This document shows positions 1 to 52,204 of a stretch of DNA of 52,204 nucleotides, piece by piece. Origin of the DNA: Candidatus Altimarinota bacterium (GTDB lineage Bacteria > Patescibacteriota > Minisyncoccia > Phycocordibacterales > UBA5272); NCBI GenBank assembly GCA_021734745.1, contig JAIPIK010000007.1:1-52204 (forward strand), written 5' to 3'. The notes below the pieces were generated by a model, which saw only the letters and a list, made by a program, of their open reading frames with translations, was not told the origin of the DNA and did no database searches. A program made the position numbers and the translations under genes. Numbering within the stretch: position 1 is the first letter of the stretch; each line of letters begins with the position of its first letter.

Positions 1-11
1 CATTATCGCCC

Positions 12-72
12 CTTAATCTTTCAGATTAAGGTTTCAAACAGCTTTGCTGTTTGCTCACACCTAAGGTGTGAG
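12..72. repeat. Array of three 19-base hairpins
   Basis: Three hairpins at 12-30, 35-53 and 54-72 each have an 8 bp perfect stem and a 3-base loop, with unrelated stem sequences. The last two touch each other. Just beyond lies a fourth hairpin (110-127, TCCTGCGT/ACGCAGGA) inside a larger inverted structure (about 75-135). The array may continue left of the window. None has a T-run, so they are not ordinary terminators. Function unknown. Confidence 0.6.
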
Positions 73-93
73 TGGCGCGTTCATCCCACAGGC

Positions 94-159
94 TTACGCC
101 ATGGGGCATTCCTGCGTCCACGCAGGACACGCGAGTAAAGATGACATAAATCTTCCCAT
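94..159 (-). CDS. Possible 21-residue peptide gene
   Basis: A very short frame starting MGRFMSSLLACPAW. It is preceded by a strong AGGAGG ribosome site (170-175, 10 bases before the ATG) and, further up, a promoter at 228-255. No family is recognised. Most of its codons lie in the inverted-repeat structure at 75-135, so this could equally be a leader peptide over a structured RNA. It resembles the other orphan units of the window (promoter plus good ribosome site), which is the main reason to list it. Confidence 0.35.
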   Translation of the reverse strand: MGRFMSSLLACPAWTQECPMA

Positions 160-227
160 CTTACCCTCACCTCCTATTATTGACACAGTTAAGTCAATAT
201 TCTTCTTTATTATCATAATATACTTAT

Positions 228-255
228 ATACTATCATTTCTTCAACAGTGTTCAA
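228..255 (-). promoter_or_regulatory. Sigma70-type promoter
   Basis: On the minus strand TTGAAC, 16 bases, then TAGTAT. It points at the AGGAGG site and the 21-residue frame at 94-159. The TAGTAT -10 box recurs at several other orphan genes in the window. Confidence 0.5.
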
Positions 256-268
256 ATGTACATAATGC

Positions 269-300
269 AAAACAAAAACACCTAAAGGTGTTTTTGTTTT
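269..300. terminator. Bidirectional terminator
   Basis: A 15 bp stem of type AAAACAAAAACACCT/AGGTGTTTTTGTTTT with a 2-base loop and T-rich arms on both strands. It lies just beyond the tRNA-Tyr element, so it can end the minus-strand tRNA-Tyr transcript. Confidence 0.7.
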
Positions 301-303
301 CAT

Positions 304-475
304 GGTGCGCCAGGCTGGACTCGGTCACAAAATCTGTTACTCACTTTGTTCGTAACAGATGATTTCGCGACCCCCATTCTCGCCCATCGTAAGTGACGCA
401 GGTCACTTACTTCTGTGACAGACAGAATATAATAAAATCCCTGTATGATTACATATAGGGATTTTATTATATTTG
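304..475 (-). ncRNA. tRNA-3'-end structured element, copy A1 (tRNA-Tyr)
   Basis: Starts directly after tRNA-Tyr. In order on the minus strand: a 17 bp AT-rich hairpin (about 426-472); a 22-base hairpin at 389-410; a long hairpin whose 5' side carries GAATGGGGGTC (369-379) and whose apical part holds ACGAACAAAGTGAG (340-353); then a 19-base perfect copy of the tRNA-Tyr 3' end (305-323, identical to 475-493). The same layout recurs after four other tRNAs. The closing stem needs GU pairs, which suggests it works as RNA. No known family is recognised; transcription is inferred from position behind the tRNA. Confidence 0.65.
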
Positions 476-557
476 TGCGCCAGGCTGGACTCGAACCAGC
501 GGAGCCCGAAGGCGGAAGATTTACAGTCTTCTGTAATTGCCACTATACGACTGACGC
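476..557 (-). tRNA. tRNA-Tyr (GUA)
   Basis: Anticodon arm GAAGA-CTGTAAA-TCTTC gives anticodon GUA. The T arm is GCTGG-TTCGAGT-CCAGC, and the acceptor pairs GCGTCAG with CTGGCGC, including one GU pair. There is a long class II variable arm, as usual for bacterial tRNA-Tyr. CCA is not encoded; the discriminator A is followed by CAA. Its first 15 bases are shared with the end of the upstream endonuclease gene. Confidence 0.95.
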
Positions 558-1331
558 ATTAATTGTTTTGAAACGTTGTAAATGCTTTATGTTCTTAGGT
601 TTTATCTCTTTAAAGAATCTAATTATCTCTTCTTTGCGAGTAATATAGACTTTATGAGACGATAACCTAGATGGTGTATATTCTAACTCAAAAAGCATCT
701 TTCGTAAAGATAAAATAAGTGGGACAGAATAATTTGTAAATGATAGCTGCATTCCATGACGTATCTTATATACTGACCCATCTGTATCAAAGAACCCTCT
801 AAGACAAGCTTTTTTGTAAATATCTTTAGAAAAAATCCATCCTGGAATATCAACATAGTCTTTCACCTTATTAAAAACAAGCCCTTGGTCTTGTAGCCAT
901 GAAGATACTTCAACGGAACCAAAATAAACATCGTTATATTTTGTTTCTCTTGTGCCAATTTTTGCATCTGCGTGAAAAACATTATTCATAAGACATTTAA
1001 CATATTCCGCATAAGAATATTCCTTATTCCCTAAAGTAACAACGACTTGGAAGTGGGTTAAACTACCATCACCAAGGAGTATTCCGATGATTTCTGCCAA
1101 TTCTTTTGATTTTTTCTTTGGTATAACGATATCAGTTCTTTTATTTAAATACTTTTTCTTTTTTTCTGGTGTAATAGGAATAGATAATCTAATTAATCTT
1201 TTATGAACTGAAGACTGCTCAATCAAAAGTAATTTTGCAATTTCTCCAATTGTTTTATTCTGGGTAACATAAAGTCTATACAATTCTTTACGTAAATTCT
1301 CTTCTTCAGTTTTTGTCCATCTACGTGCCAT
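543..1331 (-). CDS. LAGLIDADG homing endonuclease ending inside tRNA-Tyr
   Basis: A 262-residue protein with a helix-turn-helix-like N-terminus (about 5-50: MARRWTKTEEENLRKEL, then TIGEIAKLLL). Two LAGLIDADG motifs follow: IGILLGDGSL at about 82-91 and GFFDTDGSV at about 179-187, each with the acidic residue expected to bind metal. Such single-chain enzymes cut long DNA sites and usually spread introns or inteins. The ATG at 1331 is chosen because a TACACT box lies seven bases upstream, the leaderless layout common here. A longer frame starts at 1358. The last four codons and the stop lie in the first 15 bases of tRNA-Tyr on the same strand, so RNase P processing would remove the stop from the mRNA. 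The tRNA itself is intact, with no intron visible. Confidence 0.85.
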   Translation of the reverse strand: MARRWTKTEEENLRKELYRLYVTQNKTIGEIAKLLLIEQSSVHKRLIRLSIPITPEKKKKYLNKRTDIVIPKKKSKELAEIIGILLGDGSLTHFQVVVTLGNKEYSYAEYVKCLMNNVFHADAKIGTRETKYNDVYFGSVEVSSWLQDQGLVFNKVKDYVDIPGWIFSKDIYKKACLRGFFDTDGSVYKIRHGMQLSFTNYSVPLILSLRKMLFELEYTPSRLSSHKVYITRKEEIIRFFKEIKPKNIKHLQRFKTINASVV

Positions 1332-1415
1332 GAACATTAGTGTATCATACGCTTGCAATAGACCACTTGAATATCATGCTGATAATAATATAAGAGCATC
1401 TAACACTCCGTAAAC

Positions 1416-1441
1416 AAAAAGTCACACTAATGTGACTTTTT
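1416..1441. terminator. Terminator after clpB
   Basis: AAAAAGTCAC, a short loop, and GTGACTTTTT form a symmetric stem with A and T runs. It lies 28 bases beyond the clpB stop and works for the minus strand. Confidence 0.75.
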
Positions 1442-1468
1442 TGTTTATTTAATAAATTAATTAAATTA

Positions 1469-4165
1469 CTACTTTTTACTCATCACCTGCTTACGGGTCA
1501 TAGGGCTTGGAATTTTCTTTGACCTTTTGGACTCTACTTCTATTTCTCCTTTCTTATTTAGTGAAACATGCGCAATGCTCCCTTTTGCAAATTTCTTTGA
1601 AAGCATAAGTGAAGCGATTTGATTAAGGATATGTGTCTGCATAAATCTCTTAATCGGCCTTGCCCCATAATGTGGGTCATATGATTTTTCTGCTATATGA
1701 GATATAGCCTCTTGTGTAACCTCAAGCACCATTTCTTTTTCTGAAAGTCTTTGTGCTAACAAAGCAATCTGAAGTGAAACAATTCTCTTTACTTCATCCT
1801 TTGAAAGAACATCGAAAATAATTGTTTCATCAAGACGGTTCAAAAACTCTGGTTTAAAGAAGTCTTTCAACGCGCCCATAACTCGCTCTTTCACTTGTAC
1901 ATATTCACTTCCTTCTTCATTATTAGAGAATCCAATAGTTTCCATTTTTTGAATGTACTGACTTCCAATATTAGAAGTCATGATAATAATTGTATTCTTG
2001 AAATTAACAACACGACCCTTACTATCGGTAAGCCTTCCTTCATCCAATACTTGAAGAAGTAAATTGAATACTTCTGGATGAGCCTTTTCAATTTCATCAA
2101 ACAATATAACAGCATACGGACGATGACGTACAGCTTCTGTTAATTGACCTGATTCATCATAACCAACATACCCTGGGGGTGAGCCGATTAATTTACTTGT
2201 ACTATGCTTTTCCATGTATTCACTCATGTCTACCTTAATGAGTGCTTTTTCATCATTGAACATAAACTCTGCAAGCGCTTTTGTAAGTTCTGTTTTTCCT
2301 ACACCAGTTGGACCCAAAAACATGAATGAGCCAATCGGGCGTTGTGGGTCATTTATTCCTGCACGACTTCTGCGAACTGCTCCACTAATCTTTGCAATGG
2401 CCTCACGTTGACTGATAACTCGCTTACCCAGCTCATCTTCCATTCTGGATAACTTATCTTCCTCTTCTTCAAGCATGCGAACCACAGGAATACCAGTCCA
2501 GCGAGCGACAACCCCAGCAATATCTTCTTCTGTTACTTCTTCTTTCAAGATTCTACGTGTCTTTTGAAGTTTCTTAAGCTTTTCCAGTCTTTCCCCTAAT
2601 TCTTTTGTAAGTTCTGGTATTTGGCCATAACGAATCTCAGCCACACGCGTGAGGTCTGCTCGAAGTTCTGCTTTCTCTGATTCTGCACGAAGTGATTCGA
2701 GTGACTTTTTAATCTCACCTATTTCACCAAGTGTTTTCTTTTCATTTTTCCATCTTAGCTCTAGCTCGTGAGTCTTTTCTTTTACATTTGCAATTTCCTC
2801 TTCGATTATTGCAATTCTTTTCTTTGTCCCTGTAACATTATCATCACTGTGTGCAATCAACTCCTTCGTAAGCGCTTCCTTTTCAATTTCAAGACGCATA
2901 ATTCTACGATGAGCTTCATCCAATACTGGTGGTTTGTTCTCAAGAGCAATTCGAAGTGAAGAAGCAGCCTCATCAATTAAATCAATTGCCTTATCTGGAA
3001 GAAATCTTGATGTAATATACCTTGTTGAAAGATTGACTGCAGAAACTAATGCGTCATCAGTAATACGTACACCGTGGAATAGCTCATACTTTTCCTTTAG
3101 TCCACGTAAAATTGCTAGAGCATCAACCTCGTTCGGTTCTTCAACGAACACCGGCTGAAAACGTCTCGCAAGTGCAGGATCCTTCTCTATATGCTTTTGA
3201 TATTCTTTCAAAGTTGTTGCTCCAATTGCTCGAAGCTCACCACGTGAAAGTGCTGGCTTGAGTAAGTTTGCAGCATCTGCTGACCCTTCTGTTGCTCCAG
3301 CTCCTACAATTGTGTGTATTTCATCAATGAAAAGAATTATACCTCCTTCTGAGCGTTCTATTTCTTTCATGATTGCCTTTAATCTTTCTTCGAACTCTCC
3401 TCTGAACTTCGTTCCAGCAATAAGCATGCCTAAATCAAGTGATACGAGTTCTTTATCCTTCAAACTTTCAGGAACATCTCCCTTTGCCATGCGGATTGCA
3501 AGACCTTCTACAACTGCAGTCTTTCCAGTTCCGGCTTCACCAATAACAATAGGATTATTCTTTGTACGACGAGAAAGAATTTGCATAAGTCGCATTATTT
3601 CTATATCACGCCCAATCACTGGATCTAATTTGTCTTGACGAGCAAGGTCTGTGAAGTTACGAGTGTACTTTGCGAGAGCTTTATTTTTCTTTGGACCTTG
3701 AGCATCTGTAATATTCTGTGAGCGAAGCTCTTCTAATATGTGATACGCTCCATCTTTATCAATACGAAAACGTGCGAGTATTTCACGAACTTGACCAGTG
3801 GATTCAAGTAAAGCTAAAAATAGATGCTCTGTCGATACGAACTCGTCACTAAATGACTGCGCAACTTTAAGTGATACTTCGAGTGTGGCTGCGAGTTCTG
3901 GAGTAAGATACATCTGATATGACTGACTCATTGTAGACGAAGCACCTGGTACTTCAATTGCATCCACAATACTATCAGTAAGATGAATTACATCTACTTC
4001 CAATTTTTCCAAAATCGCATGAACAAGTGACTCCTCTTGTGTAAGAAGTGCGCCCATAAGATGTAGTGGACTAACTTGATTCTGTCCACGTTCAATTGCG
4101 AGTTCATGTGCGCGACGGATGACCTCTTTGGCTTTGGTGGTGAAGTTGTTAAATGATGGGGGCAT
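1469..4165 (-). CDS. clpB: ClpB-type AAA+ disaggregase
   Basis: An 898-residue cytosolic Hsp100 chaperone that threads aggregated proteins through a hexamer, normally with DnaK. The Clp N-domain repeats are at about 1-145. The first AAA+ module has Walker A GEAGTGKT and Walker [11 protein letters not shown] coiled-coil middle domain (about 400-530) is the mark of ClpB against ClpA/C. The second AAA+ module has GPTGVGKT and [16 protein letters not shown]. Length is normal for the family. No LGF/IGF loop for ClpP was noticed. There is no Shine-Dalgarno site; the start follows CT-rich heptamer repeats, with a promoter at 4294-4322. It is monocistronic, with a terminator downstream. Confidence 0.95.
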
Positions 4166-4203
4166 GGGGGTAGATGTTAGATATTAGATTTTAGACATTA
4201 GAT
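4166..4203 (-). promoter_or_regulatory. CT-rich heptamer leader of clpB
   Basis: Reading towards the ATG on the minus strand: TCTAATG, TCTAAAA, TCTAATA, TCTAACA, TCTACCC, CC, then ATG. This is a strict 7-base period with no purine-rich ribosome site. Very similar leaders end at the starts of rbfA, topA and pilT. The rest of 4204-4408 is AT-rich and shows only the promoter at 4294-4322. Confidence 0.6.
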
Positions 4204-4293
4204 AAATTCAAAAACAAAAACAAAATTCAAAATAATTAAATAAATTCAGACATTCGGACAGTTACAGACTTTCTATCATTACAGTATATATCC

Positions 4294-4322
4294 TTTATAT
4301 ATAAAACCAATAGATAAGTCAA
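4294..4322 (-). promoter_or_regulatory. Promoter of clpB
   Basis: TTGACT, 17 bases, TATAAA on the minus strand, about 130 bases upstream of the clpB start. A CIRCE or other heat-shock operator was not seen. Confidence 0.45.
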
Positions 4323-4408
4323 ATTACAATTTAAAATATTTTATTTTATTCTAAATATGTATTAATCATTGTACACCGGTTATCCACATGTTGTTATAGA
4401 CACACTAT

Positions 4409-4436
4409 TTGACAACTTGTCACTAATTATGATAAT
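4409..4436 (+). promoter_or_regulatory. Promoter of the 4493 orphan unit
   Basis: TTGACA, 16 bases, GATAAT (an 18-base spacing to TAATAT is also possible). It heads a unit with an AAAGGAG site, a short gene and a terminator. Confidence 0.6.
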
Positions 4437-4492
4437 ATATAAGATAGAAGTTCTGTTTTGTCTGTAGTGGTTAAAAGAGAAAGGAGTTCAAA

Positions 4493-4623
4493 ATGTCTGA
4501 ACGCGATGCAGAAGAAATGAGATTGCGTAAAATCCAACAAAAAATCAGGAGATGATGCGCGATTTTTTACGGCGACACCCTGATGGCAAGGTTCCACCTC
4601 TGAGGCCACAACAAAAAGAATAA
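4493..4623 (+). CDS. Short orphan gene, two overlapping frames or one frameshifted gene
   Basis: AAAGGAG stands six bases before the ATG at 4493. The first frame gives a 20-residue peptide (MSERDAEEMRLRKIQQKIRR) ending at 4555. A second frame starts at 4552 with ATGATG overlapping that TGA and runs to 4623 (MMRDFLRRHPDGKVPP...). A shift of -1 in the run of six A at 4539-4544 would join them into one 43-residue basic helical protein. Possible readings are translational coupling at the ATGA overlap, programmed slippage, or a homopolymer error in the sequence. No family is recognised. The unit has its own promoter and terminator. Confidence 0.5.
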
Positions 4624-4637
4624 ACAACGCCCAATTA

Positions 4638-4671
4638 AAAACCCTCAAGTATTACTCGGGGGTTTTGTTTT
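4638..4671. terminator. Terminator of the 4493 unit, probably bidirectional
   Basis: AAAACCC and GGGTTTT arms around a loop of about 15 bases, with T-rich flanks on both strands. It could also end the superoxide dismutase transcript coming from the right. Confidence 0.6.
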
Positions 4672-4703
4672 ACCTATTAAATAAATATAATACACGTCCT
4701 TAC

Positions 4704-5264
4704 TTATATCCTTTCTTCCACAGTATGCCAATCAATTGAATTCATAAAAGCATTTATATAATCAATTCTTTTTACTCCATAGTCAAGCATAAAAGCATGC
4801 TCGAATACATCCATAACTAATAATGGTGTGGCTCCAGCAAGTAAACCTCCGTCATGTTCATTCACCCATACATTAAATAACTTCCCCTCCTTCTTATCAT
4901 GTGCGAGTATTACCCATCCGATACCACGCATGGAAGCCATTCCAGTGAATTCCTTTTCCCAATTTTCATATGCTCCCCATGTACTTTCTATTTTTGTTCG
5001 AAGTGACCTTTCACTCAAATTAACCCCACCCTTTGTAAGATTACCAAAATAAAGTTCGTGTAATCTCATACCATTCCATTCCCAACCAAACCTACGATGA
5101 AGCTCTGCGAATTCTGGGGTTCCAATTTCTTTGTCTTTCATAAGTTCAATTAACTTATTAGTGTTGGTTACATACCCCTGATACAAAGTGAAATGATTAT
5201 TGAGTAGCGCATCACTCATTCCATTTATACCGATTAAACGTGAAAAATCTTTTGCTTGATACAT
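4704..5264 (-). CDS. sod: Fe/Mn superoxide dismutase
   Basis: A 186-residue enzyme that turns superoxide into oxygen and peroxide. Expected metal ligands are visible: His in NNHFTLYQGY, His in RLHELYF, then Asp and His in VMDVFEHAFMLDYG. The usual C-terminal domain is present (GWVILAHDKKEGKLFNVW). There is no signal peptide, so it is cytosolic. Whether it uses iron or manganese cannot be told by eye. There is no Shine-Dalgarno site. Length is slightly short for the family (about 190-210). It stands alone between two orphan units. Confidence 0.92.
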   Translation of the reverse strand: MYQAKDFSRLIGINGMSDALLNNHFTLYQGYVTNTNKLIELMKDKEIGTPEFAELHRRFGWEWNGMRLHELYFGNLTKGGVNLSERSLRTKIESTWGAYENWEKEFTGMASMRGIGWVILAHDKKEGKLFNVWVNEHDGGLLAGATPLLVMDVFEHAFMLDYGVKRIDYINAFMNSIDWHTVEERI

Positions 5265-5339
5265 ATATAAAGTAGTTATTTATTAATATTCTTATTACTA
5301 CAGTGTAGTTTATAACCAAAGCACTAAAACACATAGGGC

Positions 5340-5367
5340 TGGACAAATATACATAATATGTTATAAT
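5340..5367 (+). promoter_or_regulatory. Promoter of the 5407 orphan gene
   Basis: TGGACA, 16 bases, TATAAT, followed by a leader of about 35 bases with AAAGGAG. Confidence 0.65.
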
Positions 5368-5406
5368 ATAAAAAGGTCCACCTACAATACTATAAAGGAG
5401 TAAATG

Positions 5407-5907
5407 ATGGAAGTAAGTTTTCAAGATAGACCAGCACACGATGAAGCTGACAGATTTTTCTTCGAAATGTCGCGTCCGGAATTTCAAGAGGATTCTCGAC
5501 CAGATCCAATCAATCACCAAACTCGAGAAAGGCCAAGTGCAGTTCCAAGCAATGGATCACATCAACAAGATCTTCCACCTAAGACAGCAAAAATAAAAAA
5601 TCCTGCCGAAGGTATGGATGAAATTATTTTCTCTACGAAGGCAGCTATTAAGCACTTGATTGTTCATGCGAATGTGACCCTATCAGGATGCATAGCTCCG
5701 ACAGAAAAAGATATAATATTTGTTTCGCGCGAAGGAGCAATCGGTCAAGTAATAAAGTTCCGTTACGATTTTGTTGGAGGAGATAGAGTTTTCATTGAAG
5801 TTGCCCCGAGTCTTGAAACTAATAGTGCGGAAATAAGGATTCACGATGATTCAATCTTTGATGAAAAGATTTCATCTTGGTGGTTAAGACATTTAAATAT
5901 AGTCTAA
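5407..5907 (+). CDS. Hypothetical protein, orphan unit
   Basis: A 166-residue soluble protein of unknown function. The first ~75 residues are polar and probably disordered (SRPEFQEDSRPDPINHQTRE). The rest looks like a compact mixed fold (IKHLIVHANVTLSGCIAP, then VIKFRYDFVGGDRVFIEVAP). There is no signal peptide or membrane segment. The start at 5407 is preferred over the ATG three bases upstream because AAAGGAG then sits six bases away. It has its own promoter and terminator and no functional link to its neighbours. No family recognised. Confidence 0.75.
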   Translation: MEVSFQDRPAHDEADRFFFEMSRPEFQEDSRPDPINHQTRERPSAVPSNGSHQQDLPPKTAKIKNPAEGMDEIIFSTKAAIKHLIVHANVTLSGCIAPTEKDIIFVSREGAIGQVIKFRYDFVGGDRVFIEVAPSLETNSAEIRIHDDSIFDEKISSWWLRHLNIV

Positions 5908-5915
5908 CCATAAAC

Positions 5916-5945
5916 AAAGGCCGCAATTGCGGCTTTTATTTTTTA
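5916..5945 (+). terminator. Terminator of the 5407 gene
   Basis: AAAGgCCGC-AATT-GCGGCTTT followed by a T-rich run. It also faces the end of the cysteine desulfurase gene. Confidence 0.75.
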
Positions 5946-5958
5946 AAATCTTTTTATA

Positions 5959-7233
5959 TTAATTAGCAAACTTGATAGAAATATTTTTTATAGATAACAC
6001 TAATCTAGTTATATCCCCTTTTGTTGTACTCCTCCCTAATGTAATTCTTATATTTTCATTTGCTTCTACACCGCCAACTCCGAGCGCTTTTATAACATAA
6101 CTTCCATCATCAACTTGTGATGAGCATGCGCTCTTGTGTGATACTGCGAATCCTTCAGTATCTAAACGTATAATCATTTCTTCACTTGATATACCTGGAA
6201 TTCTACAATTAATATTGTTTGGTAATCGAAACTCGTTACGTAAAAACTTTCGACTATCGTATTCATCCCACGCTCCGTAAAATTTTATTCCTATAATTAC
6301 TTTTTGTAATTCATCTTTACAATAATCACGAAGTTCTCTTAATCTTTCTCCCTCTTTTTCTTTTAATTCCTTAGCTTCTGTTAATGCAATACCAAAAGAA
6401 TATGCAAGAGCGACGGACTCTGTCCCACTTCGTAATCCCCTTTCTTGTCCCCCTCCATTTATTACAGGCTCAATTATTATTCCCTCTCTTTTATATAAAA
6501 GAGCTATACCTTTTGGACCGTATACTTTACTACTGTTAACTGTCACTAGGTGTGCTCGCAAGCGCACTGCGTCTAGATTACAATAATTTCCAGCCTGACA
6601 AGCATCAACATGAAAATATGGATAAGATGTGTGAGTGCGACCGTTTTCCTTTTTCCATTCTTCCAACATCCGTCCAATTTCTTTTACTGGTTGTAATGTT
6701 CCTATTTCATTGTTCGCATACATCACACTTACTAATATCGTATCTTCTGTTATTGCTTCACGAATATCATTAACTTTTACAATTCCATTTTCATATACAG
6801 GTAAATATGTCACAGTAATTTTTCCCTCTCTTTCTAATTTTTGTATTGGTTCGAGAACTGCTGGATGTTCTATAGTTGATGTAATGATGTGGGGAATATA
6901 GTTATTCGTTCTTCGTTCTTCGTTCTTCGTTGCACCCAAATACGTTCCAATAACCGCAAGGTTACATGACTCTGTTCCAGAACCGACAAAATATATTTCA
7001 TATGAATGAGCATTTAATACTGTTGCACACATTACTCGCGCCTTATCTAAAAGTAATCCAGCTTCAACACCTTCTTTATGAATACCTGATGGGTTTCCAA
7101 ATATTGAAAGTGACTCGAGGAGCGCGGCCTTCGGCCGCGCTCCAGTCGGTGTCGTCCCTGCATTATCCAAATACACTCGTCGTTTCTGTGAGCTAGTACC
7201 TTGTTTAAAAATTTTCTTCAAAAAATTATTCAT
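5959..7233 (-). CDS. iscS: Cysteine desulfurase (NifS/IscS family)
   Basis: A 424-residue class V PLP aminotransferase that takes sulfur from cysteine for Fe-S clusters or tRNA thiolation. It shows the N-terminal YLDNAGTTP and FGNPSGIH, the cofactor region SGTES, STIEHPAVL and the VDACQAGN strand. The Schiff-base lysine is in VNSSKVYGPKG and the active-site cysteine in SHKSACSSQ. No IscU or ThiI is nearby. Two oddities lie in the coding sequence: a 25-base GC-rich palindrome (7119-7143) encoding GARPKAALL, and a TTCGTTC-type triple repeat near 6902-6937 encoding a charged loop. The start follows TAGTAT by six bases, so it is probably leaderless. Confidence 0.9.
   Translation of the reverse strand: MNNFLKKIFKQGTSSQKRRVYLDNAGTTPTGARPKAALLESLSIFGNPSGIHKEGVEAGLLLDKARVMCATVLNAHSYEIYFVGSGTESCNLAVIGTYLGATKNEERRTNNYIPHIITSTIEHPAVLEPIQKLEREGKITVTYLPVYENGIVKVNDIREAITEDTILVSVMYANNEIGTLQPVKEIGRMLEEWKKENGRTHTSYPYFHVDACQAGNYCNLDAVRLRAHLVTVNSSKVYGPKGIALLYKREGIIIEPVINGGGQERGLRSGTESVALAYSFGIALTEAKELKEKEGERLRELRDYCKDELQKVIIGIKFYGAWDEYDSRKFLRNEFRLPNNINCRIPGISSEEMIIRLDTEGFAVSHKSACSSQVDDGSYVIKALGVGGVEANENIRITLGRSTTKGDITRLVLSIKNISIKFAN
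7119..7143. repeat. GC-rich palindrome inside the desulfurase gene
   Basis: An 11 bp perfect stem GGAGCGCGGCC/GGCCGCGCTCC with loop TTC, in a gene that is otherwise AT-rich. The CCTTCGG centre matches the hairpins at 10937-10973 and 22674-22696. The insertion keeps the reading frame. Confidence 0.7.
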
Positions 7234-7310
7234 ATATCTATACTACATCAAATTGACAGCTTTTAGCTAGTGGTTTATAGCAAATAGCTTTATACAAAAT
7301 ACAAATGAAA

Positions 7311-7338
7311 AATCCCCCGAACCGAAGTTCGGGGGATT
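7311..7338 (-). terminator. Strong terminator of the 7829 transcript
   Basis: A 12 bp stem AATCCCCCGAAC/GTTCGGGGGATT with a 4-base loop, followed on the minus strand by TTTTTCA. It ends a minus-strand transcript that begins at the promoter 7899-7926. Confidence 0.85.
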
Positions 7339-7344
7339 GCCGAC

Positions 7345-7706
7345 TAGTCACAAAGTGACGACACGGATTATACCACAAAAAAAGAAAGGAATCCCCGCCC
7401 AAGTCGGAATGGCGGCGCAAGCGACTCAATCTGGCGACATTTCTACCGCCGGATAACCGCTTCGCCGAATGCCTTGGCCGACCAGTCCTTACGGACCCGG
7501 TAGTCAGCTCATATCGTGGCAAGAAAATTGACACGGGCGGGGAAACTTTTGAAACGGTTGATAGACGTAGAGGAAACCATCCTCAATGGTAGCCAGCATT
7601 GTGCTGACCTACGATGCGGCGGCGATTGCGGGCCCCGTTGTCGATGCGACAGATATTATCTTGTCACAACGGCAATGTCGAGGCGATGCGCGCCGGCCTG
7701 GCCGAG
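7345..7706 (-). other. GC-rich transcribed stretch, possible decayed gene
   Basis: This is the downstream part of the transcript between the promoter at 7926 and the terminator at 7311. GC content is clearly higher than in the neighbours. Short frames with bacterial-like codon choice lie in different phases: MLATIEDGFLYVYQPF... (about 7588-7493) and, one phase away, DYRVRKDWSAKAFGEAV. One base change would join them into roughly 50 residues. It may be a frameshifted small gene, remnants of one, or structured RNA. A plus-strand frame (7516-7818) also looks helical at its start but has no promoter. Confidence 0.3.
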
Positions 7707-7829
7707 TTACGGTGTGGGTTTCTTGTCGCGTTTGGTAATGCCGATGCCGATGCCGATGAGGGCGAGAATGCCGATGCCGATGATTTTACTCATATTGGTC
7801 GTTTTGACCTTGGGTTGAGTTGTCTTCAT
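7707..7829 (-). CDS. 40-residue membrane peptide
   Basis: The peptide runs MKTTQPKVKTTNMSKIIG, then a hydrophobic Gly/Ile stretch (residues about 15-32, IGIGILALIGIGIG), then TKRDKKPTP. It is a single membrane helix with basic ends. Support comes from a consensus promoter (7899-7926), an AGAGGAAG ribosome site 10-15 bases upstream, and the strong terminator at 7311. GC-rich codon use differs from neighbouring housekeeping genes. Some membrane toxins have this shape, but no toxin family is recognised and no antisense RNA was identified. Confidence 0.65.
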   Translation of the reverse strand: MKTTQPKVKTTNMSKIIGIGILALIGIGIGITKRDKKPTP

Positions 7830-7898
7830 TTCGTATACACTTCCTCTCTTTTGATTGAATGAACAGCGAAGGTAACCATTGTTACAGTTACAAAATAC

Positions 7899-7926
7899 AG
7901 TATAGCAAATATGCGGGATTTGTCAA
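7899..7926 (-). promoter_or_regulatory. Consensus promoter of the membrane peptide
   Basis: TTGACA, 16 bases, TATACT on the minus strand. A partial inverted repeat (GTAAC...GTTAC) lies just downstream, around the expected transcript start. Confidence 0.8.
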
Positions 7927-7966
7927 CCCCTTCACAAATAATTCTAAAAATACTACTAAACAAAAG

Positions 7967-8004
7967 AAATAGCGTCAAAAGATTACTCTCTTTTGACGCT
8001 ATTT
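7967..8004 (-). terminator. Terminator of the 8193 gene
   Basis: A 16 bp stem AAATAGCGTCAAAAGA/TCTTTTGACGCTATTT. The T-rich flank is modest. Confidence 0.7.
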
Positions 8005-8025
8005 AGGAATTGATTCAGTTTCAAA

Positions 8026-8193
8026 TTAATGATGTGGTGACTGTTTGACCATATTCGAAGTCCTCGCTTGCTGCATAAATGCATGACGTGCACTCCCTGG
8101 ACTGATGTGGTCAATCTTTGGAGTCGGACTTGGAGTTGGGGGATTCTTTGCAGGAATTTGCCCTGCAGTTATTCCGTTTGTATTATTTTTCAT
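8026..8193 (-). CDS. 55-residue hypothetical protein, orphan unit
   Basis: MKNNTNGITAGQIPAKNPPT followed by a proline-rich segment (PTPSPTPK) and a His/Gln-rich tail ending KQSPHH. It is probably disordered, with no membrane segment. AAAAGGAG lies seven bases before the ATG, a promoter is at 8252-8280 and a terminator at 7967-8004. A longer frame from 8280 would start inside the promoter and is rejected. No family recognised. Confidence 0.6.
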   Translation of the reverse strand: MKNNTNGITAGQIPAKNPPTPSPTPKIDHISPGSARHAFMQQARTSNMVKQSPHH

Positions 8194-8251
8194 CTGGAAA
8201 CTCCTTTTTATTGAAACGCAGAAAGAACATCTAAAAATTACACGAGCCCAA

Positions 8252-8280
8252 ACTCTAACAAAATAAATAACTACTGTCAA
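8252..8280 (-). promoter_or_regulatory. Promoter of the 8193 gene
   Basis: TTGACA, 17 bases, TAGAGT on the minus strand. Confidence 0.65.
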
Positions 8281-8350
8281 AATAACTATTTATCTACAAC
8301 TAAATTAAAATGAGTCATGTTACACTATCCACTACAATAACCATAATTAA

Positions 8351-8833
8351 ATGTCTTCACGAATTATATCTTTAGTATCAGAAAATCCTAACCTACCACT
8401 TGGTCTTGCTCTTATTCTTGTGATTATTTATGTTGTACATCTTCATAAAAAAATTCATAACTTAACTCGTGGTCAATCAGGTGAGTCACTTGAAAATATT
8501 ATAAAAACATGTGTTGATGGTGTAGCAGAAATAGAAAAAAGAAATGAGCTAATCTCAAAACATGCAATATCATTAGATACACGCGTATCTCACGCACTCC
8601 GTAATGCACAAACAATAAGATACAAAGCATTCGAAACAAATGGGTCAAGTCAAAGTTTTTCAATTGCACTATTAAACGAAAAAGGTAATGGTGTTGTAAT
8701 TACATCACTACATGCACACAATCACACTAGTACACATGCAAAACCAGTGGAAAAATATTCAAGCACACATGAATTAACAGAAGAAGAGCTGGCAGTAATT
8801 GAGGAAGCGAGGGCTGCACACAAAATAAAATAA
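8351..8833 (+). CDS. DUF4446 family membrane-anchored protein
   Basis: A 160-residue protein with one N-terminal membrane segment (about 17-30, LGLALILVIIYVV), a short coiled region, and the domain I associate with DUF4446. The key stretch is QSFSIALLNEKGNGVVITSL, then AKPVEKYSSTHELTEEELAVI. This family of unknown function is common in Firmicutes and CPR, where it often neighbours chromosome-partition or translation genes; here infB follows after 93 bases. No Shine-Dalgarno site. Confidence 0.8.
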   Translation: MSSRIISLVSENPNLPLGLALILVIIYVVHLHKKIHNLTRGQSGESLENIIKTCVDGVAEIEKRNELISKHAISLDTRVSHALRNAQTIRYKAFETNGSSQSFSIALLNEKGNGVVITSLHAHNHTSTHAKPVEKYSSTHELTEEELAVIEEARAAHKIK

Positions 8834-8926
8834 TTTTTTATACTTTTGGTCTACTGTTTTATAATATCTAAAAGTGTTCCATCTATATGATTATTTACAA
8901 AATCGTGATATGATTGTAATTACATT

Positions 8927-10441
8927 ATGTCAAAAACCTCTACAGTAAAAGGAGTTTCTCGTCAGCCAGTGATTGCTGTTCTTGGTCATGTCGATCACGG
9001 CAAGTCTTCCCTTCTCGATTTTATTCGCAAATCAAACATTGTCGATGGTGAAGCTGGAGGAATTACACAGCGTATTTCTGCATATGAAGTACAACACAAG
9101 CTATCGGATGGAACAATAAAACCAATTACATTCTTGGATACTCCTGGACATGCTGCTTTTCAAAACATGCGTGAACGTGGTGTGGAAATCGCTGACATTG
9201 CAATTCTGATTGTTTCTGCTGAAGATGGTGTAAAAGCTCAAACAGTAGAAGCGTGGAAGACTATAGATGCTCACAAACTACCTTATGTTGTTGCAATTAA
9301 CAAAATCGACAAGCCGGGTGCTGATATACAAAAAACAAAAAACTCTCTTGTTGAAAATGGAATATATATTGAAGGTTATGGTGGAGAAGTTCCTTGTGTA
9401 GAGATTTCTGCAAAAGCTGGAACTGGCGTTGATTCATTACTTGAGACATTACTTTTACTTGTTGACATGAATGAGTTAACTGCAAATCTTTCAACTGACG
9501 CTACGGGATATGTGCTTGAGAGTTTTGTTGACCAGAAACGTGGAGTATCAGCAACTTTGATAATTAAAGATGGCACACTCGCAACTTCTGGTGCAATAGT
9601 AGCAGGAACTTCTTTTTCTCCGATTCGTATTGTAGAAGACTTCATTGGCCGTCCAATCAAGTCTCCTCATGCCGGACAACCAATAAAAGTTACAGGTTTT
9701 GATGATATCCCTGCTTCTGGTTCAATTTTCGTATCTTCAAGTGATAAAAAAATGATGGAACAACTCCAGTCAGAGACAAAATTAAATACTGTCAAAACAG
9801 TATTAGACCCTCGTTTGTATCGTAATGCAAAAGTTGTAATCCCTGTTGTTATAAAAGCTGACTCATTAGGAACATTAGATGCTGTGAAGAGTGAACTCAA
9901 AAAAAGTGAAACTGATGATATTAAAATTAAAATTATTGCAGAGGGTGTTGGGACTATTTCTGAAGGGGATATCATGTTAGCTTCTTCTGACGAAAAAACA
10001 ATAATTATTGGCTTTGCGGTGAAGATGGAGGGAAAAGCTCGTGACCAAGCTGATAGATTCAATATTAAACCTGAACTGTTTGATATTATTTATAAACTCT
10101 CAGAATGGTTCACCTCAATTGTTGAAAGCCGTCTCCCTTATGAAGAAAATGAAGTTGTTTTGGGTACAATAAAAATTCTTAGAACTTTCAGCTCACAAAA
10201 AGATAAGCATGTTATCGGTGGACGTGTTGAGACAGGAAAAATAATAAATAATTCTGTGGTGAAGATTATTCGTCGAGGATTAGAACTTGGCCGTGGTCGT
10301 ATAGTAGAGTTGCAAGCTCAAAAACTTAAGACTGATGTTGTTAATGAAGGTAATGAGTGTGGACTTATGGTTGAAAGTAAATTTGAAATTATACAAAACG
10401 ACATTCTTGAAAATATTCAAGTTGAAAAAACACGTGCCTAG
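8927..10441 (+). CDS. infB: Translation initiation factor IF-2, short form
   Basis: A 504-residue GTPase that brings fMet-tRNA to the 30S subunit. GTP motifs: G1 GHVDHGKSS at about 20-28, G3 DTPGH, G4 NKID, G5 SAKAGTG. Domains II, III and the fMet-tRNA-binding domain IV follow. The long N-terminal region of typical IF-2 (often 700-900 residues) is absent, as is usual in reduced genomes. The start follows an extended -10 box (TGATATGAT) by 12 bases with no ribosome site. It is followed by rbfA 42 bases later, the classical infB-rbfA order. Confidence 0.95.
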   Translation: MSKTSTVKGVSRQPVIAVLGHVDHGKSSLLDFIRKSNIVDGEAGGITQRISAYEVQHKLSDGTIKPITFLDTPGHAAFQNMRERGVEIADIAILIVSAEDGVKAQTVEAWKTIDAHKLPYVVAINKIDKPGADIQKTKNSLVENGIYIEGYGGEVPCVEISAKAGTGVDSLLETLLLLVDMNELTANLSTDATGYVLESFVDQKRGVSATLIIKDGTLATSGAIVAGTSFSPIRIVEDFIGRPIKSPHAGQPIKVTGFDDIPASGSIFVSSSDKKMMEQLQSETKLNTVKTVLDPRLYRNAKVVIPVVIKADSLGTLDAVKSELKKSETDDIKIKIIAEGVGTISEGDIMLASSDEKTIIIGFAVKMEGKARDQADRFNIKPELFDIIYKLSEWFTSIVESRLPYEENEVVLGTIKILRTFSSQKDKHVIGGRVETGKIINNSVVKIIRRGLELGRGRIVELQAQKLKTDVVNEGNECGLMVESKFEIIQNDILENIQVEKTRA

Positions 10442-10459
10442 TTTTTAAGTATTTGAATT

Positions 10460-10483
10460 ATCTAAAATCTAACATCTACCTCT
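10460..10483 (+). promoter_or_regulatory. CT-rich heptamer leader of rbfA
   Basis: TCTAAAA, TCTAACA, TCTACCT, CT, ATG. A near-perfect inverted copy (two mismatches over 20 bases) lies right after the rbfA stop at 10889-10924, so the gene sits between inverted repeats. Confidence 0.6.
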
Positions 10484-10888
10484 ATGAACATAACCAAAGA
10501 ACCAACAAAACGTCAGGTACAACTAGGTCTTGAGATACGCTCAATTGCTCAAGATTTCTTTCAACGTGAATCTTCTGGTGCCTCATTAATTACCGTTACT
10601 CGCACAGAAGTTTCATCTGATATGAAGCATGGCACTATTTTTATAACAGTATTACCAGAAGAGAAAGAAGCTGCTGCGCTCGACTTTGCAAAACGAATGA
10701 GAAGTGAACTTCGCCACAAAGTTATGAAGCGTCTTCCTGTAAAAGTTATACCATTTTTTGAAGTAGAAATAGATTACGGAGAAAAGAATCGTCTTCACAT
10801 TGATTCACTTTTACGTAAAGACAAGCTTGAGAATGATAAATACCAACAGATGTTAGCAGAAAAAGCTGGTGAAGTTGCTGATAATTAG
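10484..10888 (+). CDS. rbfA: Ribosome-binding factor A
   Basis: A 134-residue 30S maturation factor with a KH-like fold. Features: N-terminal RQVQLGLEIRSIAQDFFQRE, central VTRTEVSSDMKHGTIFITV, and C-terminal RHKVMKRLPVKVIPFFEVEIDYGEKN in short conserved blocks. Length is normal. Probably co-transcribed with infB. The start is set by the heptamer leader TCTACCTCT-ATG rather than by a Shine-Dalgarno site. Confidence 0.9.
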   Translation: MNITKEPTKRQVQLGLEIRSIAQDFFQRESSGASLITVTRTEVSSDMKHGTIFITVLPEEKEAAALDFAKRMRSELRHKVMKRLPVKVIPFFEVEIDYGEKNRLHIDSLLRKDKLENDKYQQMLAEKAGEVADN

Positions 10889-10936
10889 GAACTAGAGATT
10901 AGATTTTAGATACTAGATTTTGGACAAATACTAGAG

Positions 10937-10973
10937 AATACGAGCGAAACCTTCGGTTTCGCTCGTATTTTTT
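10937..10973 (+). terminator. Terminator after rbfA
   Basis: ATACGAGCGAAACC-TTCG-GTTTCGCTCGTAT followed by seven T. The same GCGAAACCTTCGGTTTCGC core recurs at 22674-22696. Confidence 0.85.
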
Positions 10974-11022
10974 TACATAATATATTGATTAAATACCCGA
11001 TATTATAAGAATTTAGTCAAGC

Positions 11023-11050
11023 TTGACAAATTACCTAATTAGTGTATACT
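11023..11050 (+). promoter_or_regulatory. Promoter and possible operator of the 11144 gene
   Basis: TTGACA, 16 bases, TATACT. The -10 box lies within the palindrome GTATACTGTATAC, framed by AGTG and CACT, which could be an operator. The leader then forms a hairpin at about 11065-11096 (CGAGGA/TCCTCG inside TTTGTT/AACAAA). Confidence 0.7.
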
Positions 11051-11143
11051 GTATACAGCACTCATTTGTTAATCGAGGACCTCCTCGTAAAACAAACTGG
11101 GTATATCTGAAGTACATTGAACATAAAACACAGGAGAAACACC

Positions 11144-12160
11144 ATGAGCATGATTCCGCGCGTAGTTAACTTTGGCGAAGGCAAATGCGAAAAGACCGTG
11201 ACTGTCCTCGACAACGAGGACTTCAAGGACAATCCGAAGGCCTTCTCACTGGTTCGCACCGTTACCTGGAAGGATGGCGCTTGGGTCTGGGTGAAAGAAA
11301 ACTACCCTGACAACAGCCGTGGCCAGTTCTACCAGGATCAAGCCGGCAAGGGCTATATCCTTATCGTGACGAAGAGCGAAATCACCGACGTCTACGAAAT
11401 CGCCAAGCTGGACAAGTACGTCATGGTCAACCTGACCAAAAATGGCCCGAAGTATGACGGCCGTGGTCGTACTCCGCAGGAGCAAATCTCGCTCAAGCAA
11501 TCCATCGCAACGGATCTCGGCATGCACTACAAACTGACCCCTTCCGAAGAAGCGATGCAACAAGTCATTCGCAACGAGGAGCGTCAGAGACGTCTCGAAG
11601 CGAAGGCAGAAGTAGATGCTCAGCGTCAAGCCGAGCGTGATGCCCAAAAGGCAGAACGCAACCGCATCAAGGCACTGCTTCTCGCACGTCCGCGTCTCAA
11701 GGGCTATGCCGGTCCCACCGCCAAGTACTTCAACGGTACACCAGTAGTTGGCGACGAATGGCAAAAACTTGAAGCCGGCATGTACTGCGTCGAAGTCGAG
11801 TCGTATGACGACGAAAACAAGACACACGGTACCATCATCGGTTGTTTCATCATCAAGAAGGAAGGTACCCTGAAGTCGAAGAAAGACGAGGACACTTTCT
11901 CTTTCAGTCAGACGGGTGCCGTGAAGATGGTCGCCAAATCCATCGGAGAACTCAACTACAAGGATTCCGATGATGACTTCGCACAGGCGTTCGTCTATCG
12001 CAACATGGAAGCTGTTCAAGCTCTCCAGAAGGCCGGCCTGAATAGCGGCCGCATCGTTGCTGTCCCGACTACCGAGCAGGGATATTTCCAGCTCGTGAAG
12101 GTGACGGCCAAGGCCCTCACCGACGTCAACAAGGTCAAAGGCGTATTCATCGCCGACTGA
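11144..12160 (+). CDS. Hypothetical protein with central coiled coil, GC-rich
   Basis: A 338-residue soluble protein without recognised family. The N-terminal part (about 1-110) and C-terminal part (about 195-338) look like beta-rich globular domains. Between them is a charged, Gln/Arg/Ala-rich helix (about 135-175, EERQRRLEAKAEVDAQRQAE). Start 11144 is chosen because CAGGAG lies seven bases upstream; the frame itself opens at a TTG 27 bases earlier. Codon use strongly prefers G or C at third positions (GGC, AAG, GAC, CTC), unlike infB and rbfA next door, so recent transfer or strong expression selection is possible. It has its own promoter and terminator. Confidence 0.85.
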   Translation: MSMIPRVVNFGEGKCEKTVTVLDNEDFKDNPKAFSLVRTVTWKDGAWVWVKENYPDNSRGQFYQDQAGKGYILIVTKSEITDVYEIAKLDKYVMVNLTKNGPKYDGRGRTPQEQISLKQSIATDLGMHYKLTPSEEAMQQVIRNEERQRRLEAKAEVDAQRQAERDAQKAERNRIKALLLARPRLKGYAGPTAKYFNGTPVVGDEWQKLEAGMYCVEVESYDDENKTHGTIIGCFIIKKEGTLKSKKDEDTFSFSQTGAVKMVAKSIGELNYKDSDDDFAQAFVYRNMEAVQALQKAGLNSGRIVAVPTTEQGYFQLVKVTAKALTDVNKVKGVFIAD

Positions 12161-12185
12161 TAGATCGTGTGCAATGCACGATCAC

Positions 12186-12218
12186 AAAGCCCTACCGTAA
12201 GGTGGGGCTTTTTCTTTT
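12186..12218 (+). terminator. Terminator of the 11144 gene
   Basis: AAAGCCCtACC-GTAA-GGTgGGGCTTTTT with a T-rich tail. Confidence 0.85.
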
Positions 12219-12223
12219 GTATT

Positions 12224-12388
12224 TTTTGTGCCCGGGAAAGGACTCGGTCATCTCATCTCGTTTTATGAGTACATAAAACAGGAGACTCCTCGACCCCTAT
12301 TCAAGTCCTTACGAAAACCAGGCAGTTGGCTTTCTTTCCGGGTAAAAAATAAATCAACCAAAGCTCTCGCTTTGGTTTCATTATTTTG
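12224..12388 (-). ncRNA. tRNA-3'-end structured element, copy A2 (tRNA-Leu UAG)
   Basis: Follows tRNA-Leu on the minus strand. First comes a terminator-like hairpin (12356-12377). Then CCCG-GAAAG, complementary to the tRNA end CTTTC(C)CGGG; a 22-base hairpin around 12310-12331; GAATAGGGGTC (12292-12302); a hairpin ending in TGACC; and a 21-base perfect copy of the tRNA 3' end (12224-12244, identical to 12384-12404). Its apical loop differs from the other copies. Confidence 0.65.
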
Positions 12389-12470
12389 TGCCCGGGAAAG
12401 GACTTGAACCTTCATGAGTTGCCTCGCTTGCTCCTAAGGCAAGTGCGTCTACCAATTTCGCCACCCGGGC
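12389..12470 (-). tRNA. tRNA-Leu (UAG)
   Basis: Anticodon arm CTTGC-CTTAGGA-GCAAG gives UAG. Acceptor GCCCGGG/CCCGGGC is perfect, and the T loop is TTCAAGT. It has a class II variable arm. CCA is not encoded (A followed by CAA). Confidence 0.95.
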
Positions 12471-12534
12471 ATATTATTTTTTAATTTAACAAATTGCTTG
12501 TGTATTATACATAAAAATATGTTAGATTGCTACT

Positions 12535-13221
12535 ATGAATATTCAAATAATTTTTGAAGATAAAAACATAATTATAATCAATAAACCTTCTGGTCTTGTT
12601 GTCCATCCTTTCGACTACTCTACAGAATATACTCTTGTTGATTTTTTGCATGAAAAATATCCAGAAATTTTTACTATTGAAAATAGTGTCACACTCCAAG
12701 ATAAAAGAAACATTCCCCTTGGCGGTATCGTTCATAAATTAGACAGAGACACTTCAGGTGTTATGGTTATTGCAAAGAATCAAGAAGTTTTTGATGAGTT
12801 AAAATCGCAATTTAGAAATCATATAACTAAAAAAAATTATATTTCATTGGTCGAAGGAATAATAGGAAGTGACAATTTTGTAATAGATGCACCGCTTGGT
12901 CGTGGCAAGAAAGAGTATAAGCAATCTACAAATCCAATTAATCCTCGTGGTGAATTACGTGACGCAGTAACTGATGTAGAAGTGCTAAAACGAATGGAAA
13001 AAACTACATTAGTAAAACTCTCCCCTAAAACAGGACGAACTCATCAACTACGTGCACACATGTCGTCAATTGGTCATCCGATTGTTGGTGATAAAGCATA
13101 TGGAAGTAAAATTGATTCTGAGAGAATTATGTTACATGCAGAAAGTCTGGAGTTTAGCATTGAAGGAAAGGAGTATAGTTTTAAGGTGGAAGTACCAGAG
13201 GGGTTTGATACGTTCAAATAG
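12535..13221 (+). CDS. RluA-family rRNA pseudouridine synthase
   Basis: A 228-residue enzyme that converts uridine to pseudouridine in large-subunit rRNA or tRNA. Features: NIIIINKPSGLVVHP, the catalytic HKLDRDTSGVMVIAKN (aspartate in RDTSG), GRTHQLRAHMSSIGHPIVGD and YGSK. There is no N-terminal S4 domain, so it is shorter than RluD (about 320). TTAGAT lies seven bases before the ATG, suggesting a leaderless mRNA. The exact member (RluA, C or D) cannot be decided. Confidence 0.9.
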   Translation: MNIQIIFEDKNIIIINKPSGLVVHPFDYSTEYTLVDFLHEKYPEIFTIENSVTLQDKRNIPLGGIVHKLDRDTSGVMVIAKNQEVFDELKSQFRNHITKKNYISLVEGIIGSDNFVIDAPLGRGKKEYKQSTNPINPRGELRDAVTDVEVLKRMEKTTLVKLSPKTGRTHQLRAHMSSIGHPIVGDKAYGSKIDSERIMLHAESLEFSIEGKEYSFKVEVPEGFDTFK

Positions 13222-13234
13222 GGATCGGTCACAA
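13219..13234. repeat. Detached fragment of a type A element
   Basis: The 16 bases TAGGGATCGGTCACAA are identical to 13841-13856, the far end of element A3. The copy overlaps the last codon of the pseudouridine synthase gene. No tRNA lies next to it. Confidence 0.6.
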
Positions 13235-13322
13235 GGTCTAATTCTGTGTTCAACTGATATACAAATTCAGAACATTTTATTGGAAAAAGGTATAAAATAT
13301 AGTGAGTATGTTAAACAAGAAA

Positions 13323-13349
13323 CCGCCTAAGCAATTTCTTGCTTGGCGG
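13323..13349 (-). terminator. Terminator of the 13669 gene
   Basis: Minus-strand stem CCGCC-AGCAA/TTGCT-GGCGG with small mismatches, then TTTCTTGTTT. Confidence 0.7.
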
Positions 13350-13363
13350 ACTAACCGACTGTT

Positions 13364-13669
13364 TTAGTCGTTGGAATATTTTTTGCCTCGTCTTGGTAGA
13401 TGGAAGACCACCTGACCTTTAGGCATGGGTTCAATTGCTACCCATCCACCGGCAGAAATCGTGAAAGCAAGTCTCAACAACTCAAAACCCACTTTCGGGT
13501 CATCCGTTGCATAGCGAACATCACCACCAGAATTTTCTACACAAGGGTCAATGCCTAGTTCTGCTTTGATGAGCCTCTTGCCAGCTTCAGCTGTGAAGAT
13601 ACCTTCACGAAGATCTTCTTGACGTTCGGTTGTGAAATCAAATGCTACTTCATATTTGCCATGTGACAT
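13364..13669 (-). CDS. Hypothetical protein, orphan unit
   Basis: A 101-residue soluble protein (MSHGKYEVAFDFTTERQEDL...). Its middle has AGKRLIKAELGIDPCVENS, and it ends with a basic PRRGKKYSND. No membrane segment or signal peptide. The ribosome site GGGAGG lies nine bases before the ATG. A clear promoter was not found, only AT-rich TTTACA/TTGAAA candidates near 13700-13740. GC content is higher than in the flanking pseudouridine synthase gene. No family recognised. Confidence 0.7.
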   Translation of the reverse strand: MSHGKYEVAFDFTTERQEDLREGIFTAEAGKRLIKAELGIDPCVENSGGDVRYATDDPKVGFELLRLAFTISAGGWVAIEPMPKGQVVFHLPRRGKKYSND

Positions 13670-13839
13670 GGTGCATACCCTCCCATTTATTGCTCAGATT
13701 TTACTGAGAATATGATAAATACTACTATATATTTTCAAAATGTAAAGTAATGGCTGCTATCATCTATATTTTGTACACTCGATGGAGAAATAAAAAAAAC
13801 TTAAGGAGGTTTTTCAAAACTCATTTTTTAAATTTCACC

Positions 13840-13989
13840 GTAGGGATCGGTCACAAATCTGCCTCCCTTCGTTCGAAGCAGATTCGCGACCCCTATTCGA
13901 TCCCTACCCGAAAGCCAAGCAGTTGGATTTCTTGGGGACACAGAAATTTAAAATCACGAAACATACTGTTTCGCGATTTTAAATTTCTG
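13840..13989 (-). ncRNA. tRNA-3'-end structured element, copy A3 (tRNA-Lys)
   Basis: The first part completes a palindrome with the tRNA end: 13975-13996 pairs perfectly with 13934-13955 (22 bp), then a GU pair on the minus strand, 6 bp more and a 5-base loop. The arm includes six bases of the tRNA-Lys acceptor strand. Next come a 22-base hairpin (about 13912-13933), GAATAGGGGTC (13888-13898), an apical motif TCGAACGAAGGGAG (13863-13876), TGACC and a 10-base copy of the tRNA T arm (13840-13849). It is the cleanest example of the family. A pairing of TTTGTGACC with GGTCGCGAA includes a GU pair. Confidence 0.7.
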
Positions 13990-14062
13990 TGTCCCCAGTA
14001 GGGATCGAACCTACGACCTGCGGATTAAGAGTCCGATGCTCTACCAGCTGAGCTATAGGGAC
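13990..14062 (-). tRNA. tRNA-Lys (CUU)
   Basis: Anticodon arm CGGACTCTTAATCCG gives CUU. T arm GTAGG-TTCGATC-CCTAC, acceptor GTCCCTA/TGGGGAC. Not followed by CCA (A then CAG). Its acceptor 3' strand is also one end of a near-perfect 29 bp palindrome with element A3. Confidence 0.93.
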
Positions 14063-14166
14063 ATTGACACATTAAGGACACTATACCATAACATTAATAA
14101 TTTTTCTAGAGTGTTAATAAAAAATATGATAGTATATATATACTTTTTAATGTATAAAAGTAATAA

Positions 14167-14243
14167 GACGCGGTGGCGAAGTGGTTTAACGCTTCGGTTT
14201 GCAAAACCGACATTCGTGGGTTCAAATCCCACCCGCGTCTCCA
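14167..14243 (+). tRNA. tRNA-Cys (GCA), CCA encoded
   Basis: Anticodon arm TCGGT-TTGCAAA-ACCGA gives GCA. Acceptor GACGCGG/CCGCGTC, discriminator U as usual for Cys, then an encoded CCA (14241-14243). This is the only tRNA of the window with CCA and the only one without a structured element. A short hairpin and GTTTTATT follow. Confidence 0.94.
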
Positions 14244-14292
14244 GTTATAAAATAACTGACGGGAAAATTTCCGTGTTTTATTAAATAAATAT

Positions 14293-14375
14293 GCCCGGGT
14301 GATGGAATGGTAGACATAAAGGACTTAAAATCCTTGGTTGGAAACGACGTGCGGGTTCGAGTCCCGCCCTGGGCA
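14293..14375 (+). tRNA. tRNA-Leu (UAA)
   Basis: Anticodon arm AAGGA-CTTAAAA-TCCTT gives UAA. T arm GCGGG-TTCGAGT-CCCGC, acceptor GCCCGGG/CCTGGGC with one GU pair. Class II variable arm. No CCA (A followed by CAA). Confidence 0.94.
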
Positions 14376-14554
14376 CAAATTTAAAAATCTGACGAAAGTC
14401 AGTTTTTTAATTTGTGACCAGGGAGAAAGTAAACCGATTGGCTTTCATCGGGACGAGAATACGGGTTCGCAAAACTACTTCGAGCGAAGCGAGTTAGTTT
14501 TGTGACCAAGTCCCGCTACCTAGCTTCAAATCTGCTGATTCGCCTGGTCACAAA
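14376..14554 (+). ncRNA. tRNA-3'-end structured element, copy A4 (tRNA-Leu UAA)
   Basis: The tRNA end CCCTGG...CACAAATT is followed by a hairpin closed by GAAA and then by AATTTGTGACCAGGG, its complement. Next come a 22-base GAAAG...CTTTC hairpin, GAATACGGGTTC (14457-14468), the apical TCGAGCGAAGCGAG (14480-14493), TTTTGTGACC and AGTCCCGC, an 8-base copy of the tRNA T arm. An outer 12 bp inverted repeat (14411-14422 and 14543-14554) encloses the rest. Same layout as A1-A3 but on the plus strand. Confidence 0.65.
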
Positions 14555-14610
14555 ATAATAAATTACTCATTCTGTAATCAGAGTGATAATTATTATATTG
14601 AATTATTTAA

Positions 14611-14640
14611 TAAAAAAGTGTGGTCATAGACCACACTCTT
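14611..14640 (-). terminator. Terminator of the SPFH-like gene
   Basis: AGTGTGGTC-ATA-GACCACACT followed on the minus strand by TTTTTTATT. The stretch 14555-14610 holds nothing else recognisable. Confidence 0.85.
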
Positions 14641-14662
14641 GTTATTTAACTAATTCAATTTG

Positions 14663-15511
14663 TTATAACTGATTACCATCTCCTCTACCGAGAAGAATAT
14701 TATTTGTACCACTGCCATGAACAATATATGACATAACTGCTGGATTAATCCCAATAAGAGATGCATACATCGCATACAACTCAATGTCTGAAGATTCGGG
14801 AAAGTTTTTCTTAAGATGTAAAAGTGTTGTTTGCATGCTCCCCTCCCTAGCAAGGACATCAAACTGTCGCATTGTTTCTGAGTTAACTTCAATAACTTTT
14901 GTAGTAAATACTTTTACTTTTAATCCGTAAAACTGATTTTCACCAAAGACTTCTTGGACAAAACCGGAGATATCCAAGTTTTGAAAGCTAAGCAGTGAGT
15001 CTCTTTTGTTAGCATTTATATACCTACCGATTGACATCATTGATAATCCAAGAACTTGCTCCTGCGCACCCTCTTGTGAGATTTTAGCAAGAAGTTGAAC
15101 ATTCTCTGGAATAGCTTTCCCTGTTGCGAACACCATCATCAAGTGACCTTCTTTTGTTCGATTTTGGGCTGCAACTGTAAAAGAAAAATGTTGAATTGAG
15201 ACCCTCTTCCAAATACTCCAAATTGGCCAAGGAATAAAAAGAAAGTTGCTTTCATTCCACACTTCACCATTTTGTGACCCAATAAATAATTGTATTCCTT
15301 GTTCGTTTGGTAATATTGGTGATATATAACACATTCGCCCATAAAAACCAAAAGCAATGACCGCTAATGATTTTGCAAAAAGGTTTTTATCAATCTCAAA
15401 AAATAAAAGTTGAAATGACCCTTCGCCAGAGAACGTGTTATATGTAATCAATGAAAAAATGAAACAAAAAATAAGGACAACAATATGTGACAACCCAGCA
15501 GATAATCTCAT
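14663..15511 (-). CDS. SPFH/prohibitin-like membrane protein
   Basis: A 282-residue protein with two hydrophobic segments (about 8-24 and 45-65). A region reminiscent of SPFH (stomatin/prohibitin) domains follows: FIPWPIWSIWKRVSIQHFSF, then a stretch ending EQVLGLSMMSIGRYI and KVKVFTTKVIEVN. SPFH proteins form membrane-bound rings. The assignment is by overall pattern only and there is no signature residue to prove it. AGGAG lies eight bases before the ATG, the promoter is at 15548-15576 and a terminator follows. The gene is divergent from the 15692 orphan gene. Confidence 0.5.
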   Translation of the reverse strand: MRLSAGLSHIVVLIFCFIFSLITYNTFSGEGSFQLLFFEIDKNLFAKSLAVIAFGFYGRMCYISPILPNEQGIQLFIGSQNGEVWNESNFLFIPWPIWSIWKRVSIQHFSFTVAAQNRTKEGHLMMVFATGKAIPENVQLLAKISQEGAQEQVLGLSMMSIGRYINANKRDSLLSFQNLDISGFVQEVFGENQFYGLKVKVFTTKVIEVNSETMRQFDVLAREGSMQTTLLHLKKNFPESSDIELYAMYASLIGINPAVMSYIVHGSGTNNILLGRGDGNQL

Positions 15512-15547
15512 GATTATTTCTCCTAAAGAACATAGTTAGCTACCGGC

Positions 15548-15576
15548 ATACTACTACAAACAAACCCTTCAAACAA
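15548..15576 (-). promoter_or_regulatory. Promoter of the SPFH-like gene
   Basis: TTGTTT, 17 bases, TAGTAT on the minus strand. The intergenic region also holds two short repeats of TTGGT/ACCAA type near 15588-15625. Confidence 0.5.
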
Positions 15577-15625
15577 GTGCCAAGCTGGTTGGTAATAACC
15601 AATAAAATGTAACCCTATAAATTGG

Positions 15626-15654
15626 TTGCATTTTATAAAACTTAACAGTAGTAT
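15626..15654 (+). promoter_or_regulatory. Promoter of the 15692 gene
   Basis: TTGCAT, 17 bases, TAGTAT. It is back to back with the promoter at 15548-15576, leaving about 50 bases in which one regulator could act on both. Confidence 0.6.
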
Positions 15655-15691
15655 AGTTGAAGATTGTCCATTTATTTAAGGAGTTGACACC

Positions 15692-16453
15692 ATGAGTTTC
15701 TTTAAAAATTTAGGTGACGAACTTGGTACTGCAACAGGTAAAGGAATAAGCGTTTTTATTTCAGCCTTTTGGAAGGTGACGTGTGTGTATCTGTCCTATC
15801 TCTGTAAAATAGAGAGGGTCCCTGGTGAGCACATAATGCATACAAATTCCTTCCGAATTGCAAATTGGTCTTTAATAATAGCCATACTATTTGTACCAGG
15901 ACTTGTTACTTGTTCATTTCGTCCAGCCGATATAGTTAACAATAAAATACTAAACCCAGGAGGTGTATATCTTAAAATCAATCTATCAGATAGACCTCCT
16001 TCATTTTTCCCAAATAGTGAAAGTTTCAGAATTGATAATGCGGAGAACATTCAACATTACAGAAACTTCGACAATATGAGATTGTTCTCATATCATCAAC
16101 GTCAAAGTGAAAACTTTCCCACAATTATTGTAGATGGGAAACTGTGCGCTGTAGTACCAGCTGGCCGAAAAATAGGTTTTAAATCATTGTCTCCTCCAGT
16201 ATATGCAGCTAATATGAAAAATGAAGTTGTTTACTTCATTAAAATGAGTGAGCTTAGTTTTCTACGAAAGCAAACTGCTCTATATTATTATTTAATGGAC
16301 TACATGGATGGTTTACAAAGGACCTCCAACCCTTGGAAAGATATGGTAAACGAGTGGAGCAAAGTGGAAACTGGTGGACATAAAATAATTGCAACGGCTT
16401 TAGATAAAAAAGATATACCAGATGGTGTTCTAGGTGGCATGGTATGCTTCTAA
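15692..16453 (+). CDS. Hypothetical membrane protein, orphan unit
   Basis: A 253-residue protein. Two hydrophobic stretches lie near the N-terminus (about 20-38, and 58-76 SLIIAILFVPGLVTCSF), followed by a soluble domain of about 170 residues (from SFRPADIVNNKILNPGGVYL on). It has no recognised motif. AAGGAG lies eight bases before the ATG. It shares an intergenic region with the divergent SPFH-like gene, so a joint membrane function is possible but only inferred. A terminator follows. Confidence 0.7.
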   Translation: MSFFKNLGDELGTATGKGISVFISAFWKVTCVYLSYLCKIERVPGEHIMHTNSFRIANWSLIIAILFVPGLVTCSFRPADIVNNKILNPGGVYLKINLSDRPPSFFPNSESFRIDNAENIQHYRNFDNMRLFSYHQRQSENFPTIIVDGKLCAVVPAGRKIGFKSLSPPVYAANMKNEVVYFIKMSELSFLRKQTALYYYLMDYMDGLQRTSNPWKDMVNEWSKVETGGHKIIATALDKKDIPDGVLGGMVCF

Positions 16454-16474
16454 AAATGTGGTCATCACAAATTC

Positions 16475-16516
16475 AAAGACGGCTACGAATAAAAAAATTC
16501 GTCAGTCGTCTTTTTT
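16475..16516 (+). terminator. Terminator of the 15692 gene
   Basis: An interrupted stem AAAGACG...CT..GAAT/ATTC..AG..CGTCTTT around an A-rich loop, followed by six T. Confidence 0.75.
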
Positions 16517-16607
16517 ATTTTAGTTTTTACTGATAATAATTATATTTTGTATTATTACCAACAACTAATTACTACAAACCATCAAATATCCTTGATATAC
16601 TTCTCAC

Positions 16608-17504
16608 ATGAGTCTCCCTCTTTCTATAATCAAGCAAGAAGATTATACTTCTAATCCACTACTCGCGAGACTACTTGAACTTCATGACATCCCAAAACAA
16701 ATTTACATAAAAGGTGAACTCCCGAAAATTACGATAGATGAATATGGCAGAGCAACACCTAGAATACTTACAGTAATTGGTTCAAGAAAATATACCAACT
16801 ATGGAAAGAACGCCTTAGAAAAATTAATTAATTCACTCGCTGGTGAAGATATTATTATTCTATCTGGATTAGCATACGGCATTGATATTTTGTCCCACAA
16901 TTCTGCATTAAAAAACAATCTAATTACAATTGCAGTTCCTGGTAGTGGATTAGATGAAAAATCAATATACCCTAAATCTCACTTAAACATTGCAAAGGAA
17001 ATAATAGATTCTGGCGGAGCTTTATTGTCAGAATTATCTCCAGAAACAGGTCCAGCTCAGTGGACGTTCCCATCTCGTAATCGCATTATGGCTGCATTAT
17101 CTGATGCAGTGCTTGTTGTTGAAGCTGAGATGAAGTCTGGTACCTTAATAACCGCACGCCAAGCTCTTGAACTCGGTCGTGATATTGGTGCAGTACCAGG
17201 AGATATTTTCTCCCCTACTTCTATTGGAACTAACTCACTTATTAGTGATGGTGCTTATATTGTAGCGAATGAAGATGATTTATATTCATTGCTTCATCTT
17301 TCAAAAAATGAGACCAAGAAGGTGGCGGAAATATTTAACGATGAAGAAAAAATAATCATGGACATTTTGCTAGAGCCAACTGAAAAAGATACTCTTCTAA
17401 TCAAAAGTAATTTACCTTTAGAGAAGTTTCTTTCTGCTTTTTCATCACTTGAAATTAGTGGCCAAATAGAAGAAACATTTGGTGAAGTTAGACGTTTAGT
17501 GTAG
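16608..17504 (+). CDS. dprA: DNA-processing protein DprA
   Basis: A 298-residue protein that binds incoming single-stranded DNA and loads RecA in natural transformation. The Rossmann-like core shows VIGSRKYTNYGK, LSGLAYGIDILSH, AVPGSGLD, SELSPETGP and FPSRNRIMAALSDAVLVVEA, then SGTLITARQALELGRDI. A C-terminal winged-helix part follows (about 240-298). An extended -10 box (TGATATACT) sits six bases before the ATG, so the mRNA is probably leaderless. Together with comF and the pilus genes it points to DNA uptake. Confidence 0.95.
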   Translation: MSLPLSIIKQEDYTSNPLLARLLELHDIPKQIYIKGELPKITIDEYGRATPRILTVIGSRKYTNYGKNALEKLINSLAGEDIIILSGLAYGIDILSHNSALKNNLITIAVPGSGLDEKSIYPKSHLNIAKEIIDSGGALLSELSPETGPAQWTFPSRNRIMAALSDAVLVVEAEMKSGTLITARQALELGRDIGAVPGDIFSPTSIGTNSLISDGAYIVANEDDLYSLLHLSKNETKKVAEIFNDEEKIIMDILLEPTEKDTLLIKSNLPLEKFLSAFSSLEISGQIEETFGEVRRLV

Positions 17505-17515
17505 AGTATAAATAA

Positions 17516-17611
17516 TAAAGATTTTAGATTTTAGATAATCCCACAACATAAACTAAATAAGCGTGTATACTATGGATTATATCTAACATCTAATCTCTAA
17601 CACCTGTCACC
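17516..17611 (+). promoter_or_regulatory. Inverted heptamer repeats between dprA and topA
   Basis: Just after dprA come repeats in reverse orientation (ATTTTAGATTTTAGATAA). Just before topA come forward repeats (TCTAACA, TCTAATC, TCTAACA, CCTGTCA, CC, ATG). A TATACT box lies between them near 17565. This matches the flanks of rbfA and the leaders of clpB and pilT. Confidence 0.5.
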
Positions 17612-19816
17612 ATGAAACTCCTAATTGTAGAAAGTCCTTCAAAGGCAAAAACAATATCGAAATATCTAGGCAAAACTTATGAAGTGCGTGCTTCAGTTGG
17701 ACATGTCAGAGATCTTCCTAAAAGTAATAAAAAGGCTGTTGATATTGAAGGTGGTTTCATTCCACATTACGAAGTTAGTGTTGGAAAAGAAAAAGTTATA
17801 GCTGATATCAAAGCTCTAGCAAAAAAATCAAACGAGGTAATACTGGCAACTGACCCCGACCGTGAAGGAGAAGCTATTGCTTGGCATATACAAGAAGCTT
17901 GTAGTCTAAAAGGTGCGAAACGTGTTGCATTCCACGAAATCACTGAAGAAGCGATAAAAGAGGCATTGAAACATCCTCGTGATATAGACATGAATCTTAA
18001 AGAAGCTCAGGAAGCTCGTCGTGTTCTTGATAGATTGGTGGGGTATGACTTATCTGGTGTTATTTGGAAGAAGGTTCGCTATGGATTATCTGCTGGACGA
18101 GTTCAGTCCCCTGCACTTCGCATCATAATGGAAAGAGAGCGTGAGATACGTGCTTTTATTCCTGTTACGTATTATGTAATTGCTGGAGAATTCCAGACCA
18201 TTGGTCGTATGCAAGAAAGTAAAACTTACACTTTAATTCTTGAATGCGAAACACAACCAAATGATAAAAAAGAGGCTGATAGAATTGTAAAAGATGGTAA
18301 AAATTCTTCATGGGAAGTTATTAATATAGAAAGTACTGAAGTATCTCGTTCTCCAAAGGCACCTTTCACTACTTCTACACTTCAACAGGCTGCATCATCA
18401 AGGCTTGGATATGCTCCATCTCGTACTATGGGTATTGCACAGAAGCTTTATGAGAAAGGTCTCATCACATATATGCGTACAGATAGCACGACATTAGGCG
18501 CTCAAGCTGTCGCAGAAATAAAAACTACTATAGAAAAAAATTATGGTCCTGAACTTTTAGAGTTACGTCAGTACAAAACAAAATCCAAAAATGCTCAAGA
18601 GGCCCATGAAGCAATAAGACCAACACACGCTAGTGCAAGAAGTGGCGGGACAACTGATGACGAGAAGCGTCTATATTCATTAATATGGGAACGTACAGTT
18701 GCGAGTCAAATGAAGGATGCAAAACTAAGACGCAGTAAAGTTACAGCGAATATTCCAACAAAGAGTATTCCTAACTTTTCTGTAACTGGTTCTGTTCTTA
18801 TATTTCCTGGATGGCTTACAGTTTCAGAAAGTTCACGCGGAGATGATGTTATTTTACCTGACCTAAAAATTGGCGATGAACTTAATTTAAAGACTTTACA
18901 ATCAACAGAAAAAGCAACCGAACCACCAAATCGTTATTCTGAAGCTGGTTTAATTAAGGAATTGGAGAAGCGTGGTATTGGACGTCCTTCAACATATGCG
19001 TCTACACTTTCAACTATTGAAGCACGAGGATATGTTGATAAGGTAAACAAAACTTTATTTCCAACTGACACTGGAGAAGTTGTTATTTCATTTCTAGAGG
19101 AACATTTTCCACATTATATTGGTGATACTTTTACTGCAGAGATGGAGGACAAGTTAGACTTAATTGCAGACGGTAAGGCGACATACTTGAAAACTCTTAA
19201 AGATTTTTACGGACCATTCACCAAAGATGTGAAAGCAAAAGATAAGTTAGAGAAAGCTACCAATATGGGAGATGCTCCGGAAGGAATGCAGTGTCCACTT
19301 TGCGATGCGAACATGGTTATCAAGCTTGCAAAAAATGGAAAGTTTTATTCTTGTATACGTTACCCTGATTGTATGGGCGCGAGAAAAATAGATGGTGAGG
19401 TAATGGAAGGTCCAAAAAAACTTGGTAAGAAATGTCCAAAATGTGAGAAAGGTGAACTCATGGAGCGTGAAGGAAAGTACGGAAGATTTATTGCTTGTGA
19501 TAATTATCCAAAGTGTAAATATATTGAACAAGATGAAGAGATGCGCAAAGCCAATTCGACTGGTGTTCACTGTAATAAGTGTAAAGATGGATATTTAGAA
19601 GAAAGAAAAGGAAGATTCGGAATTTTCTTTTCATGTTCAAATTATCCAGATTGTAAACATATTATAAAAACTCGTCCGACTGGTAATCGCTGTACTTGGA
19701 AAAAAGATGACGGCACAGAATGTGGCGAACTTATGATGACTGGAACAAAGACAATTCCAGATAGATGTTCTGATAAAACGTGTCCTATGCATAATCCTCA
19801 CAAACTCGACAAGTAG
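17612..19816 (+). CDS. topA: DNA topoisomerase I
   Basis: A 734-residue type IA enzyme that relaxes negative supercoils. The Toprim domain is at the N-terminus (LLIVESPSKAKTISKYLG; DPDREGEAIAWHI with the metal acidic residues). The active-site tyrosine is in GLITYMRTDSTT, and FTTSTLQQAASSRLG and GIGRPSTYASTLSTI mark further core blocks. The C-terminus holds three or more Cys4 zinc ribbons (CPLCDANM...CIRYPDC; CPKCEKGEL...CDNYPKC; CNKCKDGYL...CSNYPDC) and a last Cys cluster. Length is normal. Start set by the heptamer leader; no ribosome site. Confidence 0.96.
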   Translation: MKLLIVESPSKAKTISKYLGKTYEVRASVGHVRDLPKSNKKAVDIEGGFIPHYEVSVGKEKVIADIKALAKKSNEVILATDPDREGEAIAWHIQEACSLKGAKRVAFHEITEEAIKEALKHPRDIDMNLKEAQEARRVLDRLVGYDLSGVIWKKVRYGLSAGRVQSPALRIIMEREREIRAFIPVTYYVIAGEFQTIGRMQESKTYTLILECETQPNDKKEADRIVKDGKNSSWEVINIESTEVSRSPKAPFTTSTLQQAASSRLGYAPSRTMGIAQKLYEKGLITYMRTDSTTLGAQAVAEIKTTIEKNYGPELLELRQYKTKSKNAQEAHEAIRPTHASARSGGTTDDEKRLYSLIWERTVASQMKDAKLRRSKVTANIPTKSIPNFSVTGSVLIFPGWLTVSESSRGDDVILPDLKIGDELNLKTLQSTEKATEPPNRYSEAGLIKELEKRGIGRPSTYASTLSTIEARGYVDKVNKTLFPTDTGEVVISFLEEHFPHYIGDTFTAEMEDKLDLIADGKATYLKTLKDFYGPFTKDVKAKDKLEKATNMGDAPEGMQCPLCDANMVIKLAKNGKFYSCIRYPDCMGARKIDGEVMEGPKKLGKKCPKCEKGELMEREGKYGRFIACDNYPKCKYIEQDEEMRKANSTGVHCNKCKDGYLEERKGRFGIFFSCSNYPDCKHIIKTRPTGNRCTWKKDDGTECGELMMTGTKTIPDRCSDKTCPMHNPHKLDK

Positions 19817-19899
19817 TTGCTGGTTACTAGGTGGTGGTTTATAGTTTGAAATACAAGACAAACTACAAATTTCCTTATTTTATAATACTTTTTCCACTA

Positions 19900-19928
19900 T
19901 TGACTTTTTATAAAATAAGTGCTATAAT
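19900..19928 (+). promoter_or_regulatory. Promoter of the 19971 gene
   Basis: TTGACT, 17 bases, TATAAT: near consensus. Confidence 0.8.
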
Positions 19929-19970
19929 TAATAAGACTCTAAAACTTGTTCATTTACTAAAGGAAATATT

Positions 19971-20240
19971 GTGGAAAAAATCTTTGCTTTCTTTGGCAAA
20001 TCCCTCGTTGCCATCATTCTTCTGACTATGTTGACCATTGTTACGAACGCAACAATGGTTCCTGCAGTCATCGAAATCGCCAACCAGCTGAACTATGTCA
20101 ACTGGCAAAGCTATCATCAGTTATTTCACATAGTGATGAAATACACCATCTGGGGAATCTTTTGTCTATACGCTGTCGCTCTGGTATTCAAAACACCCAA
20201 GAGCAAACAGGTGTCGGTCGAGGAAGAATCCACCGGCTGA
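19971..20240 (+). CDS. 89-residue two-pass membrane protein, orphan unit
   Basis: Starts at GTG (19971) because AAAGGA lies five to six bases upstream and near-consensus promoter elements precede it. Two membrane helices are expected, at about 12-32 (VAIILLTMLTIVTNATMV) and 57-73 (YTIWGIFCLYAVALVF), with a short polar loop and a charged C-terminus (KSKQVSVEEESTG). GC-rich codons contrast with topA. The coding region contains an internal inverted repeat (CCATTGTT...AACAATGG). No family recognised. Confidence 0.75.
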   Translation: MEKIFAFFGKSLVAIILLTMLTIVTNATMVPAVIEIANQLNYVNWQSYHQLFHIVMKYTIWGIFCLYAVALVFKTPKSKQVSVEEESTG

Positions 20241-20262
20241 ACACCCTCCCAAACCAACATCA

Positions 20263-20296
20263 CAAGGTAGCTACCCAGCTACCTTGTTTTCTTTTT
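20263..20296 (+). terminator. Terminator of the 19971 gene
   Basis: CAAGGTAGCT-ACCC-AGCTACCTTG followed by TTTTCTTTTT. The next promoter starts two bases later. Confidence 0.88.
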
Positions 20297-20297
20297 A

Positions 20298-20326
20298 TTG
20301 ACATTTTCTCTAAAAAAAACTAGTAT
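20298..20326 (+). promoter_or_regulatory. Promoter of the HTH gene
   Basis: TTGACA, 17 bases, TAGTAT. Confidence 0.75.
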
Positions 20327-20358
20327 TACTTGAGCTCATTAAAACGAAAGGAAGTTCT

Positions 20359-20943
20359 ATGTCTGTCCTAAAACAAGACGAGGATTCAACAGTTTTCACA
20401 TCTCAAGAATTGATTGCCTATCGAAAATCTCTTTGTTTAACCCAGAAACAATTTGCTGGAAAATTTGAGATACCTTTGAGCACTTTACGAAAATGGGAAC
20501 AAGGGTTATCTATTCCAAGTATTTCACTAGCAAAATTACAACTAATCAATTCAATAATTGATTGGAAAAACAATGAGGCAAAAATTGCTACTGCTATAGC
20601 AAAAGAAAAAAAGAATGCTAAACATAAAGTCAAACTAAATAAAAACTCTCCCCTTCGTTACAAAAATGGAGAAACTCAAGGACAATGTTGGGAAAGAATT
20701 GCAAAAATTGGTAGAGAAATAATTCAAAAAAAGAGAACCTCGAGATATTCAATAAAACGACTGGCTTTCATTGTTCAAGAATTACCATCTGATTTTGACA
20801 GAGATGACAGTTGTGGTATTTTTATTGAAACAAAAAAATATTTGCGCACATTAAACGATGAGATGAGGAGAGTGTTTGCTCTTACTTATCTAGCTCACAA
20901 CGATTTTGAACGTCGATGTAATTGGTTCCTTTCAAAAACATAA
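20359..20943 (+). CDS. XRE-type helix-turn-helix protein, orphan unit
   Basis: A 194-residue DNA-binding protein. Residues about 14-65 form a Cro/C1-type helix-turn-helix close to HigA/NadS-like antitoxins (LCLTQKQFAGKFEIPLSTLRKWEQG). A basic linker follows and then an unrecognised helical C-terminal part of about 100 residues. AAAGGAAG lies six bases before the ATG. No toxin gene is adjacent, so an antitoxin role is not supported. It might regulate itself or other orphan units. Confidence 0.8.
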   Translation: MSVLKQDEDSTVFTSQELIAYRKSLCLTQKQFAGKFEIPLSTLRKWEQGLSIPSISLAKLQLINSIIDWKNNEAKIATAIAKEKKNAKHKVKLNKNSPLRYKNGETQGQCWERIAKIGREIIQKKRTSRYSIKRLAFIVQELPSDFDRDDSCGIFIETKKYLRTLNDEMRRVFALTYLAHNDFERRCNWFLSKT

Positions 20944-20954
20944 AGAAGGTTGAG

Positions 20955-20988
20955 TATGCCCGACACCGCAAGGTATTGGGCATTTTTC
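20955..20988 (+). terminator. Terminator of the HTH gene
   Basis: ATGCCC..ACC-GCAA-GGT..GGGCAT followed by TTTTTCTT. An ATG inside this hairpin opens a longer relA frame, which is why that start is rejected. Confidence 0.8.
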
Positions 20989-21024
20989 TTCCCATCTCTT
21001 CTATTTTTTGGTATTGTTAAATCT

Positions 21025-22518
21025 ATGACACCGTATATGACTAATGATATCCCAGATACAAATCCTAATCGGATTTTTGCGCTTTTACCTGATATTACTG
21101 AACATGACAAAGACCTAATTACTCGTGCATGTCATTTTGCAGAAAAGGCTCACGAAGGTCAACTTCGTAATTCAGGTGAACCATATTATAATCACGTATT
21201 TGCAACTGGTATAAATTTGGCAACTCTTAGAATGGACGCAGAAACAATTGCTGCTGGTATTATGCATGATGTGTTAGAAGATACAAAAGTTACTGCTGAA
21301 GAAATGGATAAAGAGTTTGGAGGAACTATTGTTTGTCTAGTCCAAGGAGTAACAAAACTTGGAAAACTGAAGTATTCTGGAACAGAACGTCATGTGGAAT
21401 CTCTTAGAAAGTTCTTCGTAGCAATGGCTGATGATATTCGTGTGGTTGTTATAAAACTTTGTGACAGACTGCATAACATACAAACTCTTCAATATGTTCC
21501 AAAAGAAAAACAGCGTCGTATAGCATTGGAAACTCTTGAAATTCATGCCCGCCTCGCTAACAGACTTGGTATGGGTCGTTTAAAGGCACAACTAGAAGAC
21601 GCAGCTTTTCCTTATGTATATCCAGAAGAATATAAAAAAACTATTGAACTTTTCGAAAGTGTTAGACCTATTTCAGATGGACAGTTAGAAAAAGTTGTTC
21701 ATACCCTAGAAGAAGAATTGGTAATTTTTGATGTTGAAATACGTCAAATAGACTATCGGGTGAAGCACCTTTACAGTCTCTGGCAAAAACTTAAAAGATA
21801 TAAAATGGATGTATCAAAAGTTCACGACATAGTTGCACTTCGTATTATTGTTCCAAATGTTGGAGACTGTTATCAAGCTCTTGGTGTGATTCATGGATTA
21901 TATCGGCCTGTACCATCTCGTTTCAAAGACTACATTGCTGTTCCTAAACCAAATGGTTATAAATCTCTTCACACAACTATCTTTTCTGGAGATGGAAGCA
22001 CTCTTGAAATACAAATACGTACAAAGGAAATGCACATAGAAGCAGAGTATGGTATTGCCTCTCACTTGTCATACAAAGAGCTTGGTAAGAGTGGTAGCAA
22101 AGAAGAAGTCATCAAAAAAACTGGTTGGACAAAGGAACTACTTGAGTGGCAAAAAGGAGAAGAACATCATCAAGATTTTATGAAGAACCTTAAGAGTGAT
22201 TTTTTTGAAAATCGTGTATTCGTGTTTACCCCTAAAGGTGATGTTATTGACCTACCTGAAGGTTCTACCCCTATTGATTTTTCATACGCCGTTCATTCTG
22301 ATGTTGGAGACCACACTGCAGGTGCAAAAGTAAATGGAAAATTAGTGCCGTTAGATACCGTGTTACAAAATAAAGACATAGTTGAAATTGATATCAAAGA
22401 GAATTCATCACCAAGACGTAAATGGTTAGACATGTCCAAAACAACAATGGCGAAGAGACATATACGAGCTTATATCAAAGAACATGGTGGAGCGTTAGAT
22501 AAATTCTTAACTCGATAA
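21025..22518 (+). CDS. relA: RelA/SpoT-type (p)ppGpp synthetase/hydrolase
   Basis: A 497-residue stringent-response enzyme. The HD hydrolase domain is at about 35-190 (HDVLEDTK and KLCDRLHNI intact, so hydrolysis is likely). The synthetase domain is at about 240-360 (ALRIIVP, RFKDYIAVPKPNGYKSLHT, EIQIRTKEMH). A TGS domain is near 405-465 (VFVFTPKGDVIDLPEGSTPIDFSY). The C-terminal ACT/zinc regions of long Rel proteins (about 730) are missing. The ATG at 21025 is chosen since the upstream frame runs through the terminator of the HTH gene; another ATG is at 21037. No ribosome site. Confidence 0.9.
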   Translation: MTPYMTNDIPDTNPNRIFALLPDITEHDKDLITRACHFAEKAHEGQLRNSGEPYYNHVFATGINLATLRMDAETIAAGIMHDVLEDTKVTAEEMDKEFGGTIVCLVQGVTKLGKLKYSGTERHVESLRKFFVAMADDIRVVVIKLCDRLHNIQTLQYVPKEKQRRIALETLEIHARLANRLGMGRLKAQLEDAAFPYVYPEEYKKTIELFESVRPISDGQLEKVVHTLEEELVIFDVEIRQIDYRVKHLYSLWQKLKRYKMDVSKVHDIVALRIIVPNVGDCYQALGVIHGLYRPVPSRFKDYIAVPKPNGYKSLHTTIFSGDGSTLEIQIRTKEMHIEAEYGIASHLSYKELGKSGSKEEVIKKTGWTKELLEWQKGEEHHQDFMKNLKSDFFENRVFVFTPKGDVIDLPEGSTPIDFSYAVHSDVGDHTAGAKVNGKLVPLDTVLQNKDIVEIDIKENSSPRRKWLDMSKTTMAKRHIRAYIKEHGGALDKFLTR

Positions 22519-22564
22519 CTATTTTGTAGTTCATAATAAAGTTATTTTTCTTTTTACATTTTTA

Positions 22565-22640
22565 TTTTTTAGACACAGGTATTTTCTTTACTAAGAAAAT
22601 CCTTCACTCTCGTCTACCCGGCTCCGAGAGGTCTAAAAAA
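22565..22640. ncRNA. Three-way-junction-like structure after relA
   Basis: A 10 bp outer stem (TTTTTTAGAC 22565-22574 with GTCTAAAAAA 22631-22640) encloses two perfect hairpins: ATTTTCTT-TACT-AAGAAAAT (22581-22600) and CTCTCG/CGAGAG with a 12-base loop (22607-22630). There is no downstream T-run on the plus strand, so it is not a simple terminator. Unknown role; could be an RNA or a DNA cruciform. Confidence 0.45.
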
Positions 22641-22673
22641 TATAAATGTTGAATATGTTAAAAATACAAGCTC

Positions 22674-22696
22674 AAGCGAAACCTTCGGTTTCGCTT
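22674..22696 (+). terminator. Hairpin, probable relA terminator
   Basis: AAGCGAAACC-TTC-GGTTTCGCTT followed by a modest AT-rich tail. Same core as the hairpin at 10937-10973. Confidence 0.5.
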
Positions 22697-22711
22697 AAAT
22701 AAATCTTTTCC

Positions 22712-22740
22712 TTGACTTTCTATTCCAAAAGATAGAGAAT
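22712..22740 (+). promoter_or_regulatory. Promoter and leader of the 22829 gene
   Basis: TTGACT, 17 bases, GAGAAT (TAGAGA at 15 bases is an alternative). The leader of about 80 bases contains a hairpin ATCTTCTG...CAGAAGAT before the ATAGGAG site. Confidence 0.5.
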
Positions 22741-22828
22741 GACCCCTGAAAGGCTCGAGCTTTCTATATCTTCTGGTGTCAGAAGATGAAATGTCCTTTG
22801 TTATCGGTCGAGCGATATAGGAGAAATC

Positions 22829-23293
22829 ATGAACGCTAAACTGAAACGATTCAAAACCTTGCATAACATCCTGATTACGGTTTACATCTTGGTATTTATA
22901 TCTTCTTTTTACTCCTTAGCAGAAATACAAAACCAGCGAATCATTCCTGCTCTCATGTTTCTACTTGGTGTGTTCATCATCTCAGAAATAAGTTCAAGGG
23001 AAATTGTTTCCAAGTTTTTGGAGGAACTTGGAAAGGAACAAGAACCTCGTCGAATTCGAGTAAGGGTTCACGGATTCAAAGGAGACGAGGAACTTCTTGG
23101 TGGTGCCGCCTACATGGCAACGTTCTTAATAACAAGAAACGGAGAATTCATCCCAACAGATGATTTTGAACTTAGAAAAATTGATGGGTATAAAGCCCAA
23201 CAACTACTAGGTTCACCTGTATGGAACCAGATCGTTGGCAACAAGAAAAGTATCGCAATGTGCGGAAGGGTCTATACCACAGAACAAAAATAA
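22829..23293 (+). CDS. Hypothetical two-pass membrane protein, orphan unit
   Basis: A 154-residue protein with two membrane helices close together (about 12-32 and 38-53) and a cytosolic or outer domain of about 95 residues (RRIRVRVHGFKGDEELLGGA...). ATAGGAG lies six bases before the ATG. Its own promoter and a strong terminator frame it. No recognised family and no functional link to relA or parB. Confidence 0.75.
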   Translation: MNAKLKRFKTLHNILITVYILVFISSFYSLAEIQNQRIIPALMFLLGVFIISEISSREIVSKFLEELGKEQEPRRIRVRVHGFKGDEELLGGAAYMATFLITRNGEFIPTDDFELRKIDGYKAQQLLGSPVWNQIVGNKKSIAMCGRVYTTEQK

Positions 23294-23311
23294 TTGACTC
23301 GCGTTCGCCAA

Positions 23312-23342
23312 CAAGGCAACCACTTCGGTTGCCTTGTTTTCT
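23312..23342. terminator. Terminator between the 22829 gene and parB
   Basis: CAAGGCAACC...GGTTGCCTTG then TTTT; it also lies at the end of parB on the other strand. Confidence 0.8.
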
Positions 23343-23347
23343 ATTCT

Positions 23348-24535
23348 CTAAATCGTGAACTTGTTAATGTTATAGAGGTCTTCGTTCTGTTCATCTTTCT
23401 TCACTTCATCAATAGATCTATCATCGAGTGCTTCATTCGTTTGTTCATATATTGTTTGCTCTGTACTTACTTCTTCTTGTTCAACAATGTCTTGTTCAAT
23501 TGCTTCACTACCCGTCTGAGTATCTTCTACTGGAGACAACGGAACACTATCAACCTCTTCTACAATTTGAATCTCTGGAGTGATACCATCTTCTTTCAAA
23601 TGAGTGAACTCAGTAATTGGCTCTATATATCTCTCAGTATTAGGAACTGCTTGAAGTGTCGCTATATCTTCGTCTTTTAATGTATCGAACATTCCTTTAT
23701 GAGTTTTCTCTTCTCCTGCTTTACGGATAGCAATAGAAAGTGCCAGCAATTCCTCGTGAGAAAAATAATCAATCCAAATACGACCACCTCTCTCTCTTGG
23801 TTCTATTTGTACACGTGTACCAAGTGTTTCTGCGAGTTGTTCTTCCATACCAACTACTTCAGGTGTCATGAACAAATCCTTTTTACGAACTTTTTCAAAT
23901 GCAATACGACGAGCAATTTGCTCTGCTTCACGTACAGTCATTTTTCTAACCATCATTTCTTTAAACAATGTCATTTGCTCCTGAGGTCTATCGATGAGCA
24001 TAAGAAGAGGTCTAGTGTGACCTTCACTAATCTGACGCTTGGAAATTGCATCTAATATATCTTGTGGAAGCATTAGTATACGAACAGTGTTAGAAACATA
24101 TTCACGACTCTTTCCCATTTTTCGTCCAACTTCAGCCCATGTAAGTTTGAATTCATCTGCAAGACGTTGAAATGACTGAGCACGCTCAACAGAATTAAGG
24201 TCTTCACGTTGAAGATTTTCAATTATTGCTAGCTCTAATTTTGCTCTACTGTCATCCCCTGTACGTACCACTACTGGCACTTGAGTTAGACGTGCTAATT
24301 TTGATGCGCGTAAACGTCGTTCTCCTGCAATCAATTCATATTCTACTTTTATTCCACCATCATCGAGTACTGTTTCTTGGCGAGAAACAACAAGTGGTTG
24401 AAGAACTCCGTACTGACGAATACTATCCGATAACTCTTTTAATCTATCCTCATCGAATTCACGTCGTGGTTGATACGGGTTAGGTATTATTTTTTCTATT
24501 TCTATCCAAAAAATTGAGTTTTCTGTTTTTCCCAT
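23348..24535 (-). CDS. parB: ParB/Spo0J-family partition protein
   Basis: A 395-residue protein. The N-terminal ParB domain (IIPNPYQPRREFDEDRL; ELIAGERRLRASKLA with the CTP-binding GERR box) is followed by a helix-turn-helix (RKMGKSREYVSNTVRIL) that should read parS. The C-terminal ~120 residues are acidic and Glu/Thr/Asp-rich (EQDIVEQEEVSTEQ), longer than usual. No parA is adjacent and no parS palindrome (TGTTTCACGTGAAACA) was seen in the window. An extended -10 (TGATATACT) lies 16 bases before the ATG; no ribosome site. Confidence 0.9.
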   Translation of the reverse strand: MGKTENSIFWIEIEKIIPNPYQPRREFDEDRLKELSDSIRQYGVLQPLVVSRQETVLDDGGIKVEYELIAGERRLRASKLARLTQVPVVVRTGDDSRAKLELAIIENLQREDLNSVERAQSFQRLADEFKLTWAEVGRKMGKSREYVSNTVRILMLPQDILDAISKRQISEGHTRPLLMLIDRPQEQMTLFKEMMVRKMTVREAEQIARRIAFEKVRKKDLFMTPEVVGMEEQLAETLGTRVQIEPRERGGRIWIDYFSHEELLALSIAIRKAGEEKTHKGMFDTLKDEDIATLQAVPNTERYIEPITEFTHLKEDGITPEIQIVEEVDSVPLSPVEDTQTGSEAIEQDIVEQEEVSTEQTIYEQTNEALDDRSIDEVKKDEQNEDLYNINKFTI

Positions 24536-24583
24536 ACTGTTTAATGTGATAAGTATATCACGATATATATTATAAAAAGAAAA

Positions 24584-24611
24584 TCACCAAGTAATAAATT
24601 ATACTTGGTGA
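24584..24611 (-). terminator. Terminator of the 24839 gene
   Basis: TCACCAAGTA/TACTTGGTGA around an 8-base loop, then TTTTCTTTTT on the minus strand. Confidence 0.85.
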
Positions 24612-24656
24612 CACATTTGTTCAAAACAGTTTTTTCATTAACTCTGAAACCATGTC

Positions 24657-24839
24657 TTAATAATTTTTTTTGGACAGAAATATGACGAGTGTTCGCAACC
24701 CCTCATTTACCACCTTACTCTTTGCCTCAGAAATAATTCTTTGTGCATCATCATTTCCCAATGGCCTCCCCTCTGCAATGACAGTTCCACCTTCTGCAAT
24801 GGTTATTATTACCCCTTCAACTCTCTGCGTAACTTGCAT
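24657..24839 (-). CDS. 60-residue hypothetical protein, orphan unit
   Basis: MQVTQRVEGVIITIAEGGTV followed by a helical, charged part (DDAQRIISEAKSKVVNEGL) and a hydrophobic end. No membrane segment. It has one of the best ribosome sites in the window (ATAGGAGG, five bases before the ATG), a promoter at 24907-24934 and a terminator at 24584. No family recognised. Confidence 0.7.
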   Translation of the reverse strand: MQVTQRVEGVIITIAEGGTVIAEGRPLGNDDAQRIISEAKSKVVNEGLRTLVIFLSKKNY

Positions 24840-24906
24840 TGTTGCCTCCTATATTAATGGTTTTAATTAATTAGCTTTTATTATGACAGAACTACGTTAC
24901 AGATTT

Positions 24907-24934
24907 ATACTACTACCTAAATAAGAAAAGTCAA
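24907..24934 (-). promoter_or_regulatory. Promoter of the 24839 gene
   Basis: TTGACT, 16 bases, TAGTAT on the minus strand. Confidence 0.7.
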
Positions 24935-25056
24935 TAATTACGTGTATATAACAATCGAGGAGAACCACTTAATGAATTAAATATGTTAAACTTTATTAGT
25001 ATATAACTTGATTAATTTTACAAATTTTTCGACGATAATCTATAAGCATAATAAAC

Positions 25057-25608
25057 ATGGAATCATCAATTACAAAAATAGCAGTTAACTCCCTTATTGT
25101 TTTAGCAATATTACTTGTTGGTGCTAGCATAGTTCCAACTTTAATGAAAGAAAATGGTAGTATGCCAGATACCAATCAAAATATAACTGACATCGAAACT
25201 ACTACAAGTTCAACTACAGATGTAGTTGATATTCCAGTAAATACTTCAACGTCCACGTCAGCATCTACTACAGTAGTGAAAAAATTAACAGATGAAACTT
25301 GGACTTGGGTAAAAACTGACGGAGAGAATGATATAGTAGTCACTCCAAAAAATATTTCAGCATTTACAATAACACTTAATGCAACAGGTACAATTAATGG
25401 AACAACTGACTGTAATAATTTCTTCGGAACCTACAAACTCGAGACAAACGAATTAACTTTTGGACCATTGGGCGCTACCAAAATGTTTTGTGAAAATTCA
25501 CAAGAAAATGACTTTATGAATATTTTGCAAAAGGTTACTGAGTACTCTATTAGTGAAGATAATAATCTTATTCTAAAGTCAGCATCTGGGACGATGATGT
25601 TTAGGTAG
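25057..25608 (+). CDS. META-domain (HslJ-like) membrane-anchored protein
   Basis: A 183-residue protein with an N-terminal membrane anchor (about 8-27, VNSLIVLAILLVGASIV) and a Thr/Ser-rich linker (about 45-75). The META domain follows (TWTWVKTDGE, FTITLNATGTINGTTDCNNFFGTY, LTFGPLGATKMFC, LILKSASGTMMF). META/HslJ proteins are extracytoplasmic and of uncertain function. There is no ribosome site. Its terminator is shared with the convergent gene at 25645. Confidence 0.85.
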   Translation: MESSITKIAVNSLIVLAILLVGASIVPTLMKENGSMPDTNQNITDIETTTSSTTDVVDIPVNTSTSTSASTTVVKKLTDETWTWVKTDGENDIVVTPKNISAFTITLNATGTINGTTDCNNFFGTYKLETNELTFGPLGATKMFCENSQENDFMNILQKVTEYSISEDNNLILKSASGTMMFR

Positions 25609-25610
25609 AA

Positions 25611-25646
25611 AAAAACAGTTATTATAATTCAATAATAACTGTTTTT
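25611..25646. terminator. Bidirectional terminator
   Basis: AAAACAGTTATTA/TAATAACTGTTTT with A and T runs on both sides, between convergent genes; it slightly overlaps the stop of the 25645 gene. Confidence 0.8.
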
Positions 25647-26193
25647 AAAAACGAGGGGTGGCCAAAAAAATATCTTTGCCGCCAAAACTTTTTTTCATGT
25701 CTTTGAGTGTAGCAAAATGAATATCACCACCTGCACCGTATATTGAAACATACAGTCCGTAGCCAACGTAGATGGCTGCATGCTTAAAGACTTGCTTTGA
25801 TGTGTCCAAAAGGAACAATACGTCACCGACTTTCGGCCAGAACCTTTGTTTTTTTAATTCCCAGTACTCCATCAAATACTTTTTCTTATGATTCTCAATT
25901 TTATAGTATTCACAGACAAATAAGTAACAATCATATTCCTTGTCGCGTACAACATGCTGTGAACAAAGAAAATTAATAACGACTCTCTTTATTTCTGGGG
26001 TAATATTTAGATTTACTAGGAGCATCCATATGTTTGTACATATTTCAATACAACTAGAATCCTGGAAACCAAAATAGTCACAAAGATCATATTCTTCTTC
26101 GTCTTTTATTACGAAAGTTCTGAATGCTGTTAGAATTATTACATTTTCTGATGGACCGGTAATTTTTTGTGAACTCACAAATAGTTTGTGCAT
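25645..26193 (-). CDS. NlpC/P60-like protein without signal peptide, orphan unit
   Basis: A 182-residue protein. Cys48 in QDSSCIEICTNIWMLL and His138 in FKHAAIYVGYGLYVS are spaced like the nucleophile and base of NlpC/P60 peptidases or related LRAT-like enzymes, and WPKVGDVLFLL matches the usual GD(V/L)(V/L)F strand. No signal peptide is visible, so it may act inside the cell rather than on the wall. AAAGGATG precedes the ATG by about eight bases, with a promoter at 26229-26257. The family call is by pattern; a third catalytic residue is not identified. Confidence 0.55.
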   Translation of the reverse strand: MHKLFVSSQKITGPSENVIILTAFRTFVIKDEEEYDLCDYFGFQDSSCIEICTNIWMLLVNLNITPEIKRVVINFLCSQHVVRDKEYDCYLFVCEYYKIENHKKKYLMEYWELKKQRFWPKVGDVLFLLDTSKQVFKHAAIYVGYGLYVSIYGAGGDIHFATLKDMKKSFGGKDIFLATPRF

Positions 26194-26228
26194 ACTGAAT
26201 CATCCTTTCATATTTAGGTCTAAGTAAA

Positions 26229-26257
26229 ACACTACAGTACTAACATATTTGAGTCAA
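26229..26257 (-). promoter_or_regulatory. Promoter of the NlpC/P60-like gene
   Basis: TTGACT, 17 bases, TAGTGT on the minus strand. It begins six bases past the far end of element A5. Confidence 0.6.
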
Positions 26258-26262
26258 ATTTA

Positions 26263-26458
26263 GTGCCGGAGGAGGTCCAAGACATGAATTTGCTAATTCA
26301 AGACTCGACTACAGTTTCTATTCCTCACTCTGCTCGTCATAGTAGAAACCGCAGTCCCTATTCTCGTCTCCGCAAGCAAAGTAGTTTGTTTGCTTCCTCA
26401 TGAAACACAGTGACTACAAAAATACCCAGAAAGATTTCTGGATATTTTTGTGGTCATG
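26263..26458 (-). ncRNA. tRNA-3'-end structured element, copy A5 (tRNA-Leu CAA)
   Basis: Follows tRNA-Leu. TCCTC..CACA..TGAC of the tRNA end finds its complement GTCA.TGTG..GAGGA after a hairpin. Then a GCAAA...TTTGC hairpin, GAATAGGGACT (26354-26364), and a 14 bp stem with two GU pairs (GACTGCGGTTTCTA with TAGAAACTGTAGTC). The apical motif is ACGAGCAGAGTGAG (26324-26337). An extra hairpin with AATTAGCAAATT precedes a 12-base copy of the tRNA end (26263-26274). Confidence 0.65.
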
Positions 26459-26539
26459 TGCCGGAGGAGAGACTCGAACTCTCACACCTTGCGATACACG
26501 ATTTTGAGTCGTGCGCGTCTACCATTCCGCCACTCCGGC
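26459..26539 (-). tRNA. tRNA-Leu (CAA)
   Basis: Anticodon arm CACGA-CTCAAAA-TCGTG gives CAA. Acceptor GCCGGAG/CTCCGGC, T loop TTCGAGT, class II variable arm. No CCA (A then CAT). Flanked on both sides by tRNA-derived elements. Confidence 0.94.
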
Positions 26540-26599
26540 ATATATTTTCATTTTAACACTATACAACTTCTTGCAAACAAATTAAATAAAGTATGTCTT

Positions 26600-26680
26600 T
26601 TGCGGAATGGAACCATTCTATCCTTCGCTTGCTAGCTACGGAAGTCTGCGTCGCTCTTCGCTCCTTGAGCCACTCCGGCA
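26600..26680 (-). repeat. tRNA-5'-end element B2 upstream of tRNA-Leu
   Basis: On the minus strand it starts with the tRNA-Leu 5' end (GCCGGAGTGG); 20 bases around this start, including upstream sequence, match 26529-26548. It continues with GAGCGAAGAGCGAC and a CTTC/GAAG hairpin, and ends in AGAATGGTTCCATTCCGC, which carries the complement of the tRNA D-arm (GCGGAATGG). It looks like a tRNA start whose remainder was replaced. Confidence 0.55.
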
Positions 26681-26736
26681 TATATTTTAATTTTTTACTT
26701 TGTACTTATAAATTATTACATAAGTATTCTCTATCT

Positions 26737-26868
26737 GCACGGAATGGGACCATTCTCTGGTCGTACGTCTGCTGACTCCCAACATCTTCGCTTACAGGAA
26801 GCGAATTTGCTAATTCGTCCACGCTTCTCATTCAGTAGAATGACCTACTGGGTCGAACCACTCCGGCA
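26737..26868 (-). repeat. tRNA-5'-end element B1 upstream of tRNA-Leu
   Basis: Begins with GCCGGAGTGG on the minus strand, passes a hairpin with loop AATTAGCAAATT (shared with A5) and ends with AGAATGGTCCCATTCCG, as B2 does. A TATAAT box lies upstream at about 26895-26900, followed by a TTTTAATTC/GAATTAAAA hairpin. With B2 it fills most of the 460-base gap before the next gene; nothing else was seen there. Confidence 0.55.
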
Positions 26869-26920
26869 ATTTTAATTCTTCTTAGAATTAAAAGGATTAT
26901 ACCATAGATTTACATATAGT

Positions 26921-26948
26921 TTTACTTTTTCTATATGTATGCTATTAT
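26921..26948 (+). promoter_or_regulatory. Promoter of the 27001 gene
   Basis: TTTACT, 16 bases, TATTAT. Confidence 0.5.
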
Positions 26949-27000
26949 GTAAATTCAGTTTGTTCTTTTAAACCGTATCACTTGTACGAGGGATATATAA

Positions 27001-27270
27001 ATGGCAATGGACGCAAGGCTTACGCCTGGAACTACAGTTCGAGTGAAGGACTCCAACTTCAAATGCCCAAACAAGCGCAGTAAAATTGTAGGCAGGACAG
27101 GATTTGATGAAAGACATCTACAAGATGGAAGAATCCAGGTAATTGCAGTACACGATGATGGGCAGATCCACGTCGCCCACCCTGATGCCATCGGATCAAT
27201 GCAAAGGCCCACCAAAATTCACAGCAAGTTCTTTGAGCCAGCTACACCAGCCGAAGTTCACCCAAGTTAA
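27001..27270 (+). CDS. 89-residue hypothetical protein, orphan unit
   Basis: MAMDARLTPGTTVRVKDSNF... suggests a small beta-barrel (TVRVKD, IQVIAVHDDGQIHVAHPDAI), similar in feel to KOW/SH3-like folds, but no family is recognised. GAGGG lies eight bases before the ATG. Codons are GC-richer than in miaA. A terminator follows at once. Soluble, no signal peptide. Confidence 0.7.
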   Translation: MAMDARLTPGTTVRVKDSNFKCPNKRSKIVGRTGFDERHLQDGRIQVIAVHDDGQIHVAHPDAIGSMQRPTKIHSKFFEPATPAEVHPS

Positions 27271-27291
27271 AAACTACTTCAACTAAACAGC

Positions 27292-27318
27292 AAACAGCCT
27301 CCTTGAGGCTGTTTTTCA
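27292..27318 (+). terminator. Terminator of the 27001 gene
   Basis: AACAGCCTC-CTT-GAGGCTGTT followed by TTTC; close to the convergent glutaredoxin gene. Confidence 0.85.
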
Positions 27319-27322
27319 TTTT

Positions 27323-27553
27323 CTAAAAATTATATTCACTTACATAATCAATGATATCATCTGATTCGGCCATTTTGACATTTGCAGTTGTATCAACAAG
27401 ATAAGGCATTGTACGAGCCCCATAATCTTGTAGCTCTTTTAGATAATCGAGGTTCTCAATATTTCTTTCCTCATACGTCAAACTCTTCTCTAGAAATACT
27501 CTTTTTACTTTTTCACAATAACTGCAACCATTTTTTGTATATAAAATTAACAT
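27323..27553 (-). CDS. Glutaredoxin-like thiol protein
   Basis: A 76-residue thioredoxin-fold protein. The active site is CSYC (YTKNGCSYCEKVKRVF, residues about 10-13), the cis-proline is in ARTMPYLV and the C-terminal helix is AESDDIIDYV. Similar to NrdH/glutaredoxin-3. It reduces disulfides in the cytosol. The nucleotide partner cannot be seen. No ribosome site; divergent from miaA with about 45 bases between. Confidence 0.88.
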   Translation of the reverse strand: MLILYTKNGCSYCEKVKRVFLEKSLTYEERNIENLDYLKELQDYGARTMPYLVDTTANVKMAESDDIIDYVSEYNF

Positions 27554-27597
27554 ACTCTAGTTAGATAATAGTAATACATGTTAGTATAGTCCATACG

Positions 27598-28458
27598 ATG
27601 AACAAAGAAAATAGCATCATAGTGGTTGCTGGCCCTACCGCAAGTGGTAAAAGTGATTTTGCTGTGGAATTAGCTGTGAAAAATAATGGGGAAATTATAA
27701 GTGCGGACTCTCGTCAAATATACAAAGGACTGGATATTTGTACAGGGAAAATTACAAAAGAAGAAACGAATGGCGTCCCTCACTATATGCTTGATATTTG
27801 TTCAATTGGTGATGAATTCTCAGTATCAGAATACAAAAAACTTGCTTTACCAATACTAGAAGACATATTTGCTCGTGGTAAAACCCCTATCATTTGTGGT
27901 GGCACAGGACAATATATTGATGCACTTATTTTTAATCAAGACATACCAAAAGTTGAGCCGAATAAAAGTCTACGTGAAAAGTTAGAGAAGAAATCAACAG
28001 ATGAACTATATAATGAACTCATACTGAAAGATTTACGTCGTGGAGAACAAATTGATAAGAATAACCGTGTAAGACTAATTCGCGCTCTAGAAATTATTGA
28101 ATCACTTGGTAAAGTTCCTAAACAAAATAGTCCTTCACTATTATATACAACAAAAATATACCTCATGTCCCCCACTCGTGAAGTGTTAAAAAAGAGAATT
28201 GCAAAAAGATTAGAAAGCCGTCTAAAAATTGGAATGATTAATGAAGTAAAGAACAATCCATTAAATAATCACACACCTGAAATAATAAAAAGATTTGGTT
28301 TAGAATATGTAGCAATTACAAAATATCTTAATGGAGAGATAAATGAAGAGGAAATGAAACAAGAAATAATTACAAAAAGTATGCAGTACGTAAAAAGACA
28401 AGAAACTTGGAATAAAAAATATACACCAATTGCAGAGATAGTAAATACCAATCAATAA
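27598..28458 (+). CDS. miaA: tRNA dimethylallyltransferase
   Basis: A 286-residue enzyme that isopentenylates A37 of tRNAs reading UNN codons, so the Leu, Tyr and Cys tRNAs here are plausible substrates. Motifs: P-loop VVAGPTASGKSDFAVELA, SADSRQIYKGLDICTGK, HYMLDICSIGDEFSVSEY, GGTGQYIDALIF, and RLIRALEII. Length is at the short end for the family (about 300). TATAGT lies seven bases before the ATG, so probably leaderless. Confidence 0.94.
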   Translation: MNKENSIIVVAGPTASGKSDFAVELAVKNNGEIISADSRQIYKGLDICTGKITKEETNGVPHYMLDICSIGDEFSVSEYKKLALPILEDIFARGKTPIICGGTGQYIDALIFNQDIPKVEPNKSLREKLEKKSTDELYNELILKDLRRGEQIDKNNRVRLIRALEIIESLGKVPKQNSPSLLYTTKIYLMSPTREVLKKRIAKRLESRLKIGMINEVKNNPLNNHTPEIIKRFGLEYVAITKYLNGEINEEEMKQEIITKSMQYVKRQETWNKKYTPIAEIVNTNQ

Positions 28459-28500
28459 ATTAACCTTTAAAAAGGTAATACTTTTTGCTATAATCTATCA

Positions 28501-29922
28501 ATGTCTAATGAATACATCACTACTATAGGATTAGAAATACATGCTGAATTACACACCAATTCCAAAATGTGGTGTGGTTGTAAGAATGACCCATATGAGA
28601 AAAAACCAAATCAGAACATTTGTGAAGTCTGTATGGCTCACCCTGGAACACTCCCTGTCCCTAACAAAGAAGCTATCAGAAAAGTTATAACAGTCGGATG
28701 TGCAACAGGAAGTAGGATTGCTGATTTTACGGAATTTGACCGCAAGAATTATTTTTACCCAGATATTCCTAAAGGATATCAACTGTCACAATATCTACTT
28801 CCTATTGTTTCAGGTGGTTCTGTAAATGGTATAGAACTTACCCGTATTCACCTTGAAGAAGATACTGCAAAATCATCACATGATAATGGAATGACTCTTG
28901 TTGACTACAATCGTGCTGGTGTGCCACTTATGGAATTAGTAACAGAACCAGTTATTCATACAGCAAAAGAAGCGGGTGCATTTGCACGTGAACTACAACG
29001 TATATTACGTTATGTTGGTGCAAGTGAAGCCAATTTGGACTTAGGTCAAATGCGTGTGGAGGCAAATATTTCTGTTTCAAAAGACCCGAAAAAGTTCGGA
29101 ACGAAAGTGGAAGTAAAAAATCTTAATTCATTCGCTGCAGTTGAAGGGGCAATCGATTACGAAGTAGCAAGACATATTGCACTTATTGAAGAAGGTGGTG
29201 CAGTTGTTCAGGAAACTCGTGGGTGGGACGAGAATAAGTTGGAAACTTTTAGTCAAAGAAAAAAAGAGAACGCGCATGATTATAGATATTTTCCAGATCC
29301 AGATTTACCGAAATTGTATCTTCATAGATTATTTGATATTGAATCTATTAAAAAATCATTACCAATGTTGCCAGAAGCTCGTCGGACGCAACTTACTAAT
29401 GACTATGGTTTGAAGTCAGATGTTGTTGAAATAATAATTAGTGATCCATTAGTTGTTATATATTTTGACACAGTTGTAAATGGTAAAGATACAAAATATG
29501 CAACCCTTGCTGCAAACTACCTTGTTGCAGATATATTCGGCTTGCTTAAAAAAGAAAATATAGAAGTTATTGCTGTTAATTTTCCATCAACATCTTCATT
29601 TTCAACATTGATTGATATGATTATTGCGAACGAACTTTCTTCTCGTGGTGCAAAAGATTTACTACCTCTTATGATTGCTGATAAAAATCTAGATGTTAAA
29701 AAAACCGCGGAAGAAAAAGGAATGATACAGAAAAATGATACTGAGCTGCTGAAAAAAATTGTTGAGGAAGTAATAGCTGAAAACCCTGTACAAGTGACTG
29801 ACTACAAATCTGGTAAAGAATCTATGTTCATGTTTTTCGTTGGTCAGTGCATGAAAAAATCAAAAGGAAGTGGTAACCCGGGACTATTCCAAGAAATATT
29901 AAAGGGAGAGTTAGGAAGTTAG
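28501..29922 (+). CDS. gatB: Asp/Glu-tRNA amidotransferase subunit B
   Basis: A 473-residue subunit of GatCAB, which converts Glu-tRNA(Gln) and Asp-tRNA(Asn) to the amides. Features: GLEIHAELHTNSKMWCGC, the zinc Cys set (WCGC...CEVC), RKNYFYPDIPKGYQLSQY, HLEEDTAKSSH, DYNRAGVPLMELVTEPV and the C-terminal YqeY/GatB tail (GNPGLFQEIL). gatA and gatC are not in the window. TGCTATAAT, an extended -10, sits six bases before the ATG: leaderless. Confidence 0.95.
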   Translation: MSNEYITTIGLEIHAELHTNSKMWCGCKNDPYEKKPNQNICEVCMAHPGTLPVPNKEAIRKVITVGCATGSRIADFTEFDRKNYFYPDIPKGYQLSQYLLPIVSGGSVNGIELTRIHLEEDTAKSSHDNGMTLVDYNRAGVPLMELVTEPVIHTAKEAGAFARELQRILRYVGASEANLDLGQMRVEANISVSKDPKKFGTKVEVKNLNSFAAVEGAIDYEVARHIALIEEGGAVVQETRGWDENKLETFSQRKKENAHDYRYFPDPDLPKLYLHRLFDIESIKKSLPMLPEARRTQLTNDYGLKSDVVEIIISDPLVVIYFDTVVNGKDTKYATLAANYLVADIFGLLKKENIEVIAVNFPSTSSFSTLIDMIIANELSSRGAKDLLPLMIADKNLDVKKTAEEKGMIQKNDTELLKKIVEEVIAENPVQVTDYKSGKESMFMFFVGQCMKKSKGSGNPGLFQEILKGELGS

Positions 29923-29949
29923 TCGTTAGTAGTTAAATACGGATACATA

Positions 29950-29978
29950 AAATGCAGTTCGCTTCGCGAACTGCATTT
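29950..29978. terminator. Terminator between gatB and obg
   Basis: A perfect 13 bp stem AAATGCAGTTCGC/GCGAACTGCATTT with 3-base loop, between convergent genes. Confidence 0.7.
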
Positions 29979-29996
29979 CCCTAACGAAAAACTTTC

Positions 29997-30965
29997 CTAA
30001 TTTCCTAACGTTTTAATCAAGCTATCTCCGAACGCTTTTACTGTGTCATCTTCATACAACGAAAGAGTAATTATATTTTTTGTTTTGGACGCTTTTTCAA
30101 GTTCTTTTACTTTTTCTTTTATTTCATCTTTTGAGATTGTGTCTACTTTTGAAAGCACTATTACTTCCTCTCGTTTCAAAAGTTCTTTATCATACTTTCC
30201 TAGTTCTTCACGAATAGTTGTATAAACTTTTCCAACCTCTTCATTCTCAGCAGATACTAAGTGTACTAGCACTCGTGTACGTGTAATATGACGAAGGAAT
30301 TTATGACCCAATCCTTTACCGTCACTTGCCCCTTCAATTAATCCAGGAATATCCGCAAGTACATAATTAAAATATACCCCAAGGTTAGGCTCAAGTGTTG
30401 TGAATGGATAATCCCCTATCTTAGCCCCAGCACGAGTTAATGAGTTAAGGAGTGATGACTTGCCCGCATTCGGTAGGCCTATTAATCCAACATCAGCGAT
30501 GAGTTTAAGTTCAATATCAAAAGTTGCGAATTCTCCAGGTTCACCTTTAGTAAACTCTTCAGGAGTCTGGTTGGTTGCGGACTTAAAATTCTCATTACCT
30601 AGACCCCCTTTACCACCACGAAGAATAATAAAATCTCCTTCTTCTACGAATTCATACTTTTTGTCATACTCGTGATTATATACAACTGAACCTAGTGGTA
30701 TCTGAAGGAATAAATCTTTTGCATTACCCCCATGCATACTACGTTTTTGTCCAGATTGCCCTGCATCACCTGCCCATTCTTTTTTATGCTTATAAACATA
30801 AAGTGCTTGAATATCACGAACAACTCGGAAATATACATCACCACCTTTACCACCATCCCCTCCTGCAGGACCTCCAAAAGGTACTCCTTTTTCACGACGC
30901 CAACGGACAACACCGTCACCACCTTTACCAGCTTCAATTTTGAGAGTTACATTGTCGATTAACAT
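29997..30965 (-). CDS. obg: Obg-family GTPase, short form
   Basis: A 322-residue GTPase acting in 50S assembly. The glycine-rich Obg domain is N-terminal (GGDGVVRWRREKGVPFGGPAGG, split by short variable pieces; about 1-157). G motifs follow: GLPNAGKSS, DIPGLIEGA, and SKVD in place of the common NKxD. The C-terminal OCT domain of many Obg proteins is missing. A long AT-rich leader with inverted repeats precedes it. Confidence 0.93.
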   Translation of the reverse strand: MLIDNVTLKIEAGKGGDGVVRWRREKGVPFGGPAGGDGGKGGDVYFRVVRDIQALYVYKHKKEWAGDAGQSGQKRSMHGGNAKDLFLQIPLGSVVYNHEYDKKYEFVEEGDFIILRGGKGGLGNENFKSATNQTPEEFTKGEPGEFATFDIELKLIADVGLIGLPNAGKSSLLNSLTRAGAKIGDYPFTTLEPNLGVYFNYVLADIPGLIEGASDGKGLGHKFLRHITRTRVLVHLVSAENEEVGKVYTTIREELGKYDKELLKREEVIVLSKVDTISKDEIKEKVKELEKASKTKNIITLSLYEDDTVKAFGDSLIKTLGN

Positions 30966-31085
30966 AGTATATGAGTAAAATAGTTTATAAAGTTCTTAAA
31001 GTTGAAAGTAGATTCAAAATGCATCAGTATTCAACTTTTTACTTTATAAACTTTATAACTTTAAGACTAAAACTATACCATATTT
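30966..31085 (-). promoter_or_regulatory. Structured AT-rich leader of obg
   Basis: An extended -10 (TGGTATAGT) near 31075 opens a leader of about 110 bases. It can fold by AGTTTATAAAGT with ACTTTATAAACT and AAAGTTGAA with TTCAACTTT. A second TATACT box touches the ATG, so two starts are possible. A similar sequence set lies between pilB and pilT. Confidence 0.45.
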
Positions 31086-31107
31086 AAAGGACTTTTGCAA
31101 GTCAGTA

Positions 31108-31136
31108 TTGACTTTTTACTAATTATAGTGTATACT
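31108..31136 (+). promoter_or_regulatory. Promoter of the 31167 gene
   Basis: TTGACT, 17 bases, TATACT. Confidence 0.78.
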
Positions 31137-31166
31137 AGTATAGTTAATCTTTATCTGGAGAAAATC

Positions 31167-31385
31167 ATGCTTAGTCAAGAAAATGGAAGTGTAGCAAAAG
31201 TCATTCGTGTCAAAAGTGGTGAAGGATTCAACAAAGATCTTCTGAACGACGAATCTTCTCAACCCACATGGCGAGGATTCGGCTCGATTCGTGGCGAAAC
31301 CATAGATGAATTCCATGATCGAATGTTCGAGATTCCACCTCTGGAAGCCGTACTCTACGAAATGGAAGTTGCACTCGGAAGTTAA
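31167..31385 (+). CDS. 72-residue hypothetical protein, orphan unit
   Basis: MLSQENGSVAKVIRVKSGEG... soluble, acidic C-terminus (PPLEAVLYEMEVALGS). TGGAG lies six to seven bases before the ATG at 31167; an upstream ATG in the same frame would read through the promoter. Own promoter and a strong terminator. No family recognised. Confidence 0.7.
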   Translation: MLSQENGSVAKVIRVKSGEGFNKDLLNDESSQPTWRGFGSIRGETIDEFHDRMFEIPPLEAVLYEMEVALGS

Positions 31386-31413
31386 TACTATCTATTAATT
31401 TCAACCGATTAAC

Positions 31414-31438
31414 AAGACCGTCCCTGACGGTCTTTTTT
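31414..31438 (+). terminator. Terminator of the 31167 gene
   Basis: AAGACCGTC-CCT-GACGGTCTT then TTTT. Confidence 0.88.
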
Positions 31439-31456
31439 GTGCTAAAAATATATTTC

Positions 31457-31484
31457 TTGACAAGAAAAAAATAAAGAATAGTAT
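31457..31484 (+). promoter_or_regulatory. Promoter of the Tyr/Asn-rich secreted protein
   Basis: TTGACA, 16 bases, TAGTAT, then only seven bases to the ATG: predicted leaderless mRNA. Confidence 0.7.
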
Positions 31485-31491
31485 TAACCGT

Positions 31492-32034
31492 ATGAAAACA
31501 ATACATTACATTTTATTTGTGGTTTTGTTCCTAACAAGTGGTTTAAGCGTTGCTTTTGCACAGTATTATTACTCACCATATTCTTCATATAGCCCATATA
31601 ATAATAGCAATACCTACCAAAATTATCAGAACACATCAAATGTTTATAGTTACAATAGTGGTTGTCTTGTTTATGAGTACAATACTTCAACAAGAATAAC
31701 TAGACTTATGAGTTCAAATTGTAACAATGATTACTATAATAATTATTATAATAATAACTACTCTACCCAATACCAAACTTATCCATACACACACAATACT
31801 CAATATCCTAGTAATTATTTGAATTACACAACCTATCCGACAAATAATAATTACTCAAATTATTCTAACTACAATACTTACAAATATGTAGACGGTGCCT
31901 GGTATCCATCAAATTATTACAACCAGAATAATAATGGTTCATATAATAATTCTTACTATTACCCTAATTATAATAACAATTACAGTCCAACTGCATCTTG
32001 TTATTACCAAAATGGATATCAAATCTGCTATTAA
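31492..32034 (+). CDS. Secreted Tyr/Asn/Ser-rich low-complexity protein
   Basis: A 180-residue protein with a clear signal peptide (MKTIHYILFVVLFLTSGLSV, likely cut after AFA). The mature part is built almost only of Tyr, Asn, Ser, Thr, Pro and Gln (SPYSSYSPYNNSNTYQNY), with four cysteines, two close to the C-terminus (SCYYQNGYQICY). A short VDGAWYPSNYYN stretch is the only varied segment. It is probably a surface or adhesive polymer, an inference from composition. It converges with ligA with only three bases between. Confidence 0.75.
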   Translation: MKTIHYILFVVLFLTSGLSVAFAQYYYSPYSSYSPYNNSNTYQNYQNTSNVYSYNSGCLVYEYNTSTRITRLMSSNCNNDYYNNYYNNNYSTQYQTYPYTHNTQYPSNYLNYTTYPTNNNYSNYSNYNTYKYVDGAWYPSNYYNQNNNGSYNNSYYYPNYNNNYSPTASCYYQNGYQICY

Positions 32035-32037
32035 TAT

Positions 32038-34044
<2,007 letters not shown>

Positions 34045-34088
34045 TCAAGCATATCATAAAACACGTTTAAATATAAGGATAATATTAC

Positions 34089-34763
34089 CTATTTTAATAA
34101 AGTTGTATCTACAACCGCACGCTCTATTGCTCCCTGTCGTCCATCACATCTTGAATATCCTTGAGCAACAATCTGTCTATACGAGAAGGTTTTATTAATT
34201 GTTACTTTTGCACATCGGTATTCCCCTCCACCTAAATCCATTTTCATTTTAAAACTAGAAGATCTACCGTCTTCAACTGTTGTGTCTTCGAATTCATGCG
34301 AGAATATTGCGGCATCTACCACAAACTCGGACGTAGCTGACGATGGGTCAAATATTACTGATTGAGAACATTTTATACTATCTGTAGAGCCGAAAAGATC
34401 TGATGCTAACGGGGTATAACCAACATCTGCCCTATGTTCATTTGTATACTGAAGGACATTTTCCATATCAATCATAGGATCATCATAGTTTATACTTGTT
34501 GCATCGTTCGGAAAAATACCAACACCATTGATGTCTGCATATGTTTCATCAATTAAGATTGTACAAGCAACTGCATCATCTGCTGCATAATAAGCTAGCT
34601 GACTTTCTCTTGCCACTTGTGAAAAGTATATTTGTTTTATGAGTATAGTAGAAATACCAGTCGTTATTAGAATCATAATCGCAGCAATTAGTAAGGTATA
34701 AGGCAGTACAAAACCTTTTACTTTACTTAATTTATTTTTTACTTGGACTAAAATTTTAATCAT
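34089..34763 (-). CDS. PilX-like minor pilin component
   Basis: A 224-residue protein with a short basic N-terminus and a single membrane helix (about 18-42, GFVLPYTLLIAAIMILITTG). A soluble domain with YYAADDAVACTILIDETYAD follows, as in PilX N-terminal regions. The prepilin site is degenerate (KVKGFVLPYT: no Glu at +5). It is likely part of the pilus-tip initiation complex together with the three genes upstream, from which it is separated by two to six bases. Confidence 0.65.
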   Translation of the reverse strand: MIKILVQVKNKLSKVKGFVLPYTLLIAAIMILITTGISTILIKQIYFSQVARESQLAYYAADDAVACTILIDETYADINGVGIFPNDATSINYDDPMIDMENVLQYTNEHRADVGYTPLASDLFGSTDSIKCSQSVIFDPSSATSEFVVDAAIFSHEFEDTTVEDGRSSSFKMKMDLGGGEYRCAKVTINKTFSYRQIVAQGYSRCDGRQGAIERAVVDTTLLK

Positions 34764-34765
34764 AA

Positions 34766-35515
34766 TTATGAATGCTTATGTAAAAAATGAGCCACCTTTA
34801 TTGTACGAACAATCCCATTAGAGCGCGTATAAGTAACATACGCCGTAACTAACAAATCATCATTATATAAACCTAAATTTGGTGTACCTACTATCCCCCC
34901 TGTTTCAAAAGTAGGCAATGACTCGACAGTAACGCGACGGGTATATGTTTTTCTTGCAACACTATAGAATGCGTCTTTTAAGCGCCCCGTGTCGATACCA
35001 CTACACACATAATATTCTCTCACTGCAGAATCTACAATACTAGATACTTGAGCGATATTTCTACAATCAGAGTCAGTGGGTGAGTACACAGAAGGAATGG
35101 CTGTACTGGTAGCATTTAACATGTCTATAAAATCATACGAACAACCACCTGAATCAAAACACGAAGTATTTGGATGCGTAGAAAGTCTAGTTTTGAATAA
35201 TCTCCAAGCTTTTTCGCTTTCAGTTTCATTTGGTTTAGGGGGTGTGTCTGGCACATCATCTGCACAAAGATCTACTCTATTTAAACAAGATATATAAAGA
35301 CTGCTATGCTGATACTGCAATAATTCCACAGCTTCCTCTGCAAGATATGTTGAGGTAATTATATCTCTAGTTTGACGGGCATATGATGACGAATTAACTG
35401 CAAGTGAAAATGGTCCCAAAATAACCATTGTAATTATTGCCAATGAAGCCAATACCTCTAGCAATGTGAAGGCTCTAACACTTTTACTCTTTGCTTGTTT
35501 TAGAAATAGTTTCAT
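34766..35515 (-). CDS. PilV-like minor pilin
   Basis: A 249-residue protein with a class III prepilin signal VRAFTLLEVLASLAIITMVI (Glu at +5), a membrane helix, then YARQTRDIITSTYLAEEAVE typical for PilV/GspI-like pseudopilins. Six or more cysteines in the globular part suggest disulfides. Translationally close to its neighbours in the minor pilin operon; processed by PilD. Confidence 0.75.
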   Translation of the reverse strand: MKLFLKQAKSKSVRAFTLLEVLASLAIITMVILGPFSLAVNSSSYARQTRDIITSTYLAEEAVELLQYQHSSLYISCLNRVDLCADDVPDTPPKPNETESEKAWRLFKTRLSTHPNTSCFDSGGCSYDFIDMLNATSTAIPSVYSPTDSDCRNIAQVSSIVDSAVREYYVCSGIDTGRLKDAFYSVARKTYTRRVTVESLPTFETGGIVGTPNLGLYNDDLLVTAYVTYTRSNGIVRTIKVAHFLHKHS

Positions 35516-35520
35516 ATATT

Positions 35521-36192
35521 TTATTTATCGAATGATCTTGCTGTTACACTAGACTGAATACTGAAACTCACTGGTGTGGTTGTTCCATTTTTACCAATCA
35601 GTATAGTTTCACCTGTTAAGTTAATAGTTATGAGCGGTTGCGCAAAATCGTGAACATCATCAACATCCTGGCCAATTTCTCCACCACTGTTGGCTCCTAC
35701 AACATAAAAAATAAGAGACTTTATTTTCACATCATTTGCAGTCATTTGATATGTGGTAGTTGAACCACTAATATATTCATCTTTTAGTATTACATCCCCA
35801 TATTGTGTAGTAGATGCATAATATGCGACTCTGTCTGTAGAGGTTGCAGCAGAAGCTGGTCTAAAAAATAAAACCTTACCGCCGTGACCCGCTCCTACGT
35901 TTTCATAACTACAACTCTTACGAAGATTCATATCTATTTCATCAAGCGTCTCTGCACAATGAAAACTGTAACCTTGTCTAATATCTCTTGAAATAGTCTC
36001 CATTGAGAGATTGACATTATCTAGCACTGCTTGACTTCCTTGCAACTTAACATTTATGTCCTGTGTCATATAGAGAATGCCGGCCGCCAATGTCATAAGA
36101 TATGAAAAAACACCAAGCACCACTATCATTTCAACCAGAGTAAAACCTTTTGTGTGTCCATTTAAATTTAATTTAATATAAAAAATATTCAT
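35521..36192 (-). CDS. PilW-like minor pilin
   Basis: A 223-residue protein with prepilin signal TKGFTLVEMIVVLGVFSYLM and hydrophobic helix, then an SMETISRDIRQGYSF region common in PilW/GspJ-like proteins. Ends with a beta-rich part including ITINLTGETILIGKNG. In the minor pilin operon, six bases before the next gene. Confidence 0.75.
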   Translation of the reverse strand: MNIFYIKLNLNGHTKGFTLVEMIVVLGVFSYLMTLAAGILYMTQDINVKLQGSQAVLDNVNLSMETISRDIRQGYSFHCAETLDEIDMNLRKSCSYENVGAGHGGKVLFFRPASAATSTDRVAYYASTTQYGDVILKDEYISGSTTTYQMTANDVKIKSLIFYVVGANSGGEIGQDVDDVHDFAQPLITINLTGETILIGKNGTTTPVSFSIQSSVTARSFDK

Positions 36193-36198
36193 ACAGAT

Positions 36199-36873
36199 CT
36201 AATCACATGATATCATGCTAGTTGATATAATTCCTGAATGGTAGACAACCACTGACCTAACATGACCTGATTTTGGAGAATATCTAGAGTAGAGCTGCAC
36301 ACATGCTGCAGGATACTCTTCTGAACTAGTTCCATTAATATAAATGTGTGCGGTTTGATCAGGTCTACTAAAAGAAACTGTGAGGTTACTAATGGGTGGG
36401 GAATTAGAATTATTACATAAATAACCATAACTAGTTACAGCCGTACTACTTGCAATACATATTTTTTTTACCACAAAATCATCTTGAAATTTTAAAGTAT
36501 CTGCAATTTTATCTGGAGATATTGATTCATTATAAAGACCGTCTCCGATACTTAACCCCGCAACATTCTTGATATCAACACCTGATGTATTGTCACTGAA
36601 AAGAGCAATCTGAGAAGAAGAGGCTAGACTTATAAAAACTCCATAACCTCCTATCGTTCCCCCTGTAGAATCAACAGCGCTTCCTCTAATCTGTGCCTCT
36701 CGAAAAAGTAGCGACGACGCATGTATATAATTAAGCAACCTAAGCCTAATTGTAGACTCAGGATAATTCTGAAGCAGTAAACCTGTCGCAGTAAGCATAA
36801 TTGCAAGAGATACCATTAACTCTATCAAGGTAAAACCTCCCATCTTTTTTCTAAATAATCTACTAGATATCAT
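36199..36873 (-). CDS. FimT/GspH-like minor pilin
   Basis: A 224-residue protein with prepilin signal MGGFTLIELMVSLAIMLTA and SSLLFREAQIRGSAVDSTGG, which fits the GspH/FimT group. The globular region has Cys pairs (ICIASS...YGYLCNN, ISCD at the end). First of four consecutive minor pilin genes after pilD. Confidence 0.75.
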   Translation of the reverse strand: MISSRLFRKKMGGFTLIELMVSLAIMLTATGLLLQNYPESTIRLRLLNYIHASSLLFREAQIRGSAVDSTGGTIGGYGVFISLASSSQIALFSDNTSGVDIKNVAGLSIGDGLYNESISPDKIADTLKFQDDFVVKKICIASSTAVTSYGYLCNNSNSPPISNLTVSFSRPDQTAHIYINGTSSEEYPAACVQLYSRYSPKSGHVRSVVVYHSGIISTSMISCD

Positions 36874-36889
36874 TTATTCTATGATACCA

Positions 36890-37666
36890 CTAAGCAAATA
36901 ATGACGCGATAGAAAATATGTCAATGTCTGTGAACAACACCAAAATAAATGCAATAACTATAAAAGGTACAAATGGTATTGCTATACCTGATCTTCCTTT
37001 ACCATGACCAAAATATTTAACATATATACCATAAATGGCACCTAACCAAATAGATATGAGTAACACCGCAATACCCTGGCTAACCCCGAAGAATGCACCA
37101 ACACCTAAGAATAACAGTACGTCACCAAAACCAAGCCCTCTACCGCGAGTTATAAGCCATACAAGAAGGAACGGCAGTGCTACCACAACAGGACCTAGTA
37201 ATATCATCCATGTACTATCTTCCATATATCTTGATATCAACATTAGAATAGTTAAGAAACCATAGAAAAATAAGAAGGATATTGGAATATAAGTATGAGC
37301 TTTATCGTATAATGCAATAATACCTAATGTTCCGAAGAGAAATGAATAGTATACAAGCCAAATAAATGATAAAAATAATGTTGCTTGACCAGATAGAATA
37401 AAATGATACAGTGCAACAAAAATTAAACCATAGACTATTTCAATGACTAATGCTGATATTCCATAGGTAGATTTACAATAGCGACATTTACCTTTCAAGA
37501 ACAGATAGGAGAATACTGGAACGAGGTCAGGAATGCGAAGTGCCTCTCCGCAGGAGAGGCACTTGCTTCTTGATTTCATTATAGGAGCAACATGTAATCT
37601 AGTTGCAATAACCTGAATGAAACTTCCTATTGATGCACCAAAGATGAATGATAATATCTCAAACAC
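36890..37666 (-). CDS. pilD: Prepilin peptidase/N-methyltransferase
   Basis: A 258-residue polytopic membrane protein that cuts and methylates prepilins. The N-terminal methyltransferase part holds two CxxC pairs (CLSCGEALRIPDLVPVFSY; GKCRYCKS). The protease aspartates fit ALYDKAHTYIP and GLGFGDVLLFLGVGAFFG. About eight hydrophobic helices. Located between the major pilin and the minor pilins that it should process. Confidence 0.93.
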   Translation of the reverse strand: MFEILSFIFGASIGSFIQVIATRLHVAPIMKSRSKCLSCGEALRIPDLVPVFSYLFLKGKCRYCKSTYGISALVIEIVYGLIFVALYHFILSGQATLFLSFIWLVYYSFLFGTLGIIALYDKAHTYIPISFLFFYGFLTILMLISRYMEDSTWMILLGPVVVALPFLLVWLITRGRGLGFGDVLLFLGVGAFFGVSQGIAVLLISIWLGAIYGIYVKYFGHGKGRSGIAIPFVPFIVIAFILVLFTDIDIFSIASLFA

Positions 37667-37690
37667 ACTAACTATAATATACTAATTAGC

Positions 37691-38344
37691 TTATTTAGGA
37701 ATTATATCAAATATACAAGTATCAAGCTTTGATGTACAAACACCTAGAGCAGCTTCCTGATTTCCAGCTCCTCCAAAATCTTCACCAGCATCAGAGGCAG
37801 CAGGAAGTCCTGCACCATTTACAACCCAGTTAGTATTTACGAGTACACCATCACCTAAACCACTAGCGCATGCTGACCCAGTTGGATCATCAATAACTCC
37901 TGGTTGTGTTGTAGATGCGTAACAATCCTCATCTCCTTGTAATGATGCGTTTTGATTTTCTAATGCAACACCTAAGTGATATTGTACTCTACTAGATGAC
38001 GCAGAAGTATCTGAGTATGTTACATACATGAATCTATCTCTTGATGCTGGAGCATTTAACCCTGAAGTAGCAGTAGCTAGCATATTTGCTGCAATAGCCA
38101 TATATGTTGGACTAAGAGCAGTTAGTGCTGGTGGATAAATACCATTATTGTCTCCTGCATATTGTAATAGAGCTCCCTGAACCTGAGTGATATCAGAAAT
38201 CTTTCTTGTATCACGACCCTTCTTAAGACCTGTTTGCACTGGACCCATAATAGCTGTAGAGAGAAGACCAATGATTGCAATAACCACTAGAAGCTCAATA
38301 AGCGTAAATCCTCTTAAACTTGTTTTTGTAGATGTGTTTGACAT
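37691..38344 (-). CDS. pilA: Major pilin (GspG/PilA-like)
   Basis: A 217-residue type IV pilin with prepilin site LRGFTLIELLVVIAIIGLLS, the classical +5 Glu, and a long hydrophobic helix. Then TQVQGALLQYAGDNNGIYPP as in GspG-like pilins. Cys residues near the C-terminus (DCYAS..., VCTSKLDTCIFD) may form loops. A likely promoter lies upstream (TTGTAT, 18 bases, TATACT, near 38378-38412), setting this gene apart as a separate transcript. The start lacks a ribosome site. Confidence 0.88.
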   Translation of the reverse strand: MSNTSTKTSLRGFTLIELLVVIAIIGLLSTAIMGPVQTGLKKGRDTRKISDITQVQGALLQYAGDNNGIYPPALTALSPTYMAIAANMLATATSGLNAPASRDRFMYVTYSDTSASSSRVQYHLGVALENQNASLQGDEDCYASTTQPGVIDDPTGSACASGLGDGVLVNTNWVVNGAGLPAASDAGEDFGGAGNQEAALGVCTSKLDTCIFDIIPK

Positions 38345-38517
38345 ATTTTTTTTATTCTATCTTTTGTAGATTACTTAAGTATATACCTATACTTTTGCAA
38401 AATACAAGGCTGTATAGAAATACATGTGGATAACATAAACAATATATTAAACACTTTGACACTATTGTTTTATAATTTTAAATAAATTACTAAATATTAT
38501 TTACTTTTATATTCGTC

Positions 38518-39018
38518 TTATTGTCTAATAAATACTGGCTTAGTCATATTTTTGTAATTATTTTTTGAATAATTAATACTAGATAACATCGTTTTACCTA
38601 TATTTTTTATTACTATTTTTTGCGCCGGAGTGTATTCATTCCCTAAATGTTCATAGATAGTCACAACAAGCATACCTTGAATACCAATATCCCAAAAACC
38701 AGTCTCGGTGTCTAATTCACTACTTGCATCTAGTTCATTTATATCCAAAACTTCGAACATTTCACTCTTTTCATTTTCATGTACAATTTTAGCTGTCATG
38801 TCATTCTTTAGCAATAATATAAATTTACTGTTGCAACCAAATGACTTACTGCAAACATATACCCCAGATACACTTTCTGGACTTGGTGGAAGTGAATTTG
38901 TTGGGGTATTTCCTGAAATAACTTTTTCAATTAAATCACCACCTCCTGCTTTATTAATATAATAACTTCCACTCAATGTAAACATGAGGGCAATACCGAT
39001 TATTAGGTACTTATACAT
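38518..39018 (-). CDS. Hypothetical membrane-anchored protein in the pilus locus
   Basis: A 166-residue protein with an N-terminal membrane segment or signal (about 4-22, YLIIGIALMFTLSGSYYI), a short linker and a beta-rich domain (GVYVCSKSFGCNSKFILLLK, GFWDIGIQGMLVVTIYEHL). The CxxxxxC pair may be a disulfide. It resembles in outline small extracytoplasmic lipoprotein-type domains such as NlpE, but no family is certain and no lipobox is seen. It lies between pilC and the pilin gene. Confidence 0.65.
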   Translation of the reverse strand: MYKYLIIGIALMFTLSGSYYINKAGGGDLIEKVISGNTPTNSLPPSPESVSGVYVCSKSFGCNSKFILLLKNDMTAKIVHENEKSEMFEVLDINELDASSELDTETGFWDIGIQGMLVVTIYEHLGNEYTPAQKIVIKNIGKTMLSSINYSKNNYKNMTKPVFIRQ

Positions 39019-39115
39019 AATATAAAAAATTATAGCACTATATTACAAAATAATATTAATAATAACTAAATTAAATATTAAGAAATTGAACAAAAGCTTA
39101 TACTGATTGAGAATT

Positions 39116-40333
39116 TTAACCAATTTGTGATGACATCGAGTACATTGGGAGTAGAATAGCGGACACGAGCACACCCACACCAAGACCTAGTGAAACAATC
39201 ATGGCAGGCTCAATAAGACCAATCATGGTGTCAATTGAACTATCGAGCTCACGTCTATAAAATTCTGCTAGATTTTTCAAAATATATCCAAGTTCTCCTG
39301 TTTCTTCACCAATATGAACCATTTGCACAAGAATGTTTGGCACATTCGGCTCCTCATATAAAGCTTTTGATAATGATTTACCTGTTTGTACTTTTTTTGA
39401 AATTCTATATGCGATTTCTTTATAAATTCTATTTTCAATAATTGCAGCAGTAATATCAAGCGCTTTTACAATAGGCACACCATTTGAAAGCATTGTATTC
39501 ATGTTTTCGGAAAATCTTTGAAGAAATATTCTTTGTTGTAGCACTTTAAGAACAGGAACTTTTAAACTAAACTCATCAACCGCATATGCTCCATCCTCTG
39601 TTTTGGACCATTTATAAAAAATAAAAGCAGCAAATCCCATTACAGGAAATGAAACAGCATAATATTTCACAAATATATCTGATAAAAATAGAACAACCAC
39701 TGTAACAGTTGGTAAAGTAGCTCCACTTTCAGCAAAAAGTGCTGTCATTTTTGGAATAACGAATGTAAGCATACCAATCATAATTGCAAAGAAAGTACCA
39801 ATAACGAATGATGGGTATGTCAACGCCTTCTTGATCTTTTGTGTCATCTCATAATCACGATCAAGATAATCAGCCAAGAACATAAACACCTCATTTAACT
39901 TTCCACTTTCCTCACCCGCTTTTACCATGTTAATATAAAATACAGAGAAAATATCAGGTTTTTTAGTTAACGCTTCTGACAGAGAAATACCTCCTTCAAT
40001 ATCATCAGCAACACCTGTAAGTTGTTCCTGAAGAGTCTCATTTTCATTTTCTTCCGCTAGTAGTCTAAAAGCCTTTAATGCGGATACTCCAGCCTGAAAA
40101 AGTGTTGCGACTTGTCGAGAAAAAACCACGACATCCTTTGTTGTTATTTTCTTTTTAAATAACTTTAAATCTCCAAAAATGTCATCACCCTTCCCATCAT
40201 CTTTTTCATTAATACTAACAACTGTTATACCTTTTTTTTGAAGCAGCAAAATAGCATTATCAAGCGACATTGCGTCAATGTCTCCCTCTATTGTTTTACC
40301 TTCAGCCCCTAATGATGTGTAATGATATAACAT
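39116..40333 (-). CDS. pilC: Type IV pilus inner-membrane platform protein PilC
   Basis: A 405-residue GspF-type protein. Features: an N-terminal MLYHYTSLGAEGKTIEGDID, two GspF domains (VVFSRQVATLFQAGVSALKA; LQRFSENMNTMLSNGVPIVK) each with a GEESG/GEETG motif, and three or four membrane helices. It couples the PilB and PilT motors to the pilin stack. Follows pilT by nine bases. Confidence 0.94.
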   Translation of the reverse strand: MLYHYTSLGAEGKTIEGDIDAMSLDNAILLLQKKGITVVSINEKDDGKGDDIFGDLKLFKKKITTKDVVVFSRQVATLFQAGVSALKAFRLLAEENENETLQEQLTGVADDIEGGISLSEALTKKPDIFSVFYINMVKAGEESGKLNEVFMFLADYLDRDYEMTQKIKKALTYPSFVIGTFFAIMIGMLTFVIPKMTALFAESGATLPTVTVVVLFLSDIFVKYYAVSFPVMGFAAFIFYKWSKTEDGAYAVDEFSLKVPVLKVLQQRIFLQRFSENMNTMLSNGVPIVKALDITAAIIENRIYKEIAYRISKKVQTGKSLSKALYEEPNVPNILVQMVHIGEETGELGYILKNLAEFYRRELDSSIDTMIGLIEPAMIVSLGLGVGVLVSAILLPMYSMSSQIG

Positions 40334-40342
40334 ACTATAAAA

Positions 40343-41401
40343 CTATATTAGTCTTTCAAACAATCCTTTTCTTCTTGCGAAAGAACTTGCAACATCTCTT
40401 GCAACTTGGCCCGTTCTAACAAGTTCCGCAAGATATCTATCTAAATCAATCATCCCTTCTTGTGAGCCAGTTTCAATTAATACATCTATTTCATGTGTAC
40501 GACGTTCACGGATAAGATTAGCAACGGCGTTAGTATTGAGGAGTAATTCAAAAGCTGGAACAAGCCCGCCTGAAATAGATGGTATGAGGCGCTGAGAAAG
40601 AACCCCTAGCAAAGAAGCTGCTAACTGTTGACGTATCTGATCTTGTTGATCACCTGGAAATGTATCAATGATTCTGTCTATAGTCTGTGCTGCTGAGTTA
40701 GTGTGTAGCGTAGAAAGTACAAGGTGACCAGTTTCAGCTGCTGTAACTGCTGCGGAAATAGTATCTCTACCTCTCATTTCACCAATCATAATAACATCCG
40801 CATCTTGTCGAAATATATGAATAAGTGCAGTATTGAAGTCATTAGTATCAACACCAACTTCACGCTGTTCTATAATTGATTTCCCTACATCAAATTTAAA
40901 TTCAATCGGATCTTCAATTGTTACTATATGTCTCTTAGATTCCGAGTTAATCATTTCAATCATAGCTGCAAGAGTTGTCGATTTACCTTGTCCAACTGGT
41001 CCAACAACTAAAAAGAAACCTTGTCTTTCTCGGGCAATCTGAATTACTTGTTCAGGCAGATTAAGTTCTGACATACTCTTTACTCTTGGAATAAGACGCA
41101 ATGCGATAGATATAACTCCACGTTGAAATGAAGCATTACCGCGTAAACGATATTCTTTACGATGTTGATATGAAAAATCTAATTCTTGTGAGACAACAAA
41201 ACTAGTCAACATTTTTTCCCCAACCATCTGACGTAAAAACCCCAGTGTATCCTCTGCTGTAAGCTCTCGCTTTCTTGTAAGCGGTATTAAGTCACGATTA
41301 ATTCTAACTGTAGGAAAATTACCAACTGTTAAATGAAGATCAGACCCCGCCTCCTTCACAAGTGTCATTATTAAATCATCAAGTTCAACTTCGTAATTCA
41401 T
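40343..41401 (-). CDS. pilT: Pilus retraction ATPase PilT
   Basis: A 352-residue hexameric ATPase. Features: Walker A GPVGQGKSTTLAAMIE, Asp box VTIEDPIEF, Walker B DADVIMIGEMRGRDT, His box TGHLVLSTLHTNSA, and the PilT C-terminal AIRE-like helix region. It powers pilus retraction and DNA uptake. Its start follows the CT-rich heptamer leader (TCTACCCCT-ATG). Confidence 0.94.
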   Translation of the reverse strand: MNYEVELDDLIMTLVKEAGSDLHLTVGNFPTVRINRDLIPLTRKRELTAEDTLGFLRQMVGEKMLTSFVVSQELDFSYQHRKEYRLRGNASFQRGVISIALRLIPRVKSMSELNLPEQVIQIARERQGFFLVVGPVGQGKSTTLAAMIEMINSESKRHIVTIEDPIEFKFDVGKSIIEQREVGVDTNDFNTALIHIFRQDADVIMIGEMRGRDTISAAVTAAETGHLVLSTLHTNSAAQTIDRIIDTFPGDQQDQIRQQLAASLLGVLSQRLIPSISGGLVPAFELLLNTNAVANLIRERRTHEIDVLIETGSQEGMIDLDRYLAELVRTGQVARDVASSFARRKGLFERLI

Positions 41402-41669
41402 AGGGGTAGATGTTAGGTTTTAGAGATTAGTTTTTAGAAAATACAAAATTAATACGTCCTTAGATATACAACTAAGTATAACAGGCATCTATGTAAGAGC
41501 AATTGTATAACGTGGACAAGATAGTAAGAAGTATATAGTTTTTAAAGTTGAAAGTTAAATCCGAATACAAAACAACAATACTGTATTTATTTTATGTTTA
41601 CTTTATGGACTTCGATTTAGCAAAATCGTGTCTTTGACATAGACACTTTATAAACTTTAAGGACTTATG
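41402..41669 (-). promoter_or_regulatory. pilB-pilT intergenic region with repeats
   Basis: The part next to pilT carries heptamers TCTAAAA, ACTAATC, TCTAAAA, CCTAACA, TCTACCC. A TGTTATACT extended -10 lies near 41470-41480. The part next to pilB contains CTTAAAGTTTATAAAGT and ACTTTCAACTTTA, like the obg leader, and an inner hairpin GTGTCTATGTCAAAGACAC. pilT may thus be transcribed separately from pilM-B. Confidence 0.45.
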
Positions 41670-43433
41670 TTATAACTCTGCGAGTTCAATGAATGGTATT
41701 TTACCAGCAAAACATTTCATCATCGCGTCTTCTTTAATAGTAACCATCCCGTCTTTCCTGGCTATTTTCCAAATTTCCTCCTCACCCTTACTACGAAGAA
41801 TTGCTTCCTCAACTTCATCGGTAATATTTAATACTTCAAACACTGGCATACGACCCTTCATCCCCGATGGATACTGTGCATTACCTTTTGCTTCATAAAG
41901 GGGTCTCGTTAAATCCATTTTTGTCTTAAATTCATCTGGCATATCCTTAAATTGTCTCTCAACAAGCTCTTTCAGGGATGGTGTCATTTCCATAGGAAAA
42001 CCACACCCTTCTGCAATTTGACGTGAAAGTCTTTGACCAAGCGCAGCAATAAGAACTGGCGCAATAAGATAATGTTCTACACCCATATCTAAAAGGCGAG
42101 TAATAACACCCACTGATGTGTTGGTGTGAATTGTAGAGAATACAAGGTGCCCAGTAAGCGCGGCTTGAATAGCAAGTCCAGCTGTTTCTCCATCTCGAAT
42201 TTCTCCCACCATTATAATATCCGGATCTTGACGAAGTATAGAACGAAGTCCTGAGGCAAAAGTATACCCAATATCAGGAAAAACCTGCGATTGATTCATT
42301 CCTCCAATATTATACTCAACTGGATCTTCAAGTGAAACCACATTTTTATGGTCACGATCGAGTTCGTTTAGCATAGAATACAGCGTAGTAGTCTTTCCAC
42401 TTCCAGTTGGTCCAGAAATAAGAACCATTCCATACGGCGCACCCAAAGCATTACGTATGTGTTTCATTTGAAGCTCAGAAAACCCAAGATCATTTAATTT
42501 CTTTACACCCTTAATACTATCCAAAATACGAATAACTATCTTTTCCCCATAATAGCCAGGAAATGACGACACACGATAGTCTATCTTTCTATCTCCAAAT
42601 TTTGTACCAAAACGACCATCTTGAGGCTTTCTTTTTTCATCAAGCTTCATTGCACTAAGAATCTTTACACGAGCAATAACCATTGGGTGTAATTTATTAG
42701 GTAATGTTGCAATCTCTTCAAGTCGTCCGTCCATACGCACACGTATACGAACATTTAAACCAACGTGTTCTATGTGTATATCACTGCCGTTATTATCAAT
42801 AGCATAACGTAAAATAACACTGAATATTTCTGGAACTGGTAGTTTAGCCAAGTTTTTATCTAGCGATGCAGTTGTATTATCTAAGTCAATATCTTCATCT
42901 GAAATCTCATCCTCTTCCTTATCTTCTTCATCTTTTGCTATATATGAAATATCCTCTTGATCAACTTGTGTTGTTACACTAACTTTGTCAGTTACAAGGG
43001 CTTCCCCTGCCTTAATACCAAAATGATTTCTATATGCATCATAAGTTATAAGATACACTTTATAAGCTTGATGACTTGCTCCAAAAAGAAAATGAAGGCT
43101 ATCTAATACATTTGCATGCTCTGGGTCAACTATACCAACCAACAATACCCCGTCTTTTAATTCAAGCGGTACAGCAAGAAGTTGTTTAGATTGTACAACA
43201 CTTATAAAAGACGTTAGTTCTTTATTATCTACTACATCTTTTGTATAAATTGGAAGACCGTGCAATATACTTCTTACCTCAGTAATTTCTTCACTTGTGA
43301 TATGTTTCTTAATAAGAAAATCATCCACAAGAAACTCCTCATGCGCTGAGGCATCTGCATCAATTTCTTTTGCTTCAATTTCAGTTAGTTTGTTTTGACT
43401 AACGAATAGATCAAGGAGCAGCATATGGTACAA
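41670..43433 (-). CDS. pilB: Pilus assembly ATPase PilB
   Basis: A 587-residue GspE-type ATPase for pilus extension. An N-terminal MshEN-like domain (about 1-150) and an acidic linker (KDEEDKEEDEISDEDIDLD) precede the motor domain, with Walker A GPTGSGKTTTLYSML, VVSLEDPVEY, Walker B DPDIIMVGEIRDGETA and the His box TGHLVFSTIHTNTS. The Cys4 zinc loop common in PilB is reduced to a single Cys (AEGCGFPMEMTP). It overlaps the end of the upstream gene by 23 bases. Confidence 0.94.
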   Translation of the reverse strand: MYHMLLLDLFVSQNKLTEIEAKEIDADASAHEEFLVDDFLIKKHITSEEITEVRSILHGLPIYTKDVVDNKELTSFISVVQSKQLLAVPLELKDGVLLVGIVDPEHANVLDSLHFLFGASHQAYKVYLITYDAYRNHFGIKAGEALVTDKVSVTTQVDQEDISYIAKDEEDKEEDEISDEDIDLDNTTASLDKNLAKLPVPEIFSVILRYAIDNNGSDIHIEHVGLNVRIRVRMDGRLEEIATLPNKLHPMVIARVKILSAMKLDEKRKPQDGRFGTKFGDRKIDYRVSSFPGYYGEKIVIRILDSIKGVKKLNDLGFSELQMKHIRNALGAPYGMVLISGPTGSGKTTTLYSMLNELDRDHKNVVSLEDPVEYNIGGMNQSQVFPDIGYTFASGLRSILRQDPDIIMVGEIRDGETAGLAIQAALTGHLVFSTIHTNTSVGVITRLLDMGVEHYLIAPVLIAALGQRLSRQIAEGCGFPMEMTPSLKELVERQFKDMPDEFKTKMDLTRPLYEAKGNAQYPSGMKGRMPVFEVLNITDEVEEAILRSKGEEEIWKIARKDGMVTIKEDAMMKCFAGKIPFIELAEL

Positions 43434-43725
43434 AAGGGTTATCTCGTCCCTCTGGTTTTACTGACGGAATTTCAACTGTATAATCTTTCAGATTATCGTA
43501 AAATGTTTTTTTAGTAAAAGCTAAATCTTTTTCACTTAATTTAATTTTATCTTTTACGGCGTAAAAATTAGCCACATCTTTTGTAAAAAGGGTTTTATCT
43601 ACCGACCCACCTGATGACGCTTCACCTAGAATTGAACTGATAAAATAATACCCCCCACCAAATAAAACAACCAAGGCTACTACTATCATAATACTATTTT
43701 TTTGTGTAAGAATATTTTGTGGCAT
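43411..43725 (-). CDS. Small PilP-position membrane protein
   Basis: A 104-residue protein with one membrane helix (about 12-30, MIVVALVVLFGGGYYFISS), an alpha-helical periplasmic part and the ending GRDNPFVPYAAP, similar to the RDPF-type end of PilP. Position after pilM-N-O is that of PilP, but the beta domain of PilP is missing. Overlaps pilB. Confidence 0.6.
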   Translation of the reverse strand: MPQNILTQKNSIMIVVALVVLFGGGYYFISSILGEASSGGSVDKTLFTKDVANFYAVKDKIKLSEKDLAFTKKTFYDNLKDYTVEIPSVKPEGRDNPFVPYAAP

Positions 43726-43727
43726 AA

Positions 43728-44264
43728 TTATTTCATATAATATGTAGAGAACGATATCTTAAACTCTATATTATCCTCTTCAGTTTTTCCAGGAGAAAAG
43801 TTTACAGACTGTAAAGTAAACAACCTTCTATTATTCTCCCAGTAAGTTATTATTTTTTTAAAATTTGAATAGGTTGTATTGACAACAAATGATACTGTAT
43901 ACTCACCTCCTTTATCCCTTATCCCCATATCCTCAATTGGGACACCGGACTCTGCTGCAATATTAACTATTTCGCTCATTAATTTTATTTCATTAACTGA
44001 AACAGGAACCATGGTTAATATTTTTTCCCTATCTTCAGGAGCAATACTTTCATATTTAACCTTAAGGTCATTCGCTTGTTTAATAATACTAGGAATAATT
44101 TCAATCACCTTATCATGTGAATTTCGTGTATCGATTAAACCTTTAATATCTTGACCTTGTTCGAAAAAAATAGAATCCCCACCTGAATATATTGGTGAAA
44201 TTACATAAATATACAATACTACTGAGGTTACTATTAATAGAATGTTAAGAAGTTTTGGTGACAT
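43728..44264 (-). CDS. pilO: PilO-like pilus assembly protein
   Basis: A 178-residue protein with a single N-terminal membrane helix (about 5-22), a coiled coil (DKVIEIIPSIIKQANDLKVK) and a ferredoxin-like domain (ESGVPIEDMGIRDKGGEY; YSNFKKIITYWENNRRLF). It should pair with PilN in the inner membrane alignment complex. Starts two bases beyond the gene above and five after pilN. Confidence 0.82.
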   Translation of the reverse strand: MSPKLLNILLIVTSVVLYIYVISPIYSGGDSIFFEQGQDIKGLIDTRNSHDKVIEIIPSIIKQANDLKVKYESIAPEDREKILTMVPVSVNEIKLMSEIVNIAAESGVPIEDMGIRDKGGEYTVSFVVNTTYSNFKKIITYWENNRRLFTLQSVNFSPGKTEEDNIEFKISFSTYYMK

Positions 44265-44269
44265 AGTTT

Positions 44270-45106
44270 TTATTGTATTACATTTAAAGTAGAGGTAGGT
44301 ACATTTTGACTACTTGTACTACTAATAGTATTAACTTCTAGTATATTTTCAGGGCTACTTGGCTCACTTGATTCTGACGATGAATTTGTCTGATCTCCTT
44401 TACGGGTAATTGTAAAAGTATCTGGATCTATCCCCCCGATTGCCACTACACCATTAACCTTAAAACTAGCAATCCCTTTCTTATCCAGTGGTCCAACTCC
44501 TGTGATTGAAATTTTTCTAAAAATTTCACCAAAATCCTCACTATTCAATATTTCAATTTGCTGATATAAAGATTCATAACTTGTTGTTTCTCCATTAAAA
44601 TTTATATCATAACCATCATATTTATTACTTTTAGATAGAGTGAACTTATTATAAGTAACATCATCCTTAATACTTTCCTCAACAATAGTAAGAGCTGTAC
44701 GAACAGAAGCTCGCTCATTTACAATTTTATTAATCAAAGATAAACGAGATGACAATCTTAACATTTCATCGATCCCAGGATTTTTAAAAGATGCCTGCAT
44801 GGTAGCAATAGTCTCTTTCTTACTATTTATTTGAGCCTTTAATATAAGCTGATACCCAAACAACCCTGCACTTGCCAAAGATGCAACTCCAAATATAAAA
44901 AGAATTGCAAACTGAAAATAAACCGGAAAATCAGACTTATTCCTATTTCTAAAAGCAAAGGGTGAGATAGTCTCTTGTACATTTCCACCATCAACTATAC
45001 TTGGTATAGTTGGTACCATAAGCGTAGGTACCCCGTTGTTTTGCTGTGGTGCTGACGGTGCGGCTACCTGTCCTTGTTCTTGTCCTGGGTTAAATGAAAA
45101 TGGCAT
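44270..45106 (-). CDS. pilN: PilN-like pilus assembly protein
   Basis: A 278-residue protein. A cytosolic Pro/Gln-rich N-terminus (about 1-55) lies where the PilM-binding tail is expected, then comes one membrane helix (about 65-88, YFQFAILFIFGVASLASAGL) and a PilN-like periplasmic domain. The Ser/Thr-rich C-terminus is unusual. The N-terminus is longer than in typical PilN (about 180-200 residues). Confidence 0.78.
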   Translation of the reverse strand: MPFSFNPGQEQGQVAAPSAPQQNNGVPTLMVPTIPSIVDGGNVQETISPFAFRNRNKSDFPVYFQFAILFIFGVASLASAGLFGYQLILKAQINSKKETIATMQASFKNPGIDEMLRLSSRLSLINKIVNERASVRTALTIVEESIKDDVTYNKFTLSKSNKYDGYDINFNGETTSYESLYQQIEILNSEDFGEIFRKISITGVGPLDKKGIASFKVNGVVAIGGIDPDTFTITRKGDQTNSSSESSEPSSPENILEVNTISSTSSQNVPTSTLNVIQ

Positions 45107-45115
45107 CGTGATAAT

Positions 45116-46183
45116 TTAAGCAATTAATTTCTTCAGAGCACAACCAAGTGCTACTGCGTATGTTGGCCCGACTCTTTCTATCATTTCTGATAAAAATTCT
45201 GGAACCTTCACTCGCTCAAATGGTGTTGCGACCCTTCCTGCTATATGCACTGTCTGACTATATACATCCAGTACACCAGAAACACGGGCACCACCACCTG
45301 TTAAAATTATTCCTTCTATATGTTGATTATACTTTCTTTCATACATTAGGGATAGTCTTGCGACCTCACCAAACAGTGGATAACTAGAAAGTTGCATAAT
45401 ATCTTTTATGTATGGATTCGAAAAATCTCCCTTATATCCAAAAGTACGTTTTGCGTCTTCTGCCGTATCAATTGGAACAGAAAGCGCCTTTGAAAGCTGT
45501 AAAGTGCTTTCCTGTGACCCGTGACTAATAACATGCATATCAAGAACTATATTCTGATGAACAAGTGACAGCGTGGTACTTTGAGAACCAATATCAACGT
45601 AAAGCACCATTTTATGAGTATGCGGGGAAGAACTACGTACCACGCTATAACCATGGATCTCATATTCCACATTCGTAAGTCCAAGTTTTTTAACTAAACG
45701 ATCGTACATGGCTAATGTCTCATTGTTCACTGCAGCGAGCACAATATTTATTAATTCATCATGTGACCCAATATTAACTGTCGTAGGCACATGCCACCAA
45801 TCCATTTGTACTTCCGTTAATGGTATAGGAATATACTTTCTCGCTTCGATTGGAATCATGGTACGTAATTGGTCATCATCAACTTTGGGAACTTTTATAA
45901 GAGAGACATACGTTGCTGATGGATCAATCGCAATAACAGTATTATGTGCTGTTACTTTCGCCTCTTTAAAAAGATTATTAATTGCTTCTAGAACTTTTTC
46001 CTCACCAAGGTGTATAGCTTGCCCGACGAATATTCCTCCGTATGGGCCAAGTGGCACTTCACCATAAGTATCTAGTATTACTCTTTCTTTTTCACGACGA
46101 AGTTGCACAACTTTAATTGATGATGGACCGATATCAAGACCGATCGCCTGACCAACCTCTTCTTTCTTAAATAGTTCAAACAT
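45116..46183 (-). CDS. pilM: PilM-like actin-fold pilus assembly protein
   Basis: A 355-residue cytosolic ATP-binding protein. Features: phosphate loops AIGLDIGPSSIKVVQL and VLYVDIGSQSTTLSL, IPIEARKYIPIPLTEVQMDW and GIILTGGGARVSGVLDV. It binds the PilN tail. First gene of the pilus operon; TATACT lies eight bases before the ATG, suggesting a leaderless mRNA. Divergent from comF. Confidence 0.93.
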   Translation of the reverse strand: MFELFKKEEVGQAIGLDIGPSSIKVVQLRREKERVILDTYGEVPLGPYGGIFVGQAIHLGEEKVLEAINNLFKEAKVTAHNTVIAIDPSATYVSLIKVPKVDDDQLRTMIPIEARKYIPIPLTEVQMDWWHVPTTVNIGSHDELINIVLAAVNNETLAMYDRLVKKLGLTNVEYEIHGYSVVRSSSPHTHKMVLYVDIGSQSTTLSLVHQNIVLDMHVISHGSQESTLQLSKALSVPIDTAEDAKRTFGYKGDFSNPYIKDIMQLSSYPLFGEVARLSLMYERKYNQHIEGIILTGGGARVSGVLDVYSQTVHIAGRVATPFERVKVPEFLSEMIERVGPTYAVALGCALKKLIA

Positions 46184-46332
46184 ACATGTTTAGTATACAC
46201 CGCAAACTCTAGATACTTATACTTAATAATGTGAATTACAAAAATAAAAATACAAAACTAAAATTCATGACAGGAGATAAAGTAGTGCATAACTTTACAA
46301 ACTTTACAACTTATGAATTACACTTGTAATTA

Positions 46333-46965
46333 ATGATACGCATACTAATCTCTGAGATAATATCAATAATTTTTCCTCCAATCTGTTACGGTTGTAGCAA
46401 AGAAGGATTTTCATTATGCAAGTCGTGCCTGGACCGTTCCAGAAAAACAATTGATACTCCTTACAACTGGATTGCGAGTGTATATAGCTTCAAAGAACCT
46501 ATTATCAAAAAATCAATTCATGCAATTAAATATTTTCATAGACGGGATTTGATAGAGCCATTAACAAAAGAATTGGCGTGTGAAATAAATACCAGTATCA
46601 ACCAAAATCAAATTAGTGAAAATTGGGTACTGATTCCTATTCCTATGCCGAGAATAAGAAAATACATCCGTGGATATAACCAAGCCGAACTTATTTCTCT
46701 TTCACTCTCAAAACAATGTTCACTACCCACTATCTCAAATACGCTAATTAGAACAAGTTCGCCGAAACGCCAAGTAACCACAAAAACTCGCGGAGAAAGA
46801 CTAAAAAATCAACATAATAGTTTCAAAGTAATAAAAGACGTAACTGGTTTGAATATTGTTCTAGTTGATGATGTAACTACAACTGGTGCAACTTTAAGTG
46901 AAGCAAGAAGCGTTCTTTTAAAAGCTGGCGCAAGAAGTGTAAAAGCTGTGACAATTGCACATTAA
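46333..46965 (+). CDS. comF: ComF-family phosphoribosyltransferase-like protein
   Basis: A 210-residue protein. An N-terminal zinc-finger (FPPICYGCSKEGFSLCKSC) is followed by a PRTase-like domain with LIPIPMPRIRKYIRGYNQAE and the PRPP-binding loop VLVDDVTTTGATLSEA. ComF is needed for DNA transport in transformation. The TACACT box eight bases before the ATG suggests leaderless start. Its location beside the pilus operon and the presence of dprA support a competence role. Confidence 0.92.
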   Translation: MIRILISEIISIIFPPICYGCSKEGFSLCKSCLDRSRKTIDTPYNWIASVYSFKEPIIKKSIHAIKYFHRRDLIEPLTKELACEINTSINQNQISENWVLIPIPMPRIRKYIRGYNQAELISLSLSKQCSLPTISNTLIRTSSPKRQVTTKTRGERLKNQHNSFKVIKDVTGLNIVLVDDVTTTGATLSEARSVLLKAGARSVKAVTIAH

Positions 46966-47009
46966 TTGACTAAAAGAGTGATGTCTTTCGACATCACTCT
47001 TTAGTCAAT
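46965..47009. terminator. Terminator between comF and the secreted protein gene
   Basis: About 20 bp of nearly perfect stem (ATTGACTAAA...TTTAGTCAAT) closed by TTTC, with a one-base bulge. Works for both converging genes. Confidence 0.7.
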
Positions 47010-47030
47010 CCCACACACAAGTAAAAACTT

Positions 47031-47579
47031 TTATTCTTTACTTCCTCTAAACAAATCTTTAAAGAAATTTACAATCTTAGAATCACTAGGACGGTCTTGT
47101 AATAATCCAATTCTCATCCCAGGTCTGTTATCTTCATCATTTGAATCATTTTCTCCACCTCTTCTCATCATTAAATATCCCTTAGTAGTTGATGCTCTCA
47201 AATCTTCCATGTACTCTCTTACAGTTGACGATGCAACTCTTGGCTCACCCTTTCCACGAATAAGTTTATGGTCACCAACAATAACCTTAAATTTTGCAAG
47301 ATACTCCTCATGAATGGCTTTTAATTTAGCCTCCATTTCTGTATTCAAAGCTTTTAATTCTGCATCAATCACTGGATCACCGGTTGTTGCCCTTGCAAAA
47401 GATGGCATAGATTTATATTTATCATCTTTGCCTTCTTTATCATACATAACTGAATATGTTGAAGTTCCTTTTTTCATCATTCCATTTCTTCCATTTGATT
47501 CATTATCTTCATGTGCAAAAACACTTCCGCCGGTTAAAACCAGTGACATTGCTATTATTGATATAATTTTTTTATTCAT
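47031..47579 (-). CDS. Secreted hypothetical protein
   Basis: A 182-residue protein with a signal peptide (MNKKIISIIAMSLVLTGGSV, cut near FAH). The acidic/Asn-rich start is followed by a helical part (IDAELKALNTEMEAKLKAIH, then EYLAKFKVI) and a charged tail. Many CPR genomes have similar short secreted helical proteins, but no named family is recognised. No ribosome site seen. Confidence 0.65.
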   Translation of the reverse strand: MNKKIISIIAMSLVLTGGSVFAHEDNESNGRNGMMKKGTSTYSVMYDKEGKDDKYKSMPSFARATTGDPVIDAELKALNTEMEAKLKAIHEEYLAKFKVIVGDHKLIRGKGEPRVASSTVREYMEDLRASTTKGYLMMRRGGENDSNDEDNRPGMRIGLLQDRPSDSKIVNFFKDLFRGSKE

Positions 47580-47683
47580 ATATTATTTGATTAATTTGTA
47601 GTACATTTCACAGGAGTTGGGTATTTTACCCCCTCACTATATATAACAGATTAGATGGAGAAATGTGACAAGAGAAGTGAAAA

Positions 47684-48136
47684 CTAATTTCTTACTAATT
47701 CATCACGAACTTCCATCCATAACTTCCCTAAATGGTTTTCTCCATCTTTGTTTGGTCCCCATCCCCAATAATTATCTCTCCATGAATCTTCAACTAATTC
47801 TTTTTGACCTGAATCAATTAGTTTCTTCATTACATATGGATGTTGTAAAACTTTTTCCTTAAGTATTTCTTTCATTATTCCTAACTTTACATCATCCCAA
47901 TCACTTCGACGTTTATCTTTATTTGCATTAGCAAACTTTTGAGAATCATGAGCAGAGCGAGTATTCCTTAACTCTTCCTTAAGCTTTTCATCTTCAAATT
48001 TTTCAGAATGATATGCGTGTTCAGAAGTTGGATAAAGTTTCCCTTTCCATTCCAACATAAAAGACGAGTAGTTTGAAAAAACGTAGAACTCATGTTCGTA
48101 AAAAAAGATTTGTTTTTCTGTGTCGTTGCCGTGCAT
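47684..48136 (-). CDS. NADAR family protein (YbiA-like)
   Basis: A 150-residue protein of the NADAR/DUF1768 group. Features: FYVFSNYSSFMLEWKGKLYP, TSEHAYHSEKF, and LWMEVRDEL at the C-terminus, with the Trp-rich WRDNYWGWGPNKDGENHLGK. Members cleave N-glycosidic bonds of riboflavin intermediates or remove ADP-ribose from guanine in DNA, as antitoxins of DarT-like toxins. No such toxin is next to it. TGCTATAAT lies six bases before the ATG: leaderless. Confidence 0.88.
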   Translation of the reverse strand: MHGNDTEKQIFFYEHEFYVFSNYSSFMLEWKGKLYPTSEHAYHSEKFEDEKLKEELRNTRSAHDSQKFANANKDKRRSDWDDVKLGIMKEILKEKVLQHPYVMKKLIDSGQKELVEDSWRDNYWGWGPNKDGENHLGKLWMEVRDELVRN

Positions 48137-48224
48137 GGTTTTATTATAGCAGTTTTGGGAGGATGTTGGGGGCTACTAAATTTCTTAGATTGTATTCAAG
48201 CTGTTGAAATCGCAATCCTTTGGG

Positions 48225-48345
48225 CTCCTTGTAATGCAATGTTATTGCGGAGGCAGAATCTGGTCGCACTTTAGTGCTCGCGATTCTGCACTGCGCAAAT
48301 TATGTTGTTTGTAGTCAAACAACTAATTTGCGGAGATTGTGGGAC
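48225..48345. repeat. Structured repeat C1, left of the kinase/TPR operon
   Basis: Begins with CTCCTTGTAATGCA (also at 51347-51360). Then TTGCGGAGGCAGAATC and GATTCTGC...CGCAAA form hairpin 1. The same CGCAAATTA can instead pair with TAATTTGCG downstream (hairpin 2, loop TAGT). Matches the copies at 51250-51455 in the same orientation. No coding potential seen. Confidence 0.65.
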
Positions 48346-48383
48346 GAAGTTGGAACACTTTTATTAACTAAACTTGAAATATA

Positions 48384-50120
48384 TTAACTACCTATCTTAT
48401 CTTCAAGTTCTTTGATATCTGTTTCCATGTATGTTTTACCATATGCTTTTGCTTCATTTAAATTTTCTAACGCCTTTCCTTTTTGTTTTTTATTAAACCA
48501 ATATAAAGATGTTTCGTAAAATAGAATCTGAGATGCTAATTTCTTATTAACACCCTTAAATAAATCTATTGCATCTTCATAGTATTTCTTTCCTTTTTCT
48601 AAATTACCCTTTCTTATCTCAAGAAGGCCTTTTGTTGCAAAAAAAGGAATAAATTCTGGATTATTACTTTTTTCTAAAAGCTCAGATGCTTTTTTCAAAT
48701 CTCCCAATTTTATATAAGCTACAGCAAGATTATTTATGACAAAATTACTTTTATACCCTAAATCAATCGCCTCGTTTAAAATTTCTATAGTTTTCTTATG
48801 ATTTCTTTTTATTGAAGTAAGTACAAAAGAGTACTCAGGGTAAATTTCTGGCACTTCTTTTGTTATGCTTAATGCTTTTTCATAAAAACTTATTGCACCA
48901 TCATAATCTTCATTTTGATTCCAATAATTAGCTTCAAAATAAAAACCATAAGCATTACCAGGGTCAAGCTCTAAAATAACTCTAGACATTTCCTTAACTG
49001 TAGATAAATCATGTCTAGTAACAGCAATTCTCCCAATATTATAAAATGCATTCAATGATCTAATATCTTTTATAACCCCTTTTTTTATTTCATCACTAAA
49101 TATAGCCGCTGCTTTTCTAAAATAAGAATCTGCCATATTAATACTAGATTCACCTTCCCGAAGATAACAAACTCCTAAATTATTATACAATAAATTATTT
49201 TTTGGTTCATTTCGTATAAGTTTCTCATACAATATACGAGCTTTCCTTAATTGCAAATCCTCTAGCAAAAGCCAAGCATAAAGATGTGTATAGTTATTAT
49301 CTATAGCAACGTTTTTTGTGACTGCAGAATCAAGAACATTTAATGCTTCTTTTATTTTATTTTGCTCAAGATATGTGTTTGCTAAGTTCTGATAACTAAA
49401 AGGATAATTATACGGATCAACTTCTAAAGCATTCTGTAAATAATGACAAGCTTTATCATAAGATTTTTCCCTAAGATAACAAACCCCTAAATTATTTACT
49501 GCGTGTATATATTCTTTATTAATTTTTAATACTTTCTCAAAAATATTTTTTGCTTCGGAAAGATCTGTTCTTGAATTCATTATTAAAAAACCTTTAAGGG
49601 CAAGTATATCTATATCTTCAGGTTCCCTTTCAAGAGCCGTATCAATCAACTCAAGTACAGATCCTATGTTTGAAAAATCACCCTTTAATGCCGTTGTTTT
49701 AAAAACTATATAATCTTTAAAAATTTGATACCTATCTGTTTTTGATAAAAGTATTTTAAAGTACTCCTCTGCTCTATCAAACTGATGATGTTTTGTGTAT
49801 GTATCAATTATTTTTTTATATATTACTATACTTTCAGGGTCTGAATTTAAAGCTTCTAAATAAAAATCAACAGCTCTCTTATAATTACCCTGTATTTCAT
49901 ACCAATCACCACGCTGTAATATATTACGAGGATTACGATTCTCAGTATAGTTAGCTTTTATATATTTCCCTTGATTACGAACCATACTCCTTCTAAACTC
50001 TCTTGATTGATAGATGTTATTTTGCAAACTGGACGGACTTAAAAAAGTAGGCCCGTCTAAAACTTCCTGCCTTGATGAAGTAACATATTCTTTTTTATCT
50101 AATACGTCTGAAGATGTCAT
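48384..50120 (-). CDS. TPR-repeat protein, kinase partner
   Basis: A 578-residue protein made almost wholly of tetratricopeptide repeats, about 13-14 units (NLGVCYLREKSYDKACHYLQ; NLANTYLEQNKIKEALNVLD; NLAVAYIKLGDLKKASELLE). The first ~60 residues are polar. No signal peptide or membrane segment, hence cytosolic. Its start overlaps the kinase stop by four bases (ATGA), so translation is coupled and the two proteins probably act together, the TPR part as substrate or scaffold. Confidence 0.88.
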   Translation of the reverse strand: MTSSDVLDKKEYVTSSRQEVLDGPTFLSPSSLQNNIYQSREFRRSMVRNQGKYIKANYTENRNPRNILQRGDWYEIQGNYKRAVDFYLEALNSDPESIVIYKKIIDTYTKHHQFDRAEEYFKILLSKTDRYQIFKDYIVFKTTALKGDFSNIGSVLELIDTALEREPEDIDILALKGFLIMNSRTDLSEAKNIFEKVLKINKEYIHAVNNLGVCYLREKSYDKACHYLQNALEVDPYNYPFSYQNLANTYLEQNKIKEALNVLDSAVTKNVAIDNNYTHLYAWLLLEDLQLRKARILYEKLIRNEPKNNLLYNNLGVCYLREGESSINMADSYFRKAAAIFSDEIKKGVIKDIRSLNAFYNIGRIAVTRHDLSTVKEMSRVILELDPGNAYGFYFEANYWNQNEDYDGAISFYEKALSITKEVPEIYPEYSFVLTSIKRNHKKTIEILNEAIDLGYKSNFVINNLAVAYIKLGDLKKASELLEKSNNPEFIPFFATKGLLEIRKGNLEKGKKYYEDAIDLFKGVNKKLASQILFYETSLYWFNKKQKGKALENLNEAKAYGKTYMETDIKELEDKIGS

Positions 50121-51040
50121 ATAAAAATATTTTGAACTTCTTCTAGAATTTCTCCAACAGTTCTATATCTTAAATCTAGGTCAGGATTGGTGGCCTTCTT
50201 TATTATCTCATTAACTTTTAAACTTGCCGAATCAGATTTTAAATAAACATCCAAATTATTAATAGTATGTACTGATTTTGCCCATTTTTTATAACTTTCT
50301 GTTTTTGCAGAAGTATCCATTGTGCTTAAATCTAGATTTTCCTTATTTATTATAAAATCTTGCATATTATCATAAATTTCAGATACATAACGCATTGGAA
50401 TATTGTCGAATAGATAATACAACACAATACCTAAAGCATAGATATCTCCCGGAATATATCTTGAAATTGGAGTATTGTCATCATGCACTTCAAAATAAAA
50501 CTCTGGTGGACTTACAAAACCTCCCCAACGAGGTTTAACACTATTTCCAAAACGATTTGCATCAAACTGTTTTCCAAGACCAAAATCAGAAATTTTTATT
50601 TCATTAGTTCTCACAACCAATATATTATCCCAGTGTAAATCTCTGTGAAGAATATTATTAGAATGTGCATGTTGCAAACCTTCACAAACTTCATGAAAAA
50701 TTCTAACTTTCTCTTCATCAGTAATTATTGCTTGTGTACTAGTTAGTAATTTTTCTAACGCATAATCAGCTAGCTCCATTAGATAATATAAATGTGAAGT
50801 TGTGTGTGGTGTAGGAGAACTATATGGAATTATTATATTTCTATGTGGACTTAACGTTTGTAGAATACTATGTTCATCATGAAAAAGATTTAAATCATTA
50901 GCATCTAAACTTTTACATAACTTCAAAGCAAAAAGATTTTTAGTTGCTTGATGTTGAACTTTATATACATGAGCAAAACTACCTGCTCCTTTATATTCTA
51001 AAACTAAGTGGTTATTTATAATTTCTCCATTTCTGAGCAT
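50117..51040 (-). CDS. Hanks-type Ser/Thr protein kinase
   Basis: A 307-residue kinase with all catalytic elements. The Gly loop is GAGSFAHVYK (18-27), the ATP lysine K40 in FALKL, the catalytic loop HRDLHWDN (132-139) and the metal motif DFG (152-154). SPPEFYFE stands at the APE position. There is no transmembrane or PASTA region, so it is soluble, unlike PknB. TGCTATAAT lies about ten bases before the ATG. Coupled to the TPR gene; both lie between direct copies of repeat C. Confidence 0.93.
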   Translation of the reverse strand: MLRNGEIINNHLVLEYKGAGSFAHVYKVQHQATKNLFALKLCKSLDANDLNLFHDEHSILQTLSPHRNIIIPYSSPTPHTTSHLYYLMELADYALEKLLTSTQAIITDEEKVRIFHEVCEGLQHAHSNNILHRDLHWDNILVVRTNEIKISDFGLGKQFDANRFGNSVKPRWGGFVSPPEFYFEVHDDNTPISRYIPGDIYALGIVLYYLFDNIPMRYVSEIYDNMQDFIINKENLDLSTMDTSAKTESYKKWAKSVHTINNLDVYLKSDSASLKVNEIIKKATNPDLDLRYRTVGEILEEVQNIFI

Positions 51041-51232
51041 CGTATAATAGATTATAGCATTTAATTTTTAACTTTAATTCCTTTTTTTATTATCAATTCT
51101 ACCTTTGTTAGTTCAAAGGATACACTTTATCAAACTCAGGTATTTTAGGGTAATACTATAGATGTGAGGTATTTGGTCACTAAACATATCCTTTTCTTTT
51201 TACCTTTCAGACTCAATAAAAGATTGTTTCGT

Positions 51233-51455
51233 GACCCCTATTGAATTTACGGAGGAAGAATCTGGTCGCACTGGTGTGCTCGCGATTCTGCACTGCGCAA
51301 AATATTCACTGCGCTTTGCGGAGGCATATACATAGTCGTGAGTACACTCCTTGTAATGCACTGCTTTGCGGAGGCAGAATCTGGTCGCACTGGTGTGCTC
51401 GCGATTCTGCACTGCGCAAAATATGTCATTTGTAACCAAATGACTATTTTGCGGA
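51233..51455. repeat. Structured repeats C2 and C3 with an A-like motif, right of the kinase
   Basis: C2 (about 51250-51305) and C3 (51365-51455) share 49 identical bases (51257-51305 and 51376-51424). C3 also has hairpin 2 (51415-51453: CGCAAAATA..TATTTTGCG, loop TAAC). At 51233-51243, read on the minus strand, stands CAATAGGGGTC, the core of the type A tRNA elements. The segment 51041-51232 showed nothing clear. Confidence 0.65.
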
Positions 51456-51610
51456 GCGTCTCGTGTTAGAACCGTGGTCGGTTAAGACCTGTAAGGACAG
51501 TTTACTACATTTTCAAATAATTGACTCGATCCATCTCGAGCACTAGCAAAAAGTGACAAAAGTGACACTTTTTTCACTATAAAGTTACAGTTGTTTGTCA
51601 CTAATTTTTG

Positions 51611-51694
51611 TTGACAAAGTTACTCACTTTGCTACAATGAGTATACAAAGTTCCGAAAGGATCCGAGAAACCCAGTCTTACGACTGGGTTTCGA
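51611..51694 (+). other. Promoter and terminator with no gene between
   Basis: TTGACA (51611-51616), 16 bases, TACAAT (51633-51638). About 25 bases later comes a terminator GAAACCCAGTC-TTAC-GACTGGGTTTC with a T-rich tail. The predicted transcript is about 55 bases, has GAAAGGA but no usable frame. It is either a tiny RNA or an orphan unit that lost or never had its gene. A GTGACAAA...TTTGTCAC inverted repeat lies just upstream (51554-51602). Confidence 0.55.
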
Positions 51695-51698
51695 GCTT

Positions 51699-52091
51699 TT
51701 ATGACATTAAATTCTTTAACTTAGTTTTTATTTCTTCCAAGATAGAAGTTTCTAAAGAGTACATATTTCTCTTTAACCTTTTAATACTCAACAGCTTAAG
51801 TTGAGCAAGAATAGCTGATACCTTTTCATTATGTGGGTCAGTATAGTTAAAATAGAAGTCAAATTTCTTTTGCTTTGTAGAAAGTGGCACAACCCAAAAC
51901 ATGTGGTTATTAAACTTTTTCACAATAAGAACAGGTCTAGAAAAACTATCACCACTACCATTTTGTTCATATCCAATATTTCTACCTAGATTACTCATCC
52001 AAACTTCACCTTCTTTTGGAAATTTGTTTGGGTCAATTTCATCTTCCTCTATTTCCTTTTTTAAGTTATTCCAATCATCAAAATCTTGCAT
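51699..52091 (-). CDS. PemK/MazF-like toxin-family protein
   Basis: A 130-residue protein with PemK-like blocks. FPKEGEVWMSNLGRNIGYEQ starts the barrel, then FSRPVLIVKKFNNHMFWVVPLS, and AILAQLKLLSIKRLKRNMY. MazF/PemK toxins are mRNA interferases. The usual ~25-residue N-terminus is extended by an acidic stretch (WNNLKKEIEEDEIDPN). No antitoxin gene is seen on either side, although sequence to the right is cut off at 52204. Start 52091 is preferred over 52127, with TATACT six bases upstream. Confidence 0.75.
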   Translation of the reverse strand: MQDFDDWNNLKKEIEEDEIDPNKFPKEGEVWMSNLGRNIGYEQNGSGDSFSRPVLIVKKFNNHMFWVVPLSTKQKKFDFYFNYTDPHNEKVSAILAQLKLLSIKRLKRNMYSLETSILEEIKTKLKNLMS

Positions 52092-52204
52092 ATATTTAGT
52101 ATACAACAAGATAATCATGTAACTCACAATGTCGCCTTTTTTAATTCTGCATAGACTATGCAGGGATTATGGTTCTGTCATTAATATATAATGGAAGCAC
52201 AAGA

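Follow-up and report, generated by a model that had tools for sequence, protein, structure and literature searches.

The kinase-TPR operon described here is, with a probability of roughly 60%, hotspot cargo that comes from, or is a remnant of, an element whose large serine recombinase (LSR) recombines at a core sequence at the 3′ end of a serine tRNA gene. The locus itself is a genus-wide integration hotspot beside tRNA-Ser, and the status of the operon as an accessory cassette is well supported. The stretch of DNA analysed, referred to as the window, is a complete contig (C27) of 52,204 nucleotides, ending at position 52204, from a genome of a Nomurabacteria/Paceibacterota-type MAG lineage, 960,017 bp in 30 contigs and 97% complete. 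The genus comparison covered 16 genomes, made up of the window's own and 15 congeners, whilst 384 genomes of the class were sampled for the kinase search and 397 relatives for the end-motif search. All of these are MAGs or unnamed assemblies, whose contigs break at repeats; genomes are cited below by G numbers and loci by L numbers.

A variable locus and its kinase-TPR cargo

The first cargo gene (50117..51040, minus strand; PF00069, 2.4e-33) encodes a soluble Hanks-type Ser/Thr kinase of 307 amino acids with all of its catalytic motifs intact, namely the glycine loop GAGSFAHVYKV, ALKLCK, HRDLHWDN and DFGLG. The second (48384..50120, minus strand; TPR_2, 7e-29) encodes a TPR protein of 578 amino acids, and the coupling of the two genes proposed by the sequence-only reading is borne out by the overlap of the TPR start with the kinase stop in an ATGA. 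The operon has a GC content of 29%, against 36% for the window. A search of the 15 congeners for the kinase returned a single remote match (29%), and no relatives were found in the 384 class genomes at E<=1e-20 or in viral contigs. Matches on plasmids and phages are only generic kinases at ~25-30%, and the relatives of the TPR protein are likewise generic.

On its left the locus is anchored by two conserved genes. The first, which is pilM-like (45116..46183, minus strand, 355 aa), belongs to a family, F1, present in 14 of the 14 genomes with comF, and takes its putative name from N-terminal similarity to a protein of L202 that itself matches PF11104. The second encodes a comF-like phosphoribosyltransferase (46333..46965, plus strand; PF00156) with an orthologue in 14 of the 16 genus genomes, the window's own included. 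A small secreted-type protein (F3; 47031..47579, minus strand) follows and is kept in most congeners. The gene order pilM-comF-small secreted protein-[variable]-tRNA-Ser(ACT)-tRNA-Ser(GCT)-mscL is found in several congeners and is rearranged in others. The variable part extends over ~6 kb in G006, ~10 kb in G004 and ~7 kb in G009, and in the window it consists of the NADAR gene and the kinase-TPR pair. The comparison of sister genomes for an empty site, as had been proposed, located one in G003, where the small secreted gene lies ~110 bp from tRNA-Ser(ACT) and the locus carries no insertion. The earlier suggestion of an accessory cassette is upheld by this site, by the absence of the kinase from the congeners bar the one remote match, and by an island-end sequence that bounds other cargo elsewhere. 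As further cargo, G009 encodes a 282-aa protein directly behind a tRNA-Ser(ACT)-hairpin unit (L021:8135-8983), with no Pfam or PADLOC match.

The two neighbours that had been named from the sequence are indeed present. The NADAR-domain protein (47684..48136, minus strand; PF08719, 3.7e-28) is accessory and lies outside the cassette end, and the PemK/MazF-like protein (51699..52127, minus strand; PF02452, 3.6e-9) lies at the contig end. No family common to the congeners was found for the NADAR protein at the same locus; its gene, placed after the conserved locus and before the cassette end, may constitute a cassette in its own right.

The double-hairpin unit at serine tRNA genes

Repeat C, which had been described as flanking the operon on both sides in one orientation, does so in three exact core copies: its 45-base core occurs at 48255, 51257 and 51376 (plus strand) with 0 mismatches, where shuffles expect 0 occurrences, and the 49-base identity between the right-hand copies is exact (51257-51305 = 51376-51424). 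The search of all 960,017 bp gave no fourth copy. The three copies in the genome all flank the operon. Repeat C is not a generic repeat; in congeners it is a tRNA-Ser 3′-end sequence. Its functional orientation is the minus strand, as for the operon.

In the orientation of the tRNA (minus strand of the window) the unit spans ~88 bp and reads CTCCGC-AAAATnG-hairpin 1-ATTTTGCG-CAGTGCA-hairpin 2-TGCCTCCGC. Copy 1 (48247..48335; R1, 90 bits; alignment A1) and copy 2 (51368..51456; R1, 94 bits) both retain the double hairpin H1-H2, and the DNA fold of the copy 2 region has a z of -7.2. The middle copy (51249..51323; R1, 48 bits) is partial, with H1 damaged and H2 intact. Beside it lies a hairpin variant of H2′ type (GCATTACAAGGAG...TATGCCTCCGC; 51320..51365), read from the sequence and matching the H2′ form of G009, G012 and G014. 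All of these lie on the minus strand, as does a tRNA-Ser(ACT)-like sequence (51451..51537) that H1 directly abuts. Once the CTCCGC common to both was taken out, its alignment gives a z of 4.6 relative to shuffles, and it returned no Rfam match and no ARAGORN call. Congeners hold an intact tRNA-Ser(ACT) there, and the sequence in the window is likely, though not certain, to be a decayed one. A search of the window's genome found no intact tRNA-Ser(ACT), and an Rfam scan of the repeat region gave no credible RNA family. In many congeners an intact tRNA-Ser(ACT), with A34, stands beside tRNA-Ser(GCT) (L018:9898-9985, L019:9127-9214, L021:9119-9206, L027:2626-2713 and L154:13050-13139); bacteria seldom have serine tRNAs with A34.

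A decayed mini-element, GGGGTCACG...GTGACCAAAT (51131..51238, minus strand), has a pattern common to L027, L110, L155 and L230, and relatives have this type of element close to a tRNA-Ser gene or tRNA-Ser 3′ end. Such elements form a second class near tRNA-Ser 3′ ends (L117, L118, L155, L157, L152, L027, L230 and 51131-51238 of the window), with the order reverse-complement tRNA 3′-end piece, GGGGTCGCG, palindrome, GTGACC(A/G)AAT and the tRNA 3′ end a second time, now in direct orientation. In G013 one such element has the sequence of a different tRNA-Ser and looks as though it had moved. Elsewhere in the window, at 13933-13997, an almost perfect inverted repeat of 31 bp (TGGGGACACAGAAATTT..., loop of 3 nt) overlaps the end of a tRNA-Lys and resembles a small mobile palindrome.

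Relatives of repeat C in the congeners begin directly at the 3′ ends of tRNA-Ser genes. The consensus from 11 unit copies forms two hairpins, in which 11 of the 25 pairs show compensatory changes; the covariation of 0.361 compares with 0.107 +/- 0.021 in shuffled alignments (0 of 500) and collapses once the partners are slid. A covariance model places the unit in 8 of the 16 genus genomes, mostly abutting tRNA-Ser (GCT, ACT, TGA or GGA), although one of the eight, G013, holds weak variants only. Amongst 84,980 species genomes the exact pattern has no match outside MAGs that bear the label Patescibacteria, Nomurabacteria, Paceibacterota or plain ‘bacterium’ and that are apparently the congeners compared here, and it is absent from viral contigs. 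A class-wide search brought up diverged forms, one of them at a tRNA-Met.

The unit inserts at tRNA-Ser, as is seen from a comparison of species with exactly corresponding filled and empty sites. At the empty tRNA-Ser(TGA) site of G014, CTCCGCA runs straight into the terminator, whilst at the filled site of G009 the unit lies between the tRNA end and the terminator and ends in CCTCCGCA. Similarly, tRNA-Ser(GGA) is followed by a unit in G009 and by none in the window's own genome. The terminal sequence of the unit tracks its target, being CTCCGC at serine tRNAs and CCTCCCGCAAC at tRNA-Met, and two variants in G013 bear the 3′ end of their own host tRNA.

These sites also bear on the possibility that tRNA-Ser transcripts have these hairpins as conserved 3′ trailers, which act in processing and were copied along with tRNA-Ser by tandem duplication, the operon having come to lie between two of the copies through ordinary rearrangement. 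The hairpins do covary, directly follow tRNA-Ser and are probably co-transcribed with it, and in G009, G015 and G001 they recur in the tandem tRNA-Ser(GCT)-hairpin-tRNA-Ser(ACT)-hairpin. However, hairpin-less tRNA-Ser genes are common, including all four intact ones of the window's genome and the pair in G003, the insertion at tRNA-Ser(TGA) is exact, and far cassette ends have no tRNA yet carry an order-wide end motif, so that the trailer explanation is unlikely. The claim that the repeats are the boundaries of the cassette holds only in part: they do flank the operon, but they are a tRNA-Ser 3′-end element that is also found without cargo.

It is very improbable that repeat C is an element of REP/RAYT or IS200/IS605 type, mobilised by a Y1 transposase. 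The short paired palindromes resemble REP/BIME sequences with RAYT, they stand beside a GGAG tetranucleotide, and Y1 transposase genes are present in the genome. Against this, Y1 genes occur in G000, G001, G002, G005 and G008, a distribution that overlaps with only two of the eight repeat-bearing genomes and on which the REP/RAYT origin was rejected; repeat C, unlike REP/BIME, is tied to tRNA-Ser rather than dispersed, with no matching RAYT distribution; and its unit ends copy the 3′ end of the target tRNA, something not known of Y1 elements.

Island ends and large serine recombinases

The far boundary of the operon carries TTCSAACTTYGTY-N7-CNCCRC, which marks island ends across the order. In the window this end motif, TTCCAACTTCGTCCCACAATCTCCGCAAA (core CTCCGC; 48327..48355, minus strand), points outward from the TPR gene with 0 mismatches to the order-wide pattern. 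On the TPR side TTCCAACTTCGTCCCACAAT stands before the core CTCCGC, and this block also ends the cargo regions of G014 and G004. With up to one mismatch allowed, the pattern was listed at 49 places in 40 of the 397 relatives, against two for a reversed control. In several genomes it appears as an outward-reading inverted pair, whose long ends are identical and lie 2.3 to 6 kb from each other. That the motif might be the decayed 3′ end of a tRNA was rejected, since the motif is order-wide, tightly conserved and often in inverted pairs. The window has only one end motif; towards the tRNA, the end consists of decayed hairpins stacked one after another.

The end motif is shared, and many such ends are associated with one LSR subfamily and with R-M cargo. 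An LSR of this subfamily adjoins about half of the examined ends. It lies directly outside one of the ends and, at most loci where it occurs, shares 60-100% identity with the LSR of G207. In G207, G490 and G042 tRNA-Ser(GCT) is found on the other side of the LSR region, and in G004 an LSR of the G207 subfamily, with Resolvase, Recombinase and zinc-ribbon domains, touches tRNA-Ser(ACT). Just outside the far end lie comF in G207 and comF with pilM in G559, as amongst the window's neighbours. At some ends no LSR is found within 1.5 kb, in part owing to contig breaks. LSR genes in general are numerous in these ~1-Mb genomes (L161-L190), with five in that of the window, and many of those in L161-L190 neighbour tRNA genes of various kinds (Gln, Tyr, His, Asn, Leu, Asp, Ala and Ser).

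The common core of ~6 bases fits a serine recombinase better than a tyrosine integrase, for which a longer common tRNA segment is usual. A tyrosine integrase was rejected as the mover, as there is mostly one chromosomal Xer-type PF00589 gene per genome. No integrase lies between the repeats, and the single PF00589 gene of the window's genome is on contig C18. The same observations weigh on an integron-like arrangement in which repeat C would be an attC-like folded site for a tyrosine integrase. As in integrons, cargo lies between structured direct sites, and repeat C has a conserved bulged base and stands at the cargo end with a promoter-providing tRNA upstream. Nevertheless, neither IntI nor attC core boxes, which were sought by eye, could be recognised, and the genes at related ends encode LSRs rather than tyrosine recombinases. 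An integron-like origin is therefore highly improbable.

The preferred explanation is that an LSR element recombines at the short CNCCGC core at the tRNA-Ser 3′ end. The kinase-TPR operon, at the site between pilM-comF and the tRNA-Ser pair, would have been brought by such an element or be what remains of one, and the conserved half-site would represent the far end of the element. An LSR of the G207 subfamily may have moved the present cassette. The window's genome contains no LSR of this subfamily, the nearest being 31% identical, and the cassette is therefore likely to be a relic, a passenger or dependent on another enzyme. H1-H2 may be a non-autonomous unit of the LSR machinery or a folded site for it; the suggested link is one of position, and at several island ends a hairpin follows immediately after the core.

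Cargo, function and known systems

The islands that share the end motif carry varied cargo. That of G552 holds a HindVP-type R-M set with PDC-M48, and that of G207 an HpaII-type R-M set with PD-Lambda-5. An HNH protein is found in G063, a cytosine methylase in G520, and the restriction enzymes MvaI and TdeIII in islands of G037, G559 and G619. R-M genes lie within ~1.5 kb of 6 of ~20 related ends, compared with none of 10 genes outside; outside the ends, comF and a cyclase-like protein match defence models only via shared superfamilies. Non-defence cargo, named by eye, includes GNAT, NUDIX, LigT-like, methyltransferase-like and nucleotidyltransferase-like proteins.

The kinase matches many defence kinases in PADLOC, the best being mad6 (130 bits), with M71A at 62 bits, and the TPR protein matches PDC-M71B (53 bits) over residues 431-571. 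Through its Hanks kinase the pair resembles PD-T4-6, Stk2, mad6 and PDC-M71, a kinase with a TPR protein and the one PADLOC system for which matches to both proteins were seen; the match is low to generic in score, and M71B aligns only with the C-terminal part of the TPR protein. As these models pick up kinases and TPRs generally, little weight is placed on them. The PDC systems are, according to the mention of them in PMC11811056, unpublished candidates of Payne et al.

Its position and its company make defence the likeliest role for the pair, at just under an even chance. The role, suggested earlier as one in defence or stress, is plausible only by association with sibling islands that carry R-M genes, PD-Lambda-5 and PDC-M48. 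As the most likely mode, a candidate one, the TPR protein would detect an infection signal and the kinase would then phosphorylate host targets, so that growth is stalled. Growth-stalling phosphorylation by defence kinases has been proposed for other systems. A serious alternative, whose chances are somewhat below even, is that the pair is a regulatory kinase of an ordinary kind plus its TPR scaffold, picked up by chance in the hotspot and with no link to defence. The mixed cargo and the generic PADLOC matches, the best for the kinase being the kinase of another system, are consistent with this view, whereas the R-M genes concentrated at related ends and the nearby NADAR and PemK genes argue against it. 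This alternative concerns function only and leaves the mobility of the preferred explanation unaffected.

The closest known kind of element is represented by the SCC/ECC cassette chromosomes and by tRNA-targeted islands. SCC/SCCmec and the Enterococcus cassette chromosome (ECC) are defined by insertion at the rlmH 3′ end and a CcrAB att motif, TATCATAA (PMC6222049), and they share with the present system an LSR, a single fixed 3′-end target, variable cargo and serial insertions at the same site. In contrast, the target here is a tRNA-Ser gene rather than rlmH with TATCATAA, the core is the short CTCCGC (CNCCGC) and hairpin units are present. In place of CcrAB, a single LSR is found within the element in G207, G490 and G004, and the window cassette has none. 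Islands of the Islander type (PMC4383910) and tycheposons similarly insert at tRNA 3′ ends, with restored or displaced tRNA ends and a hotspot of variable cargo. The window likewise has a tRNA 3′ end on one side, in the probable tRNA-Ser(ACT) remnant, together with variable cargo and the empty site of G003. These islands use tyrosine integrases, however, whereas the window cassette contains none, the associated enzyme is an LSR and the core identity is ~6 nt.

A search of open-licence papers returned no account of the present system. A bolder proposal, and a doubtful one, would be that these ends belong to an undescribed, order-wide LSR ‘cassette chromosome’ of Patescibacteria at tRNA-Ser 3′ ends, which would give rise to non-autonomous double-hairpin units and carry defence modules that can be exchanged, the kinase-TPR pair being one of these modules and a new two-gene anti-phage system. 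Gene gain and loss, and phage resistance, are poorly known in episymbionts with genomes of <1 Mb. The fixed landing site, tRNA-Ser by comF-pilM, and the end motif together would allow cargo to be extracted from thousands of Patescibacteria genomes, and new defence candidates may be discovered through them by position.
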